A stretch of DNA of 43,335 bases from Dehalococcoidia bacterium (lineage in GTDB: Bacteria > Chloroflexota > Dehalococcoidia > GIF9 > AB-539-J10): assembly GCA_030602785.1 (NCBI GenBank), contig JAUVZB010000013.1:1-43335 (forward strand), given 5' to 3'. A program made the translations under genes and the position numbers. Every line of letters starts with the position of its first letter. Positions within the stretch are counted from its first letter, which is position 1. The notes under the pieces are model-generated. The model did no database searches and was not told the DNA's origin. It saw nothing but the letters and a program-made list of their open reading frames with translations. Of this stretch, positions 1 to 43,335 are shown in pieces.

Positions 1-118
1 GTCCTGCAACGACGGCGGTAGCAGCAGTAGTTGGTTCGGCGCGTACGGCTTGAACGTCTTCACGCTACTACTATACCCCACCAGTGTTCCATCTCGATGC
101 CCTATATGGCAATGAGAA

Positions 119-3100
119 TTGTTTCTCCGACAGGCTCCTAGTCGGTCCCTTCAAATTGATGGCCAGTTGCTTGCCCGGGGAGTTGCTGCCGCGCCGATTA
201 CTTTCACCGGTACCGGACAAGAAGGGGTACCTGGCTTTGAACCGGCTCCAGGCGATTGGGGCTGCATAGTGTTCTCGGCGACGAGCGTTCCTGCAAGGTA
301 CGATGAGGATGACGAATATGTCGCGGGCTCTATCCTTGAGCATTGCGTCATTGAGTACGCCGGTCATGACTATGGACTTAGAGCGATTGGTTCTGTGCCC
401 CACATCACGGATTGCCACATCCACCAGTGTCTTGGTAGCGGAATCTCGTTGGCGCCCTCGACGGGACAAAGGGTAGTCGTCAGGGACAGTACCATCGAAT
501 CGAATGGTGGTGAGGGGGTCAAACTGGGTCGAGCCGGCGTGATTACGATACTGAACAACGATGTGAACGACAACGGCGGTTCCGGGATTGAATGTGAGGA
601 ATTCTATGGCGACTACGGCGTCGATAGACTCGAGTTCATTGATAATCGTATTGCACGTAATATCGAGGCCGGGATCTACATGGAGGTGATAGAGAACGTC
701 TGCCGAATCGAGGGCAATACGATACAGGCGAACGGAAGCGGAGTGGGGACCGGAGGCGGAATAATAGTTGTTGAATTTGCGGAGGAGCTCGTAATCGCGT
801 CGAATAGGATTGTTGAGAACAGTGCAGAGAATGGTGGGGGCGTCTACATAGGGAGCGCAGGCGCCCCAGTAGATATCTCGCACAACGAAATCGCGGGCAA
901 CACGGCTGATACGTATGGTGGCGGTCTCTACGTGGGGCGGGCCTACGGGGAGGGGGAGGCTGTGGTAACCCGGAATCAGTTCGTCGAGAACTCCGCCCCT
1001 CATGGTGCCGCCATCTACTGCCCAAAGGCTCTTCACCTCAGCGGCAACACGATTCTTGGAAACAGCGCCGATGTCGACGGCGCTACGGTCGAGCTTGGCG
1101 CCGGTGCCTTGTTCAACGGCAATGCTGTCGTCGAGAATGATGGCGATGCCTTGAGGATGCTCTCGGAGTCGGGCACCACGTTAGACGCCACCGACAACTG
1201 GTGGGGAACCTCCGATGAGTCCGAGGTTGAGGAGCTCATCTACGACTTCTTTGACGATGGCAGTTTGGGGGTTGTCAGTTTTCGACCCTGCAGAACCGCA
1301 ACACCTGAGTTACCTGGAGGACAATGGCTCTCCCTACCAACTCCGTCTCATGCGGATGGCGTGATTGTGCCGGGCAGTGACATCATCGACGTGGCCGTCG
1401 CGGGCGATGGTCAGACCATTTACGCCATTGGCGTGTCGTACGACAGTCGAGAGAATGAGGAGGCCGTGTGGGCTCTCGAGAGTGGCCCCAACGACCTAGC
1501 CACCACCTATCATCACCCGGAGCTGTGGAAGTCTGAGGATGGCGGTGCAACGTGGACGAACTGTTCCTCCCAGCTACTCGACGCTAGCAACATTCCCGAT
1601 TTGCCGGATGTGGAGAACGGCTCGAGTCCGCACAACAACTGGGAGGACTTCGCGTTCTTCACCGCCATTTCCGTTGCACCCGACGACCCTGACTTCGTGG
1701 TCGTCGCAGGTTGGGGCTGGGATGATGACGCCGTATTGGGCGACAACTACATCCCGGTCGTGGTCGGCTCGAACGACGGCGCAGGCAAGTTCTACTACAT
1801 GGGCTGCGGCACCGTTCAGGGCATGATCACCTGTGTCGACGTGTCCATGGAGGTCGATGACAAGCACGTCATCGCCCTCGGCACGTGGGACTGGGAGAAC
1901 GAGTCTCCATCCGGCCCCGGTGGCCCCACGAACAACTACGACCTGAACAACGCCGCCATCTGGCGCTACGAGGCAGGCGGCTACTGGTCGGCCTACTGGA
2001 CCGACACCACCGCCTACGACGGCTGGCTCGGCATGGATGCCATTGTTGACCTCGAGTTCTCACCGAACTTCGACGTCGATGACACCATCATCGCTCTCTG
2101 TGTCGGCAACGTCAACGACCAGTATTGCGATCTCCCTGATGACGTCGACCCCGGCGTGAATGACTCAGTCCCCGACTACATGGGCTACATGCTCCAGGCA
2201 GGCACCTGGAACAGCATCGATGCCTGGAACGGCGAGGCGGAGTTCGACAGCTACCCGGTAGTCATCAAGAACGATGACTACAGCATCGTCAGCCCCCTCG
2301 AGACCGCTCTTGGGGTGTATGCCTTGCCCACAGGTTGGGACAATGTAGGCCAGCTGGTCCGGCGCGCAGGCGATATCGACCTGCCGATGGACTACATGGG
2401 CGATGACAACTCCGAGCGCAAGGTCATGGTCCTCGTCAACGGCATCGAGGTCAACATGGTCTCCGCGATCGACGAGGTGATCGATGACGGCGGCTTCATG
2501 TTCTGGGTCGAGAACACAACCATCTCCCTCGAGATGCTCGACCACGAGGACAACCCCTTCATCGCCTCCATCGACTACCACGGCAACGTCGACATGGAGG
2601 GCAGGACCCTTGCAGGCCTCGCCTTCCCCAGCTCATGGCGCTACCAGGAGATCCTGGATTGGTTCACCGGCGTTGACCCTTTCCCGGACATCGGCTGCTG
2701 CAACGGAGTCCAGGTCCTGAGGACCGAGACGACCGGCGTCTGCTACCCCGACTGGGATTGGGCCGCCAAGCCACCCACGGGACAGTTCATGGCCACGGTC
2801 ATGATGAGCCCCGATGGCGAATGGGCCTTCGCAGGCACGATGGGCGAGAGCTACATGGCGTGGAACGGCTGGTGGTCTGACGAGAGCGCCTTCTCCGTGA
2901 GCGGCCACGAGGATGAACTCGGCGAGGCCTGGAACCAGTCCGGCCTGATAGACACGGACATCGATGTTGTGACTGACGTCGCCGTGTCCGTGAGTGCCCA
3001 GGAGACCATCTATATTCCTGAGGCTACCTGCCTGTACGTTGCTACCACCAACAGGGACGAGGTCGAGAAGATCGGCAATTGCGACAGCATCTGGCGCTCC

Positions 3101-5230
3101 TGTGACGACGGTACCTCATGGCTGCGAATCTGGAACAAGGAGCTTGAGGGTAGCCCGATGGACGGTACCTTTGAGTGGATGGAACTCGGCATCGCACCCG
3201 GTGAGGGAGTAACTGAGGACATCTATATGGCGGACATCGGCACCGAGACGATCTGGCAGTCCTCCGGCTCCGGCGATGCCTCCTGCTCCGCCGGACTCGG
3301 CTGCTGGACTGACCGCAACACCGGTCTCGATGAGATTACCGACTTTGCAGTCCTCGATGCGTCGACCCTCTACGTCGTCGACTTCAACGGCGACATGGTC
3401 AAGTCCACCACCAGTGGCCGCCACTGGTCCCCGACCGAAGACACCAAGGTGTGTGACGATGAAGGCGAGTGGGCGCACGACATCATCTGCTGGGGCGACT
3501 GGGTCATCGTTGGAGGTACTGAAGGCTCAGTCTCCTACTCCCAGGACGATGGCAACTCCTTTGCCCTGCTGAGCAGTATGACTGACCTTGACGCTGGACC
3601 TGTGCAAGTGGCGTTCGACCCCTATTTCGCCAACAATCGCTATGTCTATGCCGCAACAGGTACCGAGGCGGGCGGCGTGTATCGGTTTGACATGACTGCT
3701 GGTGTTACATGGCAGAGTACCGGAGCACCGGCTCGTGCCTATTCCGGTGTGTGTGTGGAAGGAGACTCGGATGGCTGCACGTCTGCGGAGACCGGCGGTA
3801 TCGTCTATGCTGCCTTCACCAGCGGAGTAGAGCGCAAGCTGGGCGGTCGCACGAATGCGGCATATGACTGCCTGACAAATGGACTTGTTCTTGCGGATGG
3901 CTTCGGCGCCGGACGAGAGACGCTCGATGTTTCGGCATCTCAACTCTGGGGCTTCAACTCACCGACGTACGATTTGGATGAAGGAACAGGCAATCTATGG
4001 GTATATCGCGATCCATATGCGACTGCAGCACCTGAGCTCACATCTCCACAGGACGATGACACGATTCCAGGAAACCCCACGACCTTCCTGAACATGGCCT
4101 TCAAGCTTGAGTGGGCGCCGTTGGACGACGCTGCCACGTATCAGTTGCAGGTGGCCAGCAATGATGCGTTTACAGCTCCTATCCTGGACGTCTCCATGGA
4201 GGGGATTGAGTATCTGGTGCCTGCAGGGCTACTCGATTTGGGAATCGAATTCTTCTGGCGGGTCCGGGCGCTGGACGCAGATGACGGGAATGAGGTCATC
4301 CGTAGCTGGTGGTCACCGGTGCGTTCCTTCATCGTCACGATACGGATGCTGACGGTCTCCAACGGGACTGGAGCTTCACACATAACGCAGACGTCCGCAC
4401 GACTCAATGGCGAGGTCATCGACACGGGAGGGGAGACTCCGTCTATCACTGTCTACTGGGGGACCGCGAATGGCGGCATTGACCCGCTGGCATGGCAAGA
4501 GTCCCATAGCCTTGGCCAGCTCATCGAGGGTCAGTTCTCCCTCGACGTCGACGGGCTCAGCCCCGGCACCCCATACTTCTACCGCTGTTACGCTGACAAC
4601 TCGAGTTCCTCTGCGTGGGCAGCCAGCACTACCTCGTTCTCCACTCTGCCGCCTGCCGGCGACGTATCGGCAGTCGCGGATTACGATGTGGTGGTACCGG
4701 GCGCAATGGTTGCGGTGACAATCCATGCTGGCTACATTGTCGACCTCAACGCGGCGCAGTACGACCTCGTGTTCGACCCGTTGGTCCTGCAGGTGGTATC
4801 GGTCGACGATGGTGTGATAGAGGACACAACCGTCCCCGGACAGTGGAGTATGCCATCTACCGGCAGGTGCAGGGTGGTGAACTCCCTGGGTACGGGCACG
4901 GTCAGCGGCAGCGGATACCTTTCACGCATATGGTTCGCCGCAATCGGCGACGCAGGCACGTCGACCCCGGTTACGTTCGACGCGGGGATACTGTCCGGCC
5001 TGGAGTATGAGATTGAGACAGTGTGGAATAGCACTTCGGTCGCAGTGGATGGCGTGCTCGGGGACGTCAACGGGGACGGAAGTATCGATGCCCTGGACAT
5101 GACGGCGGTCGCTCGGCAAGTACTTCTTATTGACCCCTCGAACTCTGCTGCTGATGCGAACGGTGACGGCGTGGTGAATGTGCTGGACATGACAACGATA
5201 GCCCGCATGATTCTGGGCCTGGAGACATAG
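119..5230 (+). CDS. Giant beta-helix / beta-propeller / cohesin / dockerin surface protein, probably 5'-truncated
   Basis: Predicted extracellular modular protein of about 1703 residues. Seen: parallel beta-helix repeats (about residues 30-390, with GGG-x-Y/I strands and the closing DNWWGTSDESEVE motif), BNR-type beta-propeller repeats (first WKSEDGGATW near 467), FN3/Ig-like modules (about 1304-1400 and 1412-1510), a cohesin-like module (about 1513-1645; DLNAAQYDLVFDP) and a C-terminal type I dockerin with two calcium loops (DVNGDGSIDALD near 1648, DANGDGVVNVLD near 1678). The 5' end is odd. An in-frame TGA lies at 113-115, the only early start is TTG at 119 without a good ribosome site, there is no signal peptide, and the first residues already look like the inside of a beta-helix strand. 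Inference: the N-terminus with its export signal was lost by rearrangement, or a frameshift lies upstream. The dockerin could dock onto the cohesin of the next gene, 7 bp downstream. Confidence 0.8.
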   Translation: MFLRQAPSRSLQIDGQLLARGVAAAPITFTGTGQEGVPGFEPAPGDWGCIVFSATSVPARYDEDDEYVAGSILEHCVIEYAGHDYGLRAIGSVPHITDCHIHQCLGSGISLAPSTGQRVVVRDSTIESNGGEGVKLGRAGVITILNNDVNDNGGSGIECEEFYGDYGVDRLEFIDNRIARNIEAGIYMEVIENVCRIEGNTIQANGSGVGTGGGIIVVEFAEELVIASNRIVENSAENGGGVYIGSAGAPVDISHNEIAGNTADTYGGGLYVGRAYGEGEAVVTRNQFVENSAPHGAAIYCPKALHLSGNTILGNSADVDGATVELGAGALFNGNAVVENDGDALRMLSESGTTLDATDNWWGTSDESEVEELIYDFFDDGSLGVVSFRPCRTATPELPGGQWLSLPTPSHADGVIVPGSDIIDVAVAGDGQTIYAIGVSYDSRENEEAVWALESGPNDLATTYHHPELWKSEDGGATWTNCSSQLLDASNIPDLPDVENGSSPHNNWEDFAFFTAISVAPDDPDFVVVAGWGWDDDAVLGDNYIPVVVGSNDGAGKFYYMGCGTVQGMITCVDVSMEVDDKHVIALGTWDWENESPSGPGGPTNNYDLNNAAIWRYEAGGYWSAYWTDTTAYDGWLGMDAIVDLEFSPNFDVDDTIIALCVGNVNDQYCDLPDDVDPGVNDSVPDYMGYMLQAGTWNSIDAWNGEAEFDSYPVVIKNDDYSIVSPLETALGVYALPTGWDNVGQLVRRAGDIDLPMDYMGDDNSERKVMVLVNGIEVNMVSAIDEVIDDGGFMFWVENTTISLEMLDHEDNPFIASIDYHGNVDMEGRTLAGLAFPSSWRYQEILDWFTGVDPFPDIGCCNGVQVLRTETTGVCYPDWDWAAKPPTGQFMATVMMSPDGEWAFAGTMGESYMAWNGWWSDESAFSVSGHEDELGEAWNQSGLIDTDIDVVTDVAVSVSAQETIYIPEATCLYVATTNRDEVEKIGNCDSIWRSCDDGTSWLRIWNKELEGSPMDGTFEWMELGIAPGEGVTEDIYMADIGTETIWQSSGSGDASCSAGLGCWTDRNTGLDEITDFAVLDASTLYVVDFNGDMVKSTTSGRHWSPTEDTKVCDDEGEWAHDIICWGDWVIVGGTEGSVSYSQDDGNSFALLSSMTDLDAGPVQVAFDPYFANNRYVYAATGTEAGGVYRFDMTAGVTWQSTGAPARAYSGVCVEGDSDGCTSAETGGIVYAAFTSGVERKLGGRTNAAYDCLTNGLVLADGFGAGRETLDVSASQLWGFNSPTYDLDEGTGNLWVYRDPYATAAPELTSPQDDDTIPGNPTTFLNMAFKLEWAPLDDAATYQLQVASNDAFTAPILDVSMEGIEYLVPAGLLDLGIEFFWRVRALDADDGNEVIRSWWSPVRSFIVTIRMLTVSNGTGASHITQTSARLNGEVIDTGGETPSITVYWGTANGGIDPLAWQESHSLGQLIEGQFSLDVDGLSPGTPYFYRCYADNSSSSAWAASTTSFSTLPPAGDVSAVADYDVVVPGAMVAVTIHAGYIVDLNAAQYDLVFDPLVLQVVSVDDGVIEDTTVPGQWSMPSTGRCRVVNSLGTGTVSGSGYLSRIWFAAIGDAGTSTPVTFDAGILSGLEYEIETVWNSTSVAVDGVLGDVNGDGSIDALDMTAVARQVLLIDPSNSAADANGDGVVNVLDMTTIARMILGLET

Positions 5231-5237
5231 ACGAGTT

Positions 5238-6380
5238 ATGCGCAATACGATGCACCCGCTGCGGTTGAGTGCGGCACTGTTCGTGTCTCTGGTTGCACTC
5301 GGAACTGGCGGTCCCGTGTCACTCGGTGCTGCACCTGTGGCTGTTTCAACGGACATTCCTGCCGCGGTGGACGAGGACGCAACGGTCTCCGCATCGGTAG
5401 TTGTTACGGCAGTGACAGACCTCAATGCTGCTCAATTCGATGTCAGTTTCGACCCCACTGTGCTGGAGCTGACGTCGGTCAGCAATGGTGAAATAGGCGG
5501 TACCACCATTCCCTGTCAGTCGAATGACATGGAGCCAGGACGATGGAGGGTCGTGGCATCGCTTGGAACGGGCGTGGTGTCCGGCTCGGGGTCCCTTGCT
5601 GTTCTTCATTTCAGCATCACTGGCATCCCAGGCGACGAGAGCGCGGTCGAGTTCTCCAACGGCATCCTCAGTGGCCTGTACGAGGCGATTGACGCGACAT
5701 GGGCAGATGCCTACGTCAGCGTGCGGGTCCCACCTGTACCACCGACGGTAATCTCCTCCTACCCCGCTGCGGATGCGGTTGACATACCCATCACCTGCAG
5801 TTTGAGCGCCACGTTCAGCGAAGATATGGATGCCGGCACCATCACCGACACCAGCTTTGCGCTGGAAGAAGGTGGCGTTACCGGGACTGTCTCGTATGAC
5901 GCCGATTCCCGAACGGCATATTTCTTTCCTGCTGCGGAACTCGAAAACGGGACCGCCTACACGGCGAAGCTGGATGCGTCGGTGGCCGACAGTTCGGGCG
6001 TCACTCTCGGCACCCCGTACGTGTGGACCTTCTCAACCCAGGCAGGCTGCTTCATCGCCACAGCGGCCTATGGGTCATCGCTGGACCCTCGACTGGACAC
6101 GCTTCGCGCCTTTCGCGACAACTATCTGCTCACCAATGCGCCAGGTCGAGCCTTCGTGGCCTTCTACTACAAGACGAGTCCCTCAATCGCGGCATTCATC
6201 GAAGAGCGACCTGCACTGGGGTTCTGGGTGCGAGTTCTGCTTTGGCCGATGGTGCTGTTGGCGGAGATGACTCTCAGGAACCCATGGGTGCCGTGGGGCG
6301 TTGGGTTGGCTGCCGCAGGAGGCATCATGGCTGCCTTTCGAAAGCGTGGGACTACGAAAGACGCGCAAGGCCGCGCGTAG
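5238..6380 (+). CDS. Secreted cohesin / Ig-like protein with CFI-box C-terminal membrane anchor
   Basis: A 380-residue exported protein. Residues 1-33 form a signal peptide. Residues about 32-165 are a cohesin-like module that repeats the DLNAAQFDVSFDP signature of the upstream gene. Residues about 170-272 match a Big_5/SbsA-like Ig domain (SYPAADAVDIP, FSEDMDAGTI). The C-terminus carries GCFIATAAYGS (about 269-279), the CFI-box found in secreted proteins of several phyla, followed by an amphipathic stretch, hydrophobic segments (about 325-365) and a basic tail. The ATG lies 7 bp after the stop of the dockerin-bearing gene, with GGAG at 5221-5224, so the two are probably co-transcribed. Inference: this is a membrane-tethered receptor that could hold dockerin proteins on the cell surface. 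The cohesin fold is assigned from motif likeness only; binding is untested. Confidence 0.82.
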   Translation: MRNTMHPLRLSAALFVSLVALGTGGPVSLGAAPVAVSTDIPAAVDEDATVSASVVVTAVTDLNAAQFDVSFDPTVLELTSVSNGEIGGTTIPCQSNDMEPGRWRVVASLGTGVVSGSGSLAVLHFSITGIPGDESAVEFSNGILSGLYEAIDATWADAYVSVRVPPVPPTVISSYPAADAVDIPITCSLSATFSEDMDAGTITDTSFALEEGGVTGTVSYDADSRTAYFFPAAELENGTAYTAKLDASVADSSGVTLGTPYVWTFSTQAGCFIATAAYGSSLDPRLDTLRAFRDNYLLTNAPGRAFVAFYYKTSPSIAAFIEERPALGFWVRVLLWPMVLLAEMTLRNPWVPWGVGLAAAGGIMAAFRKRGTTKDAQGRA

Positions 6381-6698
6381 GACCACGAAGTCCATAGCAT
6401 TCGCCTTCACACTTCCCCCGGTGGAATGGGCGGGCCGTGTACGAGGCGGAGTAGCGGACACCTACATCCATCATTAGCACGTTAGCTGTGACATCCGTGG
6501 TGTTGGCGGCCATACGGAATTGAGCACCTCTATCGTTTTGCATTGTCACATGGCATCACGGCTCGGTTCCGGCTGGTGCCTGCGGCGGAAGTGCCGGCTT
6601 CGGCCGGGGCAACTGAGGTTGTCGCAGCGTGGGCTTTCGGCTAGAATGCCTTCATAGCCGCCGCTCCCGCGGCGGGCACTGACAAGAAGGAGACGGGC
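6381..6698 (+). other. Intergenic region carrying promoter and leader hairpin
   Basis: No convincing gene is seen in these 318 bases. The left two thirds show no recognisable signal except a GCCGGC-TTC-GGCCGG hairpin near 6595. The right part holds the promoter at 6619-6647, a GC-rich stem-loop (CCGCCGC TCC CGCGGCGG, about 6659-6675) that would lie in the 5' leader, and the ribosome site AAGGAG at 6687-6692. Confidence 0.5.
6619..6647 (+). promoter_or_regulatory. Sigma-70-type promoter of the PKD-like protein gene
   Basis: TTGTCG (6619-6624) and TAGAAT (6642-6647) are separated by exactly 17 bases. The predicted start near 6654 gives a leader of about 45 bases with a strong hairpin and an AAGGAG ribosome site six bases before the ATG at 6699. 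Confidence 0.55.
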
Positions 6699-7703
6699 AT
6701 GGCCCCCTCGCGCAAGTTTCCACTCAGCGACGTCCTGGGCATCGTGTTCGCGATTGCGCTTTTCGCAGCGTTCTTCTTCGCCCCCGTGACAAAGGCAGAG
6801 CCGGAGAACGTGGCTCCGGCAATCGATACTCTCTCCTCATCACACGACCATCTCTACGGCACGCAGTCATGTGAACTGTACTGCAGCGCGCATGACGACG
6901 ATGAAGACGCTCTCACCTTCGTGTGGTCTTCGACGGACGGCAAGGTCACGCCCTCAGGCGCAACGGCCATGTGGACCGAGCCCCACCAGCACGGGTCGTA
7001 CGCAATCATGGTCGAGATTCACGACGGGAACGGAGGATACGACACGTCCTGCGTGATTGTCACAGTCGCCCGGAACCCGGCCCCTGCGATCAACACCTTG
7101 ACGTGTAGCCCCCAACTAGTGCTGCCAGGTGAATCAAGCACGGTGAGCTGCGACGCATCCGACCCGGATGATCACGCCCTTGCCTACGAATGGTCTTCTT
7201 CCTCCGGCACAATCGCGGGCAACGGACACACTGTCACATGGACCGCACCGTCCGCGCCCGGCACATACCTCGTGGCAGTACGCGTGTTCGACGGCCTCGG
7301 AGGCGCCAGCACACGCACGGTACTGCTTGGTGTCGCTCCGGCCGACCCACCAGTCATCGATGAGTTGATCATAAGGCCCTTCCTACCCGAGTACACCAAG
7401 GAGTACCCCTGGGGCTACAGGGTGCTTCGCGGCTGTCTCTGTGAATGCGAGATAGAGTGCGTCGCCTCGGCTGTGGACAAAGAACTGACATACGACTGGA
7501 GTTGCAACGAGGGCAGCATCGAGGGAAGCGGCCCGAAGGTCCTGTTCATTCCGCCCAAGGGCCAGGCCGAAGTGCACGTCACCGTGACGGTGAGTGATAT
7601 GTTTGGACACTCGGCCACAGGCGAACTCTTCTTCAAGGTCTTCAATCGCGAACCTTTCTCCAAGGATACAGACGAAGGAGGTGGCTGCGGATGCAGGGGG
7701 TGA
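6699..7703 (+). CDS. Secreted protein with three PKD/Ig-like domains, cysteine-rich
   Basis: A 334-residue protein with a clear signal peptide (residues 1-33, hydrophobic core SDVLGIVFAIALFAAFFF). Three beta-sandwich repeats follow, each with the PKD-like pattern of an alternating D/E-rich turn, a central W (VWSSTDG, EWSSSSG, DWSCNEG) and a closing V-x-V strand (about 40-125, 130-212, 218-320). Cysteines are unusually frequent for an exported bacterial protein, and the C-terminus ends in GGGCGCRG. There is no membrane anchor, so it is either released or held by the cysteine tail; which one cannot be read from the sequence. It has its own promoter and a GGTGCT-GTA-AGCACC hairpin downstream. 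Role unknown: PKD-like modules usually mediate binding or spacing in surface proteins. Confidence 0.8.
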   Translation: MAPSRKFPLSDVLGIVFAIALFAAFFFAPVTKAEPENVAPAIDTLSSSHDHLYGTQSCELYCSAHDDDEDALTFVWSSTDGKVTPSGATAMWTEPHQHGSYAIMVEIHDGNGGYDTSCVIVTVARNPAPAINTLTCSPQLVLPGESSTVSCDASDPDDHALAYEWSSSSGTIAGNGHTVTWTAPSAPGTYLVAVRVFDGLGGASTRTVLLGVAPADPPVIDELIIRPFLPEYTKEYPWGYRVLRGCLCECEIECVASAVDKELTYDWSCNEGSIEGSGPKVLFIPPKGQAEVHVTVTVSDMFGHSATGELFFKVFNREPFSKDTDEGGGCGCRG

Positions 7704-7760
7704 TGAACCCGGCGCCAGTTGACGCACAGACCGCGTCGGAGTAGCTTGATTGTTGTAGAA

Positions 7761-7775
7761 GGTGCTGTAAGCACC
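7761..7775 (+). terminator. Perfect short stem-loop between PKD-like gene and universal stress gene
   Basis: GGTGCT-GTA-AGCACC forms a perfect 6-bp stem about 60 bases after one gene and 25 before the next start. There is no T-run, so it could equally be an operator or leader hairpin of the stress gene. Confidence 0.35.
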
Positions 7776-7800
7776 CTTGACAGATGGAGGGGGTGGCACG

Positions 7801-8256
7801 ATGTTCAGAAAGGTTCTTGTTTGCCTTGACGGGTCAAGCCTCGCGGAACAGATGCTCCCGTATGCCACAGAGATCGCCGAGCGATTCGGCTCATCGATCG
7901 TCCTCCTCCAGGTATTGCACGTGCCGTCATCCCTGGCAGCTGCCTCTGCACAGGGTGCCGAGAGCGTCATAGAGGAAGAGATGCGCCGTCTCGCCTTCGA
8001 CGCACGCACTTACCTGGAGCGACTTGCTGCGAATCTGCGTGACACAGGAATGCGTGTGGAGGCAGTAACTGTAGAGGGAACCCCCGGAGACGCGATAGTC
8101 GAGTACGCGACCGCTAATGAAGTCGACTTCATCGCTATTGCGACACACGGTCGACGCAACATCGGGCGGCTCGTGTTCGGGAGTGTGGCCGACCACGTCC
8201 TCAGGAATACGTGCATCCCCGTGTTCTCGGTCAAGCCGAGGGAGACCAAGAAGTAG
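7801..8256 (+). CDS. Universal stress protein (UspA family)
   Basis: A 151-residue single-domain Usp. It has the N-terminal strand MFRKVLVCLDGS, the ATP-loop pattern THGRRNIGRLVFGSV (G-2x-G followed by GS) near residues 117-131, and the C-terminal CIPVFSVK strand. An in-frame TTG exists at 7777, but ATG 7801 with GGAGG at 7786-7790 and the family's usual start are preferred. Proteins of this type bind nucleotide and help survival under starvation, oxidative stress or respiration arrest. A small helical protein follows 76 bp downstream on the same strand. A second Usp gene lies at 32.8 kb. Confidence 0.9.
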   Translation: MFRKVLVCLDGSSLAEQMLPYATEIAERFGSSIVLLQVLHVPSSLAAASAQGAESVIEEEMRRLAFDARTYLERLAANLRDTGMRVEAVTVEGTPGDAIVEYATANEVDFIAIATHGRRNIGRLVFGSVADHVLRNTCIPVFSVKPRETKK

Positions 8257-8332
8257 CCCGGCCTCCCGGCACGATTCCCGGTGGCTGCGAATCTCAAGCA
8301 GGTTCAGGCCGACACACCAGGAGGGGAACACG

Positions 8333-8611
8333 ATGGAAGACGAGAAACCCAAGGAGAGCGAACGCAGTGCCGGGGAGAGCCTCGGTCAGATGCTCACGGC
8401 GTTCGGGCAGGCCATCAGCGAGATATTCAACGACCCCGAGCTGAAGGAGAAGGCCAGGGAGTTCGCGGACGCAGCCACGGAGTCAGCCGCGAAGCTGGGA
8501 CGCCGGTTCGAGGATGACGATGTGAAGGAGAGGTTCCGGCAGGCCGGGGCAGCCGCCGAGGATTTCGGGAGAGCCGTCTCCGACCGCTTCAAATCCGAGA
8601 GCAGCCCGTAG
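8333..8611 (+). CDS. Small charged helical protein of unknown function
   Basis: 92 residues starting at ATG 8333 with a near-perfect AGGAGG (8319-8324) eight bases upstream, which argues that it is a real gene. The sequence is almost entirely amphipathic helix, rich in E, K, A and R (FADAATESAAKLGRRF, RFRQAGAAAEDFGRAV). Two similar helical halves suggest an internal repeat. There is no signal peptide, membrane segment or cysteine. I do not recognise the family. It follows the universal stress gene and may be co-expressed with it. Confidence 0.75.
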   Translation: MEDEKPKESERSAGESLGQMLTAFGQAISEIFNDPELKEKAREFADAATESAAKLGRRFEDDDVKERFRQAGAAAEDFGRAVSDRFKSESSP

Positions 8612-8734
8612 CCCCCTGCCACCCGGAGCTCCATTGAGGGAACTCCCTGCCTCGCCATGAAATCCCACCGGAGAGACAAGGCCGGCAGCATTCTGCGGCC
8701 ACGCAGACTCTCCCTTTTCAGCTCTCGCGCACTG

Positions 8735-8740
8735 TATAAT
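8735..8740 (+). promoter_or_regulatory. Perfect TATAAT -10 box ahead of alcohol dehydrogenase gene
   Basis: TATAAT at 8735-8740 lies 65 bases before the ATG at 8806. No good -35 hexamer is at the right distance (TTTTCA at 8715-8720 is only 14 bases away), so only the -10 element is claimed. Confidence 0.4.
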
Positions 8741-8805
8741 GTAGCGCGTGGCGGCGGTCGGACAGGTCCGCCTGCCAGCTCGTAAGACAAGACACGGGAG
8801 GAGAC

Positions 8806-9989
8806 ATGATAGGCAGTTTTCCATTCAGGACGGCCAAGAAGATCCTGTTCGGCATAGGGACAATCGAGCAGGTCGGCTCCGAACTCAGGAGCGCGGGCGC
8901 CTCCAATGCAGTCATCATCACCGACAAGACCATCAGGGAGGCAGGGTGGCCCAACACAAGGTGCAGGAGGCCCTTGATGCCAGCGGCATACGCTCCACCG
9001 TGTGGGACGAGGCGGAGGCGGAGCCGTCAGCCGAAGTGGGCCAGAGGGCCATCGCGTTCGCCCGTGCCGGAAGATTCGACGGCGTCGTGGGCCTCGGTGG
9101 TGGCAGCGCCATGGACATCGCCAAGGGAGCCGCTGTCTCATTGACCAATGAGGGCGACCTTCTGGGCTGGATCAAGGAAGGCTTCAAGAATCCCCTGGCG
9201 CCGCTGGCGCTGTGCCCTACAACGGCAGGAACCGGCAGCGAGGTCTCGGACACCGCTGTTTTCGCAACGCCCGAACTCAAAGTCGGACTCGTCAGTTCCA
9301 TGCTTTACCCGAACGTGGCCATCGTGGACCCTCAGATGACGGTCTCGATGCCGGCCGCTGTGACCGCCAACACAGGAATCGACGTGCTGTGCCACGCCAT
9401 CGAGGGCTACCAGTCAATACAGGCCAATCCGTTGACCGACGCTCTCGCGATTGAGTCGATGCGCCTCGTCAACCAGCACTTGAGGGCCGCATACTGCAAC
9501 GGTACGGACATGGAGGCACGCGAGGGCATGGCGCTCGCATCGCTTCTTGCGGGTATAGTGATGGGCAACGCCGACACGACCATAGGGCACGCGTGCGGAT
9601 ATGCATTTGTGTACCCTGCAACCAAGCTACACTACCCGCACGGCTACGCAATCGCCGTCACCTTCCCGTATGTCATGGAGTACAACGCAGTAGCCCAGCT
9701 TGAGAAGCACGCGACAATCGCCGAGGTGCTCGGAGAGAACACGGAGGGGCTGTCGCTGCGAGACGCGGCCTTCCTCGCCCCGGTGGCGTTCAAGAAGCTG
9801 ATGGTGGACCTGGACCTGCCGACATCCCTGAAGGCAGTGGATGTCGAGAAGGACATGATTCAGATGCTCGCAGGGAACGTCCTCAAGAGTCCCAACCACT
9901 GCCGCCGGAACCCTCGCGAGGTCACCGAGGACGGGATGATTACGCTCTTCGAGCATGCCTACGAAGGCAAGTTCGGATGGGAGTCATAG
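8806..9989 (+). pseudogene. Iron-containing alcohol dehydrogenase, disrupted by a one-base frameshift
   Basis: Group III (Fe-dependent) alcohol dehydrogenase: NAD(P)-dependent interconversion of alcohols and aldehydes or ketones in the cytosol. The first 47 or so residues (start ATG 8806, GGGAGGAG at 8796-8803, MIGSFPFRTAKKILFGIGTI) are in one frame. The rest, from VAQHKVQEAL on, is in the -1 frame. The switch falls at the GGG of 8944-8946, where one more G would restore a continuous protein of about 394 residues. Family hallmarks in the second part: GGGSAMDIAK nucleotide loop, TTAGTGSEVSDTAV, and the metal ligands D and H of GIDVLCHAIEGY, H of IGHACGYAF and H of HYPHGYAIA. Everything except the indel looks intact, so either a sequencing/assembly error in a G-run or a very recent mutation explains it. 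Confidence 0.85.
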
Positions 9990-10004
9990 GCAAGCTGTCG
10001 AACC

Positions 10005-10030
10005 CCGCGGTAGCCGATGAGCTGCCGCGG
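10005..10030. terminator. Strong stem-loop between convergent genes
   Basis: CCGCGGTAGC, loop CGATGA, then GCTGCCGCGG: a 10-bp stem with one G-T wobble pair. It sits between the ends of the alcohol dehydrogenase (+) and the pyrophosphohydrolase (-). There is no T-run on either side, so termination is probable but not certain. Confidence 0.5.
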
Positions 10031-10057
10031 CTTGAGCCTGGCGCGGCAGCGGCGTAT

Positions 10058-10471
10058 CTAGCCGTCGCGGGGCGCGTCCTTCCTTGAGCGGAGTTCTGTG
10101 TACTTCCGGTAGTTGCCCTTGACAAGCTCGACCGGGTATTTCGCCCTGTTCATGGCGAGCTTTCTGCCGACCGTCTCTGCCACATCGAAGCCGTTGACGG
10201 CTGCAAGGTTGAGGCAGAGTATGAGCACGTCGGCCATCTCCTCTCCCAAATGTCGGCGCTTGTCCGGGTCCTCAAGCAAGCCCGGAATCTCGTTCTCGCG
10301 AACCCACTCAAACAGCTCGAGGAGTTCCCCTGCCTCCACGCTTATGGCGATGGCGATGTCCTTGGAATTGTGGTACTTGCCCCACTCACGTTCATCGACG
10401 AACTCCTGGATGAGACTCTTGAGCTCGCCGATTGTCGTCCGGCTGTCTGTCAGTGGTGCGGCATCTGCCAT
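10058..10471 (-). CDS. MazG-like / RS21-C6 (dCTPase-type) nucleotide pyrophosphohydrolase
   Basis: 137 residues, all-alpha NTP-PPase superfamily. These enzymes hydrolyse (d)NTPs to the monophosphate and pyrophosphate with magnesium, often clearing modified or excess nucleotides. The metal-binding pattern is visible: EAGELLELFEW (E-x-x-E, about residues 46-56) and EEMADVLILCLNLA (E-x-x-D, about 75-88). The region REWGKYHNSKDIAIAIS matches the start of the small single-domain MazG-like/DCTPP1 type rather than full-length MazG. It is monocistronic, starting at ATG 10471. Its upstream region is occupied by an insertion-sequence relic, so its original promoter may have been changed. Confidence 0.85.
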   Translation of the reverse strand: MADAAPLTDSRTTIGELKSLIQEFVDEREWGKYHNSKDIAIAISVEAGELLELFEWVRENEIPGLLEDPDKRRHLGEEMADVLILCLNLAAVNGFDVAETVGRKLAMNRAKYPVELVKGNYRKYTELRSRKDAPRDG

Positions 10472-10537
10472 GTCGGAGCCTCCCTCAGGCGAAGTATCAG
10501 GCCGTAGTTGGCACAGCCTGCGCCACCCTCCACACTA

Positions 10538-10700
10538 TGACGAACTGACGGCGCTGTCAATGGCGCTTTGACACCGGTGTTGCTGGTCTACGACTCTGTT
10601 CTCCCCTGACTGTTCAGCGAAAACGTCCGCATGCAGGAGATGGTGACGTTGAACGGGAAGGAGCAGAAGAGGTTGATAGCCCTGAGCCATGGAAAAAAGG
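10538..10700 (+). mobile_element. Insertion-sequence relic A (transposase N-terminus and 40-bp repeat)
   Basis: A 40-bp stretch (10538-10577) is identical to 17981-18020 and contains the imperfect palindrome TGTCAATGGCGCTTTGACA. Directly after it comes GGTCTACGACTCTG, then a segment shared with two other sites, encoding MQEMVTLNGKEQKRLIALSH from ATG 10631. That resembles the N-terminal helix-turn-helix of ISNCY-type transposases, but a stop follows soon. The order here (40-bp segment before the N-terminus) differs from relic B, where it lies after the decayed transposase. Confidence 0.6.
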
Positions 10701-10771
10701 GGAGGCTCAGGGCATAGGAAGATGCCCGTCTGGAGGAGCCGTCTCTGCGCCTGCGGCGGAACTGTTTGCCC

Positions 10772-11341
10772 ATGCGTAGCAGGGGGGCAGATGGGTTTCC
10801 TCCCGCAGTGCAACGGATCCTGGACGCCTCGGGAGAGGACGCTCTTCAGGGGCTTGAGATGCTGGCGGCTTTCCCCGGGTACGAGTTGCCGCTGTTGGGT
10901 GAAGATGGCCCGTCCACAAGTGACCTCTTCGTGCTTGCGAAGGGCAAGCATGGCCTGGTGTCCGTGATGGTGGAAGGGACTGCAACGGGAGCGTTCGGCC
11001 CCATGGTGTGTGAATGGCTCGTTGAGGGCGCCAGAACGAAGATGCGGCTGCTGTCTCACCTGTGTGAAGTCCTTGGCGCGGACATCGGGGAGATACAATC
11101 GGCGCGCTACAGCCTCTTCCTTCAGGCCGCCGCCGCGCTTGTCGTTGCGGAGAGATTCGAGGCGCCGACTGCGATGATGGTTGTGCACTCCTTTGCGGGG
11201 ACGGACGAAGGCTTTCAGGACTACTCTCTGTTCTGCCGGCTCTTCAGCACGGCTGCCGTGGCCGACGGCGTTGTCGAGGCGCACCGCACTCAGATGCGCA
11301 GGCTCTTCCTCTCGTGGGTTCGGGACGTGGGCGAGGACTGA
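10772..11341 (+). pseudogene. DUF6946-like protein, N-terminally truncated
   Basis: About 189 residues from ATG 10772 (an alternative TTG lies at 10766). The body resembles the DUF6946 family as I remember it: ADGFPPAVQRIL, DLFVLAKGKHGLVSVMVEG, FGPMVCEWLVEG, SLFLQAAAALVVAERFEA and VVHSFAGTDEGFQDY. Full-length relatives begin some 40 residues earlier with a W/Y-rich segment. Here the remnant of that segment (AAELFAHA) is still readable at about 10747-10771, but in another frame and ending in a stop, and no good ribosome site precedes the remaining start. Inference: the 5' end was destroyed, probably when the adjacent insertion sequence (relic A) came in. It may be a pseudogene or a shortened but expressed protein. 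Function of the family is unknown. Confidence 0.6.
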
Positions 11342-11482
11342 CACTGGTTTGCAGGAGAGCCGTTGCTGAAGCTATCAATCAGTTCGCCAAGGGCAGTGGT
11401 TCGAGTCTCCCGTAGTTGCCCTGCACTGTACCTGTCGGCGTGACCATTTCCGTGGGCGAACTCATGTTCTCGACTGTTCCGG

Positions 11483-11516
11483 AAAGCGAGAGGCGGGCAT
11501 GCTCGCCTCTCGCTTT
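11483..11516. terminator. Bidirectional intrinsic terminator
   Basis: AAAGCGAGAGGCG (11483-11495) pairs perfectly with CGCCTCTCGCTTT (11504-11516), and the loop contains GCATGC. The T-run follows the stem in one direction and the A-run gives it in the other, as expected between the convergent DUF6946 gene and dctM. Confidence 0.85.
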
Positions 11517-11546
11517 GATCGTGCCATCATGTCCCCCTGTAGCGCC

Positions 11547-12857
11547 CTATGGAAGCAATCCTAGATGTGTTGGCAGGAACAGGGCCACCTGCGGAATGTA
11601 GGTGGTCAACACCAGCACCGGCAGGTATCCGAAGAGCACGTAGATCAGCGCAGGCTTGATGTATTCCTGGAGAGGAACACCTCCCCCCACCCGCGCAGCC
11701 ATGTAGAGCGTAGGGGCGACTGGTGGTGTAATGAGTCCCATCCCGAGGTTGACTCCAACTATTGCAGCAAACTGGTACGGGTCTATGCCTATTTCAACTG
11801 CAACGGGGTGAATAATGATGGCTGCAATAACAAGCGCCGAAGTGTCGTCCATAATCATGCCCATCACAATCATCAGCAGATTGATAAGAAGGAGCAGTAC
11901 GTACTTGTTGCTGCTGAGACCTGTGAGAAGCACAAGTATCTTGTTGGGAAGCGATTCCGCAATGAAGATGCGGCTGAATATGAACAGGAAGAAGAACACT
12001 ATCATGATACTGGCCGTTATCATTCCTGCATTGATTGTTGCCCTGGCCAGTTTCTTCCACGTGAGGGAGTGATACACGAACATTCCTATCGGGATACAGT
12101 AAAGGACAGCGACACAGGCCGCCTCGGTTGGGGTGAAGATACCCGAATATATGCCCCCGAGAATGATGACAGGCATGACCAGTCCCCACGAAGCCCGGCC
12201 CAAGCTAGTGCCTACGTTCTGTACGTATTCCTTCGGATGGACATGCGGGTTTACCTTTATCCCGGGCATCTTCTTGCACAACACAAGGCTTATGCCCATA
12301 AAGATGACGGTAAGCAACAATCCTGGCCCAAGTATGGTGACGAACAGGACGGTGATAGGAAGGTGCGCAAGAACGCCGTAGATAATCATCCCCATCGTAG
12401 GTGGTATGAGTAAGGAGAGGACAGCAGCGGCCGCTGTGAGCGCCGTCGCGAATCCTCTGTCATAGCCCTCTCTCACCATCCTGGGGATCATTATGGTTCC
12501 CAGAGCGCCAACCGCTGACGATGCCGCACCAGAGACGGCACCAAACACGGCATTGGTGGCCACCAGGGCGGCGGCCAATCCTCCTCTGACATGGCCCAGC
12601 ACGCTGGTGAACAGATCCACGAGCCTGTCTGCGATTCCGCTTTCCCCCATGAGAATGCCAGCCAGTATGTACAGTGGGAGAGCCAGGAAAACGTAGCCGT
12701 CCAGCATTTTGAAGGCGATCGGCATCACAAAGCCGAAATCCAAGCCGTACGCGGTGCAAAGGAGAACAGAACCAAGACCAAACGTAATCGCCACAGGGAT
12801 GCCCACCAGTAGAAGCACTATGCAGATAGCTACAACTATGCCTCCCTCAACCAGCAT
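11547..12857 (-). CDS. dctM: TRAP transporter large permease (DctM)
   Basis: 436 residues, the usual size of a DctM 12-TM large subunit, hydrophobic throughout. It forms the sodium- or proton-coupled channel of a tripartite ATP-independent periplasmic transporter. Visible family features are the N-terminal LVEGGIVVAICIVLLLVGIPVA, the GAVSGAASSAVGALGTIMIP segment, LIPPTMGMIIYGVLA, FTPTEAACVAVLYCI and the C-terminal GMGLITPPVAPTLYMAARV loop. Start ATG 12857 overlaps the end of dctQ by 11 bases, so the two are translationally coupled. It is the last gene of the cluster and runs into the terminator at 11483-11516. Confidence 0.93.
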   Translation of the reverse strand: MLVEGGIVVAICIVLLLVGIPVAITFGLGSVLLCTAYGLDFGFVMPIAFKMLDGYVFLALPLYILAGILMGESGIADRLVDLFTSVLGHVRGGLAAALVATNAVFGAVSGAASSAVGALGTIMIPRMVREGYDRGFATALTAAAAVLSLLIPPTMGMIIYGVLAHLPITVLFVTILGPGLLLTVIFMGISLVLCKKMPGIKVNPHVHPKEYVQNVGTSLGRASWGLVMPVIILGGIYSGIFTPTEAACVAVLYCIPIGMFVYHSLTWKKLARATINAGMITASIMIVFFFLFIFSRIFIAESLPNKILVLLTGLSSNKYVLLLLINLLMIVMGMIMDDTSALVIAAIIIHPVAVEIGIDPYQFAAIVGVNLGMGLITPPVAPTLYMAARVGGGVPLQEYIKPALIYVLFGYLPVLVLTTYIPQVALFLPTHLGLLP

Positions 12858-13392
12858 CGTTTGTCTCTCTTTCCTGTTGGTGTTGGCTTGTTGTCATTCC
12901 TGACAGCAAGGGCATAGAGCGAACGAGGAAATGAAATGTCATCAGGACGCCTCCTACGCAAAGGCTAGCTGATGTGTAAGCCGCAGGAATCCGTAGGGAC
13001 CTGCTGACTATCCCTGCAGTTAAGGTCCAGTGACAGTACGAGAATGCCTGGATACAGAAATAGCCTGACACGATCACACACAGAGCTGCTACGGCCAGCT
13101 CTACATAGTTCTGCGTTCGTGGATTCTTCACTATCAGCGGGAGTATCCCGCCGCTGATGTGAATGCCGTGGAAGGTTACGAGGCCCACTGCTGTGAAGTA
13201 CAACCACGCTCCCAGAAGCGTGCTGATATCCTCAAGGCCAAAGGGAACTCTGAAAGGAGCGTAGCGTCCGATGACTATCACGGCCATGGTCAAGGTAATT
13301 CCGATGGAACTTGCAAGAACCACCGCCTCTTCGATTCTAACCAGAGCCCTGAGGCTTCTGGCGAAACGCGTGGCTACTTCTTCATTCAGCAT
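12847..13392 (-). CDS. dctQ: TRAP transporter small permease (DctQ)
   Basis: 181 residues with four predicted membrane segments, typical of the small DctQ subunit that packs against DctM and contacts the binding protein. The motifs GAWLYFTAVGLVTFHGIHI and SRSLRIPAAYTSASLCVGGVLM fit the family pattern. Start is ATG 13392 with GGGGGAAGG just upstream. It lies 129 bases after dctP on the same strand, and that gap holds two stem-loops. Confidence 0.9.
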   Translation of the reverse strand: MLNEEVATRFARSLRALVRIEEAVVLASSIGITLTMAVIVIGRYAPFRVPFGLEDISTLLGAWLYFTAVGLVTFHGIHISGGILPLIVKNPRTQNYVELAVAALCVIVSGYFCIQAFSYCHWTLTAGIVSRSLRIPAAYTSASLCVGGVLMTFHFLVRSMPLLSGMTTSQHQQERETNDAG

Positions 13393-13412
13393 CCTTCCCC
13401 CATTTCTTGAGA

Positions 13413-13490
13413 CGAGGCCCCTGTGTCAGAAAACTGCCACACGTAGGCGCTCCTGTTTCAGGGGCCTCGCCGGGTTTCTTGGCTAACCCG
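13413..13490 (-). promoter_or_regulatory. Two stem-loops between dctP and dctQ
   Basis: Read on the minus strand, the dctP message would first form a stem at 13490-13471 (CGGGTT, 8-base loop, AACCCG). It would then form a perfect 11-bp stem CGAGGCCCCTG (13469-13459) with CAGGGGCCTCG (13423-13413) over a 35-base loop. No T-run follows. Hairpins in this place usually stabilise the message of the abundant binding protein or reduce read-through into the permeases. Confidence 0.6.
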
Positions 13491-13521
13491 CCTCTTTGCT
13501 ACAAACGTACCATTCCGTTCA

Positions 13522-14532
13522 TCACAGCGGGTCGCAGTTGGCTTTGATAGTGTCCATCAACTCCTTGCCCATCATCTTCTCGATGTTGGGCCACGCCTGC
13601 TCGCGGCATGCCTTGGCACATGCGGTCAACTCACTGTCAGTGATGTCGACGACCTCAATCCCGTAGTCAATCAGGTCCTGTCGAATGCCCTCTTCGGCCA
13701 GTTCCTCCCAGCCGACTGCCTCGACAGCGCCGACGGATGCTTCCAGAAGGACATCCTGGTCTGCTGGTGATAGGGAATCCCAGACATCTGCGTTCATGAC
13801 ACCCAGGAGGTAGCCTGTGAGATGCCGGTCGAAATAGCAGTAGTTCAGGAGGTCGCGGAAGTCCCAGATCTGCTGGAAGTCATTGTTGGCACACGCTTCC
13901 ATCATGCCTTGTTTGAGCCCGGTTTCCACCTCCGCGTACGGAACCTCAAGGCTGCGGTAGCCCAGACTGTCCAGTGTTGCTGCGGTCTCAGGCATGTTGA
14001 CTCGACATCTGAGCCCCAATTTCTCGATAGTCTCCGGCAGATACGGGTCTATTTTCTCGGTGGAGCCTACGACATAGAACTGGTTTGGCACAAAAGCGAC
14101 AGGGTAGTAGTTCGAGGCGCGGCACGGTGCTTCATGTACCTCACGGAACCAGCCCCCCGGCTCCATGGCCGCCAGCGCGTTGTCCCAGTCGAGGAATATG
14201 TAGCCTGTCCAGGTGATACCGAAATCAGAATGAACACCGGATGAAGGCCAGCCGAAACAGATGTCCTGAGTGCCCTGGGAGACAGACTCCATCTGATGCG
14301 TGTAGTCACCTAGCAGGTCTCCCGGGAAGTGGTCAAGCTGTATCCTGCCACCCGATAGTTCGCCCGCCAGGGAGCAAAACGACTCTGCGTAGTCGAAGTA
14401 CGGTCCTGCTGTGTGTGGCTGGCCGAGCCGCAGTTGAACGTTTCCCTGATCTGGAGTCTGAGTACTGCATCCTCCAACTGCAAGGATGGACAGTATCAGC
14501 AGCAAAACAAACCCTACGTTGAATCTCCTCAA
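13522..14532 (-). CDS. dctP: TRAP transporter substrate-binding lipoprotein (DctP family)
   Basis: 336 residues. The N-terminus is a lipoprotein signal (hydrophobic core FVLLLILSILAVGGC, lipobox AVGGC), so the protein is anchored outside the membrane by a lipidated cysteine near residue 22. The mature part has the DctP layout: LRLGQPHTAGPYFDYAESF, GRIQLDHFPGDLLGDYTHQM, LGLRCRVNMPETAATLDSLG with the conserved R that contacts carboxylate ligands, and SLEVPYAEVETGLKQGMMEAC. Start is TTG 14532, supported by GGAGGG seven bases upstream. The ligand is probably an organic acid; neighbouring amino-acid and nucleoside enzymes leave 2-oxo acids, amino acids or sugar acids open. Confidence 0.9.
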   Translation of the reverse strand: MRRFNVGFVLLLILSILAVGGCSTQTPDQGNVQLRLGQPHTAGPYFDYAESFCSLAGELSGGRIQLDHFPGDLLGDYTHQMESVSQGTQDICFGWPSSGVHSDFGITWTGYIFLDWDNALAAMEPGGWFREVHEAPCRASNYYPVAFVPNQFYVVGSTEKIDPYLPETIEKLGLRCRVNMPETAATLDSLGYRSLEVPYAEVETGLKQGMMEACANNDFQQIWDFRDLLNYCYFDRHLTGYLLGVMNADVWDSLSPADQDVLLEASVGAVEAVGWEELAEEGIRQDLIDYGIEVVDITDSELTACAKACREQAWPNIEKMMGKELMDTIKANCDPL

Positions 14533-14728
14533 CTCTTTTCCCTCCTTACCTATGAATTGCCCAAGTCCTAGTCAATCGCACTGATGCTATGTCACCATAG
14601 GCTCTCCTCCTGATGAGGGGTTTTTCGGGACGTCTCTTGATTGTTGCTATTCCGTGTGTCCGGCGCACCATGCCCACCAGCACGGGTCAATGGCAACCGA
14701 CCGCCTCGCCGTGATGTCGGCCCACTAG

Positions 14729-15007
14729 CTATTTGTACCAACAGAGATAGGAGCACACCCCTTCAGTTCTAAGACCGAACTTCACTCCCGCCGGAACGAT
14801 AGCCGTGTGTCCGCAGTCGACGGCGTGCCAGTCGTTGCCTGGAAGCCTAACCTCAAGGATTCCTACGGTGACAGTGAGATGTTCCTCCTTCGTGGTAGAG
14901 AGCTCATACGTACCAGGGAGGACTACTCCTGTAGTGAATGGGCACCCATTCCACTCAGCTCCGAGGCTCTTGAGGTGTCCTTCGAAATACTCGTTTACCG
15001 TAATCAT
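14729..15007 (-). CDS. ppnP: Pyrimidine/purine nucleoside phosphorylase PpnP-like cupin (DUF1255)
   Basis: 92 residues, matching the 93-95 residue PpnP/YaiE family: MITVNEYFEGHLKSLG start, GVVLPGTYELST, LEVRLPGNDWHAVDCG, IVPAGVKFGLRTEG and the closing CSYLCWYK. E. coli PpnP phosphorolyses many nucleosides to base plus ribose-1-phosphate and is a small cupin dimer. ATG 15007 has GGGGAGA upstream and lies 14 bases after the amino-acid dehydrogenase, so it is in the same operon. Its role beside a dehydrogenase and a transporter is not obvious; a cupin with another small-molecule activity cannot be excluded. Confidence 0.85.
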   Translation of the reverse strand: MITVNEYFEGHLKSLGAEWNGCPFTTGVVLPGTYELSTTKEEHLTVTVGILEVRLPGNDWHAVDCGHTAIVPAGVKFGLRTEGVCSYLCWYK

Positions 15008-15021
15008 TCTGCTTGTCTCCC

Positions 15022-16125
15022 CTAGATGGTCCAGGTGTTTGTGTGGCGCTTGACAGCGGAGACAGCCGCGATTCGCTCTTCGGCCATGACGTCGGCTGCC
15101 CTGTAGGAAGGGATTCCGTCACGTTTGGAGATGGCGATGAGTTCCTGGACCCTTTCGTAGTTCCGAGCGACTTTCTCTTTGGCCCTTTCTTTGTTGACCA
15201 GTCCGCCCACCATCAGGCGATCGGTGTCATACACAGTGCCGCCGGCATTGGCGATGTAGTCAGGCACGTAGAGGATGCCGCGTTTCTCAAGCATCGGGCC
15301 ATGTCTGTCCGCGTCTTCAAGCTGGTTGTTGGCTGATCCACACACGATCTTGCATTTCAGCTGTGCTATTGACTTGTCGTTGATAATCGCACCCAGAGCA
15401 CATGGGCAGAAGATGTCACAGTCAACGCCGAAGATCTCATCCGCCTTTGTGACTTCAACGTCAAATCTCTTTCTGATGGTGCTGATGCGTGCTTCATCGA
15501 TATCCGTGACGACCAACTTCGCGCCATAGGCCGCGAGTTGCTCAACGGCGCTTGACCCGACGCTCCCCAACCCCTGTACGGCTACCTTCTTGCCGTCAAG
15601 GTCATCACTGCCGAACACTTCCTTTGCTGCGGCACGCATGCCCTGAAGGACTCCGTAGGCAGTCATAGGCGATATTGCACCACTGCCACCCAGGTACTCC
15701 GGAAGTGTGACGATGAACTTGGTCTCCATGGCGATGTATTCCATGTCCTCAAGGGTAGTTCCCACATCTTCGCCTGTGATGTATGCGCCGTTGAGACGAT
15801 CGATGAACCTGCCATATGTCCGAAAGATGCGCTCGCGGTCAGGGCGCTTCGGGTCTGCCATTATTACGCCCTTGGCTCCCCCCAGGTTCACGCCGGCCGC
15901 GGCGTACTTGTAGGTCATGCCGCGAGAAAGACGCAGCGCGTCCTCTATCGCGTCTGTCTCGGATTCGTACTTCCACATGCGGGTTCCACCGGTGGCTGAG
16001 CCCAGTGCTGTGCAGTGAATCGCGATTATGGCCTTGAAGTCTACTTCCTCGTCCTGGCAGAAGACCAGGTTCTCATGCTTGTATTTCTTCATGTACCCGA
16101 ATAGTCCGAGTTCTCTCAGTTCCAC
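15022..16125 (-). CDS. Leucine/valine-type amino-acid dehydrogenase
   Basis: 367 residues, Glu/Leu/Phe/Val dehydrogenase superfamily, short leucine-dehydrogenase type. It catalyses NAD-dependent reversible oxidative deamination of an L-amino acid to its 2-oxo acid and ammonia. Seen: ALGSATGGTRMWKY, the glycine-rich loop with catalytic Lys (AAGVNLGGAKGVIMADP, near residue 80), ITGEDVGTT with the catalytic Asp, the Rossmann motif VQGLGSVGSSAVEQLAAYG (about 184-202), FCPCALGAIIND, and CGSANNQLED. The usual GGGK loop reads GGAK here, a small departure that may affect substrate choice. Start is GTG 16125 with AAAGGAGA upstream. It is flanked in operon order by the DUF362 gene and ppnP, so 2-oxo acid release followed by oxidation (for example by a ferredoxin oxidoreductase) is a plausible route. 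Confidence 0.9.
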   Translation of the reverse strand: MELRELGLFGYMKKYKHENLVFCQDEEVDFKAIIAIHCTALGSATGGTRMWKYESETDAIEDALRLSRGMTYKYAAAGVNLGGAKGVIMADPKRPDRERIFRTYGRFIDRLNGAYITGEDVGTTLEDMEYIAMETKFIVTLPEYLGGSGAISPMTAYGVLQGMRAAAKEVFGSDDLDGKKVAVQGLGSVGSSAVEQLAAYGAKLVVTDIDEARISTIRKRFDVEVTKADEIFGVDCDIFCPCALGAIINDKSIAQLKCKIVCGSANNQLEDADRHGPMLEKRGILYVPDYIANAGGTVYDTDRLMVGGLVNKERAKEKVARNYERVQELIAISKRDGIPSYRAADVMAEERIAAVSAVKRHTNTWTI

Positions 16126-16184
16126 AATGTGTCTCCTTTCAATGTCAAATGAGCTTCCACCGGTACAAGTGGTGCCATCTGCAG

Positions 16185-17396
16185 TTACTGTTTCTCTGTT
16201 TCCTTGAGGCCCTTATCCGCGTACATCCTTTTCGCCTCGGCACGGCCGCTCAGGATGGCATCAACAACGAGTGCATTGTTAGGGGGGCAACCCTCGACGA
16301 AATGCTGGCCCCTGCGATCCTTGGGCACACAGTTGCCCACCGCTACAACCATCTTCTTGGGGAGCCCCTCCGGAATAACCGCCTTGCCCGTGATGACGGC
16401 TACATCCTTCAGGTACTCTGCCTGTCCTGCATTCCTCATGTCATTGAGCGCGCTCATAACCGTGTTCCTGCATCCCGTGCACGTGTCGTCATCCGAGAAA
16501 AGGTTGAATCCCTCCACTTCAACGGGGTTGTCTTCCACGGCACGCAGGAATCGTCGCTCCACCTCTCGAATCGGGACGCCCCGAACCTCAATGTTCTCGA
16601 GGTTCATTTCACCAAGGCCTCTCTTCGCAGCCTCCACCGTTATCGGAACTTCCGCCGGGTCGTAGCCAATAATGCGACCGCATACGGCATCGACAGCTAC
16701 CAAGTCCTGGCCGGCCACGATCAGGTCCATCTCCACCGGATGGCCGTATACCGGGGCCAATCCTTCCTGAGCAATGATTCCATCAACTATGGCAAATGCC
16801 GGTTTGATCACTGTCATGAGGTCTACAACGCCTGGCACAAGTCCTATCTTGTGGGTCTTCCTCTTGTGTGCGTCGCTCTCCAATCCCTTGAGGTTCTTTA
16901 TTGAGCAGGTTATCTCTACCTGGTCATGAGTCTTGAGCTTCGGGACCGAAATGATGACATCGACTTCCTTCAGGAGACGAAACACCTGTATCGCATCGAA
17001 GACCACTCCATTTTGGACGGGTTGCATAACCATATCCTTCGTGCCTTTCAGGTCCACCACTTCGTACCCGAGGTCTCGCAGGTCGTGATATCCCGCCTCG
17101 GCCATTACCTTCTCAGTGTCTACGCCAACGGCGGCGGATTCCGCGATTATTGGTTTGCCTCCGGCATCTCTTACCAGATCCGCCACGGCGCGGCTAACCT
17201 CGGCTTGTGTGACCACGCCGTATTCCCTGGCGCCTGGCGGCGCCACCAAGTTTGGATTGATCAGAACCCGACTTCCTGCCTTGACGATGCCGCTGATTCC
17301 TCCAGCCATGGCCACGGCTTGCCGGACTGTCTCTCTGATTTCTTCATAGCCAGGACTCTGACCTGTTCTGAGAATGGACACGATGCTTTTTGTCAT
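16185..17396 (-). CDS. DUF362 domain-containing protein
   Basis: 403 residues, full DUF362 layout: SRVLINPNLV near the start, ADLVRDAGGKPIIAES, VDVIISVPKLKTHDQVEITCSIKNLKG (the signature core), AFAIVDGIIAQEG, and DLIVAGQDLVAVDAVCGRIIGYDP. The C-terminal third has DDTCTGCRNTVMSALNDM and two further cysteines (GNCVPKD, EGCPPNN), suggesting a metal or Fe-S site, but there is no classic 2x4Fe-4S ferredoxin module as in some relatives. Function of the family is not established. ATG 17396 follows GGAAGGAG. It is the first gene of the minus-strand cluster with the amino-acid dehydrogenase (60 bp gap), ppnP and the TRAP transporter. The 600 bases upstream carry insertion-sequence relic B. Confidence 0.85.
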   Translation of the reverse strand: MTKSIVSILRTGQSPGYEEIRETVRQAVAMAGGISGIVKAGSRVLINPNLVAPPGAREYGVVTQAEVSRAVADLVRDAGGKPIIAESAAVGVDTEKVMAEAGYHDLRDLGYEVVDLKGTKDMVMQPVQNGVVFDAIQVFRLLKEVDVIISVPKLKTHDQVEITCSIKNLKGLESDAHKRKTHKIGLVPGVVDLMTVIKPAFAIVDGIIAQEGLAPVYGHPVEMDLIVAGQDLVAVDAVCGRIIGYDPAEVPITVEAAKRGLGEMNLENIEVRGVPIREVERRFLRAVEDNPVEVEGFNLFSDDDTCTGCRNTVMSALNDMRNAGQAEYLKDVAVITGKAVIPEGLPKKMVVAVGNCVPKDRRGQHFVEGCPPNNALVVDAILSGRAEAKRMYADKGLKETEKQ

Positions 17397-17705
17397 AGGC
17401 TCTCCTTCCCTACTTCATTGAGATTGGATGCGCGGCAAAGGACGTACGAGCAGGCCGCTGGGAGCAGCGTTGTCAGTTTAGTCAGCGGAGACGAGCCAGT
17501 GCGGCTAGAGAGACAGGAGCCGTTGTGGGCTATGCGAGGAAAGACGATACCTGCGGCGCGCGTATAAAAGTAGCAACACCTCACCCCCCACCCCATCGAA
17601 TTTTCCCATTGGCTTCTACTCAACGCCTATCCTTCAACCACCCCTTCCTCAAACACCCAAGCACATGACCCAATCTCGGCAGGTTCGCGAAGTTGATTTT
17701 AAAGC
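17397..17705. other. Intergenic region without a recognised gene
   Basis: No supported coding sequence is seen. An AT-rich patch around 17561-17575 (GTATAAAAGTAG) may belong to the promoter of the minus-strand DUF362 operon, but no convincing -35/-10 pair could be fixed. The rest of the gap up to 18020 is insertion-sequence relic B. Confidence 0.4.
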
Positions 17706-18020
17706 CAGGCGTCCTGATATGTCAATACTGTGTACTCGTCCTGTTAACGGTCTACGATTCTGTCCTCCCCTAAGCGTTCAGCGAAAATGTCAGCGTGCAG
17801 GAGCTGGTGACGCTGAACATGGTGGGAGCTTGCGTGCGACGTATCGGGTGGAGGGGGCTGTAGGGCTGGTGCACGGGAGAACCGTGCGCGACGGCCGCAC
17901 AGTGCGCTTGATGCTGCCGTAACGGGCCGTGTAGTGATGTTGGCGGAGTCGAAGTACCAGAAGGTGAATCAAGCGGCACCTGACGAACTGACGGCGCTGT
18001 CAATGGCGCTTTGACACCGG
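17706..18020 (+). mobile_element. Insertion-sequence relic B (decayed transposase with 40-bp end repeat)
   Basis: Starts with TGTCAATACTG and GGTCTACGATTCTGTCCTCCCC, homologous to relic A. The transposase start follows at GTG 17795 (VQELVTLN), then, after deletions and frame changes, ATYRVEGAVGLVHG and VVMLAESKYQKVNQ. These match successive parts of the N-terminal DNA-binding region of ISNCY-type transposases. The relic ends with the 40-bp repeat (17981-18020) shared with relic A, in frame DELTALSMAL and stop. The catalytic domain is missing. Its last bases overlap the 3' end of dnaE2 on the other strand. Confidence 0.65.
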
Positions 18021-21000
18021 ATGCGCCCGCGCGCGCCGCCGCGGCGGAAGCGACTCGCCCGTGCTCAGAGACACGGGAGCTATCCCCTCTGCAAGGACAT
18101 TGAGTGTGCCATCCCTTTTCTGCAAAGTCCCGTCTACCACCAACACGGGGTTGAAGGTACATATCTGCCGGTGCCGTTCGTATACGTCAGGGCGAATCAC
18201 GACATTGATCATCCCGTCTTCATCCTCCATTGTGATGAAGGCGAATCCCTTTGCAGTAGGCGGGCGCTGCTTCATGATGACGTAGCCTGCCAGTCTCACA
18301 CACTCGCCGTCGCCGAGCGCAGCAAGGTCGGAACTCATCACAAGCTCCTCCTCACACAGCTTCTCCCTGAGCACTTGCATCGGATGGTGGACTGTCGACA
18401 TCTCCTGCACTTCATAGTCGTAGCGCATCTCCTCAAGGGCGCTCATCCCAGGGAGCGTTACCACAGCACCACCCACATCGAGAGGAAGTTCCCCCGGGTG
18501 CTGTTTCTCAAACACGCCAAGCTGCCACAACAGGTCGCGCCTCGAGCCCCCGCAGAAGTCGAAGGCCCCCGCGAGAATGAGATTCTCCACCGCCTTGCCC
18601 TCGAGTCCAACCCGGAAGTAGAAGTCCTTGAGCGACAGATACGGACCCTGTTGCCGTCCTGCGAGGAGTCTCTCAACCGCCCGGGCGCCAATCTTCTTCA
18701 CGTATCCGAACCCCAGCCTTATGCGACCGCTCTCGATGGAGCACGCTGCGTCACTCCGGTTCATATCCACGGGCAGAATCTCGATGTCGTGGCGCTGTGC
18801 ATCATGAACCACTACCTCCGGCGAGTAGAAGCCCATCGGCTGGTTGTTGAGCAGGGCGCAGTAGAACTCGACCGGGTAGTAACGCTTGAGCCAGGCGGAC
18901 TGGTAGCAGATGAGGGCGAAGCCCGCCGCATGGCTCTTGCAGAAGCCATACTGGGCGAATCCCTCCAGCGCCGCGAACACCCGGTCTGCGATTCTCTCCC
19001 CGACGCCATTCGCCAGTGCTCCCTGCATGAAGCGCTGCCGCAACCGCTCGATAGCTTCATGCGAGCGCTTGCGGCTCATCGCCCGTCTCAGTTGGTCCGC
19101 CTCTCCCGGCGTGAAGCTCGCTATCGCTATGGCAGCCTGGATTACCTGTTCCTGAAAGAGGATGACGCCCAGGGTCTCGGAGAGTATCGGCTCCAGCCCG
19201 GGATGCAGATACGTCACCTTCTCAAGGCCGTTCCTCCGTCGGATGTAGGGATGCACCATGTTCCCCTGGATAGGACCCGGTCGTATGATTGAGACCTCCA
19301 CCGTCAGGTCCTCGATGGAGCGCGGCCGCGTGCGCGGCAGTGTCTGCATCTGGGCGCGGCTTTCAATCTGGAAGACGCCGATGGTATCGCAGCGGCCTAT
19401 CATGTCGTACACGCTCGCATCGTCCTGCGGAAGCGCGTCGAGGTCCAGGGCAACACCGTGCTCCCGTTCCACCAGCACGCGCGCCTCATCAAGAAGCGAG
19501 AGCATCCTCAGGCCGAGCAGGTCTATCTTTATCAGCCCCACATCCGCAACGCTGTCTTTGTCCCACTGGCAGACAATCCTGCCGGGCATAGTCGCCTTCT
19601 CGAGCGGCACGATGTCGCTCAAAGGACAGGAGGAGATGAGTATCCCGCCGTTATGGATGGAGAGATGCCTCGGGAAGTCCGCGAGTTGCACACAGATGGA
19701 TATGAATTCCTGCCACGTCACCCGGTTGAAGTACGACTTGAACTCATCGATGCCGCAGAGTTCCTTCCTCAAATTACCCGGGCCATACCCGTACGACGAG
19801 ACGGACCTCGCCAGGCGGTCAATCACATGGACCGGCATACCGAGCACTTTGCCGACCTCTCGCAGGGCATTCCGTGCCTGGAATGTCACGTACGTACACA
19901 CCATGGCGGTGTGCTCCTGGCCGTACTTGCTGTACACGTACTGGATGAGCTCTTCCCTGTGCGCGGTGGACACATCTATGTCTATGTCCGGAATAGAGGA
20001 CATCTCCTCATTGAGGAAGCGCGCGAGAAAGAGCCTGTTACCGATAGGGTCAACCTTCGTGATGCCAAGCACGTAGGCAATGATGGAGTTAGCCGCCGAG
20101 CCCCGTCCCTGGGCCGGTATGCCGTGCTGCCTCGCATACTCCATGATGTCCCAGACGATGAGGAAGTAACCGGACAGGTCCAGCCTGTCTATAAGGTCAA
20201 GCTCATGAGCGACCCTGGTCTCTACCTCGGAGGTCACCTCTTCATAGCGCTCATGCGCCTTCTGCCGGGACACGCGAGCCAGGTAGCTCTTCGCGGTCTC
20301 GCCCTCAGGCAGAGGGAAGTCCGGGAAGCGGTAGCCGGAGAACTCGAGCGTCACGTTGCATCGTTCCGCCAGTTCGCCGGCAGTTCGCAATGCTGCGGGG
20401 TAGTCCCTGAACAGAATCTTCATCTCCGCGTGCGACTTGAGGTAGAACTCCGCGTTCAGCTTGAGTTCGGCACAATCGTCGAGCGTGCTACGGCTCCTGA
20501 TACAGGTGAGCACGTCGTGCAGGCGATGGGACTCTTTTCTCGCGTAGTGCACGTTGTTGGTTGCCACGTAGCCAGTACCACACTCCCGCGCCAGCTCTAC
20601 AAGGGCAGCGCAGAGCCGGGCATCGTCGGGATACAAAGTGTTCTGCAACTCGATGTAGAAACGGTCCCTGCCGAAGATTTCGATGTACCGGAACGCGGCC
20701 TTGCGAGCCTTCTCGCGCAGGCCGCCCCTGATGAGCCGTGGTAGCTCGCCCTCACTGCAACCGGAGAGGCACAGCAGGCCTGCTGAGTGAGTCGCCATCG
20801 TCGCCCATGACAATACGCATTGGCCCTTGGAGCTGGCGAGTTGCGCCTTCGTGATGGCGCGGCACAGGTTCGAGTATCCCGTTGCATCCAGGGCAATGAG
20901 AGTGACATGGTAGCCACCCTCAAGTGTCAGCTCGGTGCCGATGACAGGCTTGATGCCCTCATGGCTACATGCCCGGTAGAAGCGCACCACCCCATAGAGA

Positions 21001-21131
21001 CCATCGTGGTCAGTGAGTGCAAGCGCGGGCATCTCGAGTTCAGCCGCACGCCGCGCCAGTTCCTCCGGCGAGGAGGCGCCGTCGAGCAGAGAAAACGCGG
21101 AATGGCAGTGAAGTTCTACGTACCCGTTCAT
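18000..21131 (-). CDS. dnaE2: Error-prone DNA polymerase III alpha, DnaE2/ImuC
   Basis: 1043 residues, the length of ImuC (DnaE2) rather than the longer replicative DnaE1. Layout: PHP domain (ELHCHSAFSLLDG at 6-18, ALTDHDGLYG near 38), C-family polymerase core with catalytic aspartates in IPDIDIDV (about 377-384) and KIDLLGL (about 534), HhH and finger region, and a C-terminal OB fold (AGYVIMKQRPP, about 945, to VLVVDGTLQ). ImuC performs mutagenic translesion synthesis together with ImuB during the SOS response. It is the last gene of the lexA-imuB-DUF6504-dnaE2 operon, 50 bases after the DUF6504 gene. Its final residues (PVSKRH) and stop codon are encoded inside the 40-bp repeat of insertion-sequence relic B, so the original C-terminus seems to have been replaced. 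The important domains are complete and it is likely active. Confidence 0.92.
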   Translation of the reverse strand: MNGYVELHCHSAFSLLDGASSPEELARRAAELEMPALALTDHDGLYGVVRFYRACSHEGIKPVIGTELTLEGGYHVTLIALDATGYSNLCRAITKAQLASSKGQCVLSWATMATHSAGLLCLSGCSEGELPRLIRGGLREKARKAAFRYIEIFGRDRFYIELQNTLYPDDARLCAALVELARECGTGYVATNNVHYARKESHRLHDVLTCIRSRSTLDDCAELKLNAEFYLKSHAEMKILFRDYPAALRTAGELAERCNVTLEFSGYRFPDFPLPEGETAKSYLARVSRQKAHERYEEVTSEVETRVAHELDLIDRLDLSGYFLIVWDIMEYARQHGIPAQGRGSAANSIIAYVLGITKVDPIGNRLFLARFLNEEMSSIPDIDIDVSTAHREELIQYVYSKYGQEHTAMVCTYVTFQARNALREVGKVLGMPVHVIDRLARSVSSYGYGPGNLRKELCGIDEFKSYFNRVTWQEFISICVQLADFPRHLSIHNGGILISSCPLSDIVPLEKATMPGRIVCQWDKDSVADVGLIKIDLLGLRMLSLLDEARVLVEREHGVALDLDALPQDDASVYDMIGRCDTIGVFQIESRAQMQTLPRTRPRSIEDLTVEVSIIRPGPIQGNMVHPYIRRRNGLEKVTYLHPGLEPILSETLGVILFQEQVIQAAIAIASFTPGEADQLRRAMSRKRSHEAIERLRQRFMQGALANGVGERIADRVFAALEGFAQYGFCKSHAAGFALICYQSAWLKRYYPVEFYCALLNNQPMGFYSPEVVVHDAQRHDIEILPVDMNRSDAACSIESGRIRLGFGYVKKIGARAVERLLAGRQQGPYLSLKDFYFRVGLEGKAVENLILAGAFDFCGGSRRDLLWQLGVFEKQHPGELPLDVGGAVVTLPGMSALEEMRYDYEVQEMSTVHHPMQVLREKLCEEELVMSSDLAALGDGECVRLAGYVIMKQRPPTAKGFAFITMEDEDGMINVVIRPDVYERHRQICTFNPVLVVDGTLQKRDGTLNVLAEGIAPVSLSTGESLPPRRRARAHPVSKRH

Positions 21132-21181
21132 GCCGATTGCCCTGAATACACGAGAGTCGTCTGACCCGGCATCTCACGTGC

Positions 21182-21433
21182 TCAATCGTAGACACGCTGG
21201 AGTTGCCAGTTGCCTGTCGCCATATCTCTGAAGAGCTCACAGATGATTCCTCCCTCGAGCCTCACACAGAAATAGTCCCTCTCCACCGGGCGTTTCCACC
21301 ACTCCAGGTTCACCCTCCAGCGACTCATGATGCACTCAACCCCTTTTCTACCCTCGAACATGACCTCAACCGGCTCGCACTCGTCCGACTCCGTGACACT
21401 TATCTCCCGGATCTGCCATACGAGCTTATTCAT
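21182..21433 (-). CDS. DUF6504-like small protein of the mutasome operon
   Basis: 83 residues from ATG 21433 (GTG 21436 is an alternative; GGAGGAG favours the ATG). The start overlaps the imuB stop as TGATG, so the two are translationally coupled. Pattern seen: EPVEVMFEGRKGVECIMSRW near 21-40, LEWWKRPVERDYFCVRLEGG, and the ending CELFRDMATGNWQLQRVYD. This strongly resembles the small DUF6504 proteins that sit next to imuB/dnaE2 in Actinobacteria and Chloroflexota (recalled from family knowledge). Biochemical role is unknown. Its fixed position between imuB and imuC suggests an accessory mutasome subunit, perhaps filling the place of ImuA, which is absent here. Confidence 0.8.
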   Translation of the reverse strand: MNKLVWQIREISVTESDECEPVEVMFEGRKGVECIMSRWRVNLEWWKRPVERDYFCVRLEGGIICELFRDMATGNWQLQRVYD

Positions 21434-22620
21434 CACTCCTCCGCTTCACACGCAGCGAAGGAGAACCGCTCCTCCGGCAGTCTGCCATTCCTGCGGGACA
21501 CCACCTTCTTCAGCACGCTTCTCCCATAGCGCTGCTGCAGCACCCTGACTGCCTCCACAAGCTGCTCTTTTGATCTCGGGGGTCCATCGAGGAACGACGT
21601 CTGCGTTCCCTTCTCAGCGCAGAGGTCTCCAGCTTCCAATCGAACCTCTTCCACCGGGTAGGAGCGAGCGATTTCCTCCACGCACTCCAGGACTCTGCGC
21701 GCCATTCTCTGCCGCGAAGCGACGGGCTCCTTGAAATGCAACTCTCGCCGTGCGATCTCTCCATTCTCAAAGCACACAGACACCACAAGTGTGCGGCAGC
21801 ACTGCCAGCGTTCCCTCAACTTTCGGCATAGTGATTCGAGCAACTCCTCCGTGGCCTCCAGCAGTTCGCCACTATCCTCAACGGGCACATCGAAGCACTT
21901 CTCCAGTACAAACTCACCCTCCTCTTTCCACTGCCCCACTGACCCGTCATCGGAACCACGCGCGAGTTCGTAGAGCCGTCGGCCCTCCTTTCCGAACTGG
22001 CACTCCACAGCCCCGCGGGGCAGCGTCAGCAGTTCACCCACCCGCGAGATGCCGAAGAGGCACAACCTGCGTATCGTTCCGGCCGAGACAGGAAGACTTT
22101 CGAGGGGCAGGTACTGAAGAAAGGCCTGCTCCTCGCCGGCAGGGACAACCAGTGTCTGCGATAGCTCCGCTTTTTCAGAGGCGAGGCGGGCCACAAATCC
22201 CGTCGAGCCGATGCCGCCGGAAAGCAGGAACCCCATCTCCTCTTCCACCGAGGCCATGACATCTGCGACAAACCGGGCCTCGTTCGCCTCATACTTGAGA
22301 CCCATCAGTACATGCGATGGTGGGGCCGGCTCAACAAGAGGGCAAAGCTGCGCGACCAGGGAAAGCACACGAGAGAAAGCCTGTCGGCATCTCTCCTCGC
22401 TATAGGGCAGGAACACGCCCCGGGGACACAGGGAATAGGCCTGTCGCAGTGGAGCGTCCGGCACAACGCCATAGGCGGCGGCCTCCTCGGAGACATCCCA
22501 CACACGGCCCGTTTCGTGGTGATAGCCACCTATGATAAGCGGCTTCCCGCAAAGGGCAGGATTATCCCGCCGCTCCGCCTGGATGGCGAAGTGCGGCACA
22601 TGAAGACATGCGATTCTCAT
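21433..22620 (-). CDS. imuB: Inactive Y-family polymerase-like protein ImuB
   Basis: 395 residues with the Y-family fold in outline: palm start MRIACLHVPHFAIQAE, RVWDVSEEAAAYGVVPDAPLRQAYSLCP, LLSGGIGSTGFVARLASEKA, a thumb/HhH region (FGISRVGELLTLPRGAVECQFG) and a little-finger domain. The acidic residues needed for catalysis are not there: the usual D of D-x-D is replaced within CLHVPHF, and no S-x-DE motif is present. This is the hallmark of ImuB, which serves as a scaffold linking ImuC to the beta clamp. QTSFLDG near residue 345 may be the clamp-binding motif. It starts 24 bases after lexA and overlaps the DUF6504 gene, all in one operon. Confidence 0.88.
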   Translation of the reverse strand: MRIACLHVPHFAIQAERRDNPALCGKPLIIGGYHHETGRVWDVSEEAAAYGVVPDAPLRQAYSLCPRGVFLPYSEERCRQAFSRVLSLVAQLCPLVEPAPPSHVLMGLKYEANEARFVADVMASVEEEMGFLLSGGIGSTGFVARLASEKAELSQTLVVPAGEEQAFLQYLPLESLPVSAGTIRRLCLFGISRVGELLTLPRGAVECQFGKEGRRLYELARGSDDGSVGQWKEEGEFVLEKCFDVPVEDSGELLEATEELLESLCRKLRERWQCCRTLVVSVCFENGEIARRELHFKEPVASRQRMARRVLECVEEIARSYPVEEVRLEAGDLCAEKGTQTSFLDGPPRSKEQLVEAVRVLQQRYGRSVLKKVVSRRNGRLPEERFSFAACEAEE

Positions 22621-22644
22621 CGAATGAACTCCGGCAGAGGATAC

Positions 22645-23280
22645 TCAGCGCGCCAGCTTTCGTATCACCGCCACCACCCTGCCCTGTATCTCCACGTTCC
22701 CGGGGTCCACGTAGAGGGGCTCTATCTGCCGGTTGGCCGGCTGCAGCCTGATGTGGTTCTCTTCCCTGTAGATACGCTTGAGCGTGACCTCGTGCTCATC
22801 CTTGAGCCACACGGCCACCATATCGCCGTCCAGGGCCGTTTGCGTCGCCTCCAGGATGACGATATCTCCGTCCATGACGCATGCGTCTATCATGGACCTC
22901 CCTCTCACCCTGAGCGCGAACAGATTCTTGCCATCTCCCACAAGCTCACGGGTCAGGCCAAGCACCTCCTCGGCGCCGCTAACCCAGTTGTCGGACTCCG
23001 GCACCGGAATCGGGGTGCCGGCCGCTATGGCGCCCAGCAAGGGCACCTCTACATTGTTTCCTTGTACAAGCTGAATGCTCCGGAACACACCGGGCTCCCG
23101 GCGCAGCACTCCTTCCTTTTCCAGCACGTTCAGGTGATATTGGACAAGGTTAGGGGAACTCAAGCTGCAGCCGTCGACGATATTGCTCACCGAGGGAGAG
23201 TAGCCTTTCTCCGCGATGAACGATTGAATGAACTTGAGAATCCTGTCGCGCGTCCTGTTCACACCTGTCCTGGTCACCAT
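22645..23280 (-). CDS. lexA: LexA repressor
   Basis: 211 residues from ATG 23280 (GTG 23286 is possible; AGAGG precedes). The N-terminal winged helix-turn-helix (RDRILKFIQSFIAEKGYSPS, LSSPNLVQYHLNVLEKEGVL) is followed by the S24 autoprotease. It has the cleavage site Ala-Gly in LLGAIAAGTPIP (near residue 86), the catalytic Ser in RVRGRSMIDACVMDGD (near 128) and the catalytic Lys in HEVTLKRIY (near 167). All elements for RecA-stimulated self-cleavage are present. It heads the mutasome operon, and its promoter contains a perfect palindrome that is very likely its own operator. Confidence 0.93.
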   Translation of the reverse strand: MVTRTGVNRTRDRILKFIQSFIAEKGYSPSVSNIVDGCSLSSPNLVQYHLNVLEKEGVLRREPGVFRSIQLVQGNNVEVPLLGAIAAGTPIPVPESDNWVSGAEEVLGLTRELVGDGKNLFALRVRGRSMIDACVMDGDIVILEATQTALDGDMVAVWLKDEHEVTLKRIYREENHIRLQPANRQIEPLYVDPGNVEIQGRVVAVIRKLAR

Positions 23281-23298
23281 AGCCACCTCTACATGATT

Positions 23299-23316
23299 GT
23301 TGTATAAACATACAAC
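23299..23316. promoter_or_regulatory. Candidate LexA operator (SOS box)
   Basis: GTTGTATAAACATACAAC is a perfect 7-bp inverted repeat with a 4-base centre. It lies 18 bases upstream of the lexA start and covers the -10 box. It has the TTGT-N8-ACAA form, the same spacing as the enterobacterial CTGT-N8-ACAG box and unlike the Bacillus GAAC-N4-GTTC type. Confidence 0.75.
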
Positions 23317-23335
23317 TACCGGGGCATGATGTCAA
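23307..23335 (-). promoter_or_regulatory. Promoter of the lexA-imuB-DUF6504-dnaE2 operon
   Basis: On the minus strand, a perfect TTGACA (23335-23330) and TATGTT (23312-23307) are separated by 17 bases. The -10 box lies within the palindrome at 23299-23316, so a bound repressor would block RNA polymerase. Confidence 0.7.
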
Positions 23336-23486
23336 GCAATCTCCGCGCAAAGGGACGGGTCGAATGGCGGGTCTACAGAGCGCGCTCGCAACGCAGCAAG
23401 CTCGCCGTCCTGTCGGACAGCAGGTCGGGCCATCGGGCTCAGTATGCAAGAAGAAACATCGGAGCAGGCCAGGTGCGACTCGACAG

Positions 23487-23822
23487 CTAGCAAGCGTCGT
23501 CGAGGGCATGTTCGAGGAAGCGCTCGAACTCACCCTCCGCGTCGGCCACGGCAGGGATGGACGGAGAGTACAAGATACGACGGCCCTCACGCTTCGACGT
23601 GACAAGTCCGCCGGTCTCAAGCACATGCAAGTGGTACGAGACGGTCTGGCGCGGAACACCCAGCATCTGCTGCAGCTCCGAGGAGCTCATCTCCCCACCC
23701 CGGAGGAGTTGCAACACCCGCAGCCGCGTATCCGCGGACAGGGCCCGGACTATGTTCACGACGTCTTTCATAGAGACCCGGGGCGAGGCATCCGGTTCGG
23801 GAACCGTCGCCCGTGTAGACAT
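23487..23822 (-). CDS. ArsR-family transcriptional regulator
   Basis: 111 residues. Winged helix-turn-helix of the ArsR/SmtB type: IVRALSADTRLRVLQLLRGGEMSSSELQQMLGVPRQTVSYHLHVLETGGLVTSKREGRRILYS (about residues 24-87). No CxC metal-binding motif is seen in the recognition helix; the only cysteine is at the very C-terminus. It may therefore respond to something other than metals. It is a single gene on the minus strand about 200 bases upstream of lexA, and divergent from the DUF3795 gene, which it could regulate. Confidence 0.85.
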   Translation of the reverse strand: MSTRATVPEPDASPRVSMKDVVNIVRALSADTRLRVLQLLRGGEMSSSELQQMLGVPRQTVSYHLHVLETGGLVTSKREGRRILYSPSIPAVADAEGEFERFLEHALDDAC

Positions 23823-23952
23823 GCTACTTCAGAGAGTGACATGCGTCAATCGTGACAACACGTGAGAAGGCCGTCGCAACGACACAACAGTACTGCTCAG
23901 GTGCTATTATGTTCCCGGACGGCAGAAAGAAAGCACTGAGGAGGGCACTGAC

Positions 23953-24435
23953 ATGAAAGACCCGAACAGCACTCCCGCCGGACCCGTAGCGTCGGCAGCC
24001 CCCACAGACGGCATCGCCTACTGCGGACTCTACTGCGAGGAGTGCCCCTTCCACACAGGCAGAATCGCCGACCTTGCGCGCGACCTGAGGGCCGAGCTCC
24101 GCAAGGCGAAATTCGACCGGACTGCCCGGTCACTCTCTGCAGTGCCCTACTTCAAGGTCTTCTCCGGCTACCCTGCCTCCTACGAGCTGCTGGGCGCGCT
24201 CGTGAAGCTGCGCTGCAAGTCCATGTGCAAGGGTGGAGGCGGACCTCCCTGGTGCAAGATACGAACATGCAGCCAGGGGAAGGGACTGGCAGGCTGCTGG
24301 GAATGCGGCGAATTCGAGACGTGTGAGAAGCTTCAGCCACTCGTCGCAGCGCACGGCGACGCACACATACGCAATCTGAAGAAGCTGCGGCGCTCCGGGG
24401 TCGAGGCTTTCCTGTCCGGACCGAAGCACTGGTGA
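23953..24435 (+). CDS. Cysteine-rich DUF3795-like protein
   Basis: 160 residues. The family pattern is visible: YCGLYCEECPFHTG (about 23-36), LRCKSMCKGGGGPPWCKIRTC (about 86-106) and GCWECGEFETCEKL (about 114-127). The clustered cysteines suggest a zinc or Fe-S site. The N-terminus before residue 20 is low-complexity. DUF3795 proteins are common in anaerobes and have no proven function. ATG 23953 follows GAGGAGGG. Divergent from the ArsR gene; the following small membrane-protein gene begins 54 bases downstream. Confidence 0.8.
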   Translation: MKDPNSTPAGPVASAAPTDGIAYCGLYCEECPFHTGRIADLARDLRAELRKAKFDRTARSLSAVPYFKVFSGYPASYELLGALVKLRCKSMCKGGGGPPWCKIRTCSQGKGLAGCWECGEFETCEKLQPLVAAHGDAHIRNLKKLRRSGVEAFLSGPKHW

Positions 24436-24489
24436 CACACGATGCCGACGCCCTCGCCACAGGGCAGAATACCGCAAGGAGGAGCGAGG

Positions 24490-24702
24490 ATGCAGAAGCT
24501 GGCCTACGCACTGATTGGCTTTGGAGTGGTCGCACTCGTCTTCCTGGGAGTGAAGGAGTTCTTCACTAACCCCGAGGTCGACCTGCTGCTGCGCATCGCG
24601 GCCGGCGCAGCCGGGCTCGGACTCTTTCTCCTGCTCGGAGTTGTGCTGAGAGACCGTCGGCGTTCCAGCAAGGACGACCGCTTCAAGGAGGTGGAGAGAT
24701 GA
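24490..24702 (+). CDS. Small two-helix membrane protein
   Basis: 70 residues from ATG 24490 with AGGAGG six bases upstream. Two hydrophobic helices are visible (LAYALIGFGVVALVFLGV and LLRIAAGAAGLGLFLLLGVVL), followed by a basic and charged cytosolic tail (RDRRRSSKDDRF). The stop overlaps the next gene's start as ATGA, so it is co-translated with the UPF0145 protein. The family is not recognised. A membrane partner or anchor for the neighbour is possible. Confidence 0.7.
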   Translation: MQKLAYALIGFGVVALVFLGVKEFFTNPEVDLLLRIAAGAAGLGLFLLLGVVLRDRRRSSKDDRFKEVER

Positions 24703-25013
24703 TAATCACGACCACCGACACCATCACTGGCAAGAAGACAGTCCGCACAATCGGCTGGGTGAAGGGGAGCACGATTCGAGCCCGCCATGTCGGTAAGGAC
24801 ATCGTCGCCAGCCTGCGGGGCATCGTGGGCGGTGAGATCGTGGAGTATACGAAGATGATGGCCGAGGCGCGCGAGGAGTCGATTGCGCGGATGATTGAGG
24901 AAGCCGAAGCCCAGGGCGCCAATGCCATCGTCGGGATGAGATTCAGCACCTCTCTGGTCATGCAGAACGCGTCCGAAATCCTCGCGTACGGCACCGCCGT
25001 GGTTGTGGAGTAG
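24699..25013 (+). CDS. UPF0145 / YbjQ family protein
   Basis: 104 residues, the full length of the YbjQ/UPF0145 family. It starts MIITTTDTITGKKTVRTIGWVKGSTIRAR and contains GGEIVEYTKMMAEAREESIARMIEEAEAQGANAIVGMRFSTS and the end AYGTAVVVE. The fold is a small oligomeric alpha/beta barrel-like assembly; no enzymatic role is proven, although it is sometimes annotated as heavy-metal-binding. It overlaps the upstream membrane-protein gene by four bases. Confidence 0.88.
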   Translation: MIITTTDTITGKKTVRTIGWVKGSTIRARHVGKDIVASLRGIVGGEIVEYTKMMAEAREESIARMIEEAEAQGANAIVGMRFSTSLVMQNASEILAYGTAVVVE

Positions 25014-25331
25014 AGCACGCACCGAGGCGGCGCAACCGAGGGCTCTCTCCCTCAGAACCATTCTGTGAGCCCCGGAGTTGCAACCGCCGGATTCCCGTGA
25101 CAGGAGCGTTGCCAGTACCAATTGAGCCCGCGCAGCCACTAGTGGGATGCCCTCTGTACTTGGGTCGAGGCTGCGCGACACATCCCGCTCAGGAACGCTG
25201 CGCACTGACAACCCGTGGCGCAAGTGGCCCATCCTGCCCGACATTGCAGTGTGCGACGCGATTTGCACTCTGCAATCAGAGTTAGTACGATAATTCGATA
25301 TTGCCGCTTTCCAGCACCACTGAAAACAGCT
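25014..25331 (+). promoter_or_regulatory. Region upstream of plsX with palindrome and -10 box
   Basis: No gene is supported in these 318 bases. A perfect inverted repeat ACTCTG-CAAT-CAGAGT lies at 25267-25282, immediately followed by GATAAT at 25289-25294, a good -10 hexamer. No clear -35 is seen. The palindrome is placed like an operator. A weak GAGGG/CCCTC hairpin at 25038-25053 might end the preceding operon. Confidence 0.35.
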
Positions 25332-26486
25332 TTGCAAAAACGAATCAGAATCGCAGTTGACGCCGCGGGCGGGGACCACTCGCCGGCAGATAGTGTCAAG
25401 GGAGCACTCAAGGCAGCCCAGCGGGGCGGCGTCGAGGTTATCCTCGTAGGCCCACCGGACCAGATTGCGCTTGAGATCCACCGGTGCGGCGGCCTGCCCG
25501 AACACGTAACTGTCGTCCAGTCCCGCGAAGCCATTCGCGAAGGAGAGTCCGCCACGAACGCGCTGCGACGCAAGGCATTGTCTTCCGTATCTATGGCCGC
25601 GAAACTCGTCCGTGACGGCAAGGCAGATGCCATGGTGAGCGCCGGATCGACGGGCGCGACATCGGTGAGCGCAATGCACTTCGTCGGCCTAATACCAGGC
25701 ATCGGGCGACCGGTCGTCTGCGTCCCTCTTGTCGGCCTCGCTCCCGAGACCATCCTTGTTGACGGTGGAGCCAATGTCGACTGCAAACCACATCACATGC
25801 TCTCTTTCGCGGCCATCGGCGATGTGTACGCGAGACGGGTGCTCCACATAGACAAGCCGAAGGTAGCTCTCCTCAGCACAGGAACTGAACAGGGCAAGGG
25901 ACCCCGCGCTCTCAAGGACAGCTACACTCTCCTCGAGCGGAGCGGCCTGAACTTCGTGGGCAACGTGGAGGGCTTCGATGTCCTCACCGGCAAGGCCAAC
26001 GTCATCGTCTGCGACGGCATGGTGGGCAACGTGCTCCTCAAGTTCTATGAGAGCCTCGGGCCGTGTTTCACGCGCTGGGTGAGCGGTCGCTTGAAAGGTC
26101 GGCCGCTGATGGGACCGGGCCGTCGAGTCCTCTGTCAGATGTCGACGTTCACACGGCTGACGCGAGCCGAGAGCGCCGGCGGCGGGATGCTGTGGGGCGT
26201 CAACGGAGTTGTCCAGATCATGCACGGCAACAGCAAGGCACGGCATTTCGAGCGGGCCATAGCCCGCGCTCGCCAGGCAGTCGAGGCCAACGTCATAGCC
26301 GAACTCAAGGACGAGTTGGCGACGGTGCTGGAGCGCTGCCAGACGTCCCTTGAGTCCGCCAAGGCGGAGTCACAACGGACTCAGACTCTTTCGCCCCGTC
26401 GCTCTAGATTCGCGCCCCATATCAGGGTCGTTTCCCTCAGCAGCCAGCCTTCACACTACCTCGACGAGCAATTTCGCAGCCGATAG
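25332..26486 (+). CDS. plsX: Phosphate acyltransferase PlsX
   Basis: About 384 residues from TTG 25332 (MQKRIRIAVDAAGGDH). The reading frame is open back to GTG 25215, but family homology begins here. PlsX makes acyl-phosphate from acyl-ACP, the first step of PlsX/PlsY phospholipid synthesis, at the membrane surface. Seen: AVDAAGGDHSPADSVKGAL (usually A-M-GGDH), SAGSTGATSVSAMHFVGLIPG, ALLSTGTEQGKGP, NVIVCDGMVGNVLLKFYES, and GVNGVVQIMHGNSKARHFERAI. The C-terminus extends about 50 residues beyond the family's usual end and overlaps the convergent treT gene by 31 bases. No fab genes adjoin it, unlike the common plsX-fabHDG arrangement. Confidence 0.88.
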   Translation: MQKRIRIAVDAAGGDHSPADSVKGALKAAQRGGVEVILVGPPDQIALEIHRCGGLPEHVTVVQSREAIREGESATNALRRKALSSVSMAAKLVRDGKADAMVSAGSTGATSVSAMHFVGLIPGIGRPVVCVPLVGLAPETILVDGGANVDCKPHHMLSFAAIGDVYARRVLHIDKPKVALLSTGTEQGKGPRALKDSYTLLERSGLNFVGNVEGFDVLTGKANVIVCDGMVGNVLLKFYESLGPCFTRWVSGRLKGRPLMGPGRRVLCQMSTFTRLTRAESAGGGMLWGVNGVVQIMHGNSKARHFERAIARARQAVEANVIAELKDELATVLERCQTSLESAKAESQRTQTLSPRRSRFAPHIRVVSLSSQPSHYLDEQFRSR

Positions 26487-27685
26487 ACGGTCTCGAACGA
26501 GTTGAACAGGTCGAGGTACTGCTCCAGATAGCGGCTCAGCAGGAAGTTCTGCCTCACCGTCTCGCGTGCTTTCAGGCCCATCTCGCGACACATCCCGGCA
26601 TCATTCAGCAACTCGACAATCCTCCCGGCGGCCTGCTCGACCGACGAGACAAGGAATCCGTTCACGCCATCCTCGATCTGCAGCTTGATTCCCCCCACAT
26701 CACCACCAATGACGGGAGTTCCTTTCCACATAGCCTCGGATACGGTGAGGCCGAAGCCCTCGCGCAGCGATTTCTGCAACACGACCGCCGCCTTGCGCTG
26801 AAGAGCGTTCACAAGGGCGCCGTCCTGGTGGCTGATGATGATTATGTCGTCTGACTGTTGTCCCAGGAGCGACTCGTAGACCGCCGGTCCCTCAGGGTCA
26901 TCCGTCGCGACGTTGCCGAGAAGGACGAGACGGCAGGGGACAGCCTCACGGGCGAGATTGAACGCGTCAATAACTCCCTGGGGGTCCTTCCATCGATCGA
27001 AGCGTGACACCTGCACGACCAGCGGCAGGTCCGTCGGTATGGAGTGGTGAGACAGTCTCTCATCGACCTCGTCGTCGCGCATCTCCTTGTTCACGATGGA
27101 GAACGGATCGATAGCAGGCATGAAATAGACCTGGGGTGTCTCGATCTGCTGCGCGTAGTCCCGCGAGCTCAGAATCGCCGCGTCGTACTGGTTGATGAAC
27201 TGTGTCAGGTACGACCACAGCTCCGGGTTCGGGGCGCCGAGGTCAATATGGCAGCGCCAGACCCATGGGCCACCCTTCCTGTAGTGGGTCACCAGCGGGA
27301 GCGGCTGCGGGTCGTGGATGATGACGATGTCGTGCGTCAGATGGTTGAGGATTGAGTTCTCGTAGACGACGTGTTCAAACACCTCCCGCTTGCGCTCGCT
27401 CCAGTTGATGTCCCCACCCTGGAGCGCATTGTGCATCTTCTTCGTCACCGTGAAGAAGTCAGGGGAGCCGTGAATCGTCCGCCAGCCGGTCTCGATACCG
27501 AGGCTGTTCATCAGAATGGTGAGTGACGAGAGCAACATCGACACTCCCCCTCCATAGTAGGTGGAGTTGACATTGACAACGCGGTAGTCCTGCAGAGGCA
27601 GGGCCTTCCTCTTGATTCTTGCTATCGACTCTGCGCCGATGAGCGGCTCGTAGTCGTCAATCCGAACAAGGCCGAAATGGTCCAT
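26456..27685 (-). CDS. treT: Trehalose glycosyl-transferring synthase (TreT), GT4 family
   Basis: 409 residues. Retaining GT-B glycosyltransferase that joins NDP-glucose and glucose to trehalose (reversible). TreT features: VNSTYYGGGVSMLLSSL near residue 40, ETGWRTIHGSPDFFTVTKKMHNALQG, HDPQPLPLV, WRCHIDLGAPN, the donor-site segment VQVSRFDRWKDPQGVI (about 230-245), and the GT4 E-x7-E region LREGFGLTVSEAMWKGTPVIGG. Start ATG 27685 with AAAGGAG, 12 bases after galT, so the two form an operon. Trehalose would serve as osmolyte or reserve. The 3' end overlaps plsX. Confidence 0.88.
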   Translation of the reverse strand: MDHFGLVRIDDYEPLIGAESIARIKRKALPLQDYRVVNVNSTYYGGGVSMLLSSLTILMNSLGIETGWRTIHGSPDFFTVTKKMHNALQGGDINWSERKREVFEHVVYENSILNHLTHDIVIIHDPQPLPLVTHYRKGGPWVWRCHIDLGAPNPELWSYLTQFINQYDAAILSSRDYAQQIETPQVYFMPAIDPFSIVNKEMRDDEVDERLSHHSIPTDLPLVVQVSRFDRWKDPQGVIDAFNLAREAVPCRLVLLGNVATDDPEGPAVYESLLGQQSDDIIIISHQDGALVNALQRKAAVVLQKSLREGFGLTVSEAMWKGTPVIGGDVGGIKLQIEDGVNGFLVSSVEQAAGRIVELLNDAGMCREMGLKARETVRQNFLLSRYLEQYLDLFNSFETVYRLRNCSSR

Positions 27686-27697
27686 GGCAGTCTCCTT

Positions 27698-28714
27698 TCA
27701 TTCCCCTGCGTCGGCCGATGCCAACTCGCGCATGAATCGGGCCGTTTGCTCAGGAAGACTCGTATTGATATGGATGCCGGAGCCTATCTCAAAGCCCGCC
27801 ACGGCGGTGAGCCTGGGGTAGATACGCAGATGCCACGAATAGTACGGCTCGCATTCGTCACCCACCGGCGCCGTGTACAGGATGTGATTGAAATCCGGGT
27901 TGTTGAGCCCCGTGAAGAAGCGCCGCAGCGAGTCCCGCATGACTCCCGCAAACTCACGGAGTTCAGCATCCGGCACGCCCGCAAGCGAAGCCCTGGGGCT
28001 CCTCGGAACTATCCAGGTCTCGAAAGGCCGGCGCGAGGCGTAGGGGTGAATCTCCACAAACGATGGTGACTCGCGCACAACGCGCACTCGCTGTTCCAGC
28101 TCAAACTGCAGCAGGTCAGAGTAGAGATTCCTGCCGCGTTCGTCAAAGTGGAGGGTAGCGACATCGTACCGGTGCCGCATGTGCCAGGGCACCACCGGCG
28201 TAGCCACAATCTGGGAATGCGGATGATCGAGCGATGTTCCCGCCGACGGCCCGTGGTTCTTGAAGATGGTGACCTGCCTCACATAGGGGAGGGCGCTCAG
28301 AGTCACGAGGCGGTCCCTGTAGGCCCGCACAACGTCGAACACCTCCTCATCGCTCATGAGACCCAGCATCCGGTTGTGGAGAGGAGACTCGACAACCACC
28401 TCGTGAGCGCCCACACCATCCACACAGAGGGCGAGAGGATGCTCCTGCCGGCGCTCCGTGGAGCCCTCCGGGCCGACGGCAGGGAACTTGTTTGCGAAGA
28501 CCCTCACCCGCCAGCTGCCGGTCGCAGGGTCCGCATACGAGGCACTCGCCTCAGGCGTCCGGGCCTCATTGCCGGGGCAAAAGGGGCACGACGGAGAGAA
28601 CGCCTCGGGCAGAGGCCTTGCAGTTGCCCGCGCGAAATCGTGCGGCCTCCTGGCACGCTCGGTCGCGATAACGACCCATTCACGGGTCGTAGGGTCAAGC
28701 CGCAACTCAGACAT
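27698..28714 (-). CDS. galT: Galactose-1-phosphate uridylyltransferase family protein (GalT)
   Basis: 338 residues from ATG 28714 (a GTG lies 12 bases earlier), opening MSELRLDPTTREWVVIATER as GalT proteins do. HIT-superfamily nucleotidyltransferase: zinc-site CPFCPGNE near residue 45, catalytic HPHSQIVA (nucleophile is the middle His) near 165, and the second half ending in YYSWHLRIYPRLTAVAGFE. Such enzymes exchange UMP between UDP-glucose and hexose-1-phosphate. Close relatives act as NDP-glucose phosphorylases, which would fit the following treT gene that consumes NDP-glucose. No galK or galE is nearby. Confidence 0.88.
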   Translation of the reverse strand: MSELRLDPTTREWVVIATERARRPHDFARATARPLPEAFSPSCPFCPGNEARTPEASASYADPATGSWRVRVFANKFPAVGPEGSTERRQEHPLALCVDGVGAHEVVVESPLHNRMLGLMSDEEVFDVVRAYRDRLVTLSALPYVRQVTIFKNHGPSAGTSLDHPHSQIVATPVVPWHMRHRYDVATLHFDERGRNLYSDLLQFELEQRVRVVRESPSFVEIHPYASRRPFETWIVPRSPRASLAGVPDAELREFAGVMRDSLRRFFTGLNNPDFNHILYTAPVGDECEPYYSWHLRIYPRLTAVAGFEIGSGIHINTSLPEQTARFMRELASADAGE

Positions 28715-28927
28715 CGGTCCCGTCACGCAGAAGACGTTTCGGCCGCCTCATCACCGCCATTGCGCACAAGCTTACCCGACTGCCTGTGGTGTTCACAAGA
28801 GCACGAATCCGACCGCAGGCCGCGATTACAAGCGCCGTGCAGGGCAGGAGTGCAGTCGGCCGCCGGAAGGAGCCGCTGGTACTGCCCCGCACTCTCCCGC
28901 CGGCTTACCCTGAACCTGCCTTTGCGC

Positions 28928-28933
28928 TAGAAT
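28928..28933 (+). promoter_or_regulatory. -10 box of CPBP protease gene, leaderless start suspected
   Basis: TAGAAT ends nine bases before the GTG start at 28943 and no ribosome site is present, so transcription would begin at or just before the start codon. The -35 (TTACCC, 17 bases upstream) is weak. Confidence 0.35.
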
Positions 28934-28942
28934 ATCCCACCA

Positions 28943-29689
28943 GTGAGACAGCTCTCCACTTCGACAAAGGTCTTTTTCGGTCTGGTCCTGCTGAACGCAG
29001 GCCTTGCCGCCGCCACAAGCTTTCTGCCTCTGGGAATGGCAGACAGCGGCGAGTCCACCGCGATATCGCCGACCCTTTCGGCGGTTATCAATGCTTCTGT
29101 AGTTCTCTTCGTCTACGGTGGCCTCGGCTACGTCGGCCTGCGGCTCACCAGGAAACTGGGCTACCCTGACCTCCTGGACTCTCGGGTGACAACCCGACAG
29201 CGGTTCACAACACCGGCTGTCGCAGGCCTGTGGATCGGGCTCATCTTCATCGTGGCCGACAACGTCTTCAGCAGGTTCCACAGCCTCGGACCACTGCCTC
29301 ATCCACCTTTTCCAACGTCGATTCTCGCGTCCCTCTCCGCCGGCATCGGCGAGGAGATGGTCTTCAGGCTGTTCTTCATTCCACTACTGGTCTGGCTGGT
29401 GTCAAGGATTGCCTTGAAAGGCGAGCAGGAGAACGCCGTATTCTGGGCAGCCGCCATCTTCTCAGGCATGTTCTTCGCTGCGAGCCATATCCCATCAGTC
29501 ATGCTGATAATGGGAACAGGGAATTTCGCGGACATTCCGACAGCCATGATGGTGGAGATTTTCGTGCTCAACGGCACGCTGTCGCTCGTCACCGCGCACT
29601 TCCTGCGGAAGAGCGGCTATCTCGCCGCTGTGACCGTGCACACGAGTGCTGATTTCGTCTGGCACGTCATCTGGGGATTGATGAGATAG
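28943..29689 (+). CDS. CPBP (CAAX-like) intramembrane metalloprotease
   Basis: 248 residues with about seven membrane segments. The three motifs of the CPBP/Abi family are present: EEMVFR (about residue 136), FAASH (about 177) and HTSADFVWH (about 233), which hold the catalytic Glu and zinc-binding His residues. Family members cleave prenylated or peptide substrates in the membrane, for example in bacteriocin immunity or peptide maturation; the substrate here is unknown. GTG start, no Shine-Dalgarno, -10 box very close. It is a single gene, divergent from galT-treT and convergent with the gloB-like gene. Confidence 0.85.
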   Translation: MRQLSTSTKVFFGLVLLNAGLAAATSFLPLGMADSGESTAISPTLSAVINASVVLFVYGGLGYVGLRLTRKLGYPDLLDSRVTTRQRFTTPAVAGLWIGLIFIVADNVFSRFHSLGPLPHPPFPTSILASLSAGIGEEMVFRLFFIPLLVWLVSRIALKGEQENAVFWAAAIFSGMFFAASHIPSVMLIMGTGNFADIPTAMMVEIFVLNGTLSLVTAHFLRKSGYLAAVTVHTSADFVWHVIWGLMR

Positions 29690-29767
29690 GAAAGACATCG
29701 GCGGTGGGACTCATCGCCGTTCACTGGAATCCAGGGTACAACTCCCGCCCGAAGCCCGGCAGGCCAA

Positions 29768-30511
29768 CTAGAAGCGGTCCTTCCTTCGCCGCAACTCCGC
29801 GAACACATCCACGTCCGGGGCGTCCGGCATACCAAGCACCCGCTTCAGTTCGGGGTCGCTCGCTCGCATGAAAGGATTGGTCGCAAGTTCGAGTGCAACC
29901 GTCGAGGGAACTGTGAGCCGGCCTGACTCGACAAGTGCGCGAATCTCGTCCAGTCTCTCCTTGACACGGGCATTCCCCGGCTCAAGCGTCACTGCGAATT
30001 CGTAGTCTTCCAGCGCGTAGTCATGTCCGCAGTACACACAAGTGTCCGGCGGCAGCGACGCAAGCCGCAGGAATGACTGCCACATGGTCTCCGGCGAGTG
30101 AGTGAAGACGCGTCCGCAACCACCGACGAAGAGCGTGTCCCCGGTGAAAACCGCTCCGGGAGACCCGTCCACCGGGGGCAGGTAGTAGCAGACAGAATCC
30201 TCCGAGTGACCGGGCGTGCTCAACACCCTGACGGTGAACGGCCCGATGTGCAGCGTTGCCTCCCCTGCATCACCGACAGGCGGCACGCCGACAAGCTCAC
30301 AGCCTGTCCTGGCGACCAGTTCATCCGACCCTGTTGTATGATCGAAGTGGTCGTGGGTCCAGAGAACCACCAGCAACGTGGAACCCGTCTCACGGAGTCG
30401 CCGCAGCACCGGCGATGCCTCTCCGGGGTCAATCACAAGAGCTTTGCCGGCATCCTCCACAACGTACGTGTAATTGTCCGATATGACCGGAATCGCCGTT
30501 GTCACATGCAT
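29768..30511 (-). CDS. Metallo-beta-lactamase-fold hydrolase, glyoxalase II type
   Basis: 247 residues of the GloB/hydroxyacylglutathione-hydrolase group: ISDNYTYVVEDAGKALVIDPG at the start, the metal motif THDHFDHT (about 52-59), STPGHSEDSVCYYL with the third His, GDTLFVGGCGRVF (about 125) with the bridging Asp, and YCGHDYALEDYEF. The conserved residues for two metal ions are all present, as is the C-terminal helical part that binds the thiol ester in glyoxalase II. It could hydrolyse S-lactoylglutathione or another thiol conjugate; glutathione use in this organism is uncertain. TATACT about 100 bases upstream on the minus strand may be its -10 box. Confidence 0.85.
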   Translation of the reverse strand: MHVTTAIPVISDNYTYVVEDAGKALVIDPGEASPVLRRLRETGSTLLVVLWTHDHFDHTTGSDELVARTGCELVGVPPVGDAGEATLHIGPFTVRVLSTPGHSEDSVCYYLPPVDGSPGAVFTGDTLFVGGCGRVFTHSPETMWQSFLRLASLPPDTCVYCGHDYALEDYEFAVTLEPGNARVKERLDEIRALVESGRLTVPSTVALELATNPFMRASDPELKRVLGMPDAPDVDVFAELRRRKDRF

Positions 30512-30708
30512 GTTCGCCGTCCTGTGAGGGTCTACCCTCTGTCACGGCCCGCCGGTGAAATACGCCCCAGACGGAACAAGACACCGGCGCGTTTACGGGC
30601 CCTCATCAGCGAGTATACAATACGAATCCGACATCGTTTGCACCCGGGCGATGACTACATGATGGACGACTGCCGACAACAGACACAGAGCCTTCCCCTT
30701 TCCACAGA

Positions 30709-31599
30709 ATGACACTCACGGCGCAATCGAAGCTCATACGAGCGTGCACACTGCTCGCGACCATCAGCGCCGCCGCTTGCATCGCCTGGCCCCCGGCAAT
30801 GTCCGCCGACTCGCCGCAGAGTGAGACCTTCCTGTCCGAGCCCGCAGACGGCCATCTCAGACAGAACGGGGAAGATGGCTGGGAAGCGCTAAGAAACTCA
30901 GAAGCTCCGGCCGAGGTGTTCGAAGACCTCCGCTACGTGAAAATCAACTCGAGGACCGACATCATCTACCGCGGGTTCCTGTTCTTCGACACGTCCTCTC
31001 TGCCCGACGATTGCGAACTCACCGGGGCAGTGCTGCACATCTACTCCAAGTGCACCGGTGACCTCGACGACTGCCAGCTCTACATCCTGGGAGGCACCGA
31101 CGAATACCCGAGTATGCCGCTCGCGCCCGACGACTACGCCTTGCCCGACGAGGCTCTGCCCGTGTGCGCGCACGTCGACGTAGGCGAATGGACCGAGCTG
31201 GCCTACCGCGCTCTCCCGCTTGAGGACCCTGACACCGTTGTCAACAAGGCCGGCGTAACGAAGCTCTGCCTCCTCGAGCGGCGGGACTACGAGGGCGTGT
31301 CGCCACCCGACCCGAGAAGCGAGAACGAATTGAAGCTCTATTCGCACGAGGAGGGCGACGGATTCCAGCCCTACCTCGAGGTCTCGTGGGGTGAACAACC
31401 TCCTGGCGAGCAGCCCGCAGCAACACCGGCGGAGACCGACCCGGAGCCTCAGGAATCCGAAGCGACCCGGGCAGGTGGAGACAACGTGGCTCCAAGAGCA
31501 TCCACGTACGCTGCCATCGCGCTGGCACTTGTGGCGACGGCGGCTATCGCCGTCGCCGCCCGGAGAAGGGCACGCAGAGCCACGGGCAACAGCGACTGA
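30709..31599 (+). CDS. Secreted DNRLRE-like protein with C-terminal membrane anchor
   Basis: 296 residues. Signal peptide (1-33), then a beta-rich domain (about 36-225) with the pattern YRGFLFFDTSSLPDDCELTGAVLHIYSK, WTELAYRALPL and YLEVSWGE, which resembles the DNRLRE carbohydrate-binding-like fold. Next come a Pro/Glu-rich linker (PPGEQPAATPAETDPEPQ), one membrane helix (YAAIALALVATAAIAVAA) and a basic tail, a layout for cell-wall-facing anchoring. No Shine-Dalgarno precedes the ATG. The last 25 codons are duplicated 970 bases downstream (remnant at 32496-32569), showing that a second copy once lay there. Confidence 0.75.
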   Translation: MTLTAQSKLIRACTLLATISAAACIAWPPAMSADSPQSETFLSEPADGHLRQNGEDGWEALRNSEAPAEVFEDLRYVKINSRTDIIYRGFLFFDTSSLPDDCELTGAVLHIYSKCTGDLDDCQLYILGGTDEYPSMPLAPDDYALPDEALPVCAHVDVGEWTELAYRALPLEDPDTVVNKAGVTKLCLLERRDYEGVSPPDPRSENELKLYSHEEGDGFQPYLEVSWGEQPPGEQPAATPAETDPEPQESEATRAGGDNVAPRASTYAAIALALVATAAIAVAARRRARRATGNSD

Positions 31600-31785
31600 C
31601 TCGTACGCATCCTCTCCGCCGCCTTCCACTGCCCCGTGTCTGTACTCGGATTCAAGGAGTGGTGCGTGTTTGCCCGTCTGTGCCGCCGGGGTACAATGGC
31701 AAGGGAGAGGCGGCCGACGAACTAACGGGGATGCGACGCCGGGCATCGAGGAGGCGCAGACACCACGACGGCTACGGCAGGTGCG
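31525..31785 (+). repeat. Direct repeat copy 1 (about 260 bp)
   Basis: Covers the last codons of the anchored DNRLRE-like gene and the sequence behind it. It aligns with 32496-32765 over about 260 bases with substitutions and small indels. In this copy the bases that make the -35 box in copy 2 are deleted and the -10 reads TGTACT, so the promoter is not functional here. Confidence 0.7.
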
Positions 31786-31829
31786 CACAACGAGGCACGC
31801 GCTCGCGGGAAGCCGCCACGTGCTGCGCG

Positions 31830-32336
31830 CTACTTCTCTCCGCGTAGCCGCGCGGTCAGGGTTGAGACGTCCGCCTCATACGCCCCTGAGTTCACGTCAT
31901 CGGCAGCCACCGAGGCAGTCGCAATTGGCTCCTTGCCTGCGAGCGCGCCCATCTGCTTGAAGATGCGAGGCGTCGCTTCGCCTTTCCGCGTACAGAAGAA
32001 GGCAACTTGCGGCAGAGACTTCTTCTGCTGCTTCAGGTAGCTGCGCGCCGCCGGCGAGACAGAACCGGCCCAGACGGGCGTACCGACAATCACCATATCG
32101 TAGTCCGCAACGCTGTGCGTTGCCTTCTTGATACCCGAACCAAGGCCGAGCACGGCGGCGCCCGCTGCGCGCGCGATGCCTCCACCACCCGTCTTCTCAC
32201 CGTTCCCCCGCCTGTACGTCGGCCGGGGACGCTTCTCCTCGATCTCCTCGATGTCGGCAGAGAGCTCCCTGGCGATTGTCTCCGCCACGCATCGTGTCCG
32301 CCCCGAATTCGAGTAGTACACGACCAGCGTCTTCAT
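31830..32336 (-). CDS. Flavodoxin-family protein
   Basis: 168 residues from ATG 32336 (AGGAGG upstream; an earlier TTG is disfavoured). The FMN-phosphate loop YYSNSGRT is at residues 8-15, and MVIVGTPVWAGSVSPAARSYL is the second FMN loop with the flanking Trp. The C-terminus VAFFCTRKGEATPRIFKQM fits the flavodoxin_4/NADPH-quinone-reductase-like group. The middle holds a basic, Gly-rich insertion (RPRPTYRRGNGEKTGGGG). It would carry electrons from low-potential donors. The gene lies between the two copies of a direct repeat, on the opposite strand. Confidence 0.85.
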   Translation of the reverse strand: MKTLVVYYSNSGRTRCVAETIARELSADIEEIEEKRPRPTYRRGNGEKTGGGGIARAAGAAVLGLGSGIKKATHSVADYDMVIVGTPVWAGSVSPAARSYLKQQKKSLPQVAFFCTRKGEATPRIFKQMGALAGKEPIATASVAADDVNSGAYEADVSTLTARLRGEK

Positions 32337-32495
32337 GTTCCGCGCCTCCTGACACAACGCAATTCCAGACTCTCATCGTATAACAGGATGACTTCTGCTG
32401 CACAGGCGCATCCGAGGCGATTGACACAAGACGGTGCCATGTCCACGCCGCCGGAAGGCAGAGTTGGTGGAGATACAGACATGGGACGCGTCATG

Positions 32496-32569
32496 CACTT
32501 GCGGGCACGGCGGCTGTCGCCGTCGTCGCCCGGAAAAGGGCACGCAGAGCCACGAGCAACCACGACTGA
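32496..32569 (+). pseudogene. 3' remnant of a second DNRLRE-like anchored-protein gene
   Basis: About 24 codons in frame (TAAVAVVARKRARRATSNHD, stop at 32567-32569) correspond to the membrane helix end and basic tail of the gene at 30709-31599. The rest of the paralogue is absent; the minus-strand flavodoxin gene lies where its body would be. Confidence 0.65.
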
Positions 32570-32592
32570 CCCACTCACACGTACCCCTTCCA

Positions 32593-32621
32593 TTGACTTC
32601 CTCTGTCCCCGTGTCTATACT
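32593..32621 (+). promoter_or_regulatory. Sigma-70-type promoter of the Usp-flavodoxin-desulforedoxin operon
   Basis: TTGACT (32593-32598) and TATACT (32616-32621) with a 17-base spacer, five of six matches in each hexamer. The leader to the ATG at 32799 would be about 170 bases. Confidence 0.7.
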
Positions 32622-32798
32622 CGAATTCAAGGAGCTATCCCTGTCTGGCCGTCTGTGGCGCCGCGGTACAACGGCGAAGGAGAGGCAACCGCCGAACTCT
32701 CGGGGATGGAGCGTTCGGGCATCGGGGAGGCGCGGACGGAGCAATGGCTGCCGTTTCCACAGGTAGCCACCACCAGGTATGCGGAGGGAGGGACGAAG

Positions 32799-33251
32799 AT
32801 GTACGAGAAGATACTGGTACCCCTGGATGGCTCCAAGGAATCCGAATGCATAATTGACCACGTGCGGCTCATTGCGAAGTCGTGCGGGGTCCCGGAAGTG
32901 GTGTTGCTCAGGGTGGTTGAATCGTTCTCCCCGTCCAGCATCAGCTACATCGGTGAGGCAACCGCCCGCAACGTCGAGCAGAAGGCGAAGACAGCGGCTG
33001 AGGAGTATCTCTCCTACGTGGCCGACGGGCTGCGGACACACTGCAGCAGCGTCAAGACCGCCGTGCTGGAAGGCGACCCCGCTTCGGTCATACTGGACTA
33101 CGCAACTGAGAACGGCGTGGACCTCATCGCTATGAGTACGCAGGGGGCCTCCGGGCTCACAAGATGGACCGTCGGCAGCGTCACGGAAAGGGTGATGCGG
33201 CACTCCACGGTGCCTTTGCTCTCCGTGCTGCCGGCAGGACACAGGCACTGA
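32799..33251 (+). CDS. Universal stress protein (UspA family)
   Basis: 150 residues from ATG 32799 (GGAGGGAGG upstream; the long open frame upstream is not coding). It opens MYEKILVPLDGSKESE, has STQGASGLTRWTVGSVTERVMRHSTVPLLSV at the end with the GS of the ATP loop, and ILDYATENGVDLIAMST before it. The Gly pattern G-x2-G-x8-GS appears as GASGLTRWTVGS, with L after the second Gly, so ATP binding is likely. The stop overlaps the start of the next flavodoxin gene (TGATG), linking stress response and electron transfer in one operon. Confidence 0.9.
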   Translation: MYEKILVPLDGSKESECIIDHVRLIAKSCGVPEVVLLRVVESFSPSSISYIGEATARNVEQKAKTAAEEYLSYVADGLRTHCSSVKTAVLEGDPASVILDYATENGVDLIAMSTQGASGLTRWTVGSVTERVMRHSTVPLLSVLPAGHRH

Positions 33252-33784
33252 TGCAGATCGTGCCGTCCGTCATCGTGTGCACATCCATGCACCATGGCAA
33301 CACGCGGAAGGTGGCCGAAGCCATGGCGGAGGCAGTCGGCGGGACTGTGCTGCAACCGGCAGAGGCCGGGAAGAAACCGTTCGAAGACGGGGTCTTGCTC
33401 GGGTTCGGCTCCGGCATCTACTTCGGCAGGCACCACAAGAGCATCCTCTCACTGGCCGCGGAGCTGCCGGAAGCGAGCGGCCGGCGTGCCTTCATCTTCT
33501 CCACAAGCGGCATGGGCTACCGGCCTGCGCTCGTCTTTGGGAAGGACTACCATAGAGCACTCCGGGATATCCTTGTCCGGAAGGGCTTCCTCATCACCGG
33601 AGAGTACTCATGCAAGGGCTACGATACCTACGGCATCTGGGGCAAGCTGGGAGGAATCGCGAGAGGGCGGCCGAGCGAGCGTGACCTCGCCAACGCCGGG
33701 CAGTTCGCACTCGGCCTCATGCAGATGGACGCTTGCGGGGAACCCAACGACGGGCAAGATGGAGGCAGACGCAATGGCCGTTGA
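33251..33784 (+). CDS. Flavodoxin-domain protein
   Basis: 177 residues from ATG 33251, which overlaps the upstream stop. FMN-phosphate loop CTSMHHGNTRKVAEAMAEAVGG (about 10-31), GVLLGFGSGIYFGRHHKSI as the second loop, AFIFSTSGMGY, and KGFLITGEYSCKGYDTYGIWGKLGGIARGRP, which matches long-chain flavodoxin-like or protoporphyrinogen-oxidase-like relatives. It would transfer electrons via FMN. It is followed by a desulforedoxin gene overlapping by 11 bases, a plausible redox partner. Confidence 0.85.
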   Translation: MQIVPSVIVCTSMHHGNTRKVAEAMAEAVGGTVLQPAEAGKKPFEDGVLLGFGSGIYFGRHHKSILSLAAELPEASGRRAFIFSTSGMGYRPALVFGKDYHRALRDILVRKGFLITGEYSCKGYDTYGIWGKLGGIARGRPSERDLANAGQFALGLMQMDACGEPNDGQDGGRRNGR

Positions 33785-33896
33785 GAAAGTCGGTGAGAGG
33801 TACGTGTGCAACATATGCGGCAACGAAGTGTCCGTGACGAAGGTGGGTGGGGGCATTCTCGTCTGCTGCGGGGAGGAGATGCAACTCGTTGAGTAG
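33774..33896 (+). CDS. Desulforedoxin
   Basis: Only 40 residues from ATG 33774, chosen because GGAGG (33761-33765) is eight bases upstream; ATG 33759 is an alternative. The sequence fits desulforedoxin of Desulfovibrio gigas in length and pattern: RYVCNICGNEVSVTKVGGG, then LVCCGEEMQLVE, with the CxxC and adjacent CC cysteines that bind one iron per subunit of a homodimer. It is a stand-alone version of the N-terminal domain of desulfoferrodoxin (superoxide reductase). It overlaps the flavodoxin gene, so the two are co-translated. It could pass electrons in oxygen or superoxide detoxification; no superoxide reductase domain is present in the window. Confidence 0.85.
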   Translation: MAVEKVGERYVCNICGNEVSVTKVGGGILVCCGEEMQLVE

Positions 33897-34037
33897 CAGG
33901 GCCCCGGCCGGATACGCACACCATCCACGACCAGGACACCGGATGCGGCAGCCCTCCCCCGCGACGTTGCCCCACCGCGGTGCGCGTCAGGTCAGCGCTG
34001 CGCCATCGGCCTTCAATCTGCACGGAAGGAGCACGCT

Positions 34038-35063
34038 ATGGGTATGCCGGTAGTCCACGATGAGATTGACCGGTTGCGGGCCACCGCACGCATTCACAAC
34101 AGCATAGGGCCAAGCCTGGAACTCGAGGAGATTGCACGGCTCTCCGTTCGGGAACTGGTCGACCTCCTGGACTGCGACGCGTGCGCGATACTCCTTATCG
34201 AGGGCAGCGAGCTCAAGGTTGTCTGCGAGAAGGGATTCTCCGGCAGCCTTGGGACAGGTGCGCTACCTCTTGATCTGTCCCCCATTCAGGAGATAATCCA
34301 CAGCAGAAGAAGTCTGGCCACGGGAGATGTGGCGGACAGCATCGCGGCCGGCTTCGTGCCACACGGTTGCTCAATGGTCTCGTTGCTCTGCAGCCCGATT
34401 GTCGTGGATGAGCAGGTCATCGGCATCATCCACGTCGACTCCTCGCGTAAGAACGCATTCAGTCAGGACGACCTCAACTTCGTCGAGTTTCTGGCCGGGG
34501 AGATATCCGTCGCAGTCGAGAGATCCCTGATTCATGCACAGATGCGTGACCTCGCGACGAAGGACGAGCTCACGGGCTGCTTCAACCGCAGGAAGTTCAA
34601 CCTCGACCTCGAGGGTGAACTGGCATGCGCCGCGGCGGAAGGTGTTCATCTCTCCCTTCTGATGATAGACATCGACTGGTTCAAGCGATACAACGATGCT
34701 CACGGCCACCAGCAGGGCGATGTGCTATTGCACAGGTTCGGCCAGCTACTCAAGACCAGCGTGCGCCCGCAGGACAGGGCTTATCGCTACGGCGGGGAGG
34801 AATTCACGATACTGCTTCCGGGCTCGCCCGGGAGCAGAGCACTGGCAACAGCACGGCGGCTCCGCCATGCTGTGAGTGAGACCGAGTTCGAAAGAGCCGG
34901 ATTCAGCCAGCCCGGTGGGCGGCTGACCACCACCATCGGAGTCGCAACCTATCCCGAGGACGCGAGCAATAGCACGCAACTCCTCGCCGCCGCAGATTCC
35001 GCCCTCTACAAGGGGAAGGAACTCGGTCGCAATCGAGTCCGCGCATACGGTACAGGCGGCTGA
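34038..35063 (+). CDS. GAF-GGDEF diguanylate cyclase
   Basis: 341 residues. GAF sensor (about 15-165; DLLDCDACAILLIEG, VDEQVIGIIHVDSS) followed by a GGDEF domain (about 175-341). Substrate and metal motifs are intact: DLATKDELTGCFNRRKF, MIDIDWFKRYNDAHGHQQGD, the active-site loop GGEEF, and an inhibitory I-site RPQD five residues before it, so the enzyme should make c-di-GMP from two GTP and be product-inhibited. ATG 34038 has AAGGAG. It is followed by a small HTH gene and an HD-GYP phosphodiesterase on the same strand. Confidence 0.92.
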   Translation: MGMPVVHDEIDRLRATARIHNSIGPSLELEEIARLSVRELVDLLDCDACAILLIEGSELKVVCEKGFSGSLGTGALPLDLSPIQEIIHSRRSLATGDVADSIAAGFVPHGCSMVSLLCSPIVVDEQVIGIIHVDSSRKNAFSQDDLNFVEFLAGEISVAVERSLIHAQMRDLATKDELTGCFNRRKFNLDLEGELACAAAEGVHLSLLMIDIDWFKRYNDAHGHQQGDVLLHRFGQLLKTSVRPQDRAYRYGGEEFTILLPGSPGSRALATARRLRHAVSETEFERAGFSQPGGRLTTTIGVATYPEDASNSTQLLAAADSALYKGKELGRNRVRAYGTGG

Positions 35064-35307
35064 CGCCGACGGCGCAGACAGCCTGACGGCGCCGTGAGGC
35101 CCCACAGCAGCCGTATTTGTTCGCGGCTTCCCATGCGCTCCCCTCTCATCCAACATCCTCGCTGAAATCCGCTCCACAAGGCGACCTTCGTACGGGAATC
35201 CACGCTTACGAAAGTCGAGCGCACGAACTGTACCTTTGTGTCTTATGCCGCAGTCATCACGGCGTCTACTATCAGGTATACCCGAGTAGCAACAGAGGAG
35301 TAGTGCG

Positions 35308-35532
35308 ATGCCGATCATCATTCGAAGCAAGGAATACTACCGGACAGCCGAGGCCTGCCAGGCAGCGGGCATCAGCAAGAACACGTTCTTCCGCTGGCTC
35401 CGCTCAGGCGAGTTCGACGATGTGAGCACCGCGGACAGACATGGCTGGCGACTGTTCACCAGCGATGACATCGAGAGGCTCTGCAACAGAGCACAGCAGG
35501 TCACGGTACGCGAGGTAGTCGAAGCGCGCTAG
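35308..35532 (+). CDS. Small MerR/excisionase-type helix-turn-helix protein
   Basis: 74 residues from ATG 35308 with GAGGAG upstream. One winged helix domain: YYRTAEACQAAGISKNTFFRWLRSG, then RHGWRLFTSDDIERLCNRAQQV, the HTH_17/MerR-N pattern of DNA-binding proteins without effector domain. It stands between a c-di-GMP synthase gene and a c-di-GMP hydrolase gene, 34 bases before the latter. Inference: it may regulate this signalling cassette or surface genes; it could also be a phage-type excisionase remnant, but no integrase is near. Confidence 0.8.
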   Translation: MPIIIRSKEYYRTAEACQAAGISKNTFFRWLRSGEFDDVSTADRHGWRLFTSDDIERLCNRAQQVTVREVVEAR

Positions 35533-35566
35533 TCCGAGCACAGCCGCGGTACTTCAGGAGAGAGAG

Positions 35567-36820
35567 ATGACGACGATGACGGGGGCGGTCTCTGCCCGGC
35601 CGGAAACGATAGACAAGACGCGCACTGGCCTGGGTGTCAAGACAACCGGGTTCGCAGAGCAGACTGCTCAGGACGCAGCAGCCGACTGGGACAGAGTCAG
35701 GGCGCATCTCCTCGAGGAGATCAACTCCACGGTCTGGGCCAGTGCGAAGTTGCCGGAGATGGTGGACCAGGTGGTCCAACTGGCTCAGCACGCGCTCATG
35801 GCCTCCACCTGCTCCGTCATTCTGTCCAACGGGCACGGACACAAGGTCTTCTTCCAGGTTAGCAGCAGCGATGGCACACGGGAATTGGTGCAGACACACG
35901 TCGACAACGTCAGTGGGGCAGCGAAATGGGTCACACAGAACTGCAAGCCGCTCCTCCTGAACGACGTGACGGAGCGAGAACCTGGCGAAGCGGTCCGACT
36001 CAGAGAATCAGGACTCGAGACCGAGCGAATCCTCTGCGTACCGCTGACAGCACACGGGAGGACCTCAGGGGCCCTTCGATTGACACGAACACATGACAGC
36101 CACCCGTTCACGCGGCAGGACCTCGCCACGGCCGAGCTTATCGGCTCAATGGCAGCTGTGGCGCTCGAAAACACGAAGTTGCGCCAATCGGTCGAGGACG
36201 GCTACCGCACCACCATACAAGCGCTTGCGGGAGCAATCGACGCGAAGGACCCGTACACGCGCGGCCACTCACAACGAGTGGCAGAGTACGCTCTCGTCGC
36301 AGGCGTCTCGCTGGGCATGGACGAGAGCGAGATGACCACGCTCGAGTATGCAGCAATCCTCCACGATGTGGGCAAGATTGGAATCGATGATGCAATACTC
36401 CGCAAGCCGGCGCGACTGTCGGCCAGGGAACACGCGTTTGTGTGCGACCACCCTGTCATCGGAGCTGCAATCGTGAACGACATACCATTTCTGCAGGACG
36501 CAGCAGGCCTGATTCTGCACCACCACGAACACTACGATGGCAGCGGATACCCGCACGGCCTGCGAGGCACAGACATCCCGCTGGGCAGTCGAATCATCGG
36601 CATCGCCGACGCATTCGACACGATGATTACCGACCGGCCCTATCGTCGCGCTCTCACAATCAACGAAGCCATGACCGAGCTATGCCGCTGCCGGGGCACG
36701 CAGTTCTGCCCCGAGGCGCTGGACGCTTTCGCATCCGGCTTCTCACGTCACTACGACGATATCTGCACGCGGCCTCACCTGCTTGCCCGGGACACGTCAG
36801 GCAAGTCCAACGCAGCCTGA
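35567..36820 (+). CDS. GAF-HD-GYP c-di-GMP phosphodiesterase
   Basis: 417 residues. A GAF domain (about 45-205; MASTCSVILSNGHG, ILCVPLTAHGRTSGALRL) is linked by a helix to an HD-GYP domain (about 215-400). Catalytic motifs are complete: DPYTRGHSQRVAEYA, LHDVGKIGIDDAIL (the HD pair), DHPVIGA, HHHEHYDGSGYPHGLRG (with the GYP triad) and ADAFDTMITDRPYR. It should hydrolyse c-di-GMP using a bi-metal site. The first 40 residues are low-complexity. ATG 35567 follows AGGAGAGAG. Paired with the GAF-GGDEF gene about 500 bases upstream, so both synthesis and breakdown of the messenger are controlled by GAF sensors here. Confidence 0.92.
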   Translation: MTTMTGAVSARPETIDKTRTGLGVKTTGFAEQTAQDAAADWDRVRAHLLEEINSTVWASAKLPEMVDQVVQLAQHALMASTCSVILSNGHGHKVFFQVSSSDGTRELVQTHVDNVSGAAKWVTQNCKPLLLNDVTEREPGEAVRLRESGLETERILCVPLTAHGRTSGALRLTRTHDSHPFTRQDLATAELIGSMAAVALENTKLRQSVEDGYRTTIQALAGAIDAKDPYTRGHSQRVAEYALVAGVSLGMDESEMTTLEYAAILHDVGKIGIDDAILRKPARLSAREHAFVCDHPVIGAAIVNDIPFLQDAAGLILHHHEHYDGSGYPHGLRGTDIPLGSRIIGIADAFDTMITDRPYRRALTINEAMTELCRCRGTQFCPEALDAFASGFSRHYDDICTRPHLLARDTSGKSNAA

Positions 36821-37158
36821 TATCACAACTCCCGCGGACCACGATTCCCGCGCACCTCGCGTGCAAGGACACCCGGTGCCCATAACCTCGATTCCAACGA
36901 CACGAAAGCCCCTCTCACCGAAGTGCTCCACGACTGGCCTGCCGCGTGGCGTCGCCGCCATGAAGGGGAAGGACTTGTCACGGCTTGAGTGCCCGCACAG
37001 CAGGCTTCTGGCGAACAAACCGGCTCGTCATGCCGTCACAGGGGAAGGCCACGAAACGAGCGGAGCACACGGCGCATCCGACCAGTCGAAAGGCAAGGAC
37101 AGAAGCGACCGAAACACAGGGCGACCGGCACTCGCCGGCCGCCCCGTGACTTCGTGCG
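36821..37158. other. Non-coding stretch forming the tail of duplicated unit 1
   Basis: No supported gene. From about 36913 on, it is homologous to 38591-38838, the corresponding tail downstream of the second enolase-superfamily gene, but with clearly more differences than the genes themselves. Short open frames here have no ribosome site and are not conserved in frame between the two copies. Confidence 0.5.
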
Positions 37159-38399
37159 TCAGCTCTCCAGCTTGCCGCCTGCGGGCACCTGCGGCACATC
37201 CCAGAAGCTGCTCAGATCGTGGTACTTGTAGGGTCGATTCCCGAGCACTTCCTCCTTGAGGTCCAGACCGAGACCCGGCCTCTCGGGCAACCCCAGGCAC
37301 TCGTCCACGAGTGTGGAATATGGCTCCTTGAGCACCTCTTCGTAGTACGGCGGGTCCACCGTGAAGAACTCGTGGATGGTGAAGTTCGGCGCGCACGCCT
37401 CAACGTGCAGGTTGGCCGCAACCATGACAGGGCCTCCCGCGCTATGCGGTGTGAAGCCAACATAGTACGTGTTGGCCAGTTCCCCGATCTTCTTCATCTC
37501 GGATATGCCGCCGGCGTGACACGGGTCAGGGTTGATGGCAGCGGCCGCACGCTTCTCCAGGATGTCACGGAAGCACCAGCGCGTCACAATCCGTTCGCCG
37601 GTCACAATCGGGATATCGGTCGAGGCAACGATTCTCGCCAGGTCCTCCGGCGCCGCGTCCGTGGGTAGCGGCTCCTCGAACCACGCGGGGTCGTACTCAC
37701 GCACCGCCTGGGCGAAGCGGATGGCGCCGTTCGTCGTCATGCGCGAGTGACAGTCGAGCATTATCTGCACATCGTCGCCGACCGCCTTCCGCACGCGGGC
37801 CACGTTGTCCAGAACCTTGAGAATGTCGTCCTTGGTCGCGGTAAACACGTCGGTGCCCCAGAAGGGATCGTATTTCAGCGCTTTCGCACCCCTCTCCTTC
37901 ACCTCCCGCTCCGCCAGCCAGACGTAGTCGTCCGTGGTGTTGGCGGCGAACCACCAGCCGTTGCGGTAGACAGGAATCCTGTCACGGACCGCCCCACCAA
38001 GCAGGCGGTAGACCGGCACCCCGAGGCTCTTGCCCAGGATGTCCCACATGGCTATGTCGAGACCGCTCATCGCGCTGGTGACGACGAAGGATGGCCGCCA
38101 GTATGCGTTGCGGAACATCGTGGACCAGTGCAACTCGATGTCCCGGGGGTCCTTCCCGATGAGGTAGTCAGCGAGGTTGTGGATACAGGCCTCGACAGGC
38201 TTCTCCAGCCCGCCCGTCGTTGCCTCACCCCATCCGTAGATACCTTCGTCTGTCTCTATCTTAACGAAGAGCCAGTTCCATGCTGCCTTATAGAGATAGG
38301 TCTTGACAGCCGTTACCTTCATGTACGTCTCCTTCCCTGCGCAGAATCGCAGTAGGCAGATGGTACGCCAACACTGTGAGCAAGTCTACGTTACACCAC
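36913..38399 (-). repeat. Tandem duplication, unit 1
   Basis: Matches 38591-40079 at an offset of about 1680 bases: gene, about 75 bases upstream and about 245 bases downstream. The upstream homology reaches into what are the last codons of porB in the other copy, so unit 1 is the derived copy. Confidence 0.85.
37159..38322 (-). CDS. Mandelate racemase / muconate lactonizing enzyme family protein, copy 1
   Basis: 387 residues, enolase superfamily: an N-terminal capping domain and a TIM barrel. These enzymes abstract a proton next to a carboxylate with magnesium help; many members dehydrate sugar acids to 2-keto-3-deoxy acids. Metal ligands seen: D in MLDCHSR (about 191), E in WFEEPLP (about 218) and E in TGERI (about 242). 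KALKYDPF near 150 holds the first base region, and TPHSAGGP (about 293) holds the catalytic His. The pattern resembles galactonate/gluconate dehydratases, but the precise substrate cannot be read. It differs from copy 2 at 11 of 387 residues by my count, none at the catalytic motifs. It follows the por operon on the same strand. Confidence 0.88.
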   Translation of the reverse strand: MKVTAVKTYLYKAAWNWLFVKIETDEGIYGWGEATTGGLEKPVEACIHNLADYLIGKDPRDIELHWSTMFRNAYWRPSFVVTSAMSGLDIAMWDILGKSLGVPVYRLLGGAVRDRIPVYRNGWWFAANTTDDYVWLAEREVKERGAKALKYDPFWGTDVFTATKDDILKVLDNVARVRKAVGDDVQIMLDCHSRMTTNGAIRFAQAVREYDPAWFEEPLPTDAAPEDLARIVASTDIPIVTGERIVTRWCFRDILEKRAAAAINPDPCHAGGISEMKKIGELANTYYVGFTPHSAGGPVMVAANLHVEACAPNFTIHEFFTVDPPYYEEVLKEPYSTLVDECLGLPERPGLGLDLKEEVLGNRPYKYHDLSSFWDVPQVPAGGKLES

Positions 38400-38411
38400 G
38401 CCAGCACTCCG

Positions 38412-38575
38412 TGTTGATGGCCTGCTATTCCGTCCTCCCGCAGCTCTTCAGCGAGGATGTTCGCATGCGGGAGACAGTGTCATTGAACGTAAAGGACCGG
38501 AAGAGGTGGAAGGCATTGAAGATGGCAGAGAGGAGAGGGCTGAGCATGGGGGAGGCGGGTTCCAGTGCACCACCG
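38412..38575 (+). mobile_element. Insertion-sequence relic C (transposase N-terminus)
   Basis: GTGTTGATGGCCTG and TCCGTCCTCCC match the left part of relics A and B. Then LFSED and, from ATG 38465, MRETVSLNVKDRKRWKALKM followed by AERRGLSMGEA: the best preserved version of the transposase N-terminal helix-turn-helix, ending after about 40 residues. It lies exactly between the upstream border of duplicated unit 1 (38399) and the downstream border of unit 2 (38591). Confidence 0.6.
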
Positions 38576-38590
38576 CAGGCGTGAGCGCCT

Positions 38591-40079
38591 TCTCACCGAA
38601 GTACCCCACGACTGGCCCCTGCCGGGAGGCGCCGCCGACATGACGGGGAAGGACTTGTCGCGGCTTGAGTGTCAGCACAGCAAACCCCAGGCAAACAGGC
38701 CGGCTCTTCATGCCGTCACCGGGGAAGGCCGCGAAAGCAGCGGAGCACCCGACGCATCCGACCAGTCGAAAGGCAAGGACAGAAGCGACCGAAGCACAGG
38801 GCGACCGGCATACGCAGGCCGCCCTGTAATCTCGTGCGTCAGCTCTCCAGCTTGCCGCCTGCGGGCACCTGAGGAACATCCCACAAGCTGCCCAGGTCGT
38901 GGTACTTGTAGGGCCGGTTCCCGAGCACTTCCTCCTTGAGGTCCAGGCCGAGTCCCGTCCTCTCGGGCAACTGCAGGCACTCGTCCACGAGTGTGGAATA
39001 TGGCTCCTTGAGCACCTCTTCGTAGTACGGCGGGTCCACCGTGAAGAACTCGTGGATGGTGAAGTTCGGCGCGCACGCCTCAACGTGCAGGTTCGCCGCA
39101 ACCATGACGGGGCCTCCCGCGCTATGCGGGGTGAAGCCAACATAGTACGTGTTGGCCAGTTCCCCAATCTTCTTCATCTCGGATATGCCGCCGGCGTGAC
39201 ACGGGTCAGGGTTGATGGCAGCGGCCGCGCGCTTCTCCAGGATGTCACGGAAGCACCAGCGCGTCACAATCCTTTCGCCTGTCACGATAGGGATATCGGT
39301 CGAGGCAACGACTCTCGCAAGGTCCCCCGGCGCCGCGTCCGTAGGTATCGGCTCCTCGAACCACGCGGGGTCGTACTCACGCACCGCCTGGGCGAAGCGA
39401 ATGGCGCCGTTCGTCGTCATGCGCGAGTGGCAATCGAGCATTATCTGGACATCGTCCCCGACCGCCTTCCGCACGCGGGCCACGTTGTCCAGCACCTTCA
39501 GTATGTCGTCCTTGCTTGCGGTGAATACGTCGGTGCCCCAGAAGGGGTCGTACTTCAGCGCTTTCGCGCCCCTCTCCTTCACCTCCCGCTCCGCCAGCCA
39601 GACGTAGTCGTCCGTGGTGTTGGCAGCGAACCACCAGCCGTTGCGGTAGACAGGAATTCTGTCACGGACTGCCCCACCAAGCAGGCGGTAGACCGGCACG
39701 CCCAGACTCTTGCCCAGGATGTCCCACATGGCTATGTCGAGGCCGCTCATCGCGCTTGTGACGACGAAGGATGGCCGCCAGTATGCGTTGCGGAACATCG
39801 TGGACCAGTGCAACTCGATGTCCCGGGGGTCCTTCCCGATGAGGTAGTCAGCGAGGTTGTGGATACAAGCCTCGACAGGCTTCTCCAGCGCGGCCGTCGT
39901 CGCCTCTCCCCAACCGTGGATACCTTCGTCTGTCTCTATCTTCACGAAAAGCCAGTTCCATGCTGCCTTATAGAGATAGGTCTTGACAGCCGTTACCTTC
40001 ATGCGCCTTTCCTTTCCTGCGTAGAGTCGCAGCAGGCAGATGGTACGCCAGCACTGCGAGCGAGTCTACGCCACACCAC
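38591..40079 (-). repeat. Tandem duplication, unit 2 (probably the original copy)
   Basis: Homologous to 36913-38399. It is directly adjacent to porB, whose stop codon lies within the repeat border, which marks this position as ancestral. The two genes are nearly identical at protein level, whereas the tails show many more changes. Confidence 0.85.
38839..40002 (-). CDS. Mandelate racemase / muconate lactonizing enzyme family protein, copy 2
   Basis: 387 residues, with the same catalytic residues as copy 1 (MLDCHSR, WFEEPIP, TGERI, TPHSAGGP). Replacements relative to copy 1 are mostly conservative or on the surface (for example Y/H and GG/AA around residue 30-38, G/Q and P/T near 355-360). 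ATG 40002 is preceded by AGGAAAGG. The start is only 63 bases after the stop of porB, so it is probably transcribed with the por operon. A link is plausible in which a sugar acid is dehydrated, cleaved to pyruvate, and oxidised by the ferredoxin oxidoreductase, but no aldolase or kinase is in the window. Confidence 0.88.
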   Translation of the reverse strand: MKVTAVKTYLYKAAWNWLFVKIETDEGIHGWGEATTAALEKPVEACIHNLADYLIGKDPRDIELHWSTMFRNAYWRPSFVVTSAMSGLDIAMWDILGKSLGVPVYRLLGGAVRDRIPVYRNGWWFAANTTDDYVWLAEREVKERGAKALKYDPFWGTDVFTASKDDILKVLDNVARVRKAVGDDVQIMLDCHSRMTTNGAIRFAQAVREYDPAWFEEPIPTDAAPGDLARVVASTDIPIVTGERIVTRWCFRDILEKRAAAAINPDPCHAGGISEMKKIGELANTYYVGFTPHSAGGPVMVAANLHVEACAPNFTIHEFFTVDPPYYEEVLKEPYSTLVDECLQLPERTGLGLDLKEEVLGNRPYKYHDLGSLWDVPQVPAGGKLES

Positions 40080-40983
40080 ACTCCACCTGTTTCCGGAACC
40101 GCTCCCAATCAGCATGAGACCGCTCCTGTATCTCATCAAGCACCTGCTTGTTCCTTTCCGGTTTGAACAGGTGTGCGAACCTGCCCTGCAGCTTGAGGTA
40201 CTCCTCGATAGGCTTCGGTTCGGTCTTCTTCTCAAGAATGGACTTGCTCTTCAGATTGAAGTTGAGCTGACCGTTCTCGTACTCGTAGAGCGCCCAGGCG
40301 CCCGTGTCCACGGCAAGCTTGCTCATCTCGACGGTCTTGTCCATCGGGAAGCGCCATCCCGGAGGGCACGGGGCAAGTATCTCGATGTACTTTGACCCCC
40401 TGATAGACATAGCCTTCCGTACCTTCCGGAAGAGATCCTCCGGGTAGCCCGGCACGGCCGTGGCCATATAGGGCAAGCCGTGGGCCCGCAAGATAGCAGG
40501 CATATCCTTCTTCTGCTCAGTCTTACCCGTCCACGTGGTGGTAGTCCAGGCGCCGTATGGAGTCGCGCCGCTTCGCTGGATACCCGTGTTCGAGTACATC
40601 TCGTTGTTGTAGCAGATGTAGATGAAGTCGGTTTCCCTCTCGACGGCGCCGGACAGCGCCTGCAGACCGATGTCGTAGGTACCACCATCGCCTGCCCAGA
40701 CGACAACATTGGTGTCTTGCTTACCCTGGCGCTTCAGGCCGGCACAAAGACCTGAAGCTGCCGCAGCAGCCGCCTCAAAGGCAATGCTCACCACAGGCAC
40801 GTCGAAGGCCGTCTTCGGATATGCACCCAGACAGACAACAGCGCAACACGCAGGAATGGCAAACACGGTGTTCTTGCCGAGTGCCTTGAGCGTGATACGC
40901 AAGGCGAGGGACGAGGGGCAGCCGGGGCATCCACCACTACCCTGCCTCACGAGTTCTTCTCTTGGTAGGTTCTTGACTGCCAT
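40066..40983 (-). CDS. porB: Pyruvate:ferredoxin oxidoreductase beta subunit (PorB)
   Basis: 305 residues. Thiamine-diphosphate-binding subunit: GSGGCPGCPSSLALR with the Fe-S cysteines near residue 16, AIPACCAVVCLGAYP, and the ThDP/magnesium motif GDGGTYDIGLQALSGAVERE ending in YNNEMYSNTG (about 98-134), plus a fourth cluster cysteine in APCPPGW. With PorA, PorD and PorC it forms the four-subunit enzyme that cleaves pyruvate to acetyl-CoA, CO2 and reduced ferredoxin; a related 2-oxo acid substrate is possible. It follows porA by 12 bases. Confidence 0.92.
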   Translation of the reverse strand: MAVKNLPREELVRQGSGGCPGCPSSLALRITLKALGKNTVFAIPACCAVVCLGAYPKTAFDVPVVSIAFEAAAAAASGLCAGLKRQGKQDTNVVVWAGDGGTYDIGLQALSGAVERETDFIYICYNNEMYSNTGIQRSGATPYGAWTTTTWTGKTEQKKDMPAILRAHGLPYMATAVPGYPEDLFRKVRKAMSIRGSKYIEILAPCPPGWRFPMDKTVEMSKLAVDTGAWALYEYENGQLNFNLKSKSILEKKTEPKPIEEYLKLQGRFAHLFKPERNKQVLDEIQERSHADWERFRKQVECGVA

Positions 40984-40995
40984 TATGTTTCCCCC

Positions 40996-42147
40996 TTACT
41001 CCTGGAGTCCCCACCACTCTACGTCAGTGGCGCGCCCGGCTGCGACCTTCTTGACCATCTCGCACATCTCTCCGAACGTCAGGTCCTTGCCGCCCAGACC
41101 TGCGATGAAGCCATGCACAGGAGCATCGGCAAAGCCGTAGAGCCCGGATTTCAGTTCGCTGTACACACCCCCTCCGGAGCCTATGGAGACATTCCGGTCA
41201 ACGACAATGAACGTACGGTTGTGGGCGAGCCTCCGGAATACCTCGTCCGGAAACGGTCTGAAGAGACGAACGCGGGCAAGCCCGGCTTTCATTCCCTCAC
41301 GGCGCAACTCATCAACCGCCACCCTGGCTTCAGCACCAAACGCTCCCATCGCCACAAGGACGTACTCCGCATCTTCACACAGGTACTCCTCTACAAGGCC
41401 ACCATGGTACGAGCCGAACCTCTGCTTCCACTCACTGGCAATGTCCGGTATCAGCTCCTTCACGCGCCCGTGGGCATCATGCAAATCCTTGCGCATGGCG
41501 CCGAACTCCGACTGCGGAAGCATGTTGAAACAGGTAATCGGATCATCAGGGTCGATCTTCCACAAGGCCCGATAGGGAGGAAGGAATGCATCTATGTCAG
41601 ACTGGTCAGGCACCTCGACAGGCATCGACGTGTGAGACAGCACGAAGGCGTCGTAGTTCACCATCACGGGCAACTGCACGTCTTCCATCTCCGCCAGCCT
41701 GTACGCCTGGATAGTGGTGTCGAATATCTCCTGGCAACTGGCACAGTAGAGCTGGACCCAGCCGGTATCCCGCTGCGACAGGGAATCCGACTGGTCGGCC
41801 CAGATGTTCCAGCCCGGTCCCAGGGCGCGGTTGACGTTCACCATCACGATGGGCAGGCGCGAATACGCCGCCCAGTGCAGCATCTCATGCATGAGTGCCA
41901 GACCGTGTGAGGAGGTCGCTGTGAACGTCCTCACACCCGTGACAGCCGCCCCGATAACAGCCGTCATCGCGCTGTGCTCGCTCTCGACGCGCACGTACTC
42001 GGCATCCAGTTCGCCGTTCTCGACGAACTCCGCGGTCTTCTCCACGATGACCGTCTGAGGTGTGATGGGGTAGGCCGCTATGAACTCGGGCCGCGCCATC
42101 TGGGCGGCTTTCGCGGCGATGCGGTCTCCCGTATCAATCATGATCAT
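40996..42147 (-). CDS. porA: Pyruvate:ferredoxin oxidoreductase alpha subunit (PorA)
   Basis: 383 residues from ATG 42147, which overlaps the porD stop as ATGA. A longer open frame upstream belongs to porD in another phase. Seen: PEFIAAYPITPQTVIVEKTAEF (pyrimidine domain), YVRVESEHSAMTAVIGAAVTGVRTFTATSSHGLALMHEML, MVNVNRALGPGWNIWADQSDSLSQRDTGW (POR type), and domain II with VRLFRPFPDEVFRRLA and VVDRNVSIGSGGGVYSEL. It binds substrate and ThDP together with PorB. All expected segments are present and in the normal order. Confidence 0.92.
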   Translation of the reverse strand: MIMIDTGDRIAAKAAQMARPEFIAAYPITPQTVIVEKTAEFVENGELDAEYVRVESEHSAMTAVIGAAVTGVRTFTATSSHGLALMHEMLHWAAYSRLPIVMVNVNRALGPGWNIWADQSDSLSQRDTGWVQLYCASCQEIFDTTIQAYRLAEMEDVQLPVMVNYDAFVLSHTSMPVEVPDQSDIDAFLPPYRALWKIDPDDPITCFNMLPQSEFGAMRKDLHDAHGRVKELIPDIASEWKQRFGSYHGGLVEEYLCEDAEYVLVAMGAFGAEARVAVDELRREGMKAGLARVRLFRPFPDEVFRRLAHNRTFIVVDRNVSIGSGGGVYSELKSGLYGFADAPVHGFIAGLGGKDLTFGEMCEMVKKVAAGRATDVEWWGLQE

Positions 42148-42413
42148 TCGCCCATGCCCTCCCTCTTCATGGTTATCGCCTGCTTCGGGCACTCGTTTGC
42201 ACAGATACCACAGCCCTTGCAGTAGACGTAGTCAATCGACACCGAATCGTCATCAGCTCTCTTGATGCACCCATCCGGACAGAATATCCAGCAGAGCAGG
42301 CACTTGATGCACTTCGAGGAGTCCAACTCCGGTCTGAAGTCACGCCACGCGCCAGTCTTCCCCATGACGCCGTCCGCCGGACGGGAAATCGTCGTCTTGA
42401 TCTGCATCTTCAT
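42144..42413 (-). CDS. porD: Pyruvate:ferredoxin oxidoreductase delta subunit (PorD), ferredoxin type
   Basis: 89 residues from ATG 42413 (AGAGGTGA upstream), overlapping porC by ATGA. Two 4Fe-4S motifs are plain: CIKCLLCWIFCPDGC (about 35-49) and CKGCGICANECPKQA (about 65-79). N-terminal TGAWRDFRPELDSSKC is typical of PorD. It transfers electrons from the PorAB active site to external ferredoxin. Its end overlaps porA, so porC-porD-porA are translationally coupled. Confidence 0.92.
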   Translation of the reverse strand: MKMQIKTTISRPADGVMGKTGAWRDFRPELDSSKCIKCLLCWIFCPDGCIKRADDDSVSIDYVYCKGCGICANECPKQAITMKREGMGE

Positions 42414-42970
42414 CGGTTCACCTCTGTGTGTTCGTACGCCTCCCGGGCGGCAGCCGCGTTCCTCTCTCCTGCGCTGCCTTTCCACTGCGCCTTGATAGCC
42501 TCCTCGATTGCCTCAAGCGAGACGACGTCAGAGACTTTGGGCAGGGCGCCGAGTATGGGAGTGTTGATGACAGGAATGCCTCCCACGAGAAGCTTGTGTT
42601 TCAGGGCAACCCCGGCCGCGTCAACTGTCGCCACCCTGAAACTCTTCGAGAACTCGAAGTCGCCGGGACTGCCCGTCGTGTTGAGGATAAGGACACCGCT
42701 TTCTTTCAATCCCTCCGCCACATTCACGAGCTTCAGTAGTCCGGGGTCAAGGACGACTACGATATCCGGGTTGTAGATCTGGCTCCTGAGATTGACCTCG
42801 GTATCCGAGATTCGAGCGAACGCCTTGACCGGCGCCCCCCTGCGCTCGGAGCCGAAGAGAGGGAAGGCCTGCACTCCTCTGTGGCCATCCCGCAGCGCCG
42901 CAGCCACCAGGATGTTCGCCGCTGTCACCGCGCCCTGCCCCCCTCTCCCATGGAATAGAATCTCCAGCAC
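42410..42970 (-). CDS. porC: Pyruvate:ferredoxin oxidoreductase gamma subunit (PorC)
   Basis: 186 residues from GTG 42970. GGGAGGTG (42985-42978) sits seven bases upstream and the protein then opens MLEILFHGRGGQGAVTAANI, the family's usual start. The open frame continues upstream to 43195 but has no homology there. Seen: FPLFGSERRGAPVKAFARIS and VVVLDPGLLKLVNVAEGL, the CoA-binding gamma domain. First gene of the porCDAB operon. Immediately upstream lie a terminator-like hairpin and a possible tiny Cys-rich reading frame. Confidence 0.9.
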   Translation of the reverse strand: MLEILFHGRGGQGAVTAANILVAAALRDGHRGVQAFPLFGSERRGAPVKAFARISDTEVNLRSQIYNPDIVVVLDPGLLKLVNVAEGLKESGVLILNTTGSPGDFEFSKSFRVATVDAAGVALKHKLLVGGIPVINTPILGALPKVSDVVSLEAIEEAIKAQWKGSAGERNAAAAREAYEHTEVNR

Positions 42971-43335
42971 TCTCTTACACCTCCCTTGGCGCCGGGGTCT
43001 TGCCCCCGCACCTGTACTCGCTTCCACACTCGCAGAGACAGGGCTCCTCACAAAAAGAGGGGGCATGTCGTATGACATACCCCCTGTCAGGGTCGCTGGT
43101 GTGTGTACACCACAAGAACTACGCTTAAGTCCATGCGTCTCCGCCGCGCCAAAGGATACTCCTGTTGCGCAACCAAGGCAATACCACGCATTCACCCGTA
43201 ATCCGTGGATTGATGGAAAGGGTGGGTATATGTGGGCTTTGCCGCCACGCTGAGGCGGTTTCTTGGACGGTGATGGGCCGTTGGTCCGGCGTCGAAGACG
43301 CTCAGTATCAACCGGAGAGCACGGATGAGAGCAAC
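42971..43335 (-). other. Leader region of the por operon
   Basis: Apart from the hairpin with T-run (43049-43084) and a doubtful 46-codon Cys-rich frame (about 42975-43115, minus strand), nothing is recognised. No clear -35/-10 pair for the operon was found. The last 130 bases of the window show no gene. Confidence 0.4.
43049..43084 (-). terminator. Intrinsic terminator or attenuator upstream of porC
   Basis: On the minus strand: GGGGG-T-ATGTC, loop ATAC, GACAT-G-CCCCC, followed at once by TCTTTTTG. The 11-bp stem has one T-G wobble pair and a real T-run. It lies about 80 bases before porC. It either ends a gene beyond the window or works as an attenuator in the por leader. Confidence 0.75.

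Follow-up and report, generated by a model that had tools for sequence, protein, structure and literature searches.

The window analysed here, a stretch of 43,335 nucleotides from a Dehalococcoidia bacterium, carries a compact operon that we read as a LexA-autorepressed mutasome cassette, in which an inactive ImuB would serve as a scaffold on the sliding clamp, RecA would stand in the place of ImuA, and a separately encoded ImuB-C domain would link this scaffold to DnaE2; we estimate the probability of this joint reading at roughly 0.87. Its sequence-level basis consists of the gene content, homology, a dead active site, protein motifs, a conserved operator, and the lack of a detectable ImuA. 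This cassette arrangement has been described before in Deinococcus, and what appears to be new is how widely it occurs in Chloroflexota, so that a known but little-studied mutasome type is now placed across many mostly uncultured members of this phylum. In addition to this spread, the analysis contributes a second, probably independent, ImuB/ImuB-C fusion, a Dehalococcoidia pair of DnaE2 and ImuB-C without an adjacent ImuB, a perfect lexA operator confined to this operon, and a foreign gene within the cassette of four of the five genus mates that bear it.

Gene order and the small ImuB-C protein

According to ORF calls, lexA, imuB, a gene for an 83-aa protein, and dnaE2 follow one another head to tail on the minus strand of the window, with 24 bp between lexA and imuB, a TGATG stop/start overlap between imuB and the 83-aa gene, and 50 bp between the latter and dnaE2. 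LexA (22645..23286; 213 aa) matches TIGR00498 (E 2.4e-49) and possesses an Ala-Gly cleavage site, the GRSM serine, and the TLK lysine. ImuB (21433..22620; 395 aa), which is of the inactive Y-family polymerase type (ImuY/iPolY), matches the profiles IMS (E 2e-22) and IMS_C (E 3e-11), and DnaE2 (18000..21131; 1043 aa), an error-prone C-family polymerase with PHP, polymerase, HhH, and OB domains, scores 1138 bits on PRK05672, above the cut-off. The length of the small protein (21182..21433) is counted from an ATG, with a GTG standing 3 bp upstream. ORF calls and profiles thus bear out the original prediction of four same-strand genes with these spacings behind a LexA-like promoter, and the coupling of the small gene to imuB and dnaE2, which had also been proposed, is likewise upheld. 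Because the gene set is conserved across genomes, a chance arrangement can be ruled out.

The 83-aa protein itself matches no Pfam or NCBIfam model and does not reach the PF20114 cut-off, so that DUF6504 membership is not readable from it directly; the genome as a whole gave no DUF6504 match at 1e-3. PF20114 was matched, in turn, by 24 of 39 aligned homologues of this protein (best E 1.3e-8), and the homologue of one same-family relative exceeded the cut-off. The earlier assignment to DUF6504 therefore stands at the level of the superfamily, but not for the window protein taken by itself. PF20114 also matches full-length ImuB over its last 70-75 residues, at positions 432-504 in Mesorhizobium and 429-504 in Methylosinus, in both cases in an operon that includes ImuA. 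When the small family was made into a profile, it hit four ImuB proteins of alpha-Proteobacteria at their C-terminal ends, with E-values from 4e-4 to 4e-9. These matches of both profiles to ImuB C-termini indicate that a single superfamily comprises DUF6504 and the ImuB-C domain described by Aravind et al. (PMC3765255). Judged by its profile relationships, the 83-aa protein is a standalone ImuB-C, that is, the C-terminal domain of ImuB made as a separate protein, and the small hypothetical or DUF6504 proteins of these operons would be better named ImuB-C.

AlphaFold2 models the protein confidently as an all-beta domain (mean pLDDT 88, pTM 0.77), which agrees with the reported description of ImuB-C as a beta-barrel without a close PDB relative (PMC12926913). 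No significant PDB or viral fold match to this model was found, the best PDB Foldseek E-value being 0.96. A resemblance to cystatin-like scaffold proteins (best VIA: Z 6.5, rmsd 2.9, 67 residues) was set aside as lying in the range of common arrangements, and comparison of the 83-aa profile with sequences of solved structures returned only chance-like matches, to a designed repeat protein and a protease. In its strong form, the original prediction would make this protein a substitute for ImuA that would bind the RecA-like motif of ImuB and control DnaE2. Such a role would suit its occurrence where imuA is missing and the overlap of its start with the imuB stop, but the all-beta model does not resemble ImuA, which is RecA-like; ImuB ends in a homologous domain where the operon also has a bona fide ImuA, as in alpha-Proteobacteria; and some relatives without imuA have the domain and ImuB as one protein. 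We consider the substitution highly improbable, and the claim was dropped.

A proposed ImuB scaffold with RecA in the place of ImuA

The predicted overall fold of ImuB matches Y-family polymerases. In an alignment to DinB structures, the catalytic residues D8/D103/E104 of DinB correspond to H7/S102/H103 of the window protein, positions that are not conserved among its relatives, and by these replacements the window ImuB is judged catalytically dead. A putative beta-clamp-binding motif, QTSFL, occupies residues 340-344 (21589..21603, minus strand), and Q340 is invariant in 23 sequences. It is followed by a RecA-N-terminus-like motif at residues 351-375 (21496..21570, minus strand), for which profile comparison with the RecA N-terminus gave an E-value of 2e-4 at a modest probability of 46%; this was the best RecA-like match among all windows along ImuB, with the next-best control about tenfold weaker. 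The ImuB model places a helix at 351-365 and then a strand at 371-375. In mycobacteria, the RecA-N-terminus-like motif of ImuB was reported to bind ImuA' (PMC11791113).

A profile search of the window genome, which is 95% complete, detected no ImuA above the cut-off and a single RecA only, as had been predicted for imuA. In the survey of relatives, the ImuA profile matched in 131 of 149 genomes and the cut-off was reached in none, an absence judged with a single curated model and in genomes that are incomplete; the matches obtained in nearly all genomes were mostly RecA itself and were rejected as ImuA candidates. The lack of ImuA, together with a dead ImuB that retains clamp and RecA-N-terminus-like motifs, suggests that RecA sits in ImuA's seat, and RecA presumably occupies this place in the complex as the most likely arrangement. 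On a plasmid of Thermomicrobium roseum (L082, 3703-5974), dnaE2 stands beside an imuB-like gene that overlaps with a RecA-like one; the latter is possibly an ImuA-type partner in a Chloroflexota relative.

In the proposed mechanism, LexA bound to a dyad over the -10 box would repress its own operon until DNA damage gives rise to RecA filaments, which would provoke LexA self-cleavage and hence production of the inactive Y-family protein, ImuB-C, and DnaE2. The inactive protein would then act as a scaffold, attached to the sliding clamp through its QTSFL motif, and its RecA-N-terminus-like motif would bind RecA, where ImuA binds elsewhere. The separately made ImuB-C would join this scaffold to DnaE2, which would carry out error-prone lesion bypass, and once the damage is over, new LexA from the same operon would switch the operon off. 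Regulation, complex formation, and the use of RecA are inferred here, with the biochemistry taken from relatives and the structure models being of single chains. In Deinococcus deserti, UV-induced mutagenesis was demonstrated to need ImuY, DnaE2, and RecA; induction is RecA-dependent, and LexA is cleaved in vitro with RecA (PMC8072749).

Probable LexA control of the operon

Upstream of lexA stands a sigma-70-like promoter, TTGACA-17 nt-TATGTT (23307..23335, minus strand), whose -35 box and spacing are kept in six same-genus genomes. The predicted LexA operator, a GTTGTA-TGTTTA-TACAAC dyad (GTTGTATGTTTATACAAC; 23299-23316, minus strand), occurs once in the window, where 0 are expected by chance; the perfect dyad TTGTATGTTTATACAA encloses the -10 box, and its aligned core is kept upstream of lexA in the same six genomes. 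In the four genomes having it, the zero-mismatch dyad is found solely at the lexA operon, and sites with one mismatch occur at about control level. The window genome encodes a single LexA, with its cleavage site and catalytic residues present. Taken together, the dyad, the promoter, and the LexA residues favour LexA autoregulation, and the expectation that the repressor heads the operon behind a plausible autoregulated promoter was well founded. An ArsR-type HTH regulator (23487-23822) lies on the same strand directly upstream of the lexA promoter, and a similar HTH gene precedes lexA in the genus mate L178.

A search for further LexA operators gave one extra one-mismatch site, which is intragenic and expected by chance, and no dyad site upstream of recA, in a search that would miss weaker LexA sites. 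Another genome (G002) has a second near-perfect site, on contig C87, which turned out to belong to a further fragment of the lexA locus. These results hint at a very small LexA regulon. We also entertain, with considerable reserve, the possibility that the only LexA of the genus serves essentially its own mutasome operon, so that the SOS response would have been reduced to a mutagenesis switch that is self-contained and resets itself, RecA being both its trigger and a structural subunit in ImuA's seat.

The original prediction of one promoter for the whole cassette fits the window, but does not extend to four of its five cassette-bearing genus mates, in which an opposite-strand gene lies between imuB-C and dnaE2. 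This gene, of roughly 155 aa, codes for an XRE-type DNA-binding domain with membrane segments after it; it is located at 6123-6722 in L031, with matching gaps in L032, L034, and L035, and is absent from the window and L033. Given this position, dnaE2 probably needs its own promoter in those genus mates, and a single four-gene transcript is not general. The same gene lends some weight to the view that the genes are neighbours and not one regulatory unit, with dnaE2 transcribed separately and LexA controlling only lexA, imuB, and imuB-C. We regard this as unlikely for the window, where the gap is 50 bp and the minus strand carries no terminator-like site, and the gene set stays together across Chloroflexota; a LexA-controlled operon that includes dnaE2 is the reading we prefer.

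Distribution and known counterparts

DnaE2 was assigned by score in 45 of the 149 related genomes, and ImuB-C was detected in 41 of these 45, a co-occurrence with an odds ratio of 40 (p 1e-16, without correction for kinship). In most loci examined, imuB, imuB-C, and dnaE2 are grouped, and the lexA-headed cassette was found in the window's family and at one further Chloroflexota locus, L114. The split-ImuB module is widespread in Chloroflexota, with the lexA head almost solely in the window's Dehalococcoidia family. The DnaE1 proteins of relatives score about 666-740 bits on PRK05672 and form a clade separate from DnaE2. In the DnaE2 tree, which was built without named DnaE2X references, an ImuA-linked clade, a clade with only ImuB-C beside dnaE2, and the split-ImuB rows are all separate, and the window DnaE2 stands apart from the first two.

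ImuB and ImuB-C are fused in one frame at L068 (4242-5699), L069 (5897-7387), and L168 (6187-7845), all from Dehalococcoidia without imuA; in the DnaE2 tree, these branch from within the split forms. Forcing these three together with the ImuA-linked proteobacterial fused type was rejected (AU p 1e-10, on a quick tree with long branches), which suggests that the fusion arose more than once; independent fusion within Dehalococcoidia is most likely. In family-, order-, and class-level relatives (L154-L160 and L163-L166), a divergent 82-aa ImuB-C precedes DnaE2 with no adjacent ImuB. DnaE2 and ImuB-C pairs without ImuB were reported solely from Actinobacteria in a 2026 survey (PMC12926913). ImuB-C thus occurs within one class as a separate protein, fused to ImuB, and beside DnaE2 without ImuB, which supports its view as a DnaE2-linked module, and these mixed states also support an origin of the classic fused ImuB from the joining of two proteins.

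An alternative proposal (Aravind et al. 2013, PMC3765255) sees in ImuB-C chiefly an adaptor that binds DNA or lesions, and not a module for docking to DnaE2. Its conserved Arg and Trp residues could make contact with DNA, and in sister families the standalone protein adjoins lexA without a polymerase, but ImuB-C tracks DnaE2 even at DnaE2 loci without ImuB, and published AlphaFold models set it against the DnaE2 PHP domain (PMC12926913). An adaptor role in the main is in our judgement improbable, and docking to DnaE2 remains the favoured function.

The closest known arrangement is the lexA-imuY-imuB-C-dnaE2 cassette on plasmid 1 of D. deserti (PMC8072749), in which the same four genes follow one another in identical order on one strand, with LexA at the head, no imuA, and an ImuB-C of 80 aa annotated as DUF6504 family. 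Its proteins nevertheless share only about 30% identity with those of the window (DnaE2 33%, E 2e-144; LexA 30%, E 2e-18; ImuB E 2e-27 by profile; ImuB-C E 6.5e-6, or 5e-13 by profile), the LexA profile finds just the C-terminal half of Deinococcus LexA, and Deinococcus DnaE2 is placed on its own long branch of unsure position, not grouped with the window DnaE2. The DnaE2X type of Kyrpidia tusciae (PMC6511836, PMC12926913) likewise combines an inactive Y-family protein bearing a clamp motif and a RecA-like motif, a standalone ImuB-C, and DnaE2, without ImuA. A 2019 study reported variants that lack ImuA and have ImuB-C as a standalone protein (PMC6511836), and a DnaE2-iPolY-[ImuB-C]-RecA type was linked to the DnaE2X group in 2026 with AlphaFold support (PMC12926913), in an account whose main text makes no mention of Chloroflexota, where the type is widespread. 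With the ImuA-ImuB-DnaE2 mutasome of Mycobacterium, Pseudomonas, and Caulobacter, of which lexA-headed versions exist (PMC8072749), the window cassette shares a homologous ImuB core, the ImuB-C domain, and DnaE2; unlike that mutasome, it has no ImuA and divides ImuB and ImuB-C between two genes.

At six further loci (L045, L049, L050, L052, L055, and L070), imuB-C directly follows lexA with no polymerase gene adjoining, and two of these genomes, G056 and G072, carry a second LexA elsewhere.
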